From positions 1-35,131 of the forward strand of contig URFM01000039.1 of assembly GCA_900547035.1 (NCBI GenBank): a stretch of DNA of 35,131 nt. The letters are read 5' to 3'. The position numbers were made by a program, and so were the translations under genes. This stretch comes from an uncultured Clostridium sp. GTDB lineage: Bacteria > Bacillota > Clostridia > Lachnospirales > Lachnospiraceae. The notes below the pieces were generated by a model, which saw only the letters and a program-made list of their open reading frames with translations, was not told where the DNA came from and searched no databases. Shown piece after piece: positions 1-35,131 of the stretch. Within the stretch, counting starts at the first letter, position 1. Every line of letters starts with the position of its first letter.

Positions 1-5
1 CCGAG

Positions 6-155
6 GCTCAAAAAAGCCCGGAATATCAAGGAAAATCATCGCTCAGACGATTGAAATACGGCCTCAAGGCTGCACGTCGCGCTCCCCAGTTCAGCAAGAG
101 ATAATCAGCCATACAAACAAAATCAGAATTGCTCAAAGAGCCCGGAAAATCAAGG
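6..155 (+). repeat. Pair of imperfect direct repeats in the leading intergenic region
   Basis: A 26-base unit at 6-31 recurs at 131-155 with only a few changes. Both begin GCTCAAA, contain GCCCGGAA and end ATCAAGG. The second copy supplies the left arm of the terminator at 135-172. The first copy has no matching right arm nearby. The 99 bases between them hold no credible ORF or RNA gene. The copies could come from duplication of a terminator region; their origin is unknown. Confidence 0.5.
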
Positions 156-172
156 TTTTTCGGGCTCTTTTT
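135..172 (+). terminator. Rho-independent terminator
   Basis: AAAGAGCCCG at 135-144 pairs perfectly with CGGGCTCTTT at 161-170, with extra A/T pairing inside the loop, and a T run follows. It probably ends a transcript entering from before position 1 and insulates the promoter at 210-238. Confidence 0.8.
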
Positions 173-209
173 GTGCGGAAGGAATTTCTTTTAAGCGGAC
201 AGTTAATAC

Positions 210-238
210 TTGACAATTTCATACCATTCTGGTAGGAT
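210..238 (+). promoter_or_regulatory. Sigma-A-type promoter with internal dyad, driving the ABC importer operon
   Basis: A perfect -35 box TTGACA (210-215) is separated by 17 bases from a -10 box TAGGAT (233-238). A short dyad, TACC-N5-GGTA at 222-234, lies in the spacer and touches the -10 box, where a repressor could bind. The first start codon is at 280, giving a leader of roughly 35 bases. Confidence 0.75.
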
Positions 239-279
239 AAAGGAAGTTAAATAAAACTAACTCCAAGGAGAACGATAAT

Positions 280-888
280 TTGACTTGCATTTTCCTGAAT
301 CCTGTTGTAGAACAGATGTATGCCAGAAAGGAGCTGTACAGCTTTTTGGAACGAAGAGGATTTCGGCCGGTTTCCTGTAGTAAAAACTGGGGAGATATCG
401 TGCTGGAAAAGTATCGGAAAGCGGCAGAAGAATCACATAGAGCAATTGCGGATGTACGTTGCCCGCGAGCGGCTCACATGGTAAGGAGATTGAAGTGTAA
501 GGACGGACTGAGCTTGCCGAATATTGAGCCGATTTTGTTTCACTGTGCCAGAGAGATTAGCGTCAGGCCGGAATTGAAGGGAATGCAGAAACTGATTACG
601 ACCCCTTGCGAAATTTTGGCGGATGAAGGGAATTCCCTGGGGCTTTTGGAAACCGAATTTCTTACATGGAATGAATTTTTAAGAAGAATTGGAGAAAGCT
701 TTCCGGGACAAAAACTTGAGAAAAGCCCGATACCGCCGGGCTTTTTCGCAGGCATGGAAAAAGTGGACAGTATTACCGGGGCAGGGGAAATTGAGGAGTA
801 TCTGAAAAAGGAAAACTGGAGAGGAAGGAAAATGGTGGAAATGCTCTGGTGCGGCGGAGGTTGTCACAATGGGGATGGGGTGATTTGA
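280..888 (+). CDS. Small FeFe-hydrogenase-like (H-cluster domain-like) protein, first gene of an ABC importer operon
   Basis: This 202-residue protein starts with TTG behind AAGGAG at 265-270. I see no signal peptide. Its cysteines fall in an order recalling the catalytic domain of FeFe hydrogenases: RCP (Cys61), HCARE (Cys89), TTPC (Cys110) and, near the C-terminus, WCGGGCHNGDG (Cys191, Cys195). The last matches the CPGGC-x-N-G-G-G motif of the family. These correspond to the four ligands of the hydrogenase [4Fe-4S]H cluster (family knowledge: CCP, MPC, CxxxC). The proton-relay Cys is Arg60, and the Lys after MPC is Leu113, so hydrogenase activity is unlikely. The protein is also shorter than a complete H-cluster domain. 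Its end overlaps or abuts the permease start, so it probably acts with the transporter. An iron-sulfur sensor or a cofactor-handling protein is possible; this is inference. Confidence 0.6.
   Translation: MTCIFLNPVVEQMYARKELYSFLERRGFRPVSCSKNWGDIVLEKYRKAAEESHRAIADVRCPRAAHMVRRLKCKDGLSLPNIEPILFHCAREISVRPELKGMQKLITTPCEILADEGNSLGLLETEFLTWNEFLRRIGESFPGQKLEKSPIPPGFFAGMEKVDSITGAGEIEEYLKKENWRGRKMVEMLWCGGGCHNGDGVI
721..746 (+). terminator. Terminator-like hairpin inside the coding region of the hydrogenase-like gene
   Basis: AAAAGCCCG (721-729) pairs perfectly with CGGGCTTTT (737-745) across a 7-base loop, followed by another T. This is the shape of an intrinsic terminator, placed about 140 bases before the gene's stop. 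It could reduce transcription into the downstream transporter genes, although translating ribosomes would normally prevent folding. Confidence 0.45.
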
Positions 889-890
889 AA

Positions 891-1658
891 GTGAAGGGGA
901 TCAAGAAGGGGATTCCGGCTGCAATTGTGATTCTGGCGGTGCTGGGAATCTGGTATGGGGTTTGTGAACTAGGGATATTTAACGCCTATGTTCTGCCGTC
1001 GCCGGGTAAGGTACTTAGCAGTTTTGCGGATATGTGCCGCAGGGGAGAGCTGGCGGAAGATATCGGAATTAGCATGATCCGGGTGATTAAGGGCTTTTCC
1101 ATCGCTTTTGTGATGGCCTTTATTCTTGGGATGCTGAGAGCGGTAATTCCGGGTTCAGGGGCCTATTTCGAGTATTTGGTACAGTTTTTCAGAAATGTGC
1201 CGCCCCTCAGTATGATTCCGCTGCTGATTCTCTGGTGCGGTATTGGAGAAACTACCAAAGTGGTGATTATTGTCCTGGCCTCCTTTTTCCCTATGTATCT
1301 AAATATTGTGAAAGGCTTTACGGGCTGCGACCAAAAACTGCTGGAAGTAGGAGATATGTTTGGTTACAGTCCGGCGGAAAAGTTTTGGAAGATTGTGCTG
1401 CCCTATGCCACGGCCGACATTCTGGTGGGTATGCGTATCGGACTGGGATACAGCTGGCGGGCGATTATCGGTGCGGAAATGGTAGCGGCTTCTACAGGTC
1501 TGGGGCATCTGATCCTTTTTGCCCAGCAAATGTCCCGAACAGATAAGGTAATTGTGGGAATTTTTGTGATTGGTATTGTGGGATATGCAACGGACCGGAT
1601 TTTTGGCCTGATTATTGGAAAACTTGTGAAAGGAAACGGAAATCATGGCTGGGATTGA
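891..1658 (+). CDS. ABC transporter permease, nitrate/taurine/sulfonate (SsuC/TauC) type
   Basis: This is the membrane subunit of a NitT/TauT-family importer, about 255 residues from GTG 891. TTG at 885, overlapping the stop of the preceding gene, and an upstream start at 849 are alternatives. I chose 891 because GGGGATGGGG at 871-880 can serve as the ribosome site. Several hydrophobic segments are visible, and the cytoplasmic EAA-type loop follows GYSPAEKFWKIVLP with a conserved later glycine. Length fits the family (about 250-270). Its 3' end overlaps the ATPase gene by 14 bases, which supports co-translation. The substrate cannot be read from the sequence. Confidence 0.9.
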   Translation: MKGIKKGIPAAIVILAVLGIWYGVCELGIFNAYVLPSPGKVLSSFADMCRRGELAEDIGISMIRVIKGFSIAFVMAFILGMLRAVIPGSGAYFEYLVQFFRNVPPLSMIPLLILWCGIGETTKVVIIVLASFFPMYLNIVKGFTGCDQKLLEVGDMFGYSPAEKFWKIVLPYATADILVGMRIGLGYSWRAIIGAEMVAASTGLGHLILFAQQMSRTDKVIVGIFVIGIVGYATDRIFGLIIGKLVKGNGNHGWD

Positions 1659-2421
1659 GATCGTGGATCTGAAAAAGTCCTACGATGTGGAGAAAAGAGA
1701 GCTGCCGGTTTTAACTGGAATCAATCTGAAAATTCCGGAGAAGCAGATTACTGTGATTTTGGGAAGAAGCGGCTGCGGCAAAACAACGCTGCTGCGCTTG
1801 GCCGGCGGCCTGGAAAAGCCGGATTCCGGTCAGATTGTCTGTGAAGGTTCTCACCGGATGGCATTTGTTTTTCAGGAGCCAAGACTTATGCCCTGGCTTA
1901 CGGTAGAGCGCAATATTTCGTTCGGCCTGCGCAGGAAGGAGAGACAGGAAAACAGGGAGCGGATTCGAGAGATTATCCGTGTAGTGGGATTGGAAGGCTT
2001 TGAAGGAGCGTATCCCTCTCAGCTTTCGGGAGGGATGCAGCAGAGAGCCGCCCTGGCCAGGGCTTTGGCCTATCGTCCTTCCTTTATCATGATGGATGAA
2101 CCTTTTGCGGCTTTGGACTACTTTACCAGAGAGCAAATGCAGCAGGAACTTCTTCGGGTTCAGAGGACGGAAAACTGCAGCATCTTGTTTGTCACTCACA
2201 GCATTGACGAAGCCCTGCTTTTGGGCAGCCGGATTGTGGTGATTGATCAGGGAAAGGTCAGAAAGGAGTATCAGGTAGATGACGCGGTGGGGGGACAGAG
2301 GGAACGAAATTTGCTGGCGGAGCCTTTAATCGGGCTGAAGAAAGATATTTTAAAGCAGCTGAACACAGACGCGAAAACAGGTACTGACAAGGTACTTGAC
2401 ATAAAACAGCAGGAGGATTGA
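1645..2421 (+). CDS. ABC transporter ATP-binding protein, SsuB/TauB type
   Basis: This 258-residue ATPase energises the importer. The Walker A motif GRSGCGKTT is at residues 40-48, the Q-loop lies in FVFQEPRLMPW, the ABC signature LSGGMQQR is at 127-134, Walker B FIMMDEP at 147-153, and the switch histidine in VTHSIDEA near 185. The QEPRLMPW sequence is typical of nitrate/sulfonate importers. The ATG at 1645 is preceded by GGAAACGGAAA and lies inside the permease gene. All motifs are intact, so the protein should be active. The lipoprotein gene begins 3 bases after the stop. Confidence 0.93.
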   Translation: MAGIEIVDLKKSYDVEKRELPVLTGINLKIPEKQITVILGRSGCGKTTLLRLAGGLEKPDSGQIVCEGSHRMAFVFQEPRLMPWLTVERNISFGLRRKERQENRERIREIIRVVGLEGFEGAYPSQLSGGMQQRAALARALAYRPSFIMMDEPFAALDYFTREQMQQELLRVQRTENCSILFVTHSIDEALLLGSRIVVIDQGKVRKEYQVDDAVGGQRERNLLAEPLIGLKKDILKQLNTDAKTGTDKVLDIKQQED

Positions 2422-2424
2422 ATT

Positions 2425-3483
2425 ATGAAGAAAATTTTAGCAGTAATGACAGCGATCGGCGTAGGCGCCATGGCCCTTTCCGGCTGCGGCCAGTCTCAGA
2501 CCCAGGAGAGTCCGGCAGAGACAGAAAGCCAGACTGTGACGGAGAGCCAGACTCAGCCGGAGAATGAGACTCAGGCGGAAAGTCAGGAGGAGGGTGCTTC
2601 CCAGGAGGAAACGCAGCTGGATCTGGACCAGCTGGTATTTACCTATGTTACCGCCCCTCTAAACGTTCCAAGCATTGTAGAGAAGAATCAGGGGATTTTC
2701 GCGGATGCGTTCAGCAAGTATGGACTTGACGTAGAGTACGCTGAAATTACATCTGGAGCGGATCAGACCCAGGCTTTGGCTTCCGGGGACGTTCAGGTCC
2801 TCTATGCGGTAGGAGGAAGCTCCGTGATACTTTCTGCGGCTAACGGGGCGGATATTCAGATTGTTAATATGTACAGCCGCTCGCCCAAGGCTTTTTGCCT
2901 GTATACTAAGGATGAAAGCCTGACGACACCTGAGAGCCTGGCGGGAAAGACCATTGCGGGCCCCGTGGGGACCAACCTTCACGAGCTTTTGGCCGCATAT
3001 CTGGCAACAGCGGATATGACCATTGAGGATGTAAATTATGTAAATATGTCGATTCCGGATGCGATGGCCGGTCTGGAGGGCGGAAGCCTTGACGTTGCTA
3101 TGCTGGCAGGCGCCACAGCCTATCAGGCGGAACAGTCCGGCTACCATTTGGTAACCGATGGAGAGGGCCTGATCGATGCCAGCATCGCGGTTGCGGTAAC
3201 AGGTGAGTTCGCGGAAAATTATCCGCAGCTGGTGGAGACTTTGAAAGAAGCTCAGGGAACCATCAGCGACTTCATGGAAAATCATTATGAGGAAACCATG
3301 GAAATCGTGGCGCAGGAGCTGGATTTGGATGCGGAGGCTGTGAAAGAAATGTATACAGCATATGATTTCAGCACCGATGTGACGGAGTCGGATATTGCCG
3401 GCCTTCAGAAAACGGCGGATTTTATGCTGGAAGCGGAAATGATTGACAGCGCATTTGACGTGAACACGCTGTTTGCGGAATAA
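2425..3483 (+). CDS. Lipoprotein substrate-binding protein, NMT1/ThiY/SsuA-like
   Basis: This is the extracellular binding subunit of the importer, 352 residues. A signal sequence ends in a lipobox LSGC (Cys21). A linker rich in Ser, Gln, Glu and Thr (about 23-66) tethers the binding domain to the membrane. The folded part resembles NMT1/SsuA-type periplasmic proteins: the N-terminal strand is followed by GIFADAFSKYGLDVEY, then GDVQVLYAVGG and SLAGKTIAGPVGT. ATG 2425 follows CAGGAGG. It is last in the operon, and a strong terminator begins 22 bases after the stop. The ligand could be an aromatic sulfonate, nitrate-like ion, thiamine precursor or other small molecule; the sequence does not decide. 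Confidence 0.88.
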   Translation: MKKILAVMTAIGVGAMALSGCGQSQTQESPAETESQTVTESQTQPENETQAESQEEGASQEETQLDLDQLVFTYVTAPLNVPSIVEKNQGIFADAFSKYGLDVEYAEITSGADQTQALASGDVQVLYAVGGSSVILSAANGADIQIVNMYSRSPKAFCLYTKDESLTTPESLAGKTIAGPVGTNLHELLAAYLATADMTIEDVNYVNMSIPDAMAGLEGGSLDVAMLAGATAYQAEQSGYHLVTDGEGLIDASIAVAVTGEFAENYPQLVETLKEAQGTISDFMENHYEETMEIVAQELDLDAEAVKEMYTAYDFSTDVTESDIAGLQKTADFMLEAEMIDSAFDVNTLFAE

Positions 3484-3504
3484 CTAAGAACAGAAAGCAA
3501 AAGA

Positions 3505-3551
3505 CGTTTCTCCATTCCAGAGATTCAATTGGATTGGAGAAACGCCTTTTT
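3505..3551. terminator. Bidirectional terminator between convergent genes
   Basis: A 14-base arm (3505-3518) pairs with 3531-3544 with one mismatch. On the plus strand it is followed by CCTTTTT. Read from the minus strand it is followed by a weaker T-rich stretch, so it can end both the ABC operon and the cell-wall-repeat gene. Confidence 0.85.
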
Positions 3552-3578
3552 GCATCAAGAGTACATTATATTCAAATT

Positions 3579-4037
3579 TTAGCGGAAAACGCCAGTTTTC
3601 GTTCCCCTTGTTACATGTCCATAGCTGTCCCATTCCGTGTAAACATAGGGAGAATCCGGAGTAGTGCCATTTTCTGTGAAAGTATAGGTTTCACCATTAT
3701 AGCTGCGGTCTCCGGTTACCATTTTGCAGGAATTATTGTCAAAGTAGTAGACATTTCCGTTGATCTTCATGATGCCTCCCTGAAGCTCGCCGGTATCGGC
3801 AGCATAGTACCAGGTGTTGTCCCTCTGAATCCAGCCAGTTCTTAAAATCTGATCGTTTCCAAAGTAGAACCAGTGGTTTTTGTAAAGAACCCAGTTGTTG
3901 GTGCAGTAGGAACCGTCGCCCCACTGATATTTGGTACCCTGGGAAGTGGAAACAAATCCTGCTGCCAAGGATGTAAATGCGGAGCCGGCGGTCAGGGCCA
4001 GAGCAAGAGAAATGGTTGCGAAGCGTTTTAATTTCAT
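3579..4037 (-). CDS. Small secreted cell-wall/choline-binding-repeat protein
   Basis: This 152-residue protein begins at ATG 4037 behind a GGGGGA site; an in-frame extension to 4118 would run into the promoter and was rejected. Residues 1-26 form a Sec signal peptide with an Ala-rich end (SLAA). The mature protein is made mainly of aromatic repeats of the cell-wall/glucan-binding type: NHWFYFGNDQILRTGW (about 54-69), NTWYYAADTGELQGG (74-88) and GNVYYFDNNSCKMVTG (94-109), with a degenerate fourth. No catalytic domain is attached, unlike most members. It may be a surface adhesin or wall-stress protein. Expression appears to be governed by the MerR-type promoter at 4088-4118. Confidence 0.85.
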   Translation of the reverse strand: MKLKRFATISLALALTAGSAFTSLAAGFVSTSQGTKYQWGDGSYCTNNWVLYKNHWFYFGNDQILRTGWIQRDNTWYYAADTGELQGGIMKINGNVYYFDNNSCKMVTGDRSYNGETYTFTENGTTPDSPYVYTEWDSYGHVTRGTKTGVFR

Positions 4038-4087
4038 AGAAAAATCCCCCTTTGATGGATGTTTTATCTTGTACTGCTTACAGGAAC

Positions 4088-4118
4088 AGTGTACACCCTG
4101 GAGCAGCTCCAGGGTCAA
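4088..4118 (-). promoter_or_regulatory. MerR-family-type promoter/operator for the cell-wall-repeat gene
   Basis: Reading the minus strand, -35 TTGACC (4118-4113) and -10 TACACT (4093-4088) are 19 bases apart. The spacer is filled by a perfect dyad, ACCCTGGAGC-N1-GCTCCAGGGT, at 4095-4115. An over-long 19-base spacer carrying a GC-rich dyad is the hallmark of promoters untwisted by MerR-family activators. It points at the gene starting at 4037, with a leader of about 40 bases. No MerR-type gene is in the window. Confidence 0.8.
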
Positions 4119-4156
4119 GGAACGTAATCAATTCGTAAGGGATTGGAAGAAAAATG

Positions 4157-4888
4157 TCAGATCCAGCCGCCGTCCAGTCCGATAACCTGGCCGGTAAGAT
4201 AAGAATTTTTATACCCCAGATGATATACCAGGTCCGCCACCTCTTCCGCCTTCCCCAGGCGGCCGGCAGGGATTTCATCTACCAGAGCAATGAGGTCTTC
4301 TTCCGACATCCACTGGTTCATTTCCGTGTCAATCGCTCCGCAGGCTACAGCGTTGACCTGAATATTGGAGGGGGCAAGTTCTTTTGCCAACGCCTTGGTG
4401 AGGGCATTGATTCCGCCTTTGGTGGCAGAGTAAGCTGCCTCACAGGAGGCGCCGCAGACGCCCCATACAGAGGAAATGTTGATGATTTTTCCTTGCTGCT
4501 GCTGTACCATATAGGGAATAGCAAGCTTGCAGCAGTTAAAAGCAGAGGTAAGATTCATGTGAAGCATTCGCTCCCAATCCTGGGAAGACATGTCCTGAAG
4601 TAAGCCGATATAGGAAACACCGGCATTGTTAACCAGAACGTCTACGCCTCCGAATCTAGTTTTTATTTTTGAGAAGAGCTCCTGGCAGCAGCTCATATCG
4701 CCCATATCGCCTAAATAAGCAAGGCATGGAACCTGGAACCCTTCGATTTCCTTTTGCGTTTGAAGCAGACGGTCTTTGGTACGGATGCAGCTGATGACTA
4801 CGTTGTAGCCTTTTTTGGCAAATTTGACAGCGATGGCTTTGCCGATGCCGCGGGAGGCACCGGTAACAAGAACAGTTTTTCTGGACAT
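4157..4888 (-). CDS. Short-chain dehydrogenase/reductase, FabG-like 3-oxoacyl-ACP reductase type
   Basis: This 243-residue NAD(P)-dependent oxidoreductase has the classical short-chain fold. The nucleotide-binding TGASRGIG is at residues 9-16, NNAG at 87-90, Ser140 in INISS, and the catalytic Tyr153-x3-Lys157 in YSATKGG. Length is standard. ATG 4888 has an excellent AGGAAGGAG site. The closest role by motif is 3-oxoacyl-ACP reductase, but it stands outside any fatty-acid gene cluster and other carbonyl substrates are possible. It shares strand with the cell-wall-repeat gene, but the MerR-type promoter between them suggests separate control. No terminator with a T run follows it. Confidence 0.88.
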   Translation of the reverse strand: MSRKTVLVTGASRGIGKAIAVKFAKKGYNVVISCIRTKDRLLQTQKEIEGFQVPCLAYLGDMGDMSCCQELFSKIKTRFGGVDVLVNNAGVSYIGLLQDMSSQDWERMLHMNLTSAFNCCKLAIPYMVQQQQGKIINISSVWGVCGASCEAAYSATKGGINALTKALAKELAPSNIQVNAVACGAIDTEMNQWMSEEDLIALVDEIPAGRLGKAEEVADLVYHLGYKNSYLTGQVIGLDGGWI

Positions 4889-4947
4889 ATGGAATCTCCT
4901 TCCTCAAAAAGCAGCAGTTTAACATTCATTTACCGTCAGCAACAGCT

Positions 4948-4975
4948 CAGGACATTCGCTGTCCTGAACGGTTAC
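4948..4975 (+). repeat. Hairpin ending in a dispersed CCTGAACRGYTAC-type motif
   Basis: CAGGACA (4948-4954) pairs with TGTCCTG (4960-4966), and CCTGAACGGTTAC ends at 4975. The same terminal motif occurs in other intergenic regions of this window (7604, 8705 reversed, 8797, 13359, 31246), so this looks like one copy of a small dispersed element. It sits in the divergent gap between the dehydrogenase and trxB. Confidence 0.5.
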
Positions 4976-5087
4976 CATTATTATAAAATCTTCCCGGAAG
5001 GAATGCAAGAGGACGCAGGAAGGGGGAAAACTCCATGGAACCATAAGAGAATCGTAAGAAAATTCCCTGCAATAAATTAAGATCTTG

Positions 5088-5096
5088 TGGTATGAT
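5088..5096 (+). promoter_or_regulatory. Extended -10 promoter for trxB
   Basis: TGGTATGAT at 5088-5096 is an extended -10 element (TG-N-TATGAT). No good -35 is present (CTGCAA at 5067-5072 is the best), as is usual for extended -10 promoters. It lies about 45 bases before the trxB start. Confidence 0.5.
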
Positions 5097-5139
5097 ATTA
5101 AGTATAGATAAAATTTAAAGCGAAAGGTACATTGCGGAT

Positions 5140-6054
5140 ATGTATGATTTAATTATTATCGGCTCCGGCCCTGCGGGTCTGGCGGCCGCTATTTACGCTC
5201 AAAGAGCAAAGCTGAATACCCTGGTCATCGAGCGCGCGATGGTAAGCGGAGGACAGGTTTTGAATACTTATGAAGTGGACAACTATCCGGGGCTCCCTGG
5301 CATTGGCGGATATGAGCTGGGGATGAAGTTTCGGGAACATGCGGACAAGCTGGGTGCTTTGTTTGCGGAGGACGAGGTGGTCCGCGTTGAGGATGAGGGC
5401 GCTGGCAAGGTGAAGCGGGTTGTGGGTGAGAAAGATACCTATGAGGCGAAATCCTTAATTTTAGCTACAGGGGCTCATCATCGGCTTCTGGAGGTTCCGG
5501 GGGAAAAGGAACTTTCCGGAGCGGGAGTTTCCTACTGCGCCACCTGTGACGGCGCCTTTTTCCGCAACAAGGTGACGGCGGTGATCGGTGGAGGCGATGT
5601 GGCGGTGGAGGATGCCATTTTTCTGGCCAGAATGTGCTCCAAAGTTTATGTGATTCACCGCAGAAATGAACTGAGAGCGGCGAAGAGCCTTCAGGAAAAG
5701 CTGTTTTCTCTGGATAATGTGGAAATGGTTTGGGACAGCGTTGCGGAGGAAATTTGCGGAGAAGGGCAGGTGGACAGCCTGAAAATCTCCAATGTAAAGA
5801 CAGGAGAAAAACGTACCCTTTCTTTGCAGGGCGTATTTATTGCTGTTGGTATCACTCCGGAGAGCCAGGCGTTTGAAGGTCTGGTAGAGATGGAGAAGGG
5901 ATATATTAAGGCAGGAGAGGACTGCGCGACTTCCGCTCCTGGTATTTTTGCGGCAGGAGATGTAAGAAAGAAAAACCTGCGTCAGATTATTACGGCGGCG
6001 GCTGATGGGGCAAACGCGGTAACCAGCGCGGAACATTATTTGACGAGGCACTAG
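5140..6054 (+). CDS. trxB: Thioredoxin reductase
   Basis: This 304-residue flavoenzyme passes electrons from NADPH to thioredoxin in the cytoplasm. The FAD-binding GSGPAG is at residues 8-13, the redox-active CATC at 133-136 followed by DGAFF, the second dinucleotide site GGGDVAVE at about 150-157, the NADPH-contact HRRNELRA at 173-180, and the closing FAD motif GIFAAGDVR near 275-283. Length and motif order are those of low-molecular-weight bacterial TrxB. The ribosome site before ATG 5140 is poor (GCGGA). The cell-wall hydrolase gene starts 18 bases after the stop and may be co-transcribed. No thioredoxin gene is nearby. Confidence 0.95.
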   Translation: MYDLIIIGSGPAGLAAAIYAQRAKLNTLVIERAMVSGGQVLNTYEVDNYPGLPGIGGYELGMKFREHADKLGALFAEDEVVRVEDEGAGKVKRVVGEKDTYEAKSLILATGAHHRLLEVPGEKELSGAGVSYCATCDGAFFRNKVTAVIGGGDVAVEDAIFLARMCSKVYVIHRRNELRAAKSLQEKLFSLDNVEMVWDSVAEEICGEGQVDSLKISNVKTGEKRTLSLQGVFIAVGITPESQAFEGLVEMEKGYIKAGEDCATSAPGIFAAGDVRKKNLRQIITAAADGANAVTSAEHYLTRH

Positions 6055-6072
6055 AGGAAGAGGGGCATTGGG

Positions 6073-7530
6073 ATGAATCAACTGGGAAAAATACTGCTGG
6101 CAGGAGGGGTGTGCGCGGCCGCCTGGTCGATGACAGCATTGGCCAGCACCAATCTGGAGACCAGTTCTTCTTTGGCGGGCATCACAGTGGCGATGAACAA
6201 TTACTATGCCAGCAATGAGGAGCCGGAGAAGTCTCTTTCGGAGGCGATCGAATCCATCAATTTTCCTGAAATTGTCTCTGCGGACAGCGGCGGGGGGGAG
6301 GAGAGTCAGGCGGCTTCAGCTTCTGAAACTTCAAAAGCTCTTCAGGAGACCTCGTCTTCCGCTTATGATAACATTGCTATTTCCAAGATCAGCGGTCATG
6401 TTAATATCCGCAGCGAGGCCAACACTTCCAGCCAGGTATTAGGCAAGATTTATAATGACAGCGCAGCTACGATCCTGGATACAGTCCAGGGGGAAGACGG
6501 AACCTGGTATCAGATTCAATCGGGCTCTGTGACAGGCTATATTAAGGCAGAGTATTTTGTTACCGGAAAAGAAGCGGAGCAAAAAGCCCAATCCGTAGGC
6601 ACAGAATATGGCACTGTAGTAGGAACCCCCACTCTCAGGCTGCGACAGAGTCCGGATTTGACCAGTAAAACCTTAACTTTGCTGTCGGAGGGGGCCAGCT
6701 ATGTGGTTTTGGAGGAACAGGGAGATTTCCTGAAAGTGGCTGTGGATTCCGATCTGGAAGGTTATGTATATAAGGAATACATGAAGACGGAGATCTCTAT
6801 GCCGGAGGCTGTTTCCAATGAGGAAGAAGAGGCGCAGAAGGCAGAGGAAGAAAAACGCAGACAAGAAGCCGAGGAGGCGATAAAAGAGCTGGAGGAAGCT
6901 AAGAAAGCGGAAGCCCAAAAGGCTTCTGAGGCGGCAGAGACGCAGAAAGAGACTCAAAAGGAAACAACCAGAGAGACCACGGAGGAAACACGAAAGGAAA
7001 CAACCGCGGCCCAGACGGTGGGAACCATCGCGGCCAATCCCGAAGAGGGGGAGGATGGCACTGTAGCGGCGCCCACGACCCAGAAAGCTACGGAAAAGGA
7101 AACCGAGAAAGAAACAGAGAAAACGACGGAAAGCGGTAAAGGCCCTGGCAGCAGTTCAAGTTCAGTGGATTCTGCCACCAGAAATGCTGTGGTAGCTTAT
7201 GCGAAACAGTTTTTGGGAAATCCTTACAAGTACGGTGGAACCAGCTTGACGGACGGCGCGGACTGCTCCGGATTTGTTATGAGCGTATTCTCCCATTTTG
7301 GAATCAGTACAGGGCGCAGTTCCAGAGATCAGGCAGGCAGAGGGAAAGAGATTGATGTAAGCGAGGTTCAGCCCGGAGATCTTTTGTTCTATGCCAGCGG
7401 AGGTTATATTAACCATGTAGGAATCTACATCGGCGGAGGGCAAATCATCCACGCCAGCAACCCCAGCACAGGAATCTGTCTGGCTCCGTCCAATTACCGG
7501 ACGCCTTGTAAGGCAGTTACTTTCTTTTAA
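6073..7530 (+). CDS. Secreted SH3b / NlpC-P60 cell-wall endopeptidase
   Basis: This 485-residue protein is exported and should cleave peptidoglycan stem peptides. A signal peptide covers about 1-25 (ending TALAS). Two bacterial SH3 domains follow, at about 100-163 (GHVNIRSEANTSSQVLGKI) and 178-240 (TLRLRQSPDLTSKTL). A Glu/Lys/Ala-rich probable coiled coil (about 247-295) leads into a Thr/Glu-rich linker to about 360. The C-terminal NlpC/P60 domain (about 370-485) has Cys398 in DCSGFV, His448 in NHVGIYIG and His460 in IIHASNP, so the catalytic set is complete. The start ATG 6073 follows a GAGGAAGAGGGG stretch. It lies directly behind trxB. Family knowledge suggests a role in daughter-cell separation or wall turnover. 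Confidence 0.92.
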   Translation: MNQLGKILLAGGVCAAAWSMTALASTNLETSSSLAGITVAMNNYYASNEEPEKSLSEAIESINFPEIVSADSGGGEESQAASASETSKALQETSSSAYDNIAISKISGHVNIRSEANTSSQVLGKIYNDSAATILDTVQGEDGTWYQIQSGSVTGYIKAEYFVTGKEAEQKAQSVGTEYGTVVGTPTLRLRQSPDLTSKTLTLLSEGASYVVLEEQGDFLKVAVDSDLEGYVYKEYMKTEISMPEAVSNEEEEAQKAEEEKRRQEAEEAIKELEEAKKAEAQKASEAAETQKETQKETTRETTEETRKETTAAQTVGTIAANPEEGEDGTVAAPTTQKATEKETEKETEKTTESGKGPGSSSSSVDSATRNAVVAYAKQFLGNPYKYGGTSLTDGADCSGFVMSVFSHFGISTGRSSRDQAGRGKEIDVSEVQPGDLLFYASGGYINHVGIYIGGGQIIHASNPSTGICLAPSNYRTPCKAVTFF

Positions 7531-7540
7531 ATGTTACATA

Positions 7541-7587
7541 AAAACCGGCAGGAGAAAGCCATGTGAGGCATTCCCTGCCGGTTTTTT
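7541..7587. terminator. Bidirectional terminator between the NlpC/P60 gene and hpf
   Basis: AAAACCGGCAGG (7541-7552) pairs with CCTGCCGGTTTT (7574-7585), with further Ts to 7587. The leading A run makes it symmetrical, so it can also end the minus-strand hpf transcript. The gap up to 7646 also contains one CCGAACAGCTGTT motif (7604-7616). Confidence 0.85.
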
Positions 7588-7646
7588 AGTTCAGATCAAA
7601 GTTCCGAACAGCTGTTAAATATAGAAAGGAATGGACAGCGTCTGCT

Positions 7647-8177
7647 TTAGAATTCCGGTTCAATAAGTCCATAGGTTCCATTTTTTCTGCGGTAAACTAC
7701 ATTTACCTGATCGGTGTCTGCATTGAGGAACACGTAAAAATTGTGTCCAAGCATTTCCATCTGCAGGCAGGCTTCCTCAGGATCAATGGGTTTGATGGCA
7801 AATTTCTTTGTTTTGACAATTCGGATATCTTCCTCCGGATGCTCGTCCTCTTCCTCCATAAAGGCCTGGGAGAAAGAGAGGGCGGATTGTTTTTTGTCAA
7901 TTAGTTTTTTTCTATATCGGCGGATCTGGCGTTCAATAACCTCCTCTACCAGATCGATGGAAACATACATGTCTGTGCTGGACTCTTCAGCGCGGATGGT
8001 ATTGCCCTTGATGGGGATGGTTACCTCAATTTTTTGACGGTCCTTCTGAGCGCTTAGAGCTACGATCACTTCAGTATCGGGAGTGAAGAAGTGTTCCAGT
8101 TTGCCAATTTTCTTCTCCACCATGGCTCTCAGTCCTGGAGTTACCTCAATATTTCTTCCTGTGATGGTATAACGCAT
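7647..8177 (-). CDS. hpf: Long-form ribosome hibernation-promoting factor
   Basis: This 176-residue protein binds the ribosome and dimerises it into inactive 100S particles in stationary phase. The N-terminal domain (about 1-100) has the RaiA/HPF start MRYTITGRNIEVTPGLR and the basic RRYRKKL stretch. A charged linker with EEEDEHPEED follows. The C-terminal dimerisation domain (about 120-176) contains KPIDPEEACLQMEMLGHNF. The two-domain length is the long form typical of Firmicutes. ATG 8177 follows AAGGAG (8186-8191, minus strand). A promoter is visible at 8208-8236. The adjacency to secA and prfB is conserved in many Firmicutes. Confidence 0.95.
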   Translation of the reverse strand: MRYTITGRNIEVTPGLRAMVEKKIGKLEHFFTPDTEVIVALSAQKDRQKIEVTIPIKGNTIRAEESSTDMYVSIDLVEEVIERQIRRYRKKLIDKKQSALSFSQAFMEEEDEHPEEDIRIVKTKKFAIKPIDPEEACLQMEMLGHNFYVFLNADTDQVNVVYRRKNGTYGLIEPEF

Positions 8178-8207
8178 ATAATCAACTCCTTTTCTTGGGA
8201 TAACCCT

Positions 8208-8236
8208 AGTATAACATATTTATCCTGAAAATACAA
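8208..8236 (-). promoter_or_regulatory. Promoter of hpf
   Basis: On the minus strand, -35 TTGTAT (8236-8231) is 17 bases from -10 TATACT (8213-8208). The start codon is about 30 bases downstream. The sequence beyond it, 8220-8310, is markedly AT-rich. Confidence 0.7.
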
Positions 8237-8311
8237 TTTAAAATAGAGGATTGTTCTGACAATTTATCTTAATTTTTTATAAAAATAGGCTTTATAGATA
8301 AAATACACAGG

Positions 8312-8569
8312 TTATCCGTCAGCTGTGTTGCCCCCTGATTTGTCAAGGTAAATTCGTGTATTTTATGAGGAAATTGTGAAGTTTATGAGAACTATACAAA
8401 AATAAAGAAAGTGAAAAGATTTTGTAAAATCCCTTGAAACGTAACTATGGGGATTGTGGATAATGTGGATAACTCGGTGTATAACTAAAATTCGCTATAA
8501 AATCGGACAAGTTTTCGGTGGATAAGTCTGGGGAGAAGTGTGGATGAAAAATGTGGATACTGTGGAAAT
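8312..8569. other. DnaA-box cluster beside an AT-rich stretch (origin-like or DnaA-titration site)
   Basis: Two perfect DnaA boxes (TGTGGATAA, complement of TTATCCACA) stand in direct tandem at 8455-8463 and 8464-8472. Near matches follow in the same orientation: 8476-8484 (7/9), 8517-8525 (8/9), 8539-8547 (8/9), and another tandem pair 8552-8560 (8/9) and 8561-8569 (7/9). One opposing weak match, TTATCCGTC, is at 8312-8320. That gives seven co-oriented boxes in 115 bases, flanked by AT-rich DNA at about 8220-8310. No dnaA, dnaN or rpmH gene is in the window. DnaA binding is expected from the boxes; whether this is oriC, a secondary cluster that titrates DnaA, or a regulatory site is unresolved. 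Confidence 0.75.
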
Positions 8570-8661
8570 TACCAGAATCGAACATAGTTTTTGTGCAATG
8601 TGCTTAGTTGACCATAAGAAAGGGGAAAAAGTTAATTTTATATGAACGTGGCAGGAAGCGG

Positions 8662-8690
8662 TTGAATAAATTTCTTCTTAGTGCTACAAT
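8662..8690 (+). promoter_or_regulatory. Probable secA promoter
   Basis: -35 TTGAAT (8662-8667) and -10 TACAAT (8685-8690) are separated by exactly 17 bases. Transcription would start near 8698, giving a secA leader of about 255 bases that contains the nested inverted repeat at 8705-8808. Confidence 0.65.
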
Positions 8691-8704
8691 ATCTTAGATT
8701 ATAT

Positions 8705-8808
8705 GTAACAGTTCGGGATGGCGGAAAACGAGGGCAAAAGCAGGCCTCAAGTTTGTTTATAAGCATGTTTTTGCCCTCGTTTTCACATCGGATATCCCGA
8801 AGGGTTAC
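8705..8808 (+). repeat. 104-bp nested inverted repeat in the secA leader
   Basis: The outer arms are GTAACAGTTCGGGAT (8705-8719) and ATCCCGAAGGGTTAC (8794-8808), which pair at 13 of 15 positions. Inside them, AAAACGAGGGCAAAA (8725-8739) pairs perfectly with TTTTGCCCTCGTTTT (8769-8783). The inner hairpin ends in TTTT and so resembles an intrinsic terminator. The whole could be an attenuator of secA transcription or a small non-autonomous element with terminal inverted repeats. Its ends match the motif dispersed elsewhere in the window. From 8809 to 8952 I see nothing but the ribosome site. Confidence 0.7.
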
Positions 8809-8952
8809 GACTGCATCGCAAGCGTAGCTGTCTGCAGGCATTTACAGAATAAGCGTGGTACATGCGGCAGATACTAGGAAGAGAACTGTCCTGACAGGCG
8901 GGGGCGCTGTTTGAGATGGATTTATATAAGGAAGAAGTTAGGAGAGCATACC

Positions 8953-11523
8953 ATGAATTTGATTGAAAAGGTATTCGGGACTCACAGTGACAGAGAGCTG
9001 AAGCTGATTCGGCCGATTGTGGCAAAGATCGAAGGCCTTCGGCCGGAAATGGTGGCCAAATCCGATGAGGAACTTCGGGACCAGACCAGAATCTTTAAAG
9101 AGCGTTTGGAAAAAGGCGAGACACTGGACGATATTCTGCCGGAAGCGTTTGCCACAGTGCGGGAAGCAGCCAGAAGAGTACTGAATATGGAACATTTCCC
9201 GGTACAGCTGATTGGAGGCATCGTGCTCCATCAGGGCCGTATCGCGGAGATGAAAACAGGTGAAGGAAAAACGCTTGTGTCCACTTGCCCGGCGTACTTA
9301 AATGCTTTGGCAGGAAAAGGCGTCCAGATTGTAACGGTCAATGACTATCTGGCAAAACGTGACGCCGAATGGATGGGGCAGGTTCACCGTTTCCTGGGAC
9401 TTACCGTAGGAGTGGTTCTCAATGAGATGAATTCCCAGGAGAGAAAGAAGGCCTATGCCTGTGATATTACCTATGTAACCAACAATGAGCTGGGATTTGA
9501 TTATCTTCGCGATAACATGGCTATCTACAAAGAACAGCTGGTTTTGCGAGACCTGGACTACTGTATTATCGATGAGGTGGACTCTGTGCTGATCGATGAG
9601 GCCAGAACTCCTTTGATTATTTCTGGCCAGAGCGGTAAATCTACCAAGCTTTATGAGGTGTGCGATATTTTGGCACGTCAGTTGGAGCGGGGTACGGTTT
9701 CCAAAGAGTTTTCCAAGATGGACGCCATTATGGGGGAGGAAATCGAGGAGACCGGAGACTTTATTGTAGATGAAAAAGATAAGGTTGTGAATCTGACCGA
9801 GCAGGGTGTTCGGAAGGTGGAAGATTTCTTCCATATTGAGAACCTGGCAGATCCGGAAAATCTGGAGATTCAGCACAACATTATTTTGGCCCTTCGCGCA
9901 AACTATTTAATGTTTAAAGACAAGGACTATGTGGTAAAAGATAACGAAGTCCTGATTGTAGACGAGTTTACAGGACGTATTATGCCTGGCCGCCGCTATT
10001 CCGATGGACTTCATCAGGCTATCGAGGCGAAGGAACATGTAAATGTCCGCCGGGAGAGCCGTACGCTGGCTACCATCACATTCCAGAATTTCTTTAATAA
10101 ATTCCGCAAGAAAGCCGGTATGACAGGTACGGCTCTGACGGAGGAGAAGGAGTTTAGGAACATCTACTCGATGGATGTAATCTCCATTCCTACGAACCGC
10201 CCCATGATTCGTAAGGACCTGGAGGATGCGGTTTACAAGACAAAGAAAGAGAAATTTAAGGCGGTTGTGGATGAGGTTGAGGCGGCTCATAAGAAGGGGC
10301 AGCCGGTTCTGGTGGGTACTATCGCCATTGAGACTTCAGAACTTTTAAGCGGTATGCTCAAGAGACGGGGCATCCCACATAAGGTGCTGAACGCCAAATT
10401 CCATGAGCTGGAGGCGGAAATCGTAGCGGATGCAGGTATCCACGGAGCGGTGACCATTGCCACCAACATGGCAGGTCGTGGTACGGATATTAAGCTGGAC
10501 GATGAGGCGAAAGCTCTGGGAGGACTAAAGATCATCGGTACGGAACGTCATGAGTCCAGACGTATTGACAATCAGCTGAGAGGCCGTTCCGGACGTCAGG
10601 GTGATCCGGGAGAATCCCGGTTCTATCTGTCCCTGGAGGACGACTTGCTGAGACTGTTTGGCTCTGACCGCCTGATGAAAATGTTTGAGGCTATGGGTGT
10701 GCCGGAAGGGGAGCAGATTGAGCATCGGATGCTGTCCAATGCCATTGAAAAAGCCCAGATGAAGATTGAATTCAATAACTATGGCATTCGTGAGCAGCTG
10801 TTAAAATACGATGAAGTAAATAATGAGCAGAGAGAAGTAATCTATGCGGAGCGCCGTAAGGTTCTGGACGGAGACAACATGCGGGATCTGATCCTGAAAA
10901 TGATTACTGAAATTGTAGAGAATGCGGTAGATATGTCCATCTCTGACGATCAGTCTCCTGAAAGTTGGGATATGAAGGAACTGAACAATCTGCTTTTGCC
11001 TATTATTCCTCTAAAGCCTATTAAATTGCCGGAAGAGAGCGGCAAGATGAAGAAAAACGAGCTGAAGCATATGCTGAAGGAGGAAGCGATTAAGCTTTAC
11101 GAGGCGAAAGAGGCGGAGTTCCCGGAGACAGAGCAGATTCGTGAGATCGAGCGGGTAGTACTTCTGAAAGTGATCGATAACAAGTGGATGGCTCATCTGG
11201 ATGATATGGATCAGCTGCGCGAGGGGATCGGACTCCAGGCATATGGACAGAGAGATCCGGTTGTGGAGTACAAGATGCAGGCCTACGAGATGTATGAGGC
11301 CATGATGGCCTCTATCCAGGAAGAGACCGTACGTATTCTTTTCCATATCCGTGTTGAACAGAAGGTAGAGCGTGAATCCAACGTGAAGGTAACCGGCACC
11401 AATCGCGACCCGGGTTCCGCCAGCGCTCCCAAGAAGAGGGCAGAACAGAAGATCTATCCTAACGATCCCTGTCCCTGCGGCTCCGGCAAAAAGTACAAAC
11501 AGTGCTGCGGCCGGATGAAATAA
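8953..11523 (+). CDS. secA: Preprotein translocase ATPase SecA
   Basis: This 856-residue motor pushes unfolded preproteins through SecYEG at the membrane. The start ATG 8953 has AGGAG at 8940-8944; the upstream in-frame start at 8911 lacks a site. Walker A MKTGEGKT is at residues 100-107 and the DEVD box at 207-210 within [16 protein letters not shown]. Helicase motifs GTDIKLDD and [13 protein letters not shown] are present. The C-terminal zinc-binding SEC-C tail has Cys840, Cys842, Cys851 and Cys852 ([14 protein letters not shown]), which bind SecB or ribosomes in family members. Length is normal for a Firmicute SecA1. prfB begins 25 bases later, so the two are probably one operon. Confidence 0.97.
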
Positions 11524-11548
11524 AAAATGAATGAAAGAAGGTGAAGCT

Positions 11549-12686
11549 GTGGTTGAGTTCGATAATTTTAAACATACGTTGTCCACGTATGACAAACCAT
11601 TAGTGGAAGTGAGGGATTCACTTTGACCTGGACGGCAAAGAAAGACGGATTGCAGAATTAGATAAGTCCATGGAAGAGCCGGGTTTTTGGGATGACCCGG
11701 AGAAGTCTACCCGCATGGTCCGGGAGGCCAAGCATTTAAAAGACGAGGTGGACACTTATAAATCTCTGGAGCAGGCTTATGAGGACATCCAGGTAATGAT
11801 TCAGATGGGGTATGAGGAGAACGATGCTTCTCTGATTCCTGAAATCCAGCAGATGCTGGATGATTTTGCAAAGACTCTGGAGGAGATGCGGCTGAAGCTG
11901 CTTCTTTCCGGTGAATATGACAGCAACAACGCTATTCTGCGTCTGAATGCCGGCGCCGGAGGCACTGAGTCCTGCGATTGGTGCAGCATGCTTTATCGGA
12001 TGTATTGCCGTTGGGCGGAGCGCAAAGGTTTTAAGTATGAGGTGCTGGACTATCTGGACGGAGAAGAAGCGGGAATTAAGTCAGTTACTATTCAAATCAA
12101 TGGGGAAAATGCCTACGGCTATTTACGTTCCGAGCATGGCGTACATCGCCTGGTGCGGATTTCTCCCTTTAATGCGGCGGGAAAGCGGCAGACTTCCTTC
12201 GTGTCCTGTGATGTGATGCCGGATTTGGAGGATGATATCGATATTGAAATTAATCCTGATGATATCCGAATCGACACCTATCGTTCCAGCGGCGCCGGCG
12301 GCCAGCACATCAACAAGACTTCCTCCGCCATCCGTATCACGCATTTCCCCACAGGAATCGTGGTTACCTGCCAGAATGAGCGGTCCCAGTTCCAGAATAA
12401 GGATAAAGCTATGCAGATGTTGAAGGCTAAGCTGTATATGCTGAAGCAGCAGGAACAGGCGGCCAAGGCTGCGGGAATCCGGGGAGATGTGAAGGAAATT
12501 GGCTGGGGAAACCAGATCCGTTCCTATGTGCTCCAGCCCTATACCATGGTGAAGGATCACCGTACCGGTGAGGAAACCGGAAATGTCGATGCCGTTCTGG
12601 ATGGAGGAATTGACCAGTTTATCAGTGCCTATCTGCGCTGGATGAGTCTGGGATGCCCGGATAAAAACGCGGGAGCGGACGACTAA
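11549..12686 (+). CDS. prfB: Peptide chain release factor 2, made by programmed +1 frameshift
   Basis: RF2 ends translation at UGA and UAA. The gene is in two frames: 25 codons from GTG 11549 (behind AAGAAGG) end at CTT 11621-11623 and an in-frame TGA at 11624-11626. After a +1 slip, reading resumes with GAC at 11625 and continues to 12686, giving about 378 residues. The stop-recognition SPF is at residues 205-207 and the hydrolysis motif GGQ at 250-252 within [14 protein letters not shown], the same numbering as E. coli RF2. The join is 11549-11623 plus 11625-12686. Annotation as a protein starting at 11670 would lose about 40 residues. Confidence 0.96.
11607..11627 (+). promoter_or_regulatory. 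Autoregulatory frameshift site of prfB
   Basis: The slip codon CTT (11621-11623) is followed by TGA-C. An internal Shine-Dalgarno-like GAGGG (11611-11615) precedes it by 5 bases, two more than in E. coli. AAGTGA (11607-11612) can pair with TCACTT (11618-11623), so the stimulator and slip codon also lie in a small dyad. When RF2 is scarce the ribosome pauses at UGA and shifts, restoring RF2. Confidence 0.9.
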
Positions 12687-12717
12687 TAAACTGTTGTGTT
12701 AAAACAAGAAGACAGAG

Positions 12718-12754
12718 AGCAGTCAGAGGGAATTTTCCGTCTTGACTGCTTTTT
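12718..12754 (+). terminator. Terminator after secA-prfB
   Basis: AGCAGTCA (12718-12725) pairs with TGACTGCT (12743-12750), and the GGGAA/TTCC of the loop can extend the pairing. A T run follows. Confidence 0.8.
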
Positions 12755-12781
12755 GCATCTTCTAAAAAACATAAAATCGGG

Positions 12782-12810
12782 TTGCATCCGGAAGGGAAGT
12801 ATGTTAATAT
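12782..12810 (+). promoter_or_regulatory. Promoter of the ACT-regulator/hom pair
   Basis: -35 TTGCAT (12782-12787) and -10 TAATAT (12805-12810) have a 17-base spacer. The first start codon is about 80 bases downstream. Confidence 0.6.
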
Positions 12811-12891
12811 CTTTTTCGTGAGTACAGATGTATTTGCAATGCGGACATTCGGGCCGCGGATTTGACTTGAGCGGTTTGAGAAGAGGTGCAT

Positions 12892-13335
12892 ATGGGAGAT
12901 AAGAGCAAGTATTTTCTGGTAAAACAAAAGGCGGTGCCTGAGGTGCTGTTAAAGGTGGTAGAGGCTAAAAGGCTGTTGGAATCCGAGAGAGCTATCACGG
13001 TTCAGGAAGCTACCGAAAAGGTAGGAATCAGCCGCAGCTCTTTTTACAAATATAAGGATGATATTCTGCCTTTTTACGATAACGCTAAGGGGAAGACGAT
13101 TACCTTGGTAATCCAGATGGATGATGAGCAGGGACTGCTCAGCGATTTGCTTCATGTAGTGGCGGTTTATAAAGCCAATATCCTGACGATCCATCAAAGT
13201 ATTCCGGTTGGAGGAGTGGCTACCTTAACTTTGAGCGTTGAGGTGAGGGAAAATACGGGAAATGTATCCACTATGGTGGAAGAATTGGAGGCTGTATCCG
13301 GCGTCCACTATGTAAAAATATTAGCCAGAGAATAG
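12892..13335 (+). CDS. ACT-domain protein of the PheB/ThrR family, probable threonine-pathway regulator
   Basis: This 147-residue protein starts at ATG 12892 behind AAGAGG; a GTG two codons earlier is possible. Residues about 34-56 look like a helix-turn-helix (ITVQEATEKVGISRSSFYKY). The rest (about 70-145) is an ACT domain with MDDEQGLLSDLLHVVAVYKANILTIHQS, the usual amino-acid-binding fold. B. subtilis has an equivalent protein (PheB, renamed ThrR) beside hom that controls threonine genes. The location directly upstream of hom here supports the same role. Older databases call the family a chorismate mutase, which the sequence does not support. Confidence 0.85.
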   Translation: MGDKSKYFLVKQKAVPEVLLKVVEAKRLLESERAITVQEATEKVGISRSSFYKYKDDILPFYDNAKGKTITLVIQMDDEQGLLSDLLHVVAVYKANILTIHQSIPVGGVATLTLSVEVRENTGNVSTMVEELEAVSGVHYVKILARE

Positions 13336-13347
13336 GCAATCCTGACG

Positions 13348-13371
13348 GTTCAGGCCGTCCTGAACAGCTAC
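13348..13371 (+). repeat. Hairpin with dispersed CCTGAACAGCTAC motif, between the regulator and hom
   Basis: GTTCAGG (13348-13354) pairs perfectly with CCTGAAC (13359-13365) around a 4-base loop, and the motif runs on to CTAC at 13371. No T run follows, so it is not a terminator. It resembles the hairpin at 4948-4975. Confidence 0.55.
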
Positions 13372-13403
13372 AAATTAACAGAAACAGGGAGCGGAGCAGA
13401 AAA

Positions 13404-14648
13404 ATGGTAAAAGCAGCGGTAATGGGATACGGAACGATCGGTTCCGGCGTAGTAGAAGTATTGACGGAGAATCGGGAGCAGGTGGCAAAAGCCGCCGGAC
13501 AGGAAATTGAGGTAAAGTATATCCTGGACTTAAGGGATTTCCCTGACAGCCCGGTGGCGGACAAAATCGTCCATGATTTTAAGAGGATTGAGGAGGACGA
13601 GGAAATCCGGCTGGTAGTGGAAACCATGGGCGGATTAAATCCCGCGTATCCTTTTGTTAAGGCCTGCCTGCTGGCGGGGAAGCATGTGGCGACCTCCAAT
13701 AAGGCGCTGGTAGCCGCCTATGGTACGGAGCTTTTGGAAATTGCCCGTAAAAATCACGTGAATTTCTTTTTTGAAGCCAGCGTAGGAGGGGGAATTCCCA
13801 TTGTCCGGCCGTTGTACCGCTGCCTGAAGGGAGAACAGATCCAGGAGATTACCGGTATTTTAAACGGGACCACTAATTATATTCTTACCAAGATGGAGCG
13901 GGAGGGAGCATCCTTTGAGACGGTTTTGAAGGAAGCGCAAAATCTGGGGTATGCGGAACGCAATCCGGAGGCGGATGTAGAAGGCCATGATACCTGCCGC
14001 AAGATTGCCATTTTGACTGCTATGGCTACAGGGCGTCAGGTGAATTATGAGGAAATTTATACGGAAGGTATTACCGGCATTACAGAGGCTGATTTTAAAT
14101 ACGCTCAGAAGATGGAAGCTTCCATCAAGCTTTTTGGAACCAGCAGAATCCTGGGAGACGGCAGAGTCAGCGCATATGTGGCGCCTGTGATGGTGGGGAA
14201 AAGCCATCCACTCTACCCGGTCAGCGATGTGTTCAACGGAATCCTGGTGAGGGGAAATATGGTAGGAGATACCATGTTCTACGGCAGCGGAGCCGGAAAA
14301 CTGCCGACTGCCAGCGCGGTGGTAGCGGATTTGATTGAAGCGGCCCAGAATCTGGATCAGAATGTGGATATGGGCTGGGGAGACGAAAAGCAGGAGATTC
14401 TGCCTATGGAGCAGGCTTCTTTTCGGTATTTCCTGCGTCTGGCAGGCAGCCACCGCAACAAGGAGCAGGACGTACAGATGTGCTTCGGTCAGACAGAGGT
14501 GATTGAGCTTTACGGTATGGACGAATTTGGTATTCTGACCAGAACCTTGAAAGAGGGGGAATTCAGAGCTGCCTGCGGACGATATGAAAGTCTGGAGAAG
14601 GAGAAGGGAGAGTACGGCATCAAGCAGACCATTCGGGCGCTGATGTAA
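13404..14648 (+). CDS. hom: Homoserine dehydrogenase
   Basis: This 414-residue enzyme reduces aspartate semialdehyde to homoserine, the branch point to threonine and methionine. The nucleotide-binding GYGTIGSG is at residues 8-15. SNKALVAAYG and the family signature GILNGTTNYILTKM with GYAERNPEADVEGHD are intact. The last 70 or so residues form a short ACT-like region, the usual site of threonine feedback, though degenerate by eye. ATG 13404 follows GGAGCGGAG. It lies 68 bases behind the ACT regulator with only a hairpin between, so the two are probably co-expressed. Confidence 0.95.
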   Translation: MVKAAVMGYGTIGSGVVEVLTENREQVAKAAGQEIEVKYILDLRDFPDSPVADKIVHDFKRIEEDEEIRLVVETMGGLNPAYPFVKACLLAGKHVATSNKALVAAYGTELLEIARKNHVNFFFEASVGGGIPIVRPLYRCLKGEQIQEITGILNGTTNYILTKMEREGASFETVLKEAQNLGYAERNPEADVEGHDTCRKIAILTAMATGRQVNYEEIYTEGITGITEADFKYAQKMEASIKLFGTSRILGDGRVSAYVAPVMVGKSHPLYPVSDVFNGILVRGNMVGDTMFYGSGAGKLPTASAVVADLIEAAQNLDQNVDMGWGDEKQEILPMEQASFRYFLRLAGSHRNKEQDVQMCFGQTEVIELYGMDEFGILTRTLKEGEFRAACGRYESLEKEKGEYGIKQTIRALM

Positions 14649-14654
14649 ATAATT

Positions 14655-15017
14655 ATGATGGATACAATCATTCAGTTTGTGGAATGGATGGCCAGGCAGG
14701 GATTTCCCTGCCTGTTTCATCTTACAACCGGGCTTTACTGTCCGGCCTGCGGAGGAACCAGAGCCGTCCGGGCGCTTTTGAGGGGAAATTTGAAGATGAG
14801 TTTTCAGTATCATCCCATTGTGCTCTACATGGCAGCGGTGATTTTGGCAGAAGCGGCCAGTTTTGTTATTTCCAAAGTTACAAAAAACCCCAGATGGTAT
14901 CTGGGGCATGAGTTGGGGTTTGTATACGGCGGAATCGCGGTATTGATGGTCAACTGGATTTTCAAAAATTATATGCTGATAAAAGGGATTGACCTGCTGC
15001 CTCTGTGGCCTTATTGA
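14655..15017 (+). CDS. DUF2752 membrane protein (first of two in the window)
   Basis: This 120-residue protein has the DUF2752 signature: an N-terminal helix, then GLYCPACGGTRAVRALLRG (Cys29 and Cys32), a QYHP motif, and two more membrane helices (about 55-75 and 88-107). Its function is unknown. The CPxCG pair could bind a metal or form a disulfide. It starts 6 bases after hom with no clear ribosome site, so it may be translated by coupling. Its end overlaps the convergent membrane-protein gene by 7 bases. A second DUF2752 gene is at 34510. Confidence 0.8.
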   Translation: MMDTIIQFVEWMARQGFPCLFHLTTGLYCPACGGTRAVRALLRGNLKMSFQYHPIVLYMAAVILAEAASFVISKVTKNPRWYLGHELGFVYGGIAVLMVNWIFKNYMLIKGIDLLPLWPY

Positions 15018-15436
15018 GGATTGCTGGGGAAATTGTAGAATCCACTCATGGAGTCCATCACCTGATTGTACAGCTCATTGAGGTATGGGCCGAGAACCGG
15101 GTCCCTTAAAGCGTCGTAGTATTTCATCAGGATAAAGCAGATGAAGAAGGTAAGAGCCAGAGCAATGACAGAAAGAATGATTCCGACCGTAGCCTGGCGG
15201 GAAAAATGTTTTTCCTTGGATTCAGAAGCGTTCCGGGAAAGCAGGGCCAGGGTGATGCCGAAAATCCCAAAGGCTGCGCCGCTGGGAAAACAGCAGGAAA
15301 ATAGAACGCCTACAGCCCCGGTCAAAAGAGAGTAAACGCCCAGACGGTCCTCGCGGGAGGGGGGGACACGCCGGAGGGAAGGGTCCGGTCTGGAGTCGTT
15401 GTTGTAATAAGGATTTGTATTAGATGAATCATTCAT
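15011..15436 (-). CDS. Small membrane protein, DUF4190-like
   Basis: This 141-residue protein has a polar, Pro/Arg/Asn-rich N-terminus (1-32) and three probable membrane segments (about 33-48, 52-67 and 83-104). The middle run FGIFGITLALLSRN and the following VGIILSVIALALTF match the DUF4190 pattern. Function is unknown. The ribosome site before ATG 15436 is weak. It converges with the DUF2752 gene, and no terminator separates them, so they overlap at their 3' ends. Confidence 0.7.
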   Translation of the reverse strand: MNDSSNTNPYYNNDSRPDPSLRRVPPSREDRLGVYSLLTGAVGVLFSCCFPSGAAFGIFGITLALLSRNASESKEKHFSRQATVGIILSVIALALTFFICFILMKYYDALRDPVLGPYLNELYNQVMDSMSGFYNFPSNPQ

Positions 15437-15529
15437 AGTCGCTGTTTTGCTGCCTTTCAGTATTTTGCGCGTCTCAATGCATGTCTGCCTGCCGGAATAC
15501 AGCCTGCATGACCTGTTGGCGCTTGTATC

Positions 15530-15558
15530 ATTTTAGCATGAAAATACGGCGATGTCCA
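15530..15558 (-). promoter_or_regulatory. Promoter of the DUF4190-like gene
   Basis: On the minus strand, -35 TGGACA (15558-15553) lies 17 bases from -10 TAAAAT (15535-15530). The leader to ATG 15436 is about 85 bases. Confidence 0.5.
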
Positions 15559-15573
15559 GAAGGGCAGGCAATG

Positions 15574-15602
15574 TTGACAAAAAGTTCAATTCAGGATATA
15601 GT
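15574..15602 (+). promoter_or_regulatory. Promoter of the tex operon
   Basis: A perfect -35 TTGACA (15574-15579) and -10 TATAGT (15597-15602) have a 17-base spacer. It is divergent from the promoter at 15530-15558. Transcription would start near 15609, after which the start at 15642 fits better than 15618. Confidence 0.75.
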
Positions 15603-15641
15603 GAAATCTGAATCGAAATGGAAAAGGCAGGAACATTCACC

Positions 15642-17789
15642 ATGGATATCATAAAAGCACTGGCAGAGGAACTGAAAATCCGGGAGGGGCAGGTTCAGGC
15701 AGCGGTGAAGCTGATTGACGAGGGAAATACCATTCCCTTTATTGCCCGTTATCGCAAGGAAGCCACCGGTTCCTTAAATGACGAAATTTTGAGAAATTTG
15801 GACGAGCGTCTCCGCTATCTGAGAGGACTGGAGGAGCGCAAGGAGCAGGTCATAGGCGCCATAAGGGAGCAGGAGAAGCTAACGCCCGAACTGGAGAAGG
15901 ACATCCGGGCGGCGTCCACCCTGGTGGCGGTGGAGGACTTGTACCGTCCTTATAAACAGAAGCGCCGCACCAGAGCCATGATTGCCAAGGAGAAGGGGCT
16001 GGAGCCCCTGGCAGATTTGATTCTTCTTCAGATGACAAAAGAACCTCTGGAACGGTCGGCAGCCTCATATGTATCTGAAGAAAAGGGCGTGAAGACTTCC
16101 CAGGAGGCCATTGCGGGGGCTATGGACATTTTGGCGGAGCGTCTGTCCGATGATGCAGGCTGCCGCACCTACATTCGCGATCTTACCATGAAGGAGGGCT
16201 TCATCCGGTCCGAGGCGAAGGACGAGAAGGCCCAGACGGTCTATGAAATTTATTACCATTATCAGGAGCAGGTGAAAAAGGCGGCAGGCCACCGGATTCT
16301 GGCTATGAACCGGGGAGAGAGCGAGAAGGTTCTGACGGTAAAAATTCTGGCGCCGGAGGAGCAGATTTTATCTTATTTGGAACGTCAGCTGATTGCCCGG
16401 GAAAATCCTTATACTACCCCTGTGTTAAAAGCGGTGGCGGAGGACAGCTATCGCCGTCTCATCGGCCCCTCCATCGAGCGGGAGATTCGGAGCGCGCTGA
16501 CGGAGAAAGCGGAGGACGGAGCTATCCGGGTTTTTGCGAAAAATCTGGAGCAGCTTCTGATGCAGCCGCCCATTGCGGGCCAGGTGGTGCTGGGCTGGGA
16601 CCCTGCCTTCCGTACCGGCTGCAAGCTGGCAGTGGTGGACCCCACGGGAAAGGTGCTGGATACGGTGATCATTTACCCAACGGCTCCCCAGAAACGGGTG
16701 GAGGATGCGAAGAAGGTTCTCCGGGACCTGATTGCAAAGTATCACGTTTCCTTGATTTCCCTGGGAAATGGAACGGCCTCCCGGGAGTCGGAGCAGGTGA
16801 TTGTGGAGCTGTTAAAGGAAATTCCCCAGAAGGTCCGGTATGTGATTGTCAATGAGGCGGGGGCCTCCGTCTATTCCGCCAGCAAGCTGGCTACGGAGGA
16901 ATTCCCCACCTTCGACGTGGGACAGAGAAGCGCGGTCTCCATCGCCAGACGGCTTCAGGACCCATTGTCCGAGCTGGTGAAGATTGACCCCAAATCCATC
17001 GGAGTGGGACAGTATCAGCACGATATGAACCAGAAGCATCTGGGCGAGAGCCTGGAGGGCGTGGTGGAGGACTGTGTCAACAAGGTAGGAGTGGACTTAA
17101 ATACCGCCTCCGCCTCCCTTCTGGAGTATATTTCCGGCATCAATAAGGCGCTGGCAAAAAATATTGTGGCCTACCGGGAGGAACATGGAGCCTTCACCAA
17201 CCGGAAGCAGCTTTTAAAAGTGGCGAAACTGGGCCCCAAGGCCTTTGAGCAGTGCGCCGGATTTATGCGGATTTCTGGAGGGGAGAATCCTCTGGACGCT
17301 ACCAGCGTACATCCGGAAACCTACCAGGCGGCCACGGAACTTTTGGAAAAGCTGGGATTTTCCAGCCAGGATTTAAAAAGGGGCGGCCTTGCAGGCATTG
17401 GACGGAAAATCCGGGATTATAAGGCCATGGCTAAGGAGCTGGGAATCGGGGAGATTACCCTGCGGGATCTTGTGAGCGAGCTGGAAAAACCGGCCAGAGA
17501 CCCCAGAGACGAGATGCCCCGTCCCATTCTGCGTACCGACGTGATGGAGATGAAAGATTTAAAGCCCGGTATGGTGTTAAAGGGAACAGTGCGGAATGTT
17601 ATCGATTTCGGCGCCTTTGTGGACATCGGCGTTCATCAGGACGGTCTGGTCCACATTTCCCAGATGACGGACCGGTATATTAAACACCCGCTGGAAGCGG
17701 TCAGCGTAGGCGATGTGGTGGATGTGAAGGTTCTGGCGGTGGATTTGGATAAAAAGCGGATTTCTCTGACGATGAAGGGGTTGAAATAG
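15642..17789 (+). CDS. tex: Tex family S1 RNA-binding transcription accessory protein
   Basis: This protein of about 715 residues binds nucleic acid and acts on transcription in family members. The N-terminal helical part contains GNTIPFIARYRKEATGSL. A YqgF-like RNase H fold follows (about 318-430, with GWDPAFRTGCKLAVVD), then helix-hairpin-helix repeats (about 480-545) and a C-terminal S1 domain (about 638-711, GTVRNVIDFGAFVDIG). I chose ATG 15642 because AGGA lies 9 bases upstream; the in-frame ATG 15618 has no ribosome site. It ends exactly where tsaE begins, which indicates translational coupling. Confidence 0.93.
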   Translation: MDIIKALAEELKIREGQVQAAVKLIDEGNTIPFIARYRKEATGSLNDEILRNLDERLRYLRGLEERKEQVIGAIREQEKLTPELEKDIRAASTLVAVEDLYRPYKQKRRTRAMIAKEKGLEPLADLILLQMTKEPLERSAASYVSEEKGVKTSQEAIAGAMDILAERLSDDAGCRTYIRDLTMKEGFIRSEAKDEKAQTVYEIYYHYQEQVKKAAGHRILAMNRGESEKVLTVKILAPEEQILSYLERQLIARENPYTTPVLKAVAEDSYRRLIGPSIEREIRSALTEKAEDGAIRVFAKNLEQLLMQPPIAGQVVLGWDPAFRTGCKLAVVDPTGKVLDTVIIYPTAPQKRVEDAKKVLRDLIAKYHVSLISLGNGTASRESEQVIVELLKEIPQKVRYVIVNEAGASVYSASKLATEEFPTFDVGQRSAVSIARRLQDPLSELVKIDPKSIGVGQYQHDMNQKHLGESLEGVVEDCVNKVGVDLNTASASLLEYISGINKALAKNIVAYREEHGAFTNRKQLLKVAKLGPKAFEQCAGFMRISGGENPLDATSVHPETYQAATELLEKLGFSSQDLKRGGLAGIGRKIRDYKAMAKELGIGEITLRDLVSELEKPARDPRDEMPRPILRTDVMEMKDLKPGMVLKGTVRNVIDFGAFVDIGVHQDGLVHISQMTDRYIKHPLEAVSVGDVVDVKVLAVDLDKKRISLTMKGLK

Positions 17790-18257
17790 ATGGTTTATGA
17801 ATCAAATTCCTGGGAAGATACCTTTAACCTGGGAAAACGGCTGGGAGAAGCGGCCAGGGCCGGCCAGGTCTACTGCCTGGACGGGGACCTGGGGGTGGGG
17901 AAAACCGTATTTACCCAGGGATTTGCCCAGGGACTTGGCATTGAAGAACCGGTGGGCAGCCCTACCTTTACCATTGTACAGCAGTATGATGAGGGGAGAA
18001 TGCCTTTGTGGCATTTTGACGTGTACCGCATCGGCGATATCAGCGAAATGGATGAGATTGGCTGGGAAGACTGCTTCTACGGGGAGGGAGTCTGCCTGGT
18101 GGAATGGTCCTCACGGATTGAGGACCTGCTGCCGGAGGACGCTGTGCGTATCACCATTGAAAAAGACCTGGAGCGGGGGTTCGACTACCGGCGCATTGAA
18201 GTCGTAGGATTGGAGCTTCCGGGGTCAGATTCGGAAACGGAAGGTTGGCAGAGATGA
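17790..18257 (+). CDS. tsaE: t6A biosynthesis ATPase TsaE
   Basis: This 155-residue ATPase supports the TsaB-TsaD complex, which adds threonylcarbamoyl to A37 of ANN-decoding tRNAs. The P-loop GDLGVGKT is at residues 32-39, with SPTFTIVQQY and HFDVYRI typical of the family and VEWSSRIEDLLPED near the C-terminus. It starts in the base after the tex stop codon and overlaps tsaB by ATGA, so translation is tightly coupled on both sides. Confidence 0.94.
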   Translation: MVYESNSWEDTFNLGKRLGEAARAGQVYCLDGDLGVGKTVFTQGFAQGLGIEEPVGSPTFTIVQQYDEGRMPLWHFDVYRIGDISEMDEIGWEDCFYGEGVCLVEWSSRIEDLLPEDAVRITIEKDLERGFDYRRIEVVGLELPGSDSETEGWQR

Positions 18258-19006
18258 GAATACTTGGAATTGAGAGTTCCGCCCTGGTGGCAAGTGTTGC
18301 CCTGGTGACGGACGATATATTGACGGCGGAGTATACGGTGGATTTTAAGAAGACCCACTCCCAGACCCTGCTGCCTATGATTGATGAGGTGGCGCGGATG
18401 CTGGAGCTGGATTTGAATACCATTGACGCTATCGCGGTAGCTGGTGGGCCTGGCTCTTTTACAGGCCTTCGCATCGGCGCAGCAACGGCCAAGGGGCTGG
18501 GGCTGGCTCTGGAAAAGCCCTTGATTCATGTGCCGACGGTGGACGCCCTGGCCTACAATCTGTGGGGGGCGAAAGAGCTGGTCTGCCCGATCATGGACGC
18601 CAGGCGCAGGCAGGTCTACACCGGCCTGTATCGGATGAACCCGGAGATGGAAACTCAGATGGAGCAGACGGCCATGGATGCCGGTAAGCTGGCCCAGCTT
18701 TTAAATGACAGGGGAGAAGGAGTCATATTCCTGGGAGACGGTGTACCGGTCTACCGTTCTCTTTTGGATGAACAGCTGACGGTACCCCACTTTTTCGCTC
18801 CGGCCCATCTGAACCGGCAGCGGGCCTCCGCTGTGGCTGCCCTTGGAAAGCTGGCCATGGAGCGGGGAGGACGCCATGAAGGTTCCTTCCTGGTTTCGTC
18901 GGATGACTTTGAGCCGGATTATCTGAGAAAGCCCCAGGCGGAACGGGAGCGAGAGGCAAGATTGAGTCCTGAAGGAGCCGCGGGAAAACTTCCGGGGGAT
19001 GCCTAA
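18254..19006 (+). CDS. tsaB: t6A biosynthesis protein TsaB
   Basis: This 250-residue protein is an inactive paralogue and partner of TsaD. The ASKHA fold begins with ILGIESSALVASVALV, and the family motif GGPGSFTGLRIGAATAKGL follows at about 60-78. DARRRQVYTGLY is also characteristic. ATG 18254 overlaps the tsaE stop (ATGA), which makes this start firm; a TTG at 18245 is not needed. The rimI gene follows with a small gap. Confidence 0.94.
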   Translation: MRILGIESSALVASVALVTDDILTAEYTVDFKKTHSQTLLPMIDEVARMLELDLNTIDAIAVAGGPGSFTGLRIGAATAKGLGLALEKPLIHVPTVDALAYNLWGAKELVCPIMDARRRQVYTGLYRMNPEMETQMEQTAMDAGKLAQLLNDRGEGVIFLGDGVPVYRSLLDEQLTVPHFFAPAHLNRQRASAVAALGKLAMERGGRHEGSFLVSSDDFEPDYLRKPQAEREREARLSPEGAAGKLPGDA

Positions 19007-19031
19007 AGACAGGAAAAGGAGAGATGGAAGG

Positions 19032-19481
19032 ATGAAGCTGCTGGGAGAAGTGCGCCCCATGACAGCCGCGGACCTGGAAGGGGTGGCCCGTTTGGAAGCG
19101 GTCTGTTTTTCGGAAAGCTGGTCCGAAAACCTGCTTCGTTCCGGACTGGACTGCAGTCTGGATACCTATCTGGTTTATGCCCTGGAAGGACAGGTGGTGG
19201 GATACTGCGTGTTCCGCAGTCTGGGAGATGAGGGAGAACTTCAGAGGATTGCGGTGGAGCCGGAATCTCAGGGCCAGGGAATCGCCAGGAAACTGATGGA
19301 AGCGATGGCGACCATTGCCAGAATGAAGGGGGTCCGCCAGATGTCCCTGGAGGTCCGGGAAAGCAACAGGAGGGCTAGAAACCTTTATGAATCCTGCGGT
19401 TTCAGCCAGGAGGCGGTGCGGAGGGGATATTACCACAATCCCAAAGAAGACGCTCTGATTATGTGGAACCGGCAGATATGA
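19032..19481 (+). CDS. rimI: Ribosomal-protein-alanine N-acetyltransferase RimI-like
   Basis: This 149-residue GNAT enzyme would acetylate a protein N-terminus, in E. coli that of ribosomal protein S18. The acetyl-CoA loop QGQGIARKLM and the late motif NRRARNLYESCGF are present, and the C-terminal YYHNPKEDALIM matches RimI. I chose ATG 19032 with AAGGAG at 19016-19021; an in-frame ATG at 18999, overlapping tsaB, has only a badly spaced G run. The position after tsaB is the classic arrangement. Confidence 0.9.
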   Translation: MKLLGEVRPMTAADLEGVARLEAVCFSESWSENLLRSGLDCSLDTYLVYALEGQVVGYCVFRSLGDEGELQRIAVEPESQGQGIARKLMEAMATIARMKGVRQMSLEVRESNRRARNLYESCGFSQEAVRRGYYHNPKEDALIMWNRQI

Positions 19482-19522
19482 AAGAATTACCACTTAAAAA
19501 CGACATATTTTGCGTATATAAT

Positions 19523-19554
19523 GGAGAGGAATCAGAGGTTCCTCTCCTGTTTTT
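19523..19554 (+). terminator. Terminator after the tex-rimI operon
   Basis: GGAGAGGAA (19523-19531) pairs perfectly with TTCCTCTCC (19539-19547) and is followed by TGTTTTT. A TATAAT sequence stands immediately before it (19517-19522) but without a matching -35, so I do not call a promoter. Confidence 0.85.
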
Positions 19555-19637
19555 GTGCGGTAAGCCCACCGGGAACAGCAAGGGGCTTCCCCTGAAGGAA
19601 AAGGAGAGAATGATTAAAAGAAAGGCGAGGGTAATTC

Positions 19638-19880
19638 ATGAGAAAATACACGAAGAACGGGCAGCTGGAAACGGTAATCTGCAACTGCTGCGGAAAGAAA
19701 CTGATTGTAGACAAGGGCATTTTGCGGGAGGGCTGTATTTCTGTCAATCATCAATGGGACTATTTTTCCGAAAAGGACGGGGAGATTCACCGCTTTGACC
19801 TGTGCGAAAGCTGCTATGACCAGATGCGGGCCCAGTTCACCATCGATGTGGAAGTGGAGGAGCAGGTGGAGTTGCTGTAG
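19638..19880 (+). CDS. Small zinc-ribbon protein of unknown function
   Basis: This 80-residue protein has two cysteine pairs, CNCC (Cys15, Cys17, Cys18) and CESC (Cys56, Cys59), spaced as in a zinc ribbon. Between them lies a hydrophilic stretch with NHQWDYFSEKDG, and the C-terminus is acidic (about 70-78). ATG 19638 follows GAGG. I think this family is common in Lachnospiraceae, but I cannot give a function. The overlapping frame 19463-19798 lacks these features and is rejected. A strong terminator follows, so the gene is probably monocistronic or read through from rimI. Confidence 0.8.
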   Translation: MRKYTKNGQLETVICNCCGKKLIVDKGILREGCISVNHQWDYFSEKDGEIHRFDLCESCYDQMRAQFTIDVEVEEQVELL

Positions 19881-19900
19881 GGCGTTTCAGAGTCGGATAA

Positions 19901-19952
19901 AAAAGGATTCATCCCAGGCCGGGAGAGAGGGGCTTGGGATGGGTCCTTTTTT
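19901..19952 (+). terminator. Strong terminator after the zinc-ribbon gene
   Basis: AAAAGGATTCATCCCAGGCC (19901-19920) pairs with the segment ending TGGGATGGGTCCTTTT (to 19950) with few mismatches, followed by more Ts. Confidence 0.85.
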
Positions 19953-19983
19953 GCATAATATGGACGGAATTTTCTTATTCGTT

Positions 19984-20038
19984 AGATAATAGTTATCTGA
20001 AATTAATATAAGTGTGATAATCGCAATTGTGTTAAAAT
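19984..20038 (+). promoter_or_regulatory. Candidate operator and weak promoter of the peptide importer/hydrolase operon
   Basis: A perfect dyad AGATAA-N3-TTATCT lies at 19984-19998. A TAAAAT -10 sequence at 20033-20038 has no good -35. A dyad about 50 bases upstream of the start point and a poor -35 are what an activator-dependent promoter looks like. The LysR-type gene at 30296-31228 is the obvious candidate. The start codon is about 90 bases further on. Confidence 0.45.
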
Positions 20039-20131
20039 AGATCCAAACTTTTTTGCTGTGAGGTATTACAGTAAGAAAATAAATGTCTCATGGGAATAAG
20101 GTAGGAAAAAGGATAAAAGGAGGATTGCTGA

Positions 20132-21697
20132 ATGAAAAAATGGAAACGTGTATTGGCGGCAGTATTGGCGGCAGCAATGACAATGGGTATGCTGACGGGA
20201 TGTTCCGGGGGCTCCTCGAGTTCTGGTGAAACGGCGGCAGAGGGAGAAAGTGCTTCTGCATCCAGCGGGGGAAGTCATGGAGATACTTTGAGAGTGGCTC
20301 TTACCAGTGAACCTCCCTCTTTGACCACCTGTGATCATGACTCTTTAATCTCGGTGGGAATGAATATGCTTACCTATAATGGCCTTGTCCGGATCGACAA
20401 TGCCACTTTGATGCCGGAATTAGACCTGGCCTCTGAATATACGGTAGAAAATGATGTGGATTGGATTTTTAAACTGAAAGAAGGGGTGAAATTCCATAAT
20501 GGCGAGGAGATGACCTCGGCTGATGTGGTGGCAAGCCTGGAATATGCAAAATCCATTCCCGGTTCCGCGATTTACACCAACAATTTCGCGAATATCGAGG
20601 CTGTGGATGACTATACGGTAAAGATTACGACGCCTCAGCCCTATGCGGGACTGTTGTATGATCTGGGATATCATTACAACTGGATTGTTCCTAAATCTCT
20701 TCTGGATTCCGGCAATGACTTTAATGAGAATCCCATTGGAACCGGACCCTACAAGCTGGTGGAATGGGTTTCCGGTACCAGCCTGACTTTTGAGGCTTTT
20801 GACGAATATTTCGATACGGAACGGGCCGCGAAGATTAAAAATCTGGAATTTTCGATTATTCCGGAAGGTGTATCCAGAGCCATTGCCCTCGAGGCAGGAG
20901 AAATTGACTTTGTGTGGGAGACCAATGGAGCGGATGCGGCCAGTCTGATGGACAATCCCAATGTGGTGGTAGAGGAAGTCAACAGTGTTGACAATGTGAT
21001 GTTGTTCTTCAATATTGATAATCCACCCTTTGATGATGTCAACTTGAGAAACGCCATTGCCTGCGCGATTAATCGTGACGATATTATCCAGGGAGCACTG
21101 AACGGCTATGGCCTGGCAAACTATTCCGTTATTGCCCAAGGACTGTGGGGCTCCACAGAGAAGGATGCGTTGACTTACGATCTGGACAAGGCAAAAGAAT
21201 ATCTGGCAGCCTGGGGCGGAGATCCCAGTACCGTGAATCTGCCGATTTTGGTAACCAATGAAACCAGAGTTGCCATTGCTACCATTATTCAGAGCAATCT
21301 GGCGGAACTCGGAATCAATGTTACGGTAGAAAGCAGAGATACAGCTGCATACTTTGAGCAGTGGGAGCGGGGAGATTACGTGGCTTTGATCGCTTCCTGG
21401 TCGCCCTCCAACTCCCTTACATATGTGCAGAGATTCCACTCTGACCGCAGAAAAGGAAATCCGGGCGCGCTCAATGATCCGGAAGTGGATGCATTGGTTC
21501 TGGAAGCTCAGTCCACACTGGATGACGATGCAAGACTGGCTCTGATTGAAGAGATTGTAAGCCGCGTTAATCAACAGTCGCCTCAGATTTCCCTTTATCA
21601 GTCCGTTTGGCTGAGAGCTTACAACAAGGATTTGAAAGGCGTCGTTTGCAGCGGAACCGGATATACCAGCTACAATGAGATGTACTGGGAAGAGTAA
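20132..21697 (+). CDS. Lipoprotein substrate-binding protein, dipeptide/oligopeptide (family 5) type
   Basis: This 521-residue extracellular receptor belongs to a DppA/OppA-type importer. The signal sequence ends in a lipobox LTGC (Cys24), with a Ser/Gly/Glu linker after it. The mature part opens with TLRVALTSEPPSLTTCDHDS and contains the family-5 pattern WIFKLKEGVKFHNGEEMTSADVVASLEYAK at about 112-140 and IGTGPYKLVEW near 204. Length is usual. ATG 20132 has AGGAGG upstream. A terminator-like hairpin separates it from the permease genes, so it is probably made in excess. The ligand is unknown; the neighbouring hydrolases suggest acylated, carbamoylated or D-amino-acid-containing peptides. Confidence 0.92.
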   Translation: MKKWKRVLAAVLAAAMTMGMLTGCSGGSSSSGETAAEGESASASSGGSHGDTLRVALTSEPPSLTTCDHDSLISVGMNMLTYNGLVRIDNATLMPELDLASEYTVENDVDWIFKLKEGVKFHNGEEMTSADVVASLEYAKSIPGSAIYTNNFANIEAVDDYTVKITTPQPYAGLLYDLGYHYNWIVPKSLLDSGNDFNENPIGTGPYKLVEWVSGTSLTFEAFDEYFDTERAAKIKNLEFSIIPEGVSRAIALEAGEIDFVWETNGADAASLMDNPNVVVEEVNSVDNVMLFFNIDNPPFDDVNLRNAIACAINRDDIIQGALNGYGLANYSVIAQGLWGSTEKDALTYDLDKAKEYLAAWGGDPSTVNLPILVTNETRVAIATIIQSNLAELGINVTVESRDTAAYFEQWERGDYVALIASWSPSNSLTYVQRFHSDRRKGNPGALNDPEVDALVLEAQSTLDDDARLALIEEIVSRVNQQSPQISLYQSVWLRAYNKDLKGVVCSGTGYTSYNEMYWEE

Positions 21698-21742
21698 GAC
21701 GGAAAACAGAGCAGTAATATAAAATCTCATCAAACGGCAAGG

Positions 21743-21784
21743 GCGCTGCAACCAGGGGGAAACTCTGCCTGGTGCAGCGCTTTT
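21743..21784 (+). terminator. Attenuating terminator between binding protein and permeases
   Basis: GCGCTGCA (21743-21750) and CCAGG (21752-21756) pair with CCTGG (21768-21772) and TGCAGCGC (21773-21780), with a short TTTT after. The T run is short, so some read-through to the permease genes is expected. Confidence 0.75.
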
Positions 21785-21841
21785 GCATGTTAGAAGCACC
21801 TTGTCTTTAGGTGTTTGTGCAAGCTTACAGTAGGAGGATTT

Positions 21842-22771
21842 ATGGTCAAATACATAATACGAAGACTGATCGCAATGATTCCGGTAGTAATAGGAATTAC
21901 ATTTTTAGTATTTATGATTATGCAACTGGCACCAGGAGATCCGGTTCGTATGATCTTGGGTGACAGCGCAGAGCCAGAAGCAATCGAGGCGATGCGGGAA
22001 GAAATGGGACTAAATGATCCGGTTCTGGTTCAATATGGCCGCTATATGGTGAATCTTCTTCATGGGGACATGGGGACCTCTTATACCAATCAACGACCAG
22101 TTGCACATGAGGTTTTCAGCCGGGTGCCTGCAACTTTCGAGCTGGCGCTTGTGTCGGCTGTAGTATCGATTTTGATTGCTATTCCGCTGGGAGTGGTTGC
22201 CGCGGTTAAACAGAATACGCTGTTTGATAACCTCAGTATGGTTTTGTCCCTAGTAGGAATTTCAATGCCTGCTTTCTGGCTGGCATTGATGCTTATGTTG
22301 GTGTTTTCGCTGCGTTTAGGATGGTTCCCGGTTCAGGGAAACAGTGATGGCTGGAGATCTTTTGTCCTACCATCAATTGCCATCGGATTTATGAATATGG
22401 CAGCGATTGCCAGGACTACCCGCTCCTCCATGCTGGAGACGATCCGCCAGGATTATATCCGTACAGCCAGATCCAAGGGGATTTCCGAAGGGGAAGTAAT
22501 TATGCACCATGCCTTCGGTAACGCCTTGATACCTACAATCACAGTGGTTGGCGTGCAGCTGGGCGGTCTTCTCGGGGGCGCGGTCCTGACGGAGACGGTA
22601 TTTGCCTGGCCGGGACTTGGAAGATTGATGGTTCAGGCTGTAAATGGCCGGGATGTACCAGTTGTAATGGGATGTATCGTAATTTTGAGCATTGGTTTTT
22701 CAATTGTAAACCTGATTGTGGATTTGGCTTATGGATTCATTGATCCCAGAGTACGGACCATGTATCATTAG
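21842..22771 (+). CDS. Dipeptide-type ABC transporter permease (DppB-like)
   Basis: This 309-residue inner-membrane subunit starts at ATG 21842 behind AGGAGG; the in-frame extension to 21815 is not needed. The N-terminus MVKYIIRRLIAMIPVVIGIT is the usual first helix of DppB/OppB proteins. Conserved features include QLAPGDPVR, the long loop with LGLNDP-like GLNDPVLVQYGRY, and the EAA loop RQDYIRTARSKGISE. About six membrane helices are visible. Fourteen bases separate it from the next permease. Confidence 0.93.
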   Translation: MVKYIIRRLIAMIPVVIGITFLVFMIMQLAPGDPVRMILGDSAEPEAIEAMREEMGLNDPVLVQYGRYMVNLLHGDMGTSYTNQRPVAHEVFSRVPATFELALVSAVVSILIAIPLGVVAAVKQNTLFDNLSMVLSLVGISMPAFWLALMLMLVFSLRLGWFPVQGNSDGWRSFVLPSIAIGFMNMAAIARTTRSSMLETIRQDYIRTARSKGISEGEVIMHHAFGNALIPTITVVGVQLGGLLGGAVLTETVFAWPGLGRLMVQAVNGRDVPVVMGCIVILSIGFSIVNLIVDLAYGFIDPRVRTMYH

Positions 22772-22785
22772 ACGGGAGGCGGAGT

Positions 22786-23670
22786 ATGAAAGTACAGAAA
22801 GAAAATACGCAGAATCTTGGAGTAAAGCGCAGCCTGTTTTATGATACATGGCTGAGACTTTTGAAAAATAAAGCAGCAGTGACAGGATTAGTATTTATGG
22901 TTTTGCTGATCCTGGTAGCAATTTTTGCAGATTTTCTCTATGATTATGACACGGAAGTGATTGCTCAAAATATTCAGGAAAGACTAATTGAGCCATGTCT
23001 TGCCCATCCTTTCGGAACGGATGAGTTTGGCAGAGACCTTTTGGCAAGGATCGTTCACGGGAGCCGAATGTCTTTAATCGTGAGCTTTAGTTCGGTTGCT
23101 ATTTCTTTGACCATCGGAGGCCTTTTAGGAGCTGTTTCCGGATATTATGGGGGAAGAATCGACGATATCATTATGCGAATTACAGATATTCTTTTGGCTA
23201 TTCCTATGACGTTGTTTGCTATCGTAATCGTAGCGGCGTTGGGAGCAAATACACGGAATCTGGCATTAGCGCTGGCAGCTTCTTCTGTTCCGATTTTTGC
23301 CAGAATTGTCCGCGGCTCTGTGATTACGGTGAGGGATGTGGAGTACGTGGAGGCCGCCAGGGCCATCGGAGCCACTAACCGGGTGATTATTGCCCGGCAT
23401 ATTCTTCCAAACTGTCTGGCGCCTATTATTGTTCAGGTGACTTTGAGAATTGCCACGGCGATTTACAATACGGCGGCCTTGTCCTTTTTGGGAATGGGCG
23501 TACAGGCTCCTGCCCCTGAATGGGGAGGACTGCTGTCAAGCGGGAGAACCTATATCCGGGATTACAGCTATTTATCAATTATTCCTGGGATCGCGATTAT
23601 GCTGACGGTGTTGGCTTTGAATCTTTTGGGTGACGGTTTAAGAGATGCACTGGATCCCAGACTAAAATAG
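22786..23670 (+). CDS. Dipeptide-type ABC transporter permease (DppC-like)
   Basis: The partner permease, 294 residues. The N-terminal region SLFYDTWLRLLKNKAAVTGL leads into helix 1. HPFGTDEFGRDLLARIVHGS is the hallmark of the DppC/OppC family, and the EAA loop is VEYVEAARAIGATNRVII. The end, DGLRDALDPRLK, is also typical. ATG 22786 has GGGAGG. Nine bases separate it from the first ATPase. Confidence 0.94.
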   Translation: MKVQKENTQNLGVKRSLFYDTWLRLLKNKAAVTGLVFMVLLILVAIFADFLYDYDTEVIAQNIQERLIEPCLAHPFGTDEFGRDLLARIVHGSRMSLIVSFSSVAISLTIGGLLGAVSGYYGGRIDDIIMRITDILLAIPMTLFAIVIVAALGANTRNLALALAASSVPIFARIVRGSVITVRDVEYVEAARAIGATNRVIIARHILPNCLAPIIVQVTLRIATAIYNTAALSFLGMGVQAPAPEWGGLLSSGRTYIRDYSYLSIIPGIAIMLTVLALNLLGDGLRDALDPRLK

Positions 23671-23679
23671 GAGGATCTC

Positions 23680-24693
23680 ATGAGTGAAGAGAAGAAAAAT
23701 GCACTAGAGATAAATGATCTGGTGGTAGAGTATCGAACCAGAGACAGCGTAGTTCATGCAGTCAATGGGATCCGTCTCTCCATCGAACAGGGAAAGGCTT
23801 TGGGATTGGTAGGAGAAACCGGAGCGGGGAAAACTACAACTGGGCTGGCTGTTTTGGGACTTGTTCCAAATCCGCCCGGCATTGTAACCGAGGGTTCTAT
23901 TTTCTTAAATGGGCGGGATGTTCTGAAAATGGACCACAAGCAGCTTCGGAAAATTCGAGGAAAGGAAGTTTCAATGATTTTCCAGGATCCAATGACCTCC
24001 TTAAACCCGATTTTGCCTGTGAACGAGCAGATTGCTGAGGTGATCCGGGCACACAACAGGAAGCTGAAACACAAGGACGCTATGGAGAGAGCAGGTGAGA
24101 TGCTGGAATTAGTGGGGATCCCTAAAAACCGTGGCGGAGAATATCCTCATCAGTTTTCCGGTGGAATGAAGCAGCGTGTGGTGATTGCAATTGCTCTTGC
24201 CTGCCGACCGGATGTGCTGATTGCTGACGAGCCTACGACAGCTTTGGACGTAACAATTCAGGCTCAAGTACTAGAAATGATGCGCAGTTTAAAACAAAAA
24301 TACAATACATCCTTACTGATGATTACTCACGATTTGGGAATTGTTGCGGAAATTTGCGATGAGGTGGCAGTGGTTTATGCTGGCAGAATTGTGGAGAAAG
24401 GGACATTGGAAGATGTTTTTGACCATACCAGACATCCTTATACTCAGGGATTATTCCGTTCGCTGCCTAATATGGAAGATCGAACTGCACGGTTAAAGCC
24501 TATCAAAGGCCTTATGCCGGACCCAAGCAATCTCCCGGAAGGCTGTGCTTTCTGCCCGCGCTGCAATTATGCAACAGAGCGCTGTCAGAAAGAAAAGCCT
24601 AAGGCAGTGTGGAGAAATGAACACCACTATGTGGAATGCCATTTATATGACGAAGAAAATATTAAAAGCGGGGAGGTATTGAATTATGAGTAA
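23680..24693 (+). CDS. Dipeptide-type ABC transporter ATPase (DppD-like)
   Basis: This 337-residue ATPase has Walker [10 protein letters not shown], the Q-loop region [12 protein letters not shown], the signature FSGGMKQR, Walker [13 protein letters not shown] and the switch histidine in ITHDLGIV. The C-terminal domain has the CxFxPRC-type cysteine cluster ([14 protein letters not shown]), which in this family can bind an iron-sulfur cluster, and [11 protein letters not shown]. All motifs are intact. The last 8 bases overlap the next gene. Confidence 0.94.
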
Positions 24694-25636
24694 ACCTCTT
24701 TTGCAGGTAGAAAACTTGAAAAAATATTTCCGTACCAAGTCAGGAATACTTCATGCGGTAGATGATGTAAGTTTCACAATTGATGAAGGAAAAACCTTGG
24801 GAGTGGTAGGGGAATCCGGATGTGGAAAGTCTACCACAGGCCGGGCAATTTTAAGGCTGACAGAACCTACATCAGGAAAGATTACATTCGATGGAGTAGA
24901 TGTGAATGCTTTAAACAGTGAGGAACTTCGAAAAATGCGCACCAGAATGCAGATCATTTTTCAGGATCCATTTTCCTCGCTGAACCCCAGAATGACGGTA
25001 AGTCAGGCCATTGAAGAACCGATTCGGCTGCATGGGATCATTGAGAATAAAGCAGAACGTCAAAAACGGGTATTAGAGCTTATGGAGACAGTGGGACTGG
25101 CATCACGGCTGTATAATACATACCCTCATGAACTGGATGGAGGCCGTAGACAAAGGATTGGTATTGCAAGAGCGCTAGCGGTAAATCCGAAATTTATTGT
25201 TTGCGACGAGCCGGTTTCCGCACTGGATGTTTCTATTCAGGCACAGATTTTGAATCTGATGGAAGATCTTCAGGATGAACTGGGATTGACGTATATGTTT
25301 ATTACCCATGATTTGTCCGTTGTTTACCACTTTTCCGATGATATCGCGGTAATGTATCTGGGAAAAATGATTGAAAAAGCATCTTCGGATAAGCTGTTTG
25401 CCCATCCGGCCCATCCCTATACCCAGGCACTTTTATCAGCGATACCGGTTCCAAGCCTTCATAACCGCAGAGAACGGATAATTATGAAAGGGGAAATTAC
25501 ATCTCCTATTGATCCGCCTAAGGCATGCCGATTTGCGGCACGATGCCAGTATGCAACGGAACGGTGTTTTAAGGAGGAGCCGGAGTTTAAAGAAATTGAG
25601 CCGGGACATTTTGCCGCATGTTTTCTTTGTGAATAA
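24686..25636 (+). CDS. Dipeptide-type ABC transporter ATPase (DppF-like) with unusual signature
   Basis: This second ATPase has 316 residues. Walker [10 protein letters not shown] is at residues 42-50, [12 protein letters not shown] follows, and Walker [12 protein letters not shown] is at about 171-181. The ABC signature reads LDGGRRQR (about 150-157) instead of the usual LSGGQRQR, so the Ser and Gln that contact ATP in the dimer are replaced. The remaining motifs look normal, including [14 protein letters not shown] near the C-terminus. With DppD-like carrying a canonical signature, the pair may have one consensus and one degenerate nucleotide site. ATG 24686 follows GGGAGG. Confidence 0.93.
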
Positions 25637-25659
25637 CGGAGCATAGAAGGAGGAGAACG

Positions 25660-26571
25660 ATGAATACGATCGGTGAAATTGGAGAGCAAAATCAGCAGGA
25701 TTTTTTGAGCCTGATGTATTTATATGTGGGGAAGGAAATGCTGGAAACTTGTGGCCGGGAGGCGGAGAGGGCCATTCGCCGTGCGGTCCATGAGACTGGC
25801 AAAAGAGAGGGAGAGTCTCTGCGTGAACAGTATGAGAAGGCGGGAATAAAGACAAATCTTAAAACATTGTATCAAGGAACGCCGATGTGTACCTGTGACC
25901 CACGTTTGAGAATAAAGGTAACTGCTCAGACGGAACAGATGCGCCTGTGGGAGGTATATACCTGCCCTATGGCCAGTTTGTGGCTGGACCAGGATGGGGC
26001 ATATATTGGAAACTGTTACTGCGAAGAGCAGCAACATGGACTGATTATGGGATTTACCAAAGGAAAAGGACAGCTGAATTTAACGAAAAAACTGACCTGC
26101 CACCGTACGAATGGCTGCCGTGCGGACAATTACTGTCGCTTTTCTTCCTACTACCGGGCAGCAAATGTCAACGAAGAGGAACGCCAAAAGAGTTTTTCCG
26201 GTTCGGAATTGAAAGAGGCGGAGAAGGACATCAGCAAGCCGGATGTGAAGACGTATTTGAAAAAGCAGTGTATCCGCCTTTATTGCGCCCTTTATGAGGA
26301 AGCGTACAGTCAGTTTGGTCAGGAAGGGATTTGCGCAGTATCGTTGGGCTTAAAAAAGCTTTGTATAGAAACAAAAAAATTGCTGAGCTATCATGCGGAT
26401 GCGACTCTTAGAGTATGCGATCTCCAGTTCCTAAGTGAAAATCTTCCATTTTCTTTGAATCCTTCAGAGGACTCTTGCTGGGAAGAATGTAAAAATCCAG
26501 AAGCCGCAAAATTATTTGAGCTTCATGTTATAGAACCCTTGAGAAAATGTTTCTTGAGGGGACAGGACTGA
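25660..26571 (+). CDS. ATC hydrolase-like protein (PF14196-like), copy 1
   Basis: This 303-residue cytoplasmic-looking protein resembles L-2-amino-thiazoline-4-carboxylate hydrolases. I base this on the motif order TCPMASLW (Cys102), CYCEE (Cys119, Cys121) and a later NGCRADNYCRF (Cys153, Cys159), with an N-terminal helical region holding AIRRAVHETGKREGE. The C-terminal half (about 185-300) repeats the helical pattern of the N-terminal half but lacks the cysteine motifs. It is paralogous to the next gene. In Pseudomonas the homologous activity opens the thiazoline ring to carbamoyl-cysteine; here the reaction is inferred only. AGGAGG precedes ATG 25660. Confidence in the family is moderate, in the substrate low. 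Confidence 0.6.
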   Translation: MNTIGEIGEQNQQDFLSLMYLYVGKEMLETCGREAERAIRRAVHETGKREGESLREQYEKAGIKTNLKTLYQGTPMCTCDPRLRIKVTAQTEQMRLWEVYTCPMASLWLDQDGAYIGNCYCEEQQHGLIMGFTKGKGQLNLTKKLTCHRTNGCRADNYCRFSSYYRAANVNEEERQKSFSGSELKEAEKDISKPDVKTYLKKQCIRLYCALYEEAYSQFGQEGICAVSLGLKKLCIETKKLLSYHADATLRVCDLQFLSENLPFSLNPSEDSCWEECKNPEAAKLFELHVIEPLRKCFLRGQD

Positions 26572-26589
26572 GAGGGGAGGAAAAAGGAG

Positions 26590-27483
26590 ATGTATACAGA
26601 ACAAGAAAAATGTACAATGAATTGGGCGGACAGCTATACATTGCTTTATGGTTTTATTGCGAAACGGATTATTGAAAACTGCGGCCTGGAAGGTGAGGCG
26701 GCTGTAAGAGAGGCAACTCGCCAGTTTGGATATGACCGGGCGGAAACCACACGGCAAAAACATCTGTCTGTAGGGGCTAAAATTAATATGCTGAATCTTT
26801 TTACCCTCTACCATGACCTCCCTGGTGATCCGAGATTTCGAAGAGAGCTGCAGGAAATTAATCCTCAGGAGAGAGTTTCCCATACTCTTGTATGCCCGAT
26901 GGCAGATATTTGGAAAGAGTACGGACAAATGGCCATTGGACGAATTTACTGTGAGGAGTTTCATCCAGCCTGTTATAATCACTATGCGTTCGATCAAACC
27001 AGGGTTAATCTTTCCAAGACTTTGACCCAGGAAGGTGATGAATACTGCGATTTTAATGTGATTCTTCGTCCGGAGCAAATGGATCCTGAATTGAGAAAGC
27101 TATGTTTTGCTGAATATGATCCGGAATATGTGGAACCTGAATTCCCTTGTGAAAAAGAAGATGGAAAAAGAGGATTTGCGGTTTTGTCTATTAAGCTTTA
27201 CTACTACTTGCTGAAGTACGCTGTAAAAGATTTGGGGGAAGATGGAAAAAATGCTGTGCGGCAGGGACTGAAGGAATTTGCGGACGCAATTTGCGATTTA
27301 TTTGTAAAACGGGCAGAGAAGGATGGCAGAAAAGTGGATGAAACTTATTTGCAGGATAATTTTCCGCTGGCGTTGGAGGCGAAAACAGAGCAGAAGCTGT
27401 GGAAAAATTATATGGAATATTCTTCGATGGAAGAGTATGAAAGATGGTTTGTCAATCCACTGAAGGAGGGACTGGGGCTGTAA
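26590..27483 (+). CDS. ATC hydrolase-like protein (PF14196-like), copy 2
   Basis: This 297-residue paralogue of the preceding gene shares VCPMADIW (Cys102), IYCEEFHPACYN (Cys121), NLSKTLTQEGDEYCDF (Cys153) and the N-terminal NCGLEGEAAVREATRQFG. Cys102, Cys121 and Cys153 fall at or near the same positions as in copy 1. Copy 1 has additional cysteines. The two are clearly diverged, so duplication is not recent, and they may form a heteromer. ATG 26590 has GGAGG and lies 18 bases after copy 1. The C-terminal half again resembles the N-terminal half without cysteines. Confidence 0.6.
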   Translation: MYTEQEKCTMNWADSYTLLYGFIAKRIIENCGLEGEAAVREATRQFGYDRAETTRQKHLSVGAKINMLNLFTLYHDLPGDPRFRRELQEINPQERVSHTLVCPMADIWKEYGQMAIGRIYCEEFHPACYNHYAFDQTRVNLSKTLTQEGDEYCDFNVILRPEQMDPELRKLCFAEYDPEYVEPEFPCEKEDGKRGFAVLSIKLYYYLLKYAVKDLGEDGKNAVRQGLKEFADAICDLFVKRAEKDGRKVDETYLQDNFPLALEAKTEQKLWKNYMEYSSMEEYERWFVNPLKEGLGL

Positions 27484-27509
27484 ACAGCTTAAAGCGGAGG
27501 AAATTGCAT

Positions 27510-28634
27510 ATGGAGGGCATAAAACGGAATATATTGGAGCTGACAAAAACACTGATTGAAATGCGGGGAGACTGCGGAGAAAGAGCCAACTGTTCGGCGG
27601 AGTACGTCTTTCAGTATTTAAAAGACCATGGTCTGAAACCAGAAATTTTGGAAAATCAGGGCCATAAGATGATATCTTGCCGGGTAGAGCGAGGGGAACG
27701 ATGCCTGATTTTGAATGGTCATTTGGATGTGGTGGCTGGCCGGGAAGAACAGTATAAAATACGGATCGAGGAGGACCGTCTCTACGGAAGAGGCAGTTAT
27801 GATATGTTGGGATCCTGTGCGGTCATGATCTGCTTTGCCTGTTGGTATGCTCGTTATGGAGATGGGGCATCCCTTTGGCTTACATTATCGACTACAGAAG
27901 AAACACAGGGGGAGATTTGTACTGGCTATTTGACGGATCATGGAGTGACCGGAGAATTTGCAATCTGTGGTGAGCCTACCAACCTTCAGATCTCAGTCAT
28001 GTCCAAAGGGGTCCTGCGTCTGAGCGGTATAATGCATGGGAAAGCAGCTCATTCCAGCCGCCCGTGGCTGGGGGATAATGCATTAATCAGAATTTACCGC
28101 TTCTATGAAAATATTTTAAAGCTCCCATTTGCAATCCGCCGAAATGCGTATTTTAACGGAGCTTCCATTAATCTGTCAAAGGTCTGCGGCGGAGTAGTGA
28201 TGAATCAGGTTCCGGAACGGGCGGAATTTGTGATAGATATTCGATACCTTCCGGGAGATGATCCGGAGGCCATTACAAAGGAAATTTGCACCTTGGATTC
28301 ACAGGTGGAACTGACCAGTTGCTCTGTTCTGCCGGCAGTAGAAGTGATGGAAGATAATTGCTGGCTCAACGTATTAAAAAAATCTGTAACGGCTGCTCTC
28401 GGGGAGCCGTGTCATTTGATGGCCCAGCATGGAGCCGCTGATACTGTTTTCTTTCAAAATCACGGAATTCCGTCTGTGGAGTTCGGTCTCTGCGGTGCAG
28501 GACATCATGGACCGGAGGAGTATGTGGAAATCTCTTCAATGGCCCGATTTTTTCAGTGCTTGAAAGAGATGGCGGAAAGGATGGAACGATGGGATGAAGC
28601 TGGATCTGATATTGGAAAACAGCAGAATAATTGA
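27510..28634 (+). CDS. M20-family metallo-amidohydrolase (ArgE/DapE/carbamoylase group)
   Basis: This 374-residue enzyme starts at ATG 27510 with GGAGG; the extension to 27444 overlaps the previous gene and is rejected. It is a two-zinc peptidase-fold hydrolase: His71 and Asp73 in NGHLDVV, Asp98 in GRGSYDM, Glu130/131 in STTEETQGE, Glu155 in CGEPTN and His332/333 in GAGHHGPEE. The dimerisation domain begins near 165 with KGVLRLSGIMHGKAAHSS. Members remove acyl, carbamoyl or peptide groups from amino acids. Next to ATC hydrolase-like genes, a carbamoyl-cysteine amidohydrolase role is conceivable but unproven. Its end overlaps the deacylase gene by 41 bases. Confidence 0.87.
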   Translation: MEGIKRNILELTKTLIEMRGDCGERANCSAEYVFQYLKDHGLKPEILENQGHKMISCRVERGERCLILNGHLDVVAGREEQYKIRIEEDRLYGRGSYDMLGSCAVMICFACWYARYGDGASLWLTLSTTEETQGEICTGYLTDHGVTGEFAICGEPTNLQISVMSKGVLRLSGIMHGKAAHSSRPWLGDNALIRIYRFYENILKLPFAIRRNAYFNGASINLSKVCGGVVMNQVPERAEFVIDIRYLPGDDPEAITKEICTLDSQVELTSCSVLPAVEVMEDNCWLNVLKKSVTAALGEPCHLMAQHGAADTVFFQNHGIPSVEFGLCGAGHHGPEEYVEISSMARFFQCLKEMAERMERWDEAGSDIGKQQNN

Positions 28635-30189
28635 CGGAACAGGACGCCCGGCATACATTGGAGATGTGGGGATTTACAATGGGATGATCGTTGAAATCGG
28701 AACATTAAAGAACATGGAGGCGGAGGAAAGAATTGATATAAATGGAGACGTTTTGTGTCCTGGACTTGTAGACTCACACTGTCATACAGATATGTATGCG
28801 GAACAGTTTCCGGAAGCTTTGGGAAAAATAATGCAGGGCGTGACAACAGATGTATGCGGCCTTTGCGGGGATAGTCCGGCTCCGGTGGGAAATGGGCATT
28901 TGGAGGAATTTCAGGCCCATCAGACTTATGGGCTGCCTGGGGCCCGCCCGTTTAGACCACTGTCCTTTAAAGAATATGGACAAATAATGGCGGAAGGAAC
29001 ATCGACCAATATGGCCCTTTTTGTCGGAAATGCTAATTTGCGGGTTCATGCCATCGGATATGAAGATCGGCCTGCCAGTCAAAAGGAATTGGATGAGATG
29101 GCGGGTATGTTAAAAGAAAGCATGGGAGAAGGGGCATTTGGACTTTCTACCGGACTTACATACGTTCCAAGCGGATTTTCCAGAGAGGAGGAACTTGCAG
29201 AGCTTTGCAAATATTTGGTCCCTTTTGACGGGATTTATAATTCTCATATGAGAAATGAAGGAGACCGGATAGAAGAAGCCATTCGTGAAGTGATTCGTAT
29301 TTTGCAGAAGAGCGGATGCCGGGGACATATTTCCCATCTGAAATTGTCCGGCATAAAGAACCATGGAAAAGCAGAGAAATGCTTGAAGCTGATTGATGAA
29401 GCAAGAAATGATGGGATCGATTTGACATTTGATGTATATCCTTATACTGCAGGTTCCTGCGGCCTGAAAACTCTTTTGCCGCCCTGGATTTTAGAGCGAG
29501 GAATTGAAGCGGATGAACAGGCCATGATGGAGTCAGAAAATCGCAGGGAAATTCAAAGAGGATTGCAAGATGACTCATGGGATAATCTGCTTTTGAACTG
29601 TGGAAAAGATCAGATTATAATATCTTCTGCAGGAGATCAAAAGGAGATCGAAGGAAAAAGCCTGGGACAGATTTGCCGGGAATTAGAAATCGAGGCGGAT
29701 GAAGCATTGATCCGAATTTTAGGTCAGACGCACGGTCAGGCTTCAATGATCTACTATGCCTTGAGTGAAGAGGATTTGCAGACTTTCATGAAACACCCGG
29801 CATGTATGATTGGTACGGATGCCTTCGCAAGGAATTATGATGGCCCTACTGCCACAGGACGTCCTCATCCAAGGAATTACGGAGGGTTTCCACGAATGAT
29901 ACGTACGTATCTGCTGGAAAAAAAGGTATTGGGGTTGGAGGAGGGGATAGCCAGGATGACTTCTCTTCCCTGCCGCTTTTTTGGAATCCATAACAGGGGG
30001 AGGGTTCAAAAGGGCTATGGAGCTGATTTGCTGGTCTTTTCACCAGACAAAATACGGGAAACAGGTACATATATGGAGCCATGGAAAAAACCGGAGGGTA
30101 TTCGGTATGTAATATTAAATGGCGCTATTGCGGTCAAGGAAGGAGAGCCATGTGATTTGAGAAGAGGGAGAGTCCTGAGCAAAAATTGA
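28594..30189 (+). CDS. N-acyl-D-amino-acid deacylase-like amidohydrolase
   Basis: This 531-residue member of the amidohydrolase superfamily has a composite N-terminal domain and a barrel. The metal motif SHCHTD has His62 and His64. The D-aminoacylase signature reads GVTTDVCGLCGDSPAP with the metal-binding Cys at 91. His218 is in SHMRNEGD, His248 in GHISHLK, and Asp409 in GTDAFA, where the family usually has GSDG. GRPHPRNYGGFPR is also characteristic. Family members remove acyl groups from N-acyl-D-amino acids; dipeptidase or hydantoin-like activities also occur. It starts inside the M20 gene, so the two are co-translated. It is the last gene of the importer operon. Confidence 0.85.
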   Translation: MKLDLILENSRIIDGTGRPAYIGDVGIYNGMIVEIGTLKNMEAEERIDINGDVLCPGLVDSHCHTDMYAEQFPEALGKIMQGVTTDVCGLCGDSPAPVGNGHLEEFQAHQTYGLPGARPFRPLSFKEYGQIMAEGTSTNMALFVGNANLRVHAIGYEDRPASQKELDEMAGMLKESMGEGAFGLSTGLTYVPSGFSREEELAELCKYLVPFDGIYNSHMRNEGDRIEEAIREVIRILQKSGCRGHISHLKLSGIKNHGKAEKCLKLIDEARNDGIDLTFDVYPYTAGSCGLKTLLPPWILERGIEADEQAMMESENRREIQRGLQDDSWDNLLLNCGKDQIIISSAGDQKEIEGKSLGQICRELEIEADEALIRILGQTHGQASMIYYALSEEDLQTFMKHPACMIGTDAFARNYDGPTATGRPHPRNYGGFPRMIRTYLLEKKVLGLEEGIARMTSLPCRFFGIHNRGRVQKGYGADLLVFSPDKIRETGTYMEPWKKPEGIRYVILNGAIAVKEGEPCDLRRGRVLSKN

Positions 30190-30211
30190 AAAGGCGGATT
30201 TTATTTTTATC

Positions 30212-30257
30212 AAAAAAGATCCCAATTTTCCATGACTGGAGAAAAGGGATCTTTTTT
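30212..30257. terminator. Bidirectional terminator closing the importer operon and lysR
   Basis: AAAAAAGATCCC (30212-30223) pairs perfectly with GGGATCTTTTTT (30246-30257), and TTTTCC/GGAGAAAA extends the stem inwards. It sits between convergent genes and has A and T runs on both sides. Confidence 0.88.
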
Positions 30258-30295
30258 GATATCATTATCTTCTATGCTATATGAGCGCAAACGGT

Positions 30296-31228
30296 TTAGG
30301 ATTGAAAATATTCGTAAAGCAGACTGATGGTTTCCTGCGCAATCGGAGAAAGCGGAGTATCAGCACGTTTGATCCAGCCGATCTCGGAATGGATCGGGCA
30401 ATCCCTTAAAAGAAGGGTACGGTGGGGATAAGGATAGGTTTGCTGAGCACACTTTGATCTGGGGATATTATAGTCGGAGTTTAGAAAATAAGCATCCGTA
30501 TTAGCTAAAACTTCGTAATTGGCAGCACGGGAGGAAGTAACCATTCTGCTGGCATTGGCAGGAATATGGAGCCGTTCCAAAATATCGGAAAATGGCCCCT
30601 GATCCATATAATCGTAAAGTATAATAGGGTATGGTTCCAAAAGTTCCGGTTGAATTACGTTTTCCGGGTGACGGAAGAGCGGATTTCCGGGACCGACTGT
30701 AACACCTATACTTAATGTAGCAATAGGGAAAAATTGCAGATTCATTGCTTCCTGCTGCTTGGAATATAACTGAATGTAGCAGTTCCATTGGCGCATCAAA
30801 CCAATTTCTGCAGTCCCATTAGCTACCAGGGTCATAACGCGGTTATCGAAACTTTCATACTGGTTAATACGGATTTTTTGGTCCTGATATTTTTTTAAAA
30901 GTTTAGCGCAGATCTCACTGGTAAAATAGAAACCATTTGTTACAAGACTGAAGGTTTGTTCGTAATTACGGCTTCGATTAGAGAGAACACTGTTTAGCTG
31001 ATTGATTTGGAGTTGAATGGGGATGATATAATCCAGAAAGGTTTGTCCAAATGGTGTCAGATCAATTCCTCTGGCTGAGCGGTTGAAAATGGTATCTCCC
31101 AGTTCGGATTCCAGGCTGGAAATGGAGGCGGAAAGGACGGATTGGGAGATAAAAAGATTGGAAGCTGCCTTGTTGATGGAACCGGCGTTTGCCACTTCAA
31201 TCACGTATTTGATTTGATTTAGGGTCAT
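30296..31228 (-). CDS. LysR-type transcriptional regulator
   Basis: This 310-residue regulator has the N-terminal winged helix-turn-helix (residues 1-60, MTLNQIKYVIEVANAGSINK with FISQSVLSASISSLE) and a C-terminal co-inducer domain from about 90. ATG 31228 has GGAAGGAGGAG. It converges on the importer/hydrolase operon and shares its terminator. It is the only regulator of this kind in the window, so it probably responds to the imported substrate and acts at 19984-20038, which lies more than 10 kb away. That assignment is inference. Confidence 0.9.
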   Translation of the reverse strand: MTLNQIKYVIEVANAGSINKAASNLFISQSVLSASISSLESELGDTIFNRSARGIDLTPFGQTFLDYIIPIQLQINQLNSVLSNRSRNYEQTFSLVTNGFYFTSEICAKLLKKYQDQKIRINQYESFDNRVMTLVANGTAEIGLMRQWNCYIQLYSKQQEAMNLQFFPIATLSIGVTVGPGNPLFRHPENVIQPELLEPYPIILYDYMDQGPFSDILERLHIPANASRMVTSSRAANYEVLANTDAYFLNSDYNIPRSKCAQQTYPYPHRTLLLRDCPIHSEIGWIKRADTPLSPIAQETISLLYEYFQS

Positions 31229-31318
31229 AAGGCTCCTCCTTCCTGCGAACTGTTAATCATAAGTTTACCACAAGGAACTCGAAATGAAAATACCCTTGGA
31301 GAAACCCACGTTTCACTC

Positions 31319-31348
31319 TTGATTATTGCAGCCCGTATATGTTATGAT
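31319..31348 (+). promoter_or_regulatory. Promoter of rnz-tsaD-ispD
   Basis: -35 TTGATT (31319-31324) and -10 TATGAT (31343-31348) have an 18-base spacer. The leader to ATG 31431 would be about 75 bases and contains the hairpin at 31377-31397. Confidence 0.55.
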
Positions 31349-31376
31349 TCAGCAGAGAACAAATGCGCTTGAAACG

Positions 31377-31397
31377 AAGCCCCAGGAGGGCTTTTTT
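31377..31397 (+). terminator. Small terminator-like hairpin in the rnz leader
   Basis: AAGCCC (31377-31382) pairs with GGGCTT (31388-31393) around a 5-base loop containing AGGA, followed by a T run to 31397. It is short but has the form of an attenuator. Confidence 0.5.
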
Positions 31398-31430
31398 GGC
31401 GAAAAGAAAAAAGAAAATGAGGAAATATAC

Positions 31431-32342
31431 ATGTTGGATATTTGTTTGCTGGGAACCGGCGGCATGATGCCCCTGCCCTATCGTTGGCTGACCTCTATGA
31501 TGGCTCGCTGCAAGGGAAGCAATCTCTTGATTGACTGCGGGGAGGGAACCCAGATTGCATTAAAAGAAAAGGGGTGGAGTCCGAAGCCCATCGATGTTAT
31601 CTGCTTTACTCACTATCATGCGGATCATATCAGCGGTCTGCCGGGACTCCTTTTGACTATGGGAAATGCGGAACGGACAGAACCTTTGACGATGATTGGA
31701 CCCAAAGGACTGGAACGAGTAGTCGGCGCTCTCAGAACCATTGCGCCGGAATTGCCGTTTTCACTGAAATTTATAGAATTAACAGAGCCGCGTCAGAAGA
31801 TTCAGATGGGTCCCTATTTAATTGATGCGTACCGGGTGAACCATAATGTAATCTGTTATGGCTATGCGATTACTATTCCTAGAGCAGGGCGCTTCGATGT
31901 GGAAAAAGCTAACCGGCAGCAGATTCCCCAGCGTTTTTGGAGCCGCCTGCAAAAGGGGGAGGAAATTGAATTCGAGGGCCGTCTGCTGACACCGGATCTG
32001 GTGCTGGGGGAGGCAAGAAGAGGAATTAAGGTGGCTTATTGTACGGATACAAGGCCGGTTCCGGTGATTGCCGAGTACGCCAAAGAAGCAGATTTGATGA
32101 TTTGTGAAGGGATGTATGGAGAACCGGAAAAGGCTGCGAAAGCGAAAGAGTATAAACATATGACCTTTTACGAGGCTGCCAGACTGGCGAAGGAGGCGGA
32201 CCCGAAGGAAATGTGGCTGACCCATTACAGCCCGTCCTTAAACCGGCCGGAGGAGTATATGGAGCAGGTGCGTGAGATTTTTCCCAGAGCCAAGGCCGCA
32301 AAAGACGGCTGGACGGCGGAGCTGGGTTTTGAGGAGGAATAG
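31431..32342 (+). CDS. rnz: Ribonuclease Z (tRNase Z)
   Basis: This 303-residue metallo-beta-lactamase-fold endonuclease trims the 3' end of tRNA precursors that lack an encoded CCA. The zinc motif HYHADH is at residues 61-66 after [10 protein letters not shown]. The later ligand region ends AYCTDTRPV and the final His is in MWLTHYSP. Length matches the bacterial long form. ATG 31431 follows TGAGGAAA; the extension to 31326 would run through the leader hairpin and is rejected. The tRNA-Ser at 34369 lacks an encoded CCA, so it is a plausible substrate. tsaD starts 5 bases after the stop. Confidence 0.92.
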
Positions 32343-32346
32343 GAGA

Positions 32347-33402
32347 ATGACGGAGATAAAATCAGAACGTCCGGTTTTGTCCGGGGAAGATGTGGTGATT
32401 CTTGCCATCGAGAGCTCCTGCGACGAGACTGCCGCTGCGGTGGTAAAAAATGGGAGAACGGTACTGTCCAGCGTAATCTCGTCCCAGATTGCCACTCATA
32501 CGGTTTACGGGGGAGTGGTTCCGGAAATCGCCTCCAGGGAGCATATCAAGGCGATTAATTACGTAATCCGCCGTGCGCTGGCAGAGGCGGATATGAGGCT
32601 TTCCGACCTGACTGCTATCGGCGTAACTTACGGCCCGGGGCTGGTGGGAGCTCTTTTGGTGGGAGTGGCCGAGGCAAAAGCCCTGGCCTACGGAGCGGGA
32701 AAGCCTTTGGTGGGGGTCCATCACATTGAGGGGCATGTGTCAGCCAATTTTATCGAGCATCCCGATTTGGAACCGCCCTTCGTATGCCTGATTGTATCTG
32801 GCGGCCACACCCATCTGGTCATCGTGAAGGATTACGGCGAGTTTGAAATCATAGGCCGTACCCGAGACGATGCGGCAGGGGAGGCCTTCGACAAGGTGGC
32901 GCGGGCAGTAGGACTGGGATATCCGGGCGGTCCTAAGGTGGACCGGGCTGCCAAAGAGGGCAATCCCCATGCGGTAGAGTTCCCCCGGGGAAAAATCGAC
33001 GGCTCCCCCTATGATTTTACCTTCAGCGGCCTGAAATCCGCTGTTTTAAATTACATCAATCACGCGAAAATGACCGGTGAGGAGATTTACGTTCCCGACC
33101 TTGCGGCTTCTTTTCAGAATTCCGTAGTGGATTCTCTGGTAAGCCGTACGGTGGCGGCGGCAAAAGAGTACGGATACCGTAAGGTGGCAATCGCCGGCGG
33201 AGTCGCCTCCAATTCCGCTCTCCGGTCAGCCATGGAGGAGGCCTGCCGCAGAAGAAATCTGCGCTGCTACTATCCCTCCCCTATTTTATGCACGGACAAT
33301 GCGGCGATGATTGGCGCGGCGGCCTACTATGAATACCGGAAAGGGAATCTGGCCGGCTGGGATTTGAATGCGGTGCCTAATCTGAAGCTGGGAGAACGCT
33401 GA
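32347..33402 (+). CDS. tsaD: tRNA N6-threonylcarbamoyladenosine transferase TsaD
   Basis: This 351-residue catalytic subunit moves the threonylcarbamoyl group to A37 of tRNAs. The ATPase-fold start [13 protein letters not shown] is at about 16-28, VPEIASREH at 58-66, and the metal-binding H-x3-H is His126/His130 in [16 protein letters not shown] and [12 protein letters not shown] are also present. ATG 32347 is preceded by GAGGAGGAA; the upstream frame start at 32272 lies inside rnz. It works with the TsaB and TsaE encoded at 17790-19006; tsaC is not seen. Confidence 0.95.
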
Positions 33403-33410
33403 AGGAGAAA

Positions 33411-34193
33411 ATGAAAAGAGAAAAGGGGAAAGCGGCGGAACATATGGCGGAATGGGATAGAAAACAGAATAGAAAAGAGCAGCTAAAAACAGGCGCGGTT
33501 GTTCTGGCGGGAGGCTCCGGAAGGCGCATGAAAAGCACTATTCCGAAGCAGTATATGATTTTGAATGGGCGTCCTATGATTACCTATGGGCTGGAGGCTT
33601 TTGAGAAAAGCCCAGTGGATCAGATCGTGCTGGTAACGGGAGAGGACGAGGTGGAATTCTGCCGTAATGAGATTGTGGCTGCCTATGGATTTGAAAAGGT
33701 GAAGGCGGTTGTCCCCGGGGGGAAGGAGCGGTATCATTCCGTTTACGAGGGGCTAAAGGCTTTGGAAGGCTGCAGTCATGTACTGATTCATGATGGGGCC
33801 CGCCCTCTGATAAGTCAGCGGGCTATCCAGGCGGCTCTGGAAGGCGCATTTCGATACAGGGCCTGCGTTGTGGGAATGCCGGTGAAGGACACTATTAAAG
33901 TATCTGATGAGGAAGAATTTGCATCCAATACGCCGGACCGAAAATATTTATGGCAGATTCAGACTCCTCAGGCATTTGAATACCAGTTGGTACGCAGCTG
34001 CTATGAACATCTGATGGAAGATATTCAGCTTCAGCAGGGAATTACTGATGACGCTATGGTAGTAGAGAGCTTTTCCAGCGTCCCGGTAAAATTGATCCGG
34101 GGCGACTATAGCAATATAAAAGTTACTACGCCAGAGGATATATTTGTGGCAGAGGCTCTTTTAACTGTAAGAGAACAGACCGGACAGTTTTAG
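33411..34193 (+). CDS. ispD: 2-C-methyl-D-erythritol 4-phosphate cytidylyltransferase
   Basis: This 260-residue enzyme joins CTP to MEP in the non-mevalonate isoprenoid pathway. The nucleotide-binding LAGGSGRRMKSTIPKQYM is at about 32-49, VPGGKERYHSV and HDGARP follow, and KDTIK, QTPQAF and TDDAMVVE with LIRGDYSNIKVTTPEDI complete the set. The protein has about 25 extra basic, polar residues at its N-terminus compared with typical members. ATG 33411 has AAGGAG and follows tsaD by 8 bases. No ispF gene follows; 34194-34298 holds only a weak GGGGT/ACCCC hairpin without a T run. Confidence 0.94.
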   Translation: MKREKGKAAEHMAEWDRKQNRKEQLKTGAVVLAGGSGRRMKSTIPKQYMILNGRPMITYGLEAFEKSPVDQIVLVTGEDEVEFCRNEIVAAYGFEKVKAVVPGGKERYHSVYEGLKALEGCSHVLIHDGARPLISQRAIQAALEGAFRYRACVVGMPVKDTIKVSDEEEFASNTPDRKYLWQIQTPQAFEYQLVRSCYEHLMEDIQLQQGITDDAMVVESFSSVPVKLIRGDYSNIKVTTPEDIFVAEALLTVREQTGQF

Positions 34194-34298
34194 AGGGTGC
34201 AGGGGTATTGGAACCCCGACAAAATCCTTGTATTTGCGAGAAAAACGGCGGCTTTTGACAATGACTGCGGAAAAAAATAAAAAAATTCAAAAAAGTCC

Positions 34299-34327
34299 TT
34301 GACAAATCTTCCAATATTTTGTATTAT
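34299..34327 (+). promoter_or_regulatory. Strong promoter of tRNA-Ser
   Basis: TTGACA (34299-34304), a 17-base spacer and TATTAT (34322-34327). Transcription would start about 35 bases before the tRNA. Confidence 0.85.
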
Positions 34328-34368
34328 GGACAAGCTGATTCGTGAGAGCAAAACAAGAAACAGCACAT

Positions 34369-34454
34369 GGAGAGGTATCGAAGTGGTCATAACGAGGCGG
34401 TCTTGAAAACCGTTTGTCCGCAAGGGCGCGTGGGTTCGAATCCCACCCTCTCCG
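34369..34454 (+). tRNA. tRNA-Ser (anticodon UGA)
   Basis: The 86-base gene folds as a class II tRNA. The acceptor stem is GGAGAGG (34369-34375) with CCTCTCC (34447-34453) and G as discriminator. The anticodon loop CTTGAAA between GCGGT and ACCGT gives anticodon TGA, which reads UCA and related serine codons. The long variable arm (GTCCGCAAGGGC) is the serine type, and the T loop is GGTTCGAATCC. No CCA is encoded. It has its own promoter and terminator. Confidence 0.96.
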
Positions 34455-34458
34455 TTTC

Positions 34459-34488
34459 AGGAGTTTCGCAGATGCGGAACTCCTTTTT
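34459..34488 (+). terminator. Terminator after tRNA-Ser
   Basis: AGGAGTT and CGC (34459-34469) pair with GCG and AACTCCT (34474-34484), with one T/G interruption, and a T run follows. Confidence 0.85.
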
Positions 34489-34509
34489 GCGTAACGGGGG
34501 ACGGAAAAA

Positions 34510-34974
34510 ATGACACAAAAAATAAAACATTACATTTGTGAAAAAGACGGAAGAATCAAGTGGCAGTTCCGCCTGATTTTATCAGCAGCTATATTATCAA
34601 TAATGCTTGCTGAAAGCCGATTTTTATATTATCATAGTCCTAAAGATACAAAATGGTTGATATGTATTATTTACGCTCTGACTGGTTATTATTGCCCGGG
34701 GTGTGGAGCAGGCCGCGCGTGCTATTGCATTTTGCACGGTCAGATTTATCAGGCATTTCGCTATAACCCGTTGCTTGTACTTTTGTTGCCGTGGATAGGC
34801 GCATACCTGGCATTATGCGCGTGCCAGTGGCTATTTACAGGCAGAGAAAGCATAAGCCGCCGGATACCGATGTGGATACTATGGACAATATTGGCAGTTA
34901 TACTGATATACGGAGTTTTGAGAAATGTAAATGCATATCCATTTGTGTTACTATCCCCGACAAGGGTCAGATAA
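34510..34974 (+). CDS. DUF2752 membrane protein (second in the window)
   Basis: This 154-residue protein has three or four membrane helices and the DUF2752 core GYYCPGCGAGRA (Cys62, Cys65) followed by ILHGQIYQAFRYNP. It is related to the product at 14655 but has an additional N-terminal helix and a charged tail. Function is unknown. A GGGGGA stretch precedes ATG 34510. The zinc-ribbon gene starts 15 bases downstream, so the two form a pair. Confidence 0.82.
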   Translation: MTQKIKHYICEKDGRIKWQFRLILSAAILSIMLAESRFLYYHSPKDTKWLICIIYALTGYYCPGCGAGRACYCILHGQIYQAFRYNPLLVLLLPWIGAYLALCACQWLFTGRESISRRIPMWILWTILAVILIYGVLRNVNAYPFVLLSPTRVR

Positions 34975-34988
34975 AAGGAGAAATGAGC

Positions 34989-35131
34989 ATGAAGTGTAAA
35001 TTTTGCGGAAATGATTTGCCGGAAGAATCAAAGTTCTGTCCGTCATGTGGCGCACCGGTAGAGCCGGAGGAGAAGCAGGAACAGTCAGAACAATCAGCAG
35101 AAGCGAAGCAGCAGGAAAACCAGAATCCTTA
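34989..35131 (+). CDS. Zinc-ribbon protein, N-terminal fragment (cut by window end)
   Basis: The 47 visible residues begin MKCKFCGNDLPEESKFCPSC, a CxxC-x10-CxxC zinc ribbon, followed by GAPVEPEEKQEQSEQ, a Glu/Gln-rich linker. Such ribbons usually precede a membrane domain (often DUF4190 or TM2-like). ATG 34989 is better spaced from AAGGAG (34975-34980) than the ATG two codons earlier at 34983. The remainder lies outside the window. Confidence 0.75.
   Translation, partial: MKCKFCGNDLPEESKFCPSCGAPVEPEEKQEQSEQSAEAKQQENQNP

What the first reader, a model, noticed from the sequence alone, without database searches (positions are those of the whole stretch)
8220..8569. Cluster of seven co-oriented DnaA boxes away from dnaA
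Two perfect tandem boxes plus five 7/9 to 8/9 matches within 115 bases, next to AT-rich DNA, is the composition of an origin or of a DnaA-titrating cluster such as those known in B. subtilis. Genes to the right are almost all on the plus strand for over 20 kb, consistent with a fork moving rightward, while the left side is mixed. A second origin-like site between hpf and secA would be new to me.
Basis: partly seen in the sequence, partly recalled or inferred. Interest (0 to 1): 0.75.

Follow-up and report, generated by a model that had tools for sequence, protein, structure and literature searches.

The report
Conserved DnaA-binding cluster upstream of hpf
A tight row of likely binding sites for DnaA, the protein that starts chromosome copying, sits in front of the gene that puts ribosomes to sleep; it recurs at that gene in many related bacteria, so it is probably a control site that links DNA replication to ribosome shutdown rather than a second replication origin.

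Summary
The box cluster is real: two perfect abutting DnaA boxes plus six 7/9-8/9 matches, all minus strand, 8455-8569. It is not a second origin: GC skew is positive on both sides, a complete relative's skew switches at dnaA, about 950 kb from its hpf site, and the strict DnaA-trio is absent from 99 modules. The cluster is conserved and tied to hpf, the ribosome-hibernation gene, not to secA: at least three boxes within 150 bp lie 5' of hpf in 60 of 80 close and 39 of 130 order-wide loci, against none in 40 shuffles of each set; tandem boxes occur 5' of hpf or cspA-hpf in 17 of 69 phylum-wide loci. A tandem lies on the hpf strand in 102 of 277 loci and on the other strand in 2, with secA upstream, downstream or not seen. 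Similar tandems recur elsewhere, notably before primosome genes, so this is a DnaA-box cluster in the B. subtilis sense. Best reading: a DnaA-responsive site of hpf that also holds DnaA; binding and regulation are inferred.

The parts
8455..8472 (-). Two perfect abutting DnaA boxes (TTATCCACATTATCCACA), core of the module
   Evidence: among the best conserved columns in the alignment of 30 sequences; an abutting tandem (each box at most one mismatch) in 99 of 279 hpf-upstream regions
8476..8484 (-). Third, variant box TTATACACC, 3 bp 5' of the tandem
   Evidence: a TTAT-beginning site at exactly this spacing in 80 of 97 abutting modules
8517..8525 (-). Fourth box TTATCCACC, 44 bp 5' of the tandem
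   Evidence: strongly conserved; a box about 53 bp from the tandem's first base recurs in many loci
8529..8569 (-). Further 7/9-8/9 boxes: 8529-8537, 8539-8547, 8552-8560, 8561-8569
   Evidence: the consensus of relatives at 8552-8560 is a full TTATCCACA, and some relatives have a second doublet there
8576..8617 (.). Conserved block AATCGAACATAG...TTGACCATAA next to the boxes, function unknown
   Evidence: high column identity with a few weaker columns; coordinates checked
8381..8403 (-). Conserved element ATTTTTGTATAGTTCTCATAAAC on the hpf side of the boxes, palindromic in some relatives; possible operator
   Evidence: recognising protein not identified
8341..8346 (-). Conserved TTGACA, candidate -35 of an hpf promoter
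   Evidence: prediction only
8208..8236 (-). Candidate hpf promoter TTGTAT-17-TATACT
   Evidence: read; not listed by the consensus scan; prediction only
7647..8177 (-). hpf, ribosome hibernation promoting factor, long form (S30AE plus S30AE_C domains), presumed target gene
8662..8690 (+). Candidate secA promoter TTGAAT-17-TACAAT, TG before the -10, conserved
8953..11523 (+). secA, divergent neighbour

Best explanation
The cluster is a DnaA-binding regulatory site of the hpf transcription unit. DnaA is expected to nucleate on the abutting perfect pair plus the variant third box 3 bp away, spread over the weaker co-oriented boxes, and from about 110 bp upstream of the first predicted hpf -35 change hpf transcription with the amount or nucleotide state of free DnaA. 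The direction is open; I lean slightly towards activation, as at B. subtilis sda, because the boxes do not cover the predicted promoters. Ribosome hibernation would then respond to replication status. As a strong cluster far from oriC it should also hold DnaA and add to titration. Shown: the boxes, their conservation, their linkage and orientation to hpf, absence of origin features. Inferred: DnaA binding, regulation, its direction.
For: Clusters (at least 3 boxes of at most one mismatch in 150 bp): 60 of 80 close loci and 39 of 130 order-sample loci, 0 in 40 shuffles of each set and 0 of 119 in a control stretch 1000-1500 bp upstream. Phylum sample: tandem in 17 of 69 loci. Linkage to hpf survives changes of neighbour: among the 80, a cluster in 41 of 46 loci with secA divergent upstream, 6 of 18 with secA downstream on the same strand, 13 of 16 with no secA seen in the sequence held; where cspA stands in front of hpf, the boxes stand in front of cspA (10 loci). 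Orientation: tandem on the hpf strand in 102 of 277 loci, on the other strand in 2. Orientation follows hpf and not the fork: by position relative to dnaA, hpf is head-on in G001, G003, G004 and co-directional in G116, G126, G156, G161, G196, G203, and the boxes keep the hpf strand (my reading of coordinates; skew checked only for G001). Of 150 tandems listed (list cut short) in 146 order genomes, 22 lie within 1 kb 5' of hpf, all 22 on the hpf strand. In 7 of the 10 cspA-hpf loci with a tandem, a TTGACA promoter lies 66-112 bp beyond the last box; in L275 a TTGACT promoter at 25 bp.
Against: No binding or expression data. Similar tandems occur at other genes (DnaB_2-domain/dnaI-like, near tsaD, near DUF2461 and others), and 120 of the 150 listed tandems are not within 15 kb of hpf on the same contig, so the module is not specific to hpf. 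88 of 130 order loci show neither cluster nor tandem and 52 of 69 phylum loci no tandem. On a weak HPF tree the trait needs at least 28 changes over 273 rows. The tandem lies about 110 and 220 bp from the two predicted hpf promoters, far for a classical activator; the consensus scan found no more promoter-like sites than shuffles (4 against 3.5); and no convincing promoter was found within 160 bp in 9 of the 17 phylum loci. In B. subtilis most direct DnaA targets named in PMC4447404 are repressed, sda being the activated one. B. subtilis stays translationally active when initiation is blocked (passages of PMC11019786), and in E. coli changes of DnaA nucleotide ratio or titration did not affect its transcription-factor role (passages of PMC12371093).
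Confidence: 0.55

Rival explanations
1. A DnaA-titrating cluster (DBC) like those of B. subtilis: it buffers free DnaA and delays re-initiation, and its place next to hpf has no meaning for hpf.
For: Composition and co-orientation; the same tandem type at several other loci per genome; in nine genomes with long contigs the hpf sites lie about 5-24% of the genome from dnaA (my arithmetic); B. subtilis initiates early when six DBCs are removed (passages of review PMC5295017).
Against: The same review also says that no B. subtilis DBC has been found with a significant role of its own in initiation control.
Confidence: 0.3
2. A second replication origin, permanent or conditional.
For: Box cluster next to AT-rich DNA, and mixed gene strands on the left only.
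Against: No skew switch in the window; in a complete relative the switch is at dnaA and skew is negative across the hpf site and its sampled surroundings; no CTACTA/TACTAC within 40 bp 3' of 99 modules, nor in the window, while the relative's dnaA-dnaN gap has one.
Confidence: 0.03
3. The boxes serve secA (or both divergent genes), not hpf.
For: They lie between the conserved promoter candidates, about 93 bp from that of secA.
Against: Clusters occur 5' of hpf where secA lies downstream of hpf (6 of 18 in the close set; 6 of 14 in L134-L163) or is not seen, and their strand follows hpf.
Confidence: 0.07
4. A site for some other protein that happens to resemble DnaA boxes.
For: No binding data exist; other conserved elements flank it.
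Against: The sites are the exact canonical box, and the same 9-mer is clustered upstream of dnaA in the complete relative.
Confidence: 0.05

Closest known systems
B. subtilis DnaA-box clusters outside oriC (DBCs)
   Same: Cluster of strong boxes away from dnaA, at several places per genome; several B. subtilis DnaA-bound regions also regulate the adjacent gene (passages of PMC4447404 and PMC5295017).
   Different: The eight strongest B. subtilis DnaA regions named in PMC4447404 are at oriC (two), ywcI/vpr, gcp/ydiF, trmE/jag, ywlC/ywlB, yqeG/sda and yydA/yyzF; 'yvyD' and 'secA' do not occur in the main text (its table of 269 weaker regions was not seen). The hpf place and the recurrent 3-box module were not seen there.
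DnaA-activated sda promoter of B. subtilis
   Same: DnaA boxes beside a gene that DnaA activates directly (PMC4447404 passages).
   Different: Target here is a ribosome hibernation factor; regulation untested.
datA, DARS1 and DARS2 of E. coli
   Same: Non-coding regions away from oriC that act on DnaA (abstract start in search listing, PMC4585315).
   Different: No accessory-factor sites were tested here; that datA and DARS are not tied to one gene in this way is recalled.
oriC with basal unwinding system (boxes plus DnaA-trio)
   Same: Tandem co-oriented boxes.
   Different: No strict trio, no skew switch, not at dnaA.

Membership tests
Chromosomal origin (oriC) | GC-skew switch at the site | tested here: not met
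   Skew positive on both sides in the window; in a complete relative the switch is at dnaA
Chromosomal origin (oriC) | DnaA-trio next to boxes | tested here: not met
   0 of 99 modules with CTACTA/TACTAC within 40 bp 3'; a looser four-repeat form in 1 of 99 (L034); the positive control, the relative's dnaA-dnaN gap, has it; none in the window
Chromosomal origin (oriC) | Local peak of copy number | not testable with these tools
   No read depth
DnaA-box cluster outside oriC (DBC) | At least three boxes with mean distance under 100 bp (criterion quoted in PMC7561715), away from oriC | tested here: met
   about 950 kb from dnaA in the complete relative; not measurable in the window's own genome, which is not held
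DnaA-box cluster outside oriC (DBC) | DnaA binds there in cells | not testable with these tools
   Needs ChIP
DnaA-box cluster outside oriC (DBC) | Removal advances initiation | not testable with these tools
   Needs deletion and ori/ter measurement
DnaA-regulated promoter (sda type) | Boxes linked to and oriented with one gene across species | tested here: met
   though many genomes lack it
DnaA-regulated promoter (sda type) | Boxes at a fixed, promoter-proximal place | tested here: inconclusive
   66-112 bp from a TTGACA in 7 of 10 cspA-hpf loci; no convincing promoter in others; promoters are predictions
DnaA-regulated promoter (sda type) | Expression depends on DnaA and the boxes | not testable with these tools
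   Needs reporter and RNA data
datA / DARS of E. coli | Accessory-protein sites and effect on DnaA nucleotide state | not tested
   Two conserved flanking elements were seen; proteins unknown

The most novel reading that the evidence does not exclude
Across much of this phylum (Clostridia and kin) the replication initiator DnaA directly controls ribosome hibernation: a three-box DnaA module is kept in front of hpf or cspA-hpf, with a Spo0A-like site nearby in part of the phylum, and a second hotspot lies in front of the DnaB_2-domain/dnaI-like primosome genes, forming a small DnaA regulon that adjusts helicase loading and translation to replication status.
Probability: 0.35. Interest if true: 0.75.

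Novelty: new member of a known kind. Interest (0 to 1): 0.55.

Why it matters
How bacteria coordinate chromosome replication with translation is an open question. A conserved, gene-linked DnaA site at the ribosome hibernation factor gives a concrete, easily tested candidate link in gut Clostridia, and suggests that DnaA-box clusters outside B. subtilis sit at other, recurrent genes.

Tried and rejected
Second origin: tested by skew, the dnaA place in relatives and the trio motif; rejected. An RNA element at the site: Rfam at gathering level gave only a tRNA in the window, and the permissive scan of 7600-9000 gave seven hits, all far below their gathering scores. raiA-motif RNA upstream of hpf was considered; no raiA hit in 20 related loci, only two cspA thermoregulator hits. 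Spo0A-like box next to the module: TGTCGAA/TTCGACA within 80 bp 3' in 6 of 15 phylum modules at a constant 35-39 bp, but only 7 of 58 close and 1 of 26 order modules; the control (160 bp on the 5' side) had 1, 0 and 2 occurrences; none in the window. Reported as a side feature only. An HPF tree was built only for a count of changes; HPF is short and the tree is weak. Literature: no paper held both 'DnaA boxes' and 'hibernation'; none held DnaA box, Clostridi, hpf and secA; none held DnaA-box and Lachnospiraceae; the one paper and the ten listed of eleven show nothing on DnaA at hpf in their titles or abstract starts, and were not read for it, except PMC11019786, of which passages were seen. 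The library holds open-licence papers only.

Full report
Observation. The minus strand at 8455-8569 carries eight co-oriented DnaA-box-like sites of at least 7/9, two of them perfect and abutting (8455-8472). Five same-strand sites with at most one mismatch lie in 115 bp; 300 dinucleotide shuffles of the window never gave more than two. The cluster lies in the gap between hpf (7647-8177, minus) and secA (8953-11523, plus). The two closest hpf relatives, at 98% protein identity, are MAGs labelled Enterocloster, so the window is probably from that genus of Lachnospiraceae (inference).

Not an origin. GC skew is positive in 34 of 35 kilobases, with no switch at the site, although gene strands are indeed mixed on the left (hpf and two further minus genes). 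No genome is held for the window, so I used the complete chromosome of [Clostridium] asparagiforme DSM 15981 (L004 = G001, 6,353,279 bp). In 30 sampled stretches of about 20 kb its skew is positive from 0 to 3.2 Mb and negative from 3.52 to 6.30 Mb, and the switch near 6.33 Mb falls at dnaA (6.332 Mb), with a box cluster upstream of dnaA. The hpf site is at 5.385 Mb, about 950 kb away, inside negative skew. The DnaA-trio, an essential element of the B. subtilis origin (passages of PMC6669920; criterion in PMC7561715), is absent in its strict form from all 99 abutting hpf modules and present once in a looser form; the relative's dnaA-dnaN gap has it.

Conservation. One search kept the best 80 of 105 hpf relatives. 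Of these, 60 have at least three boxes within 150 bp upstream of hpf and 60 have a tandem (59 both); 40 shuffled sets gave no cluster and no tandem. Of the 20 without a cluster, three hold under 260 bp of upstream sequence and four have a short divergent gap to secA of 271-279 bp. An alignment of the window with 29 loci shows near-invariant boxes in a poorly conserved background, with further conserved blocks: one beside the boxes (8576-8617), one on the hpf side (8381-8403), and candidate promoters for both genes. The order sample (146 genomes, 133 with hpf, 130 loci read) gave 39 clusters and 27 tandems (24 both), against none and a mean of 0.025 in shuffles; 88 of 130 loci have neither. The control stretch 1000-1500 bp upstream gave 0 of 119. 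The phylum sample (96 genomes, 92 with hpf, 69 new loci read) gave 17 tandems.

The site belongs to hpf. In the close set, clusters are found with secA divergent upstream (41 of 46), with secA downstream on the hpf strand (6 of 18), and with no secA seen in the sequence held (13 of 16). The upstream neighbour of hpf varies in the order sample, judged by open frames. In ten phylum loci with a tandem a cspA gene stands between boxes and hpf. Over 277 de-duplicated loci the tandem is on the hpf strand in 102 and on the other strand in 2. By position relative to dnaA, hpf is head-on to the fork in G001, G003 and G004 and co-directional in G116, G126, G156, G161, G196 and G203, yet the boxes keep the hpf strand in all nine (my reading of the coordinates, skew checked for G001 only).

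The module. In 80 of 97 abutting tandems a third site beginning TTAT sits exactly 3 bp upstream, most often TTATACACC (23), TTATACACA (13) and TTATTAACA (8). In 7 of the 10 cspA-hpf loci a TTGACA promoter lies 66-112 bp beyond the last box and in one (L275) a TTGACT promoter at 25 bp; the other two, and the seven tandem loci without cspA, gave no convincing promoter within 160 bp. In 6 of 15 phylum modules a Spo0A-like heptamer lies 35-39 bp beyond the tandem; it is absent from the window.

Not only at hpf. In the 146 order genomes, 97 have at least one such tandem with up to one mismatch, while the reversed control pattern occurs 6 times in all. Of 150 listed places (73 genomes; the list was cut), 22 in 21 genomes are within 1 kb 5' of hpf, all 22 on its strand; 8 more are within 15 kb, 7 of them on its strand; 120 are elsewhere or on other contigs. 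A second recurrent place is in front of a DnaB_2-domain gene and a dnaI-like AAA gene, next to murC: two tandems about 165 bp apart in G001. Pairs 161-174 bp apart are listed in eleven other genomes (my count); their gene context was not read. In G049 boxes also precede a DnaB_2-domain gene. Single cases lie near tsaD and a DUF2461 gene.

Mechanism. I favour a DnaA-responsive regulatory site for hpf, with titration as a side effect or, as the main rival, as the only effect. DnaA binding, regulation and direction are not shown. Against it stand the many genomes without the module, the modules at other genes, and reports that in E. coli the transcription-factor role of DnaA did not follow nucleotide ratio or titration (passages of PMC12371093) and that B. 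subtilis keeps translating when initiation is blocked (passages of PMC11019786). The eight strongest B. subtilis DnaA regions do not include hpf or secA (passages of PMC4447404). A preference of E. coli DnaA for pairs of closely spaced sites is stated in the title of PMC11317965 (search listing only), which fits the abutting pair.

Verdict. A new, well conserved place for a known kind of element. The link to ribosome hibernation did not turn up in the searches made here and is worth a bench test.

Noticed in passing
window 8724-8784: A 16-base inverted repeat (arms 8724-8739 and 8769-8784, gaaaacgagggcaaaa / ttttgccctcgttttc) in the secA leader, inside a stretch of about 100 bp that most or all aligned relatives lack (near-empty columns); looks like a small inserted repeat element.
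   Followed up: no
window about 8685-8702: Conserved imperfect palindrome (consensus TACAAT...ATTGTA) over the -10 of the candidate secA promoter; operator-like.
   Followed up: no
L117 (G001:C1:5237738-5237920) and pairs listed: Two DnaA-box tandems about 165 bp apart between murC and a DnaB_2-domain/dnaI-like gene pair; a likely second conserved DnaA target.
   Followed up: partly
L264, L268 upstream of hpf: cspA thermoregulator RNA match (RF01766) and a cspA gene directly in front of hpf: cold-shock and hibernation genes as one likely unit.
   Followed up: partly
L267, L268, L272, L276, L304, L318: Spo0A-like heptamer TTCGACA at a constant 35-39 bp after the DnaA tandem.
   Followed up: partly
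L337, L341: DnaA-box clusters near tsaD; B. subtilis has one near gcp, the same gene family (equivalence of names recalled).
   Followed up: no
window 11670-12686: The prfB open frame matches its profile only from position 31, as expected if prfB has the usual programmed frameshift near its start (recalled).
   Followed up: no
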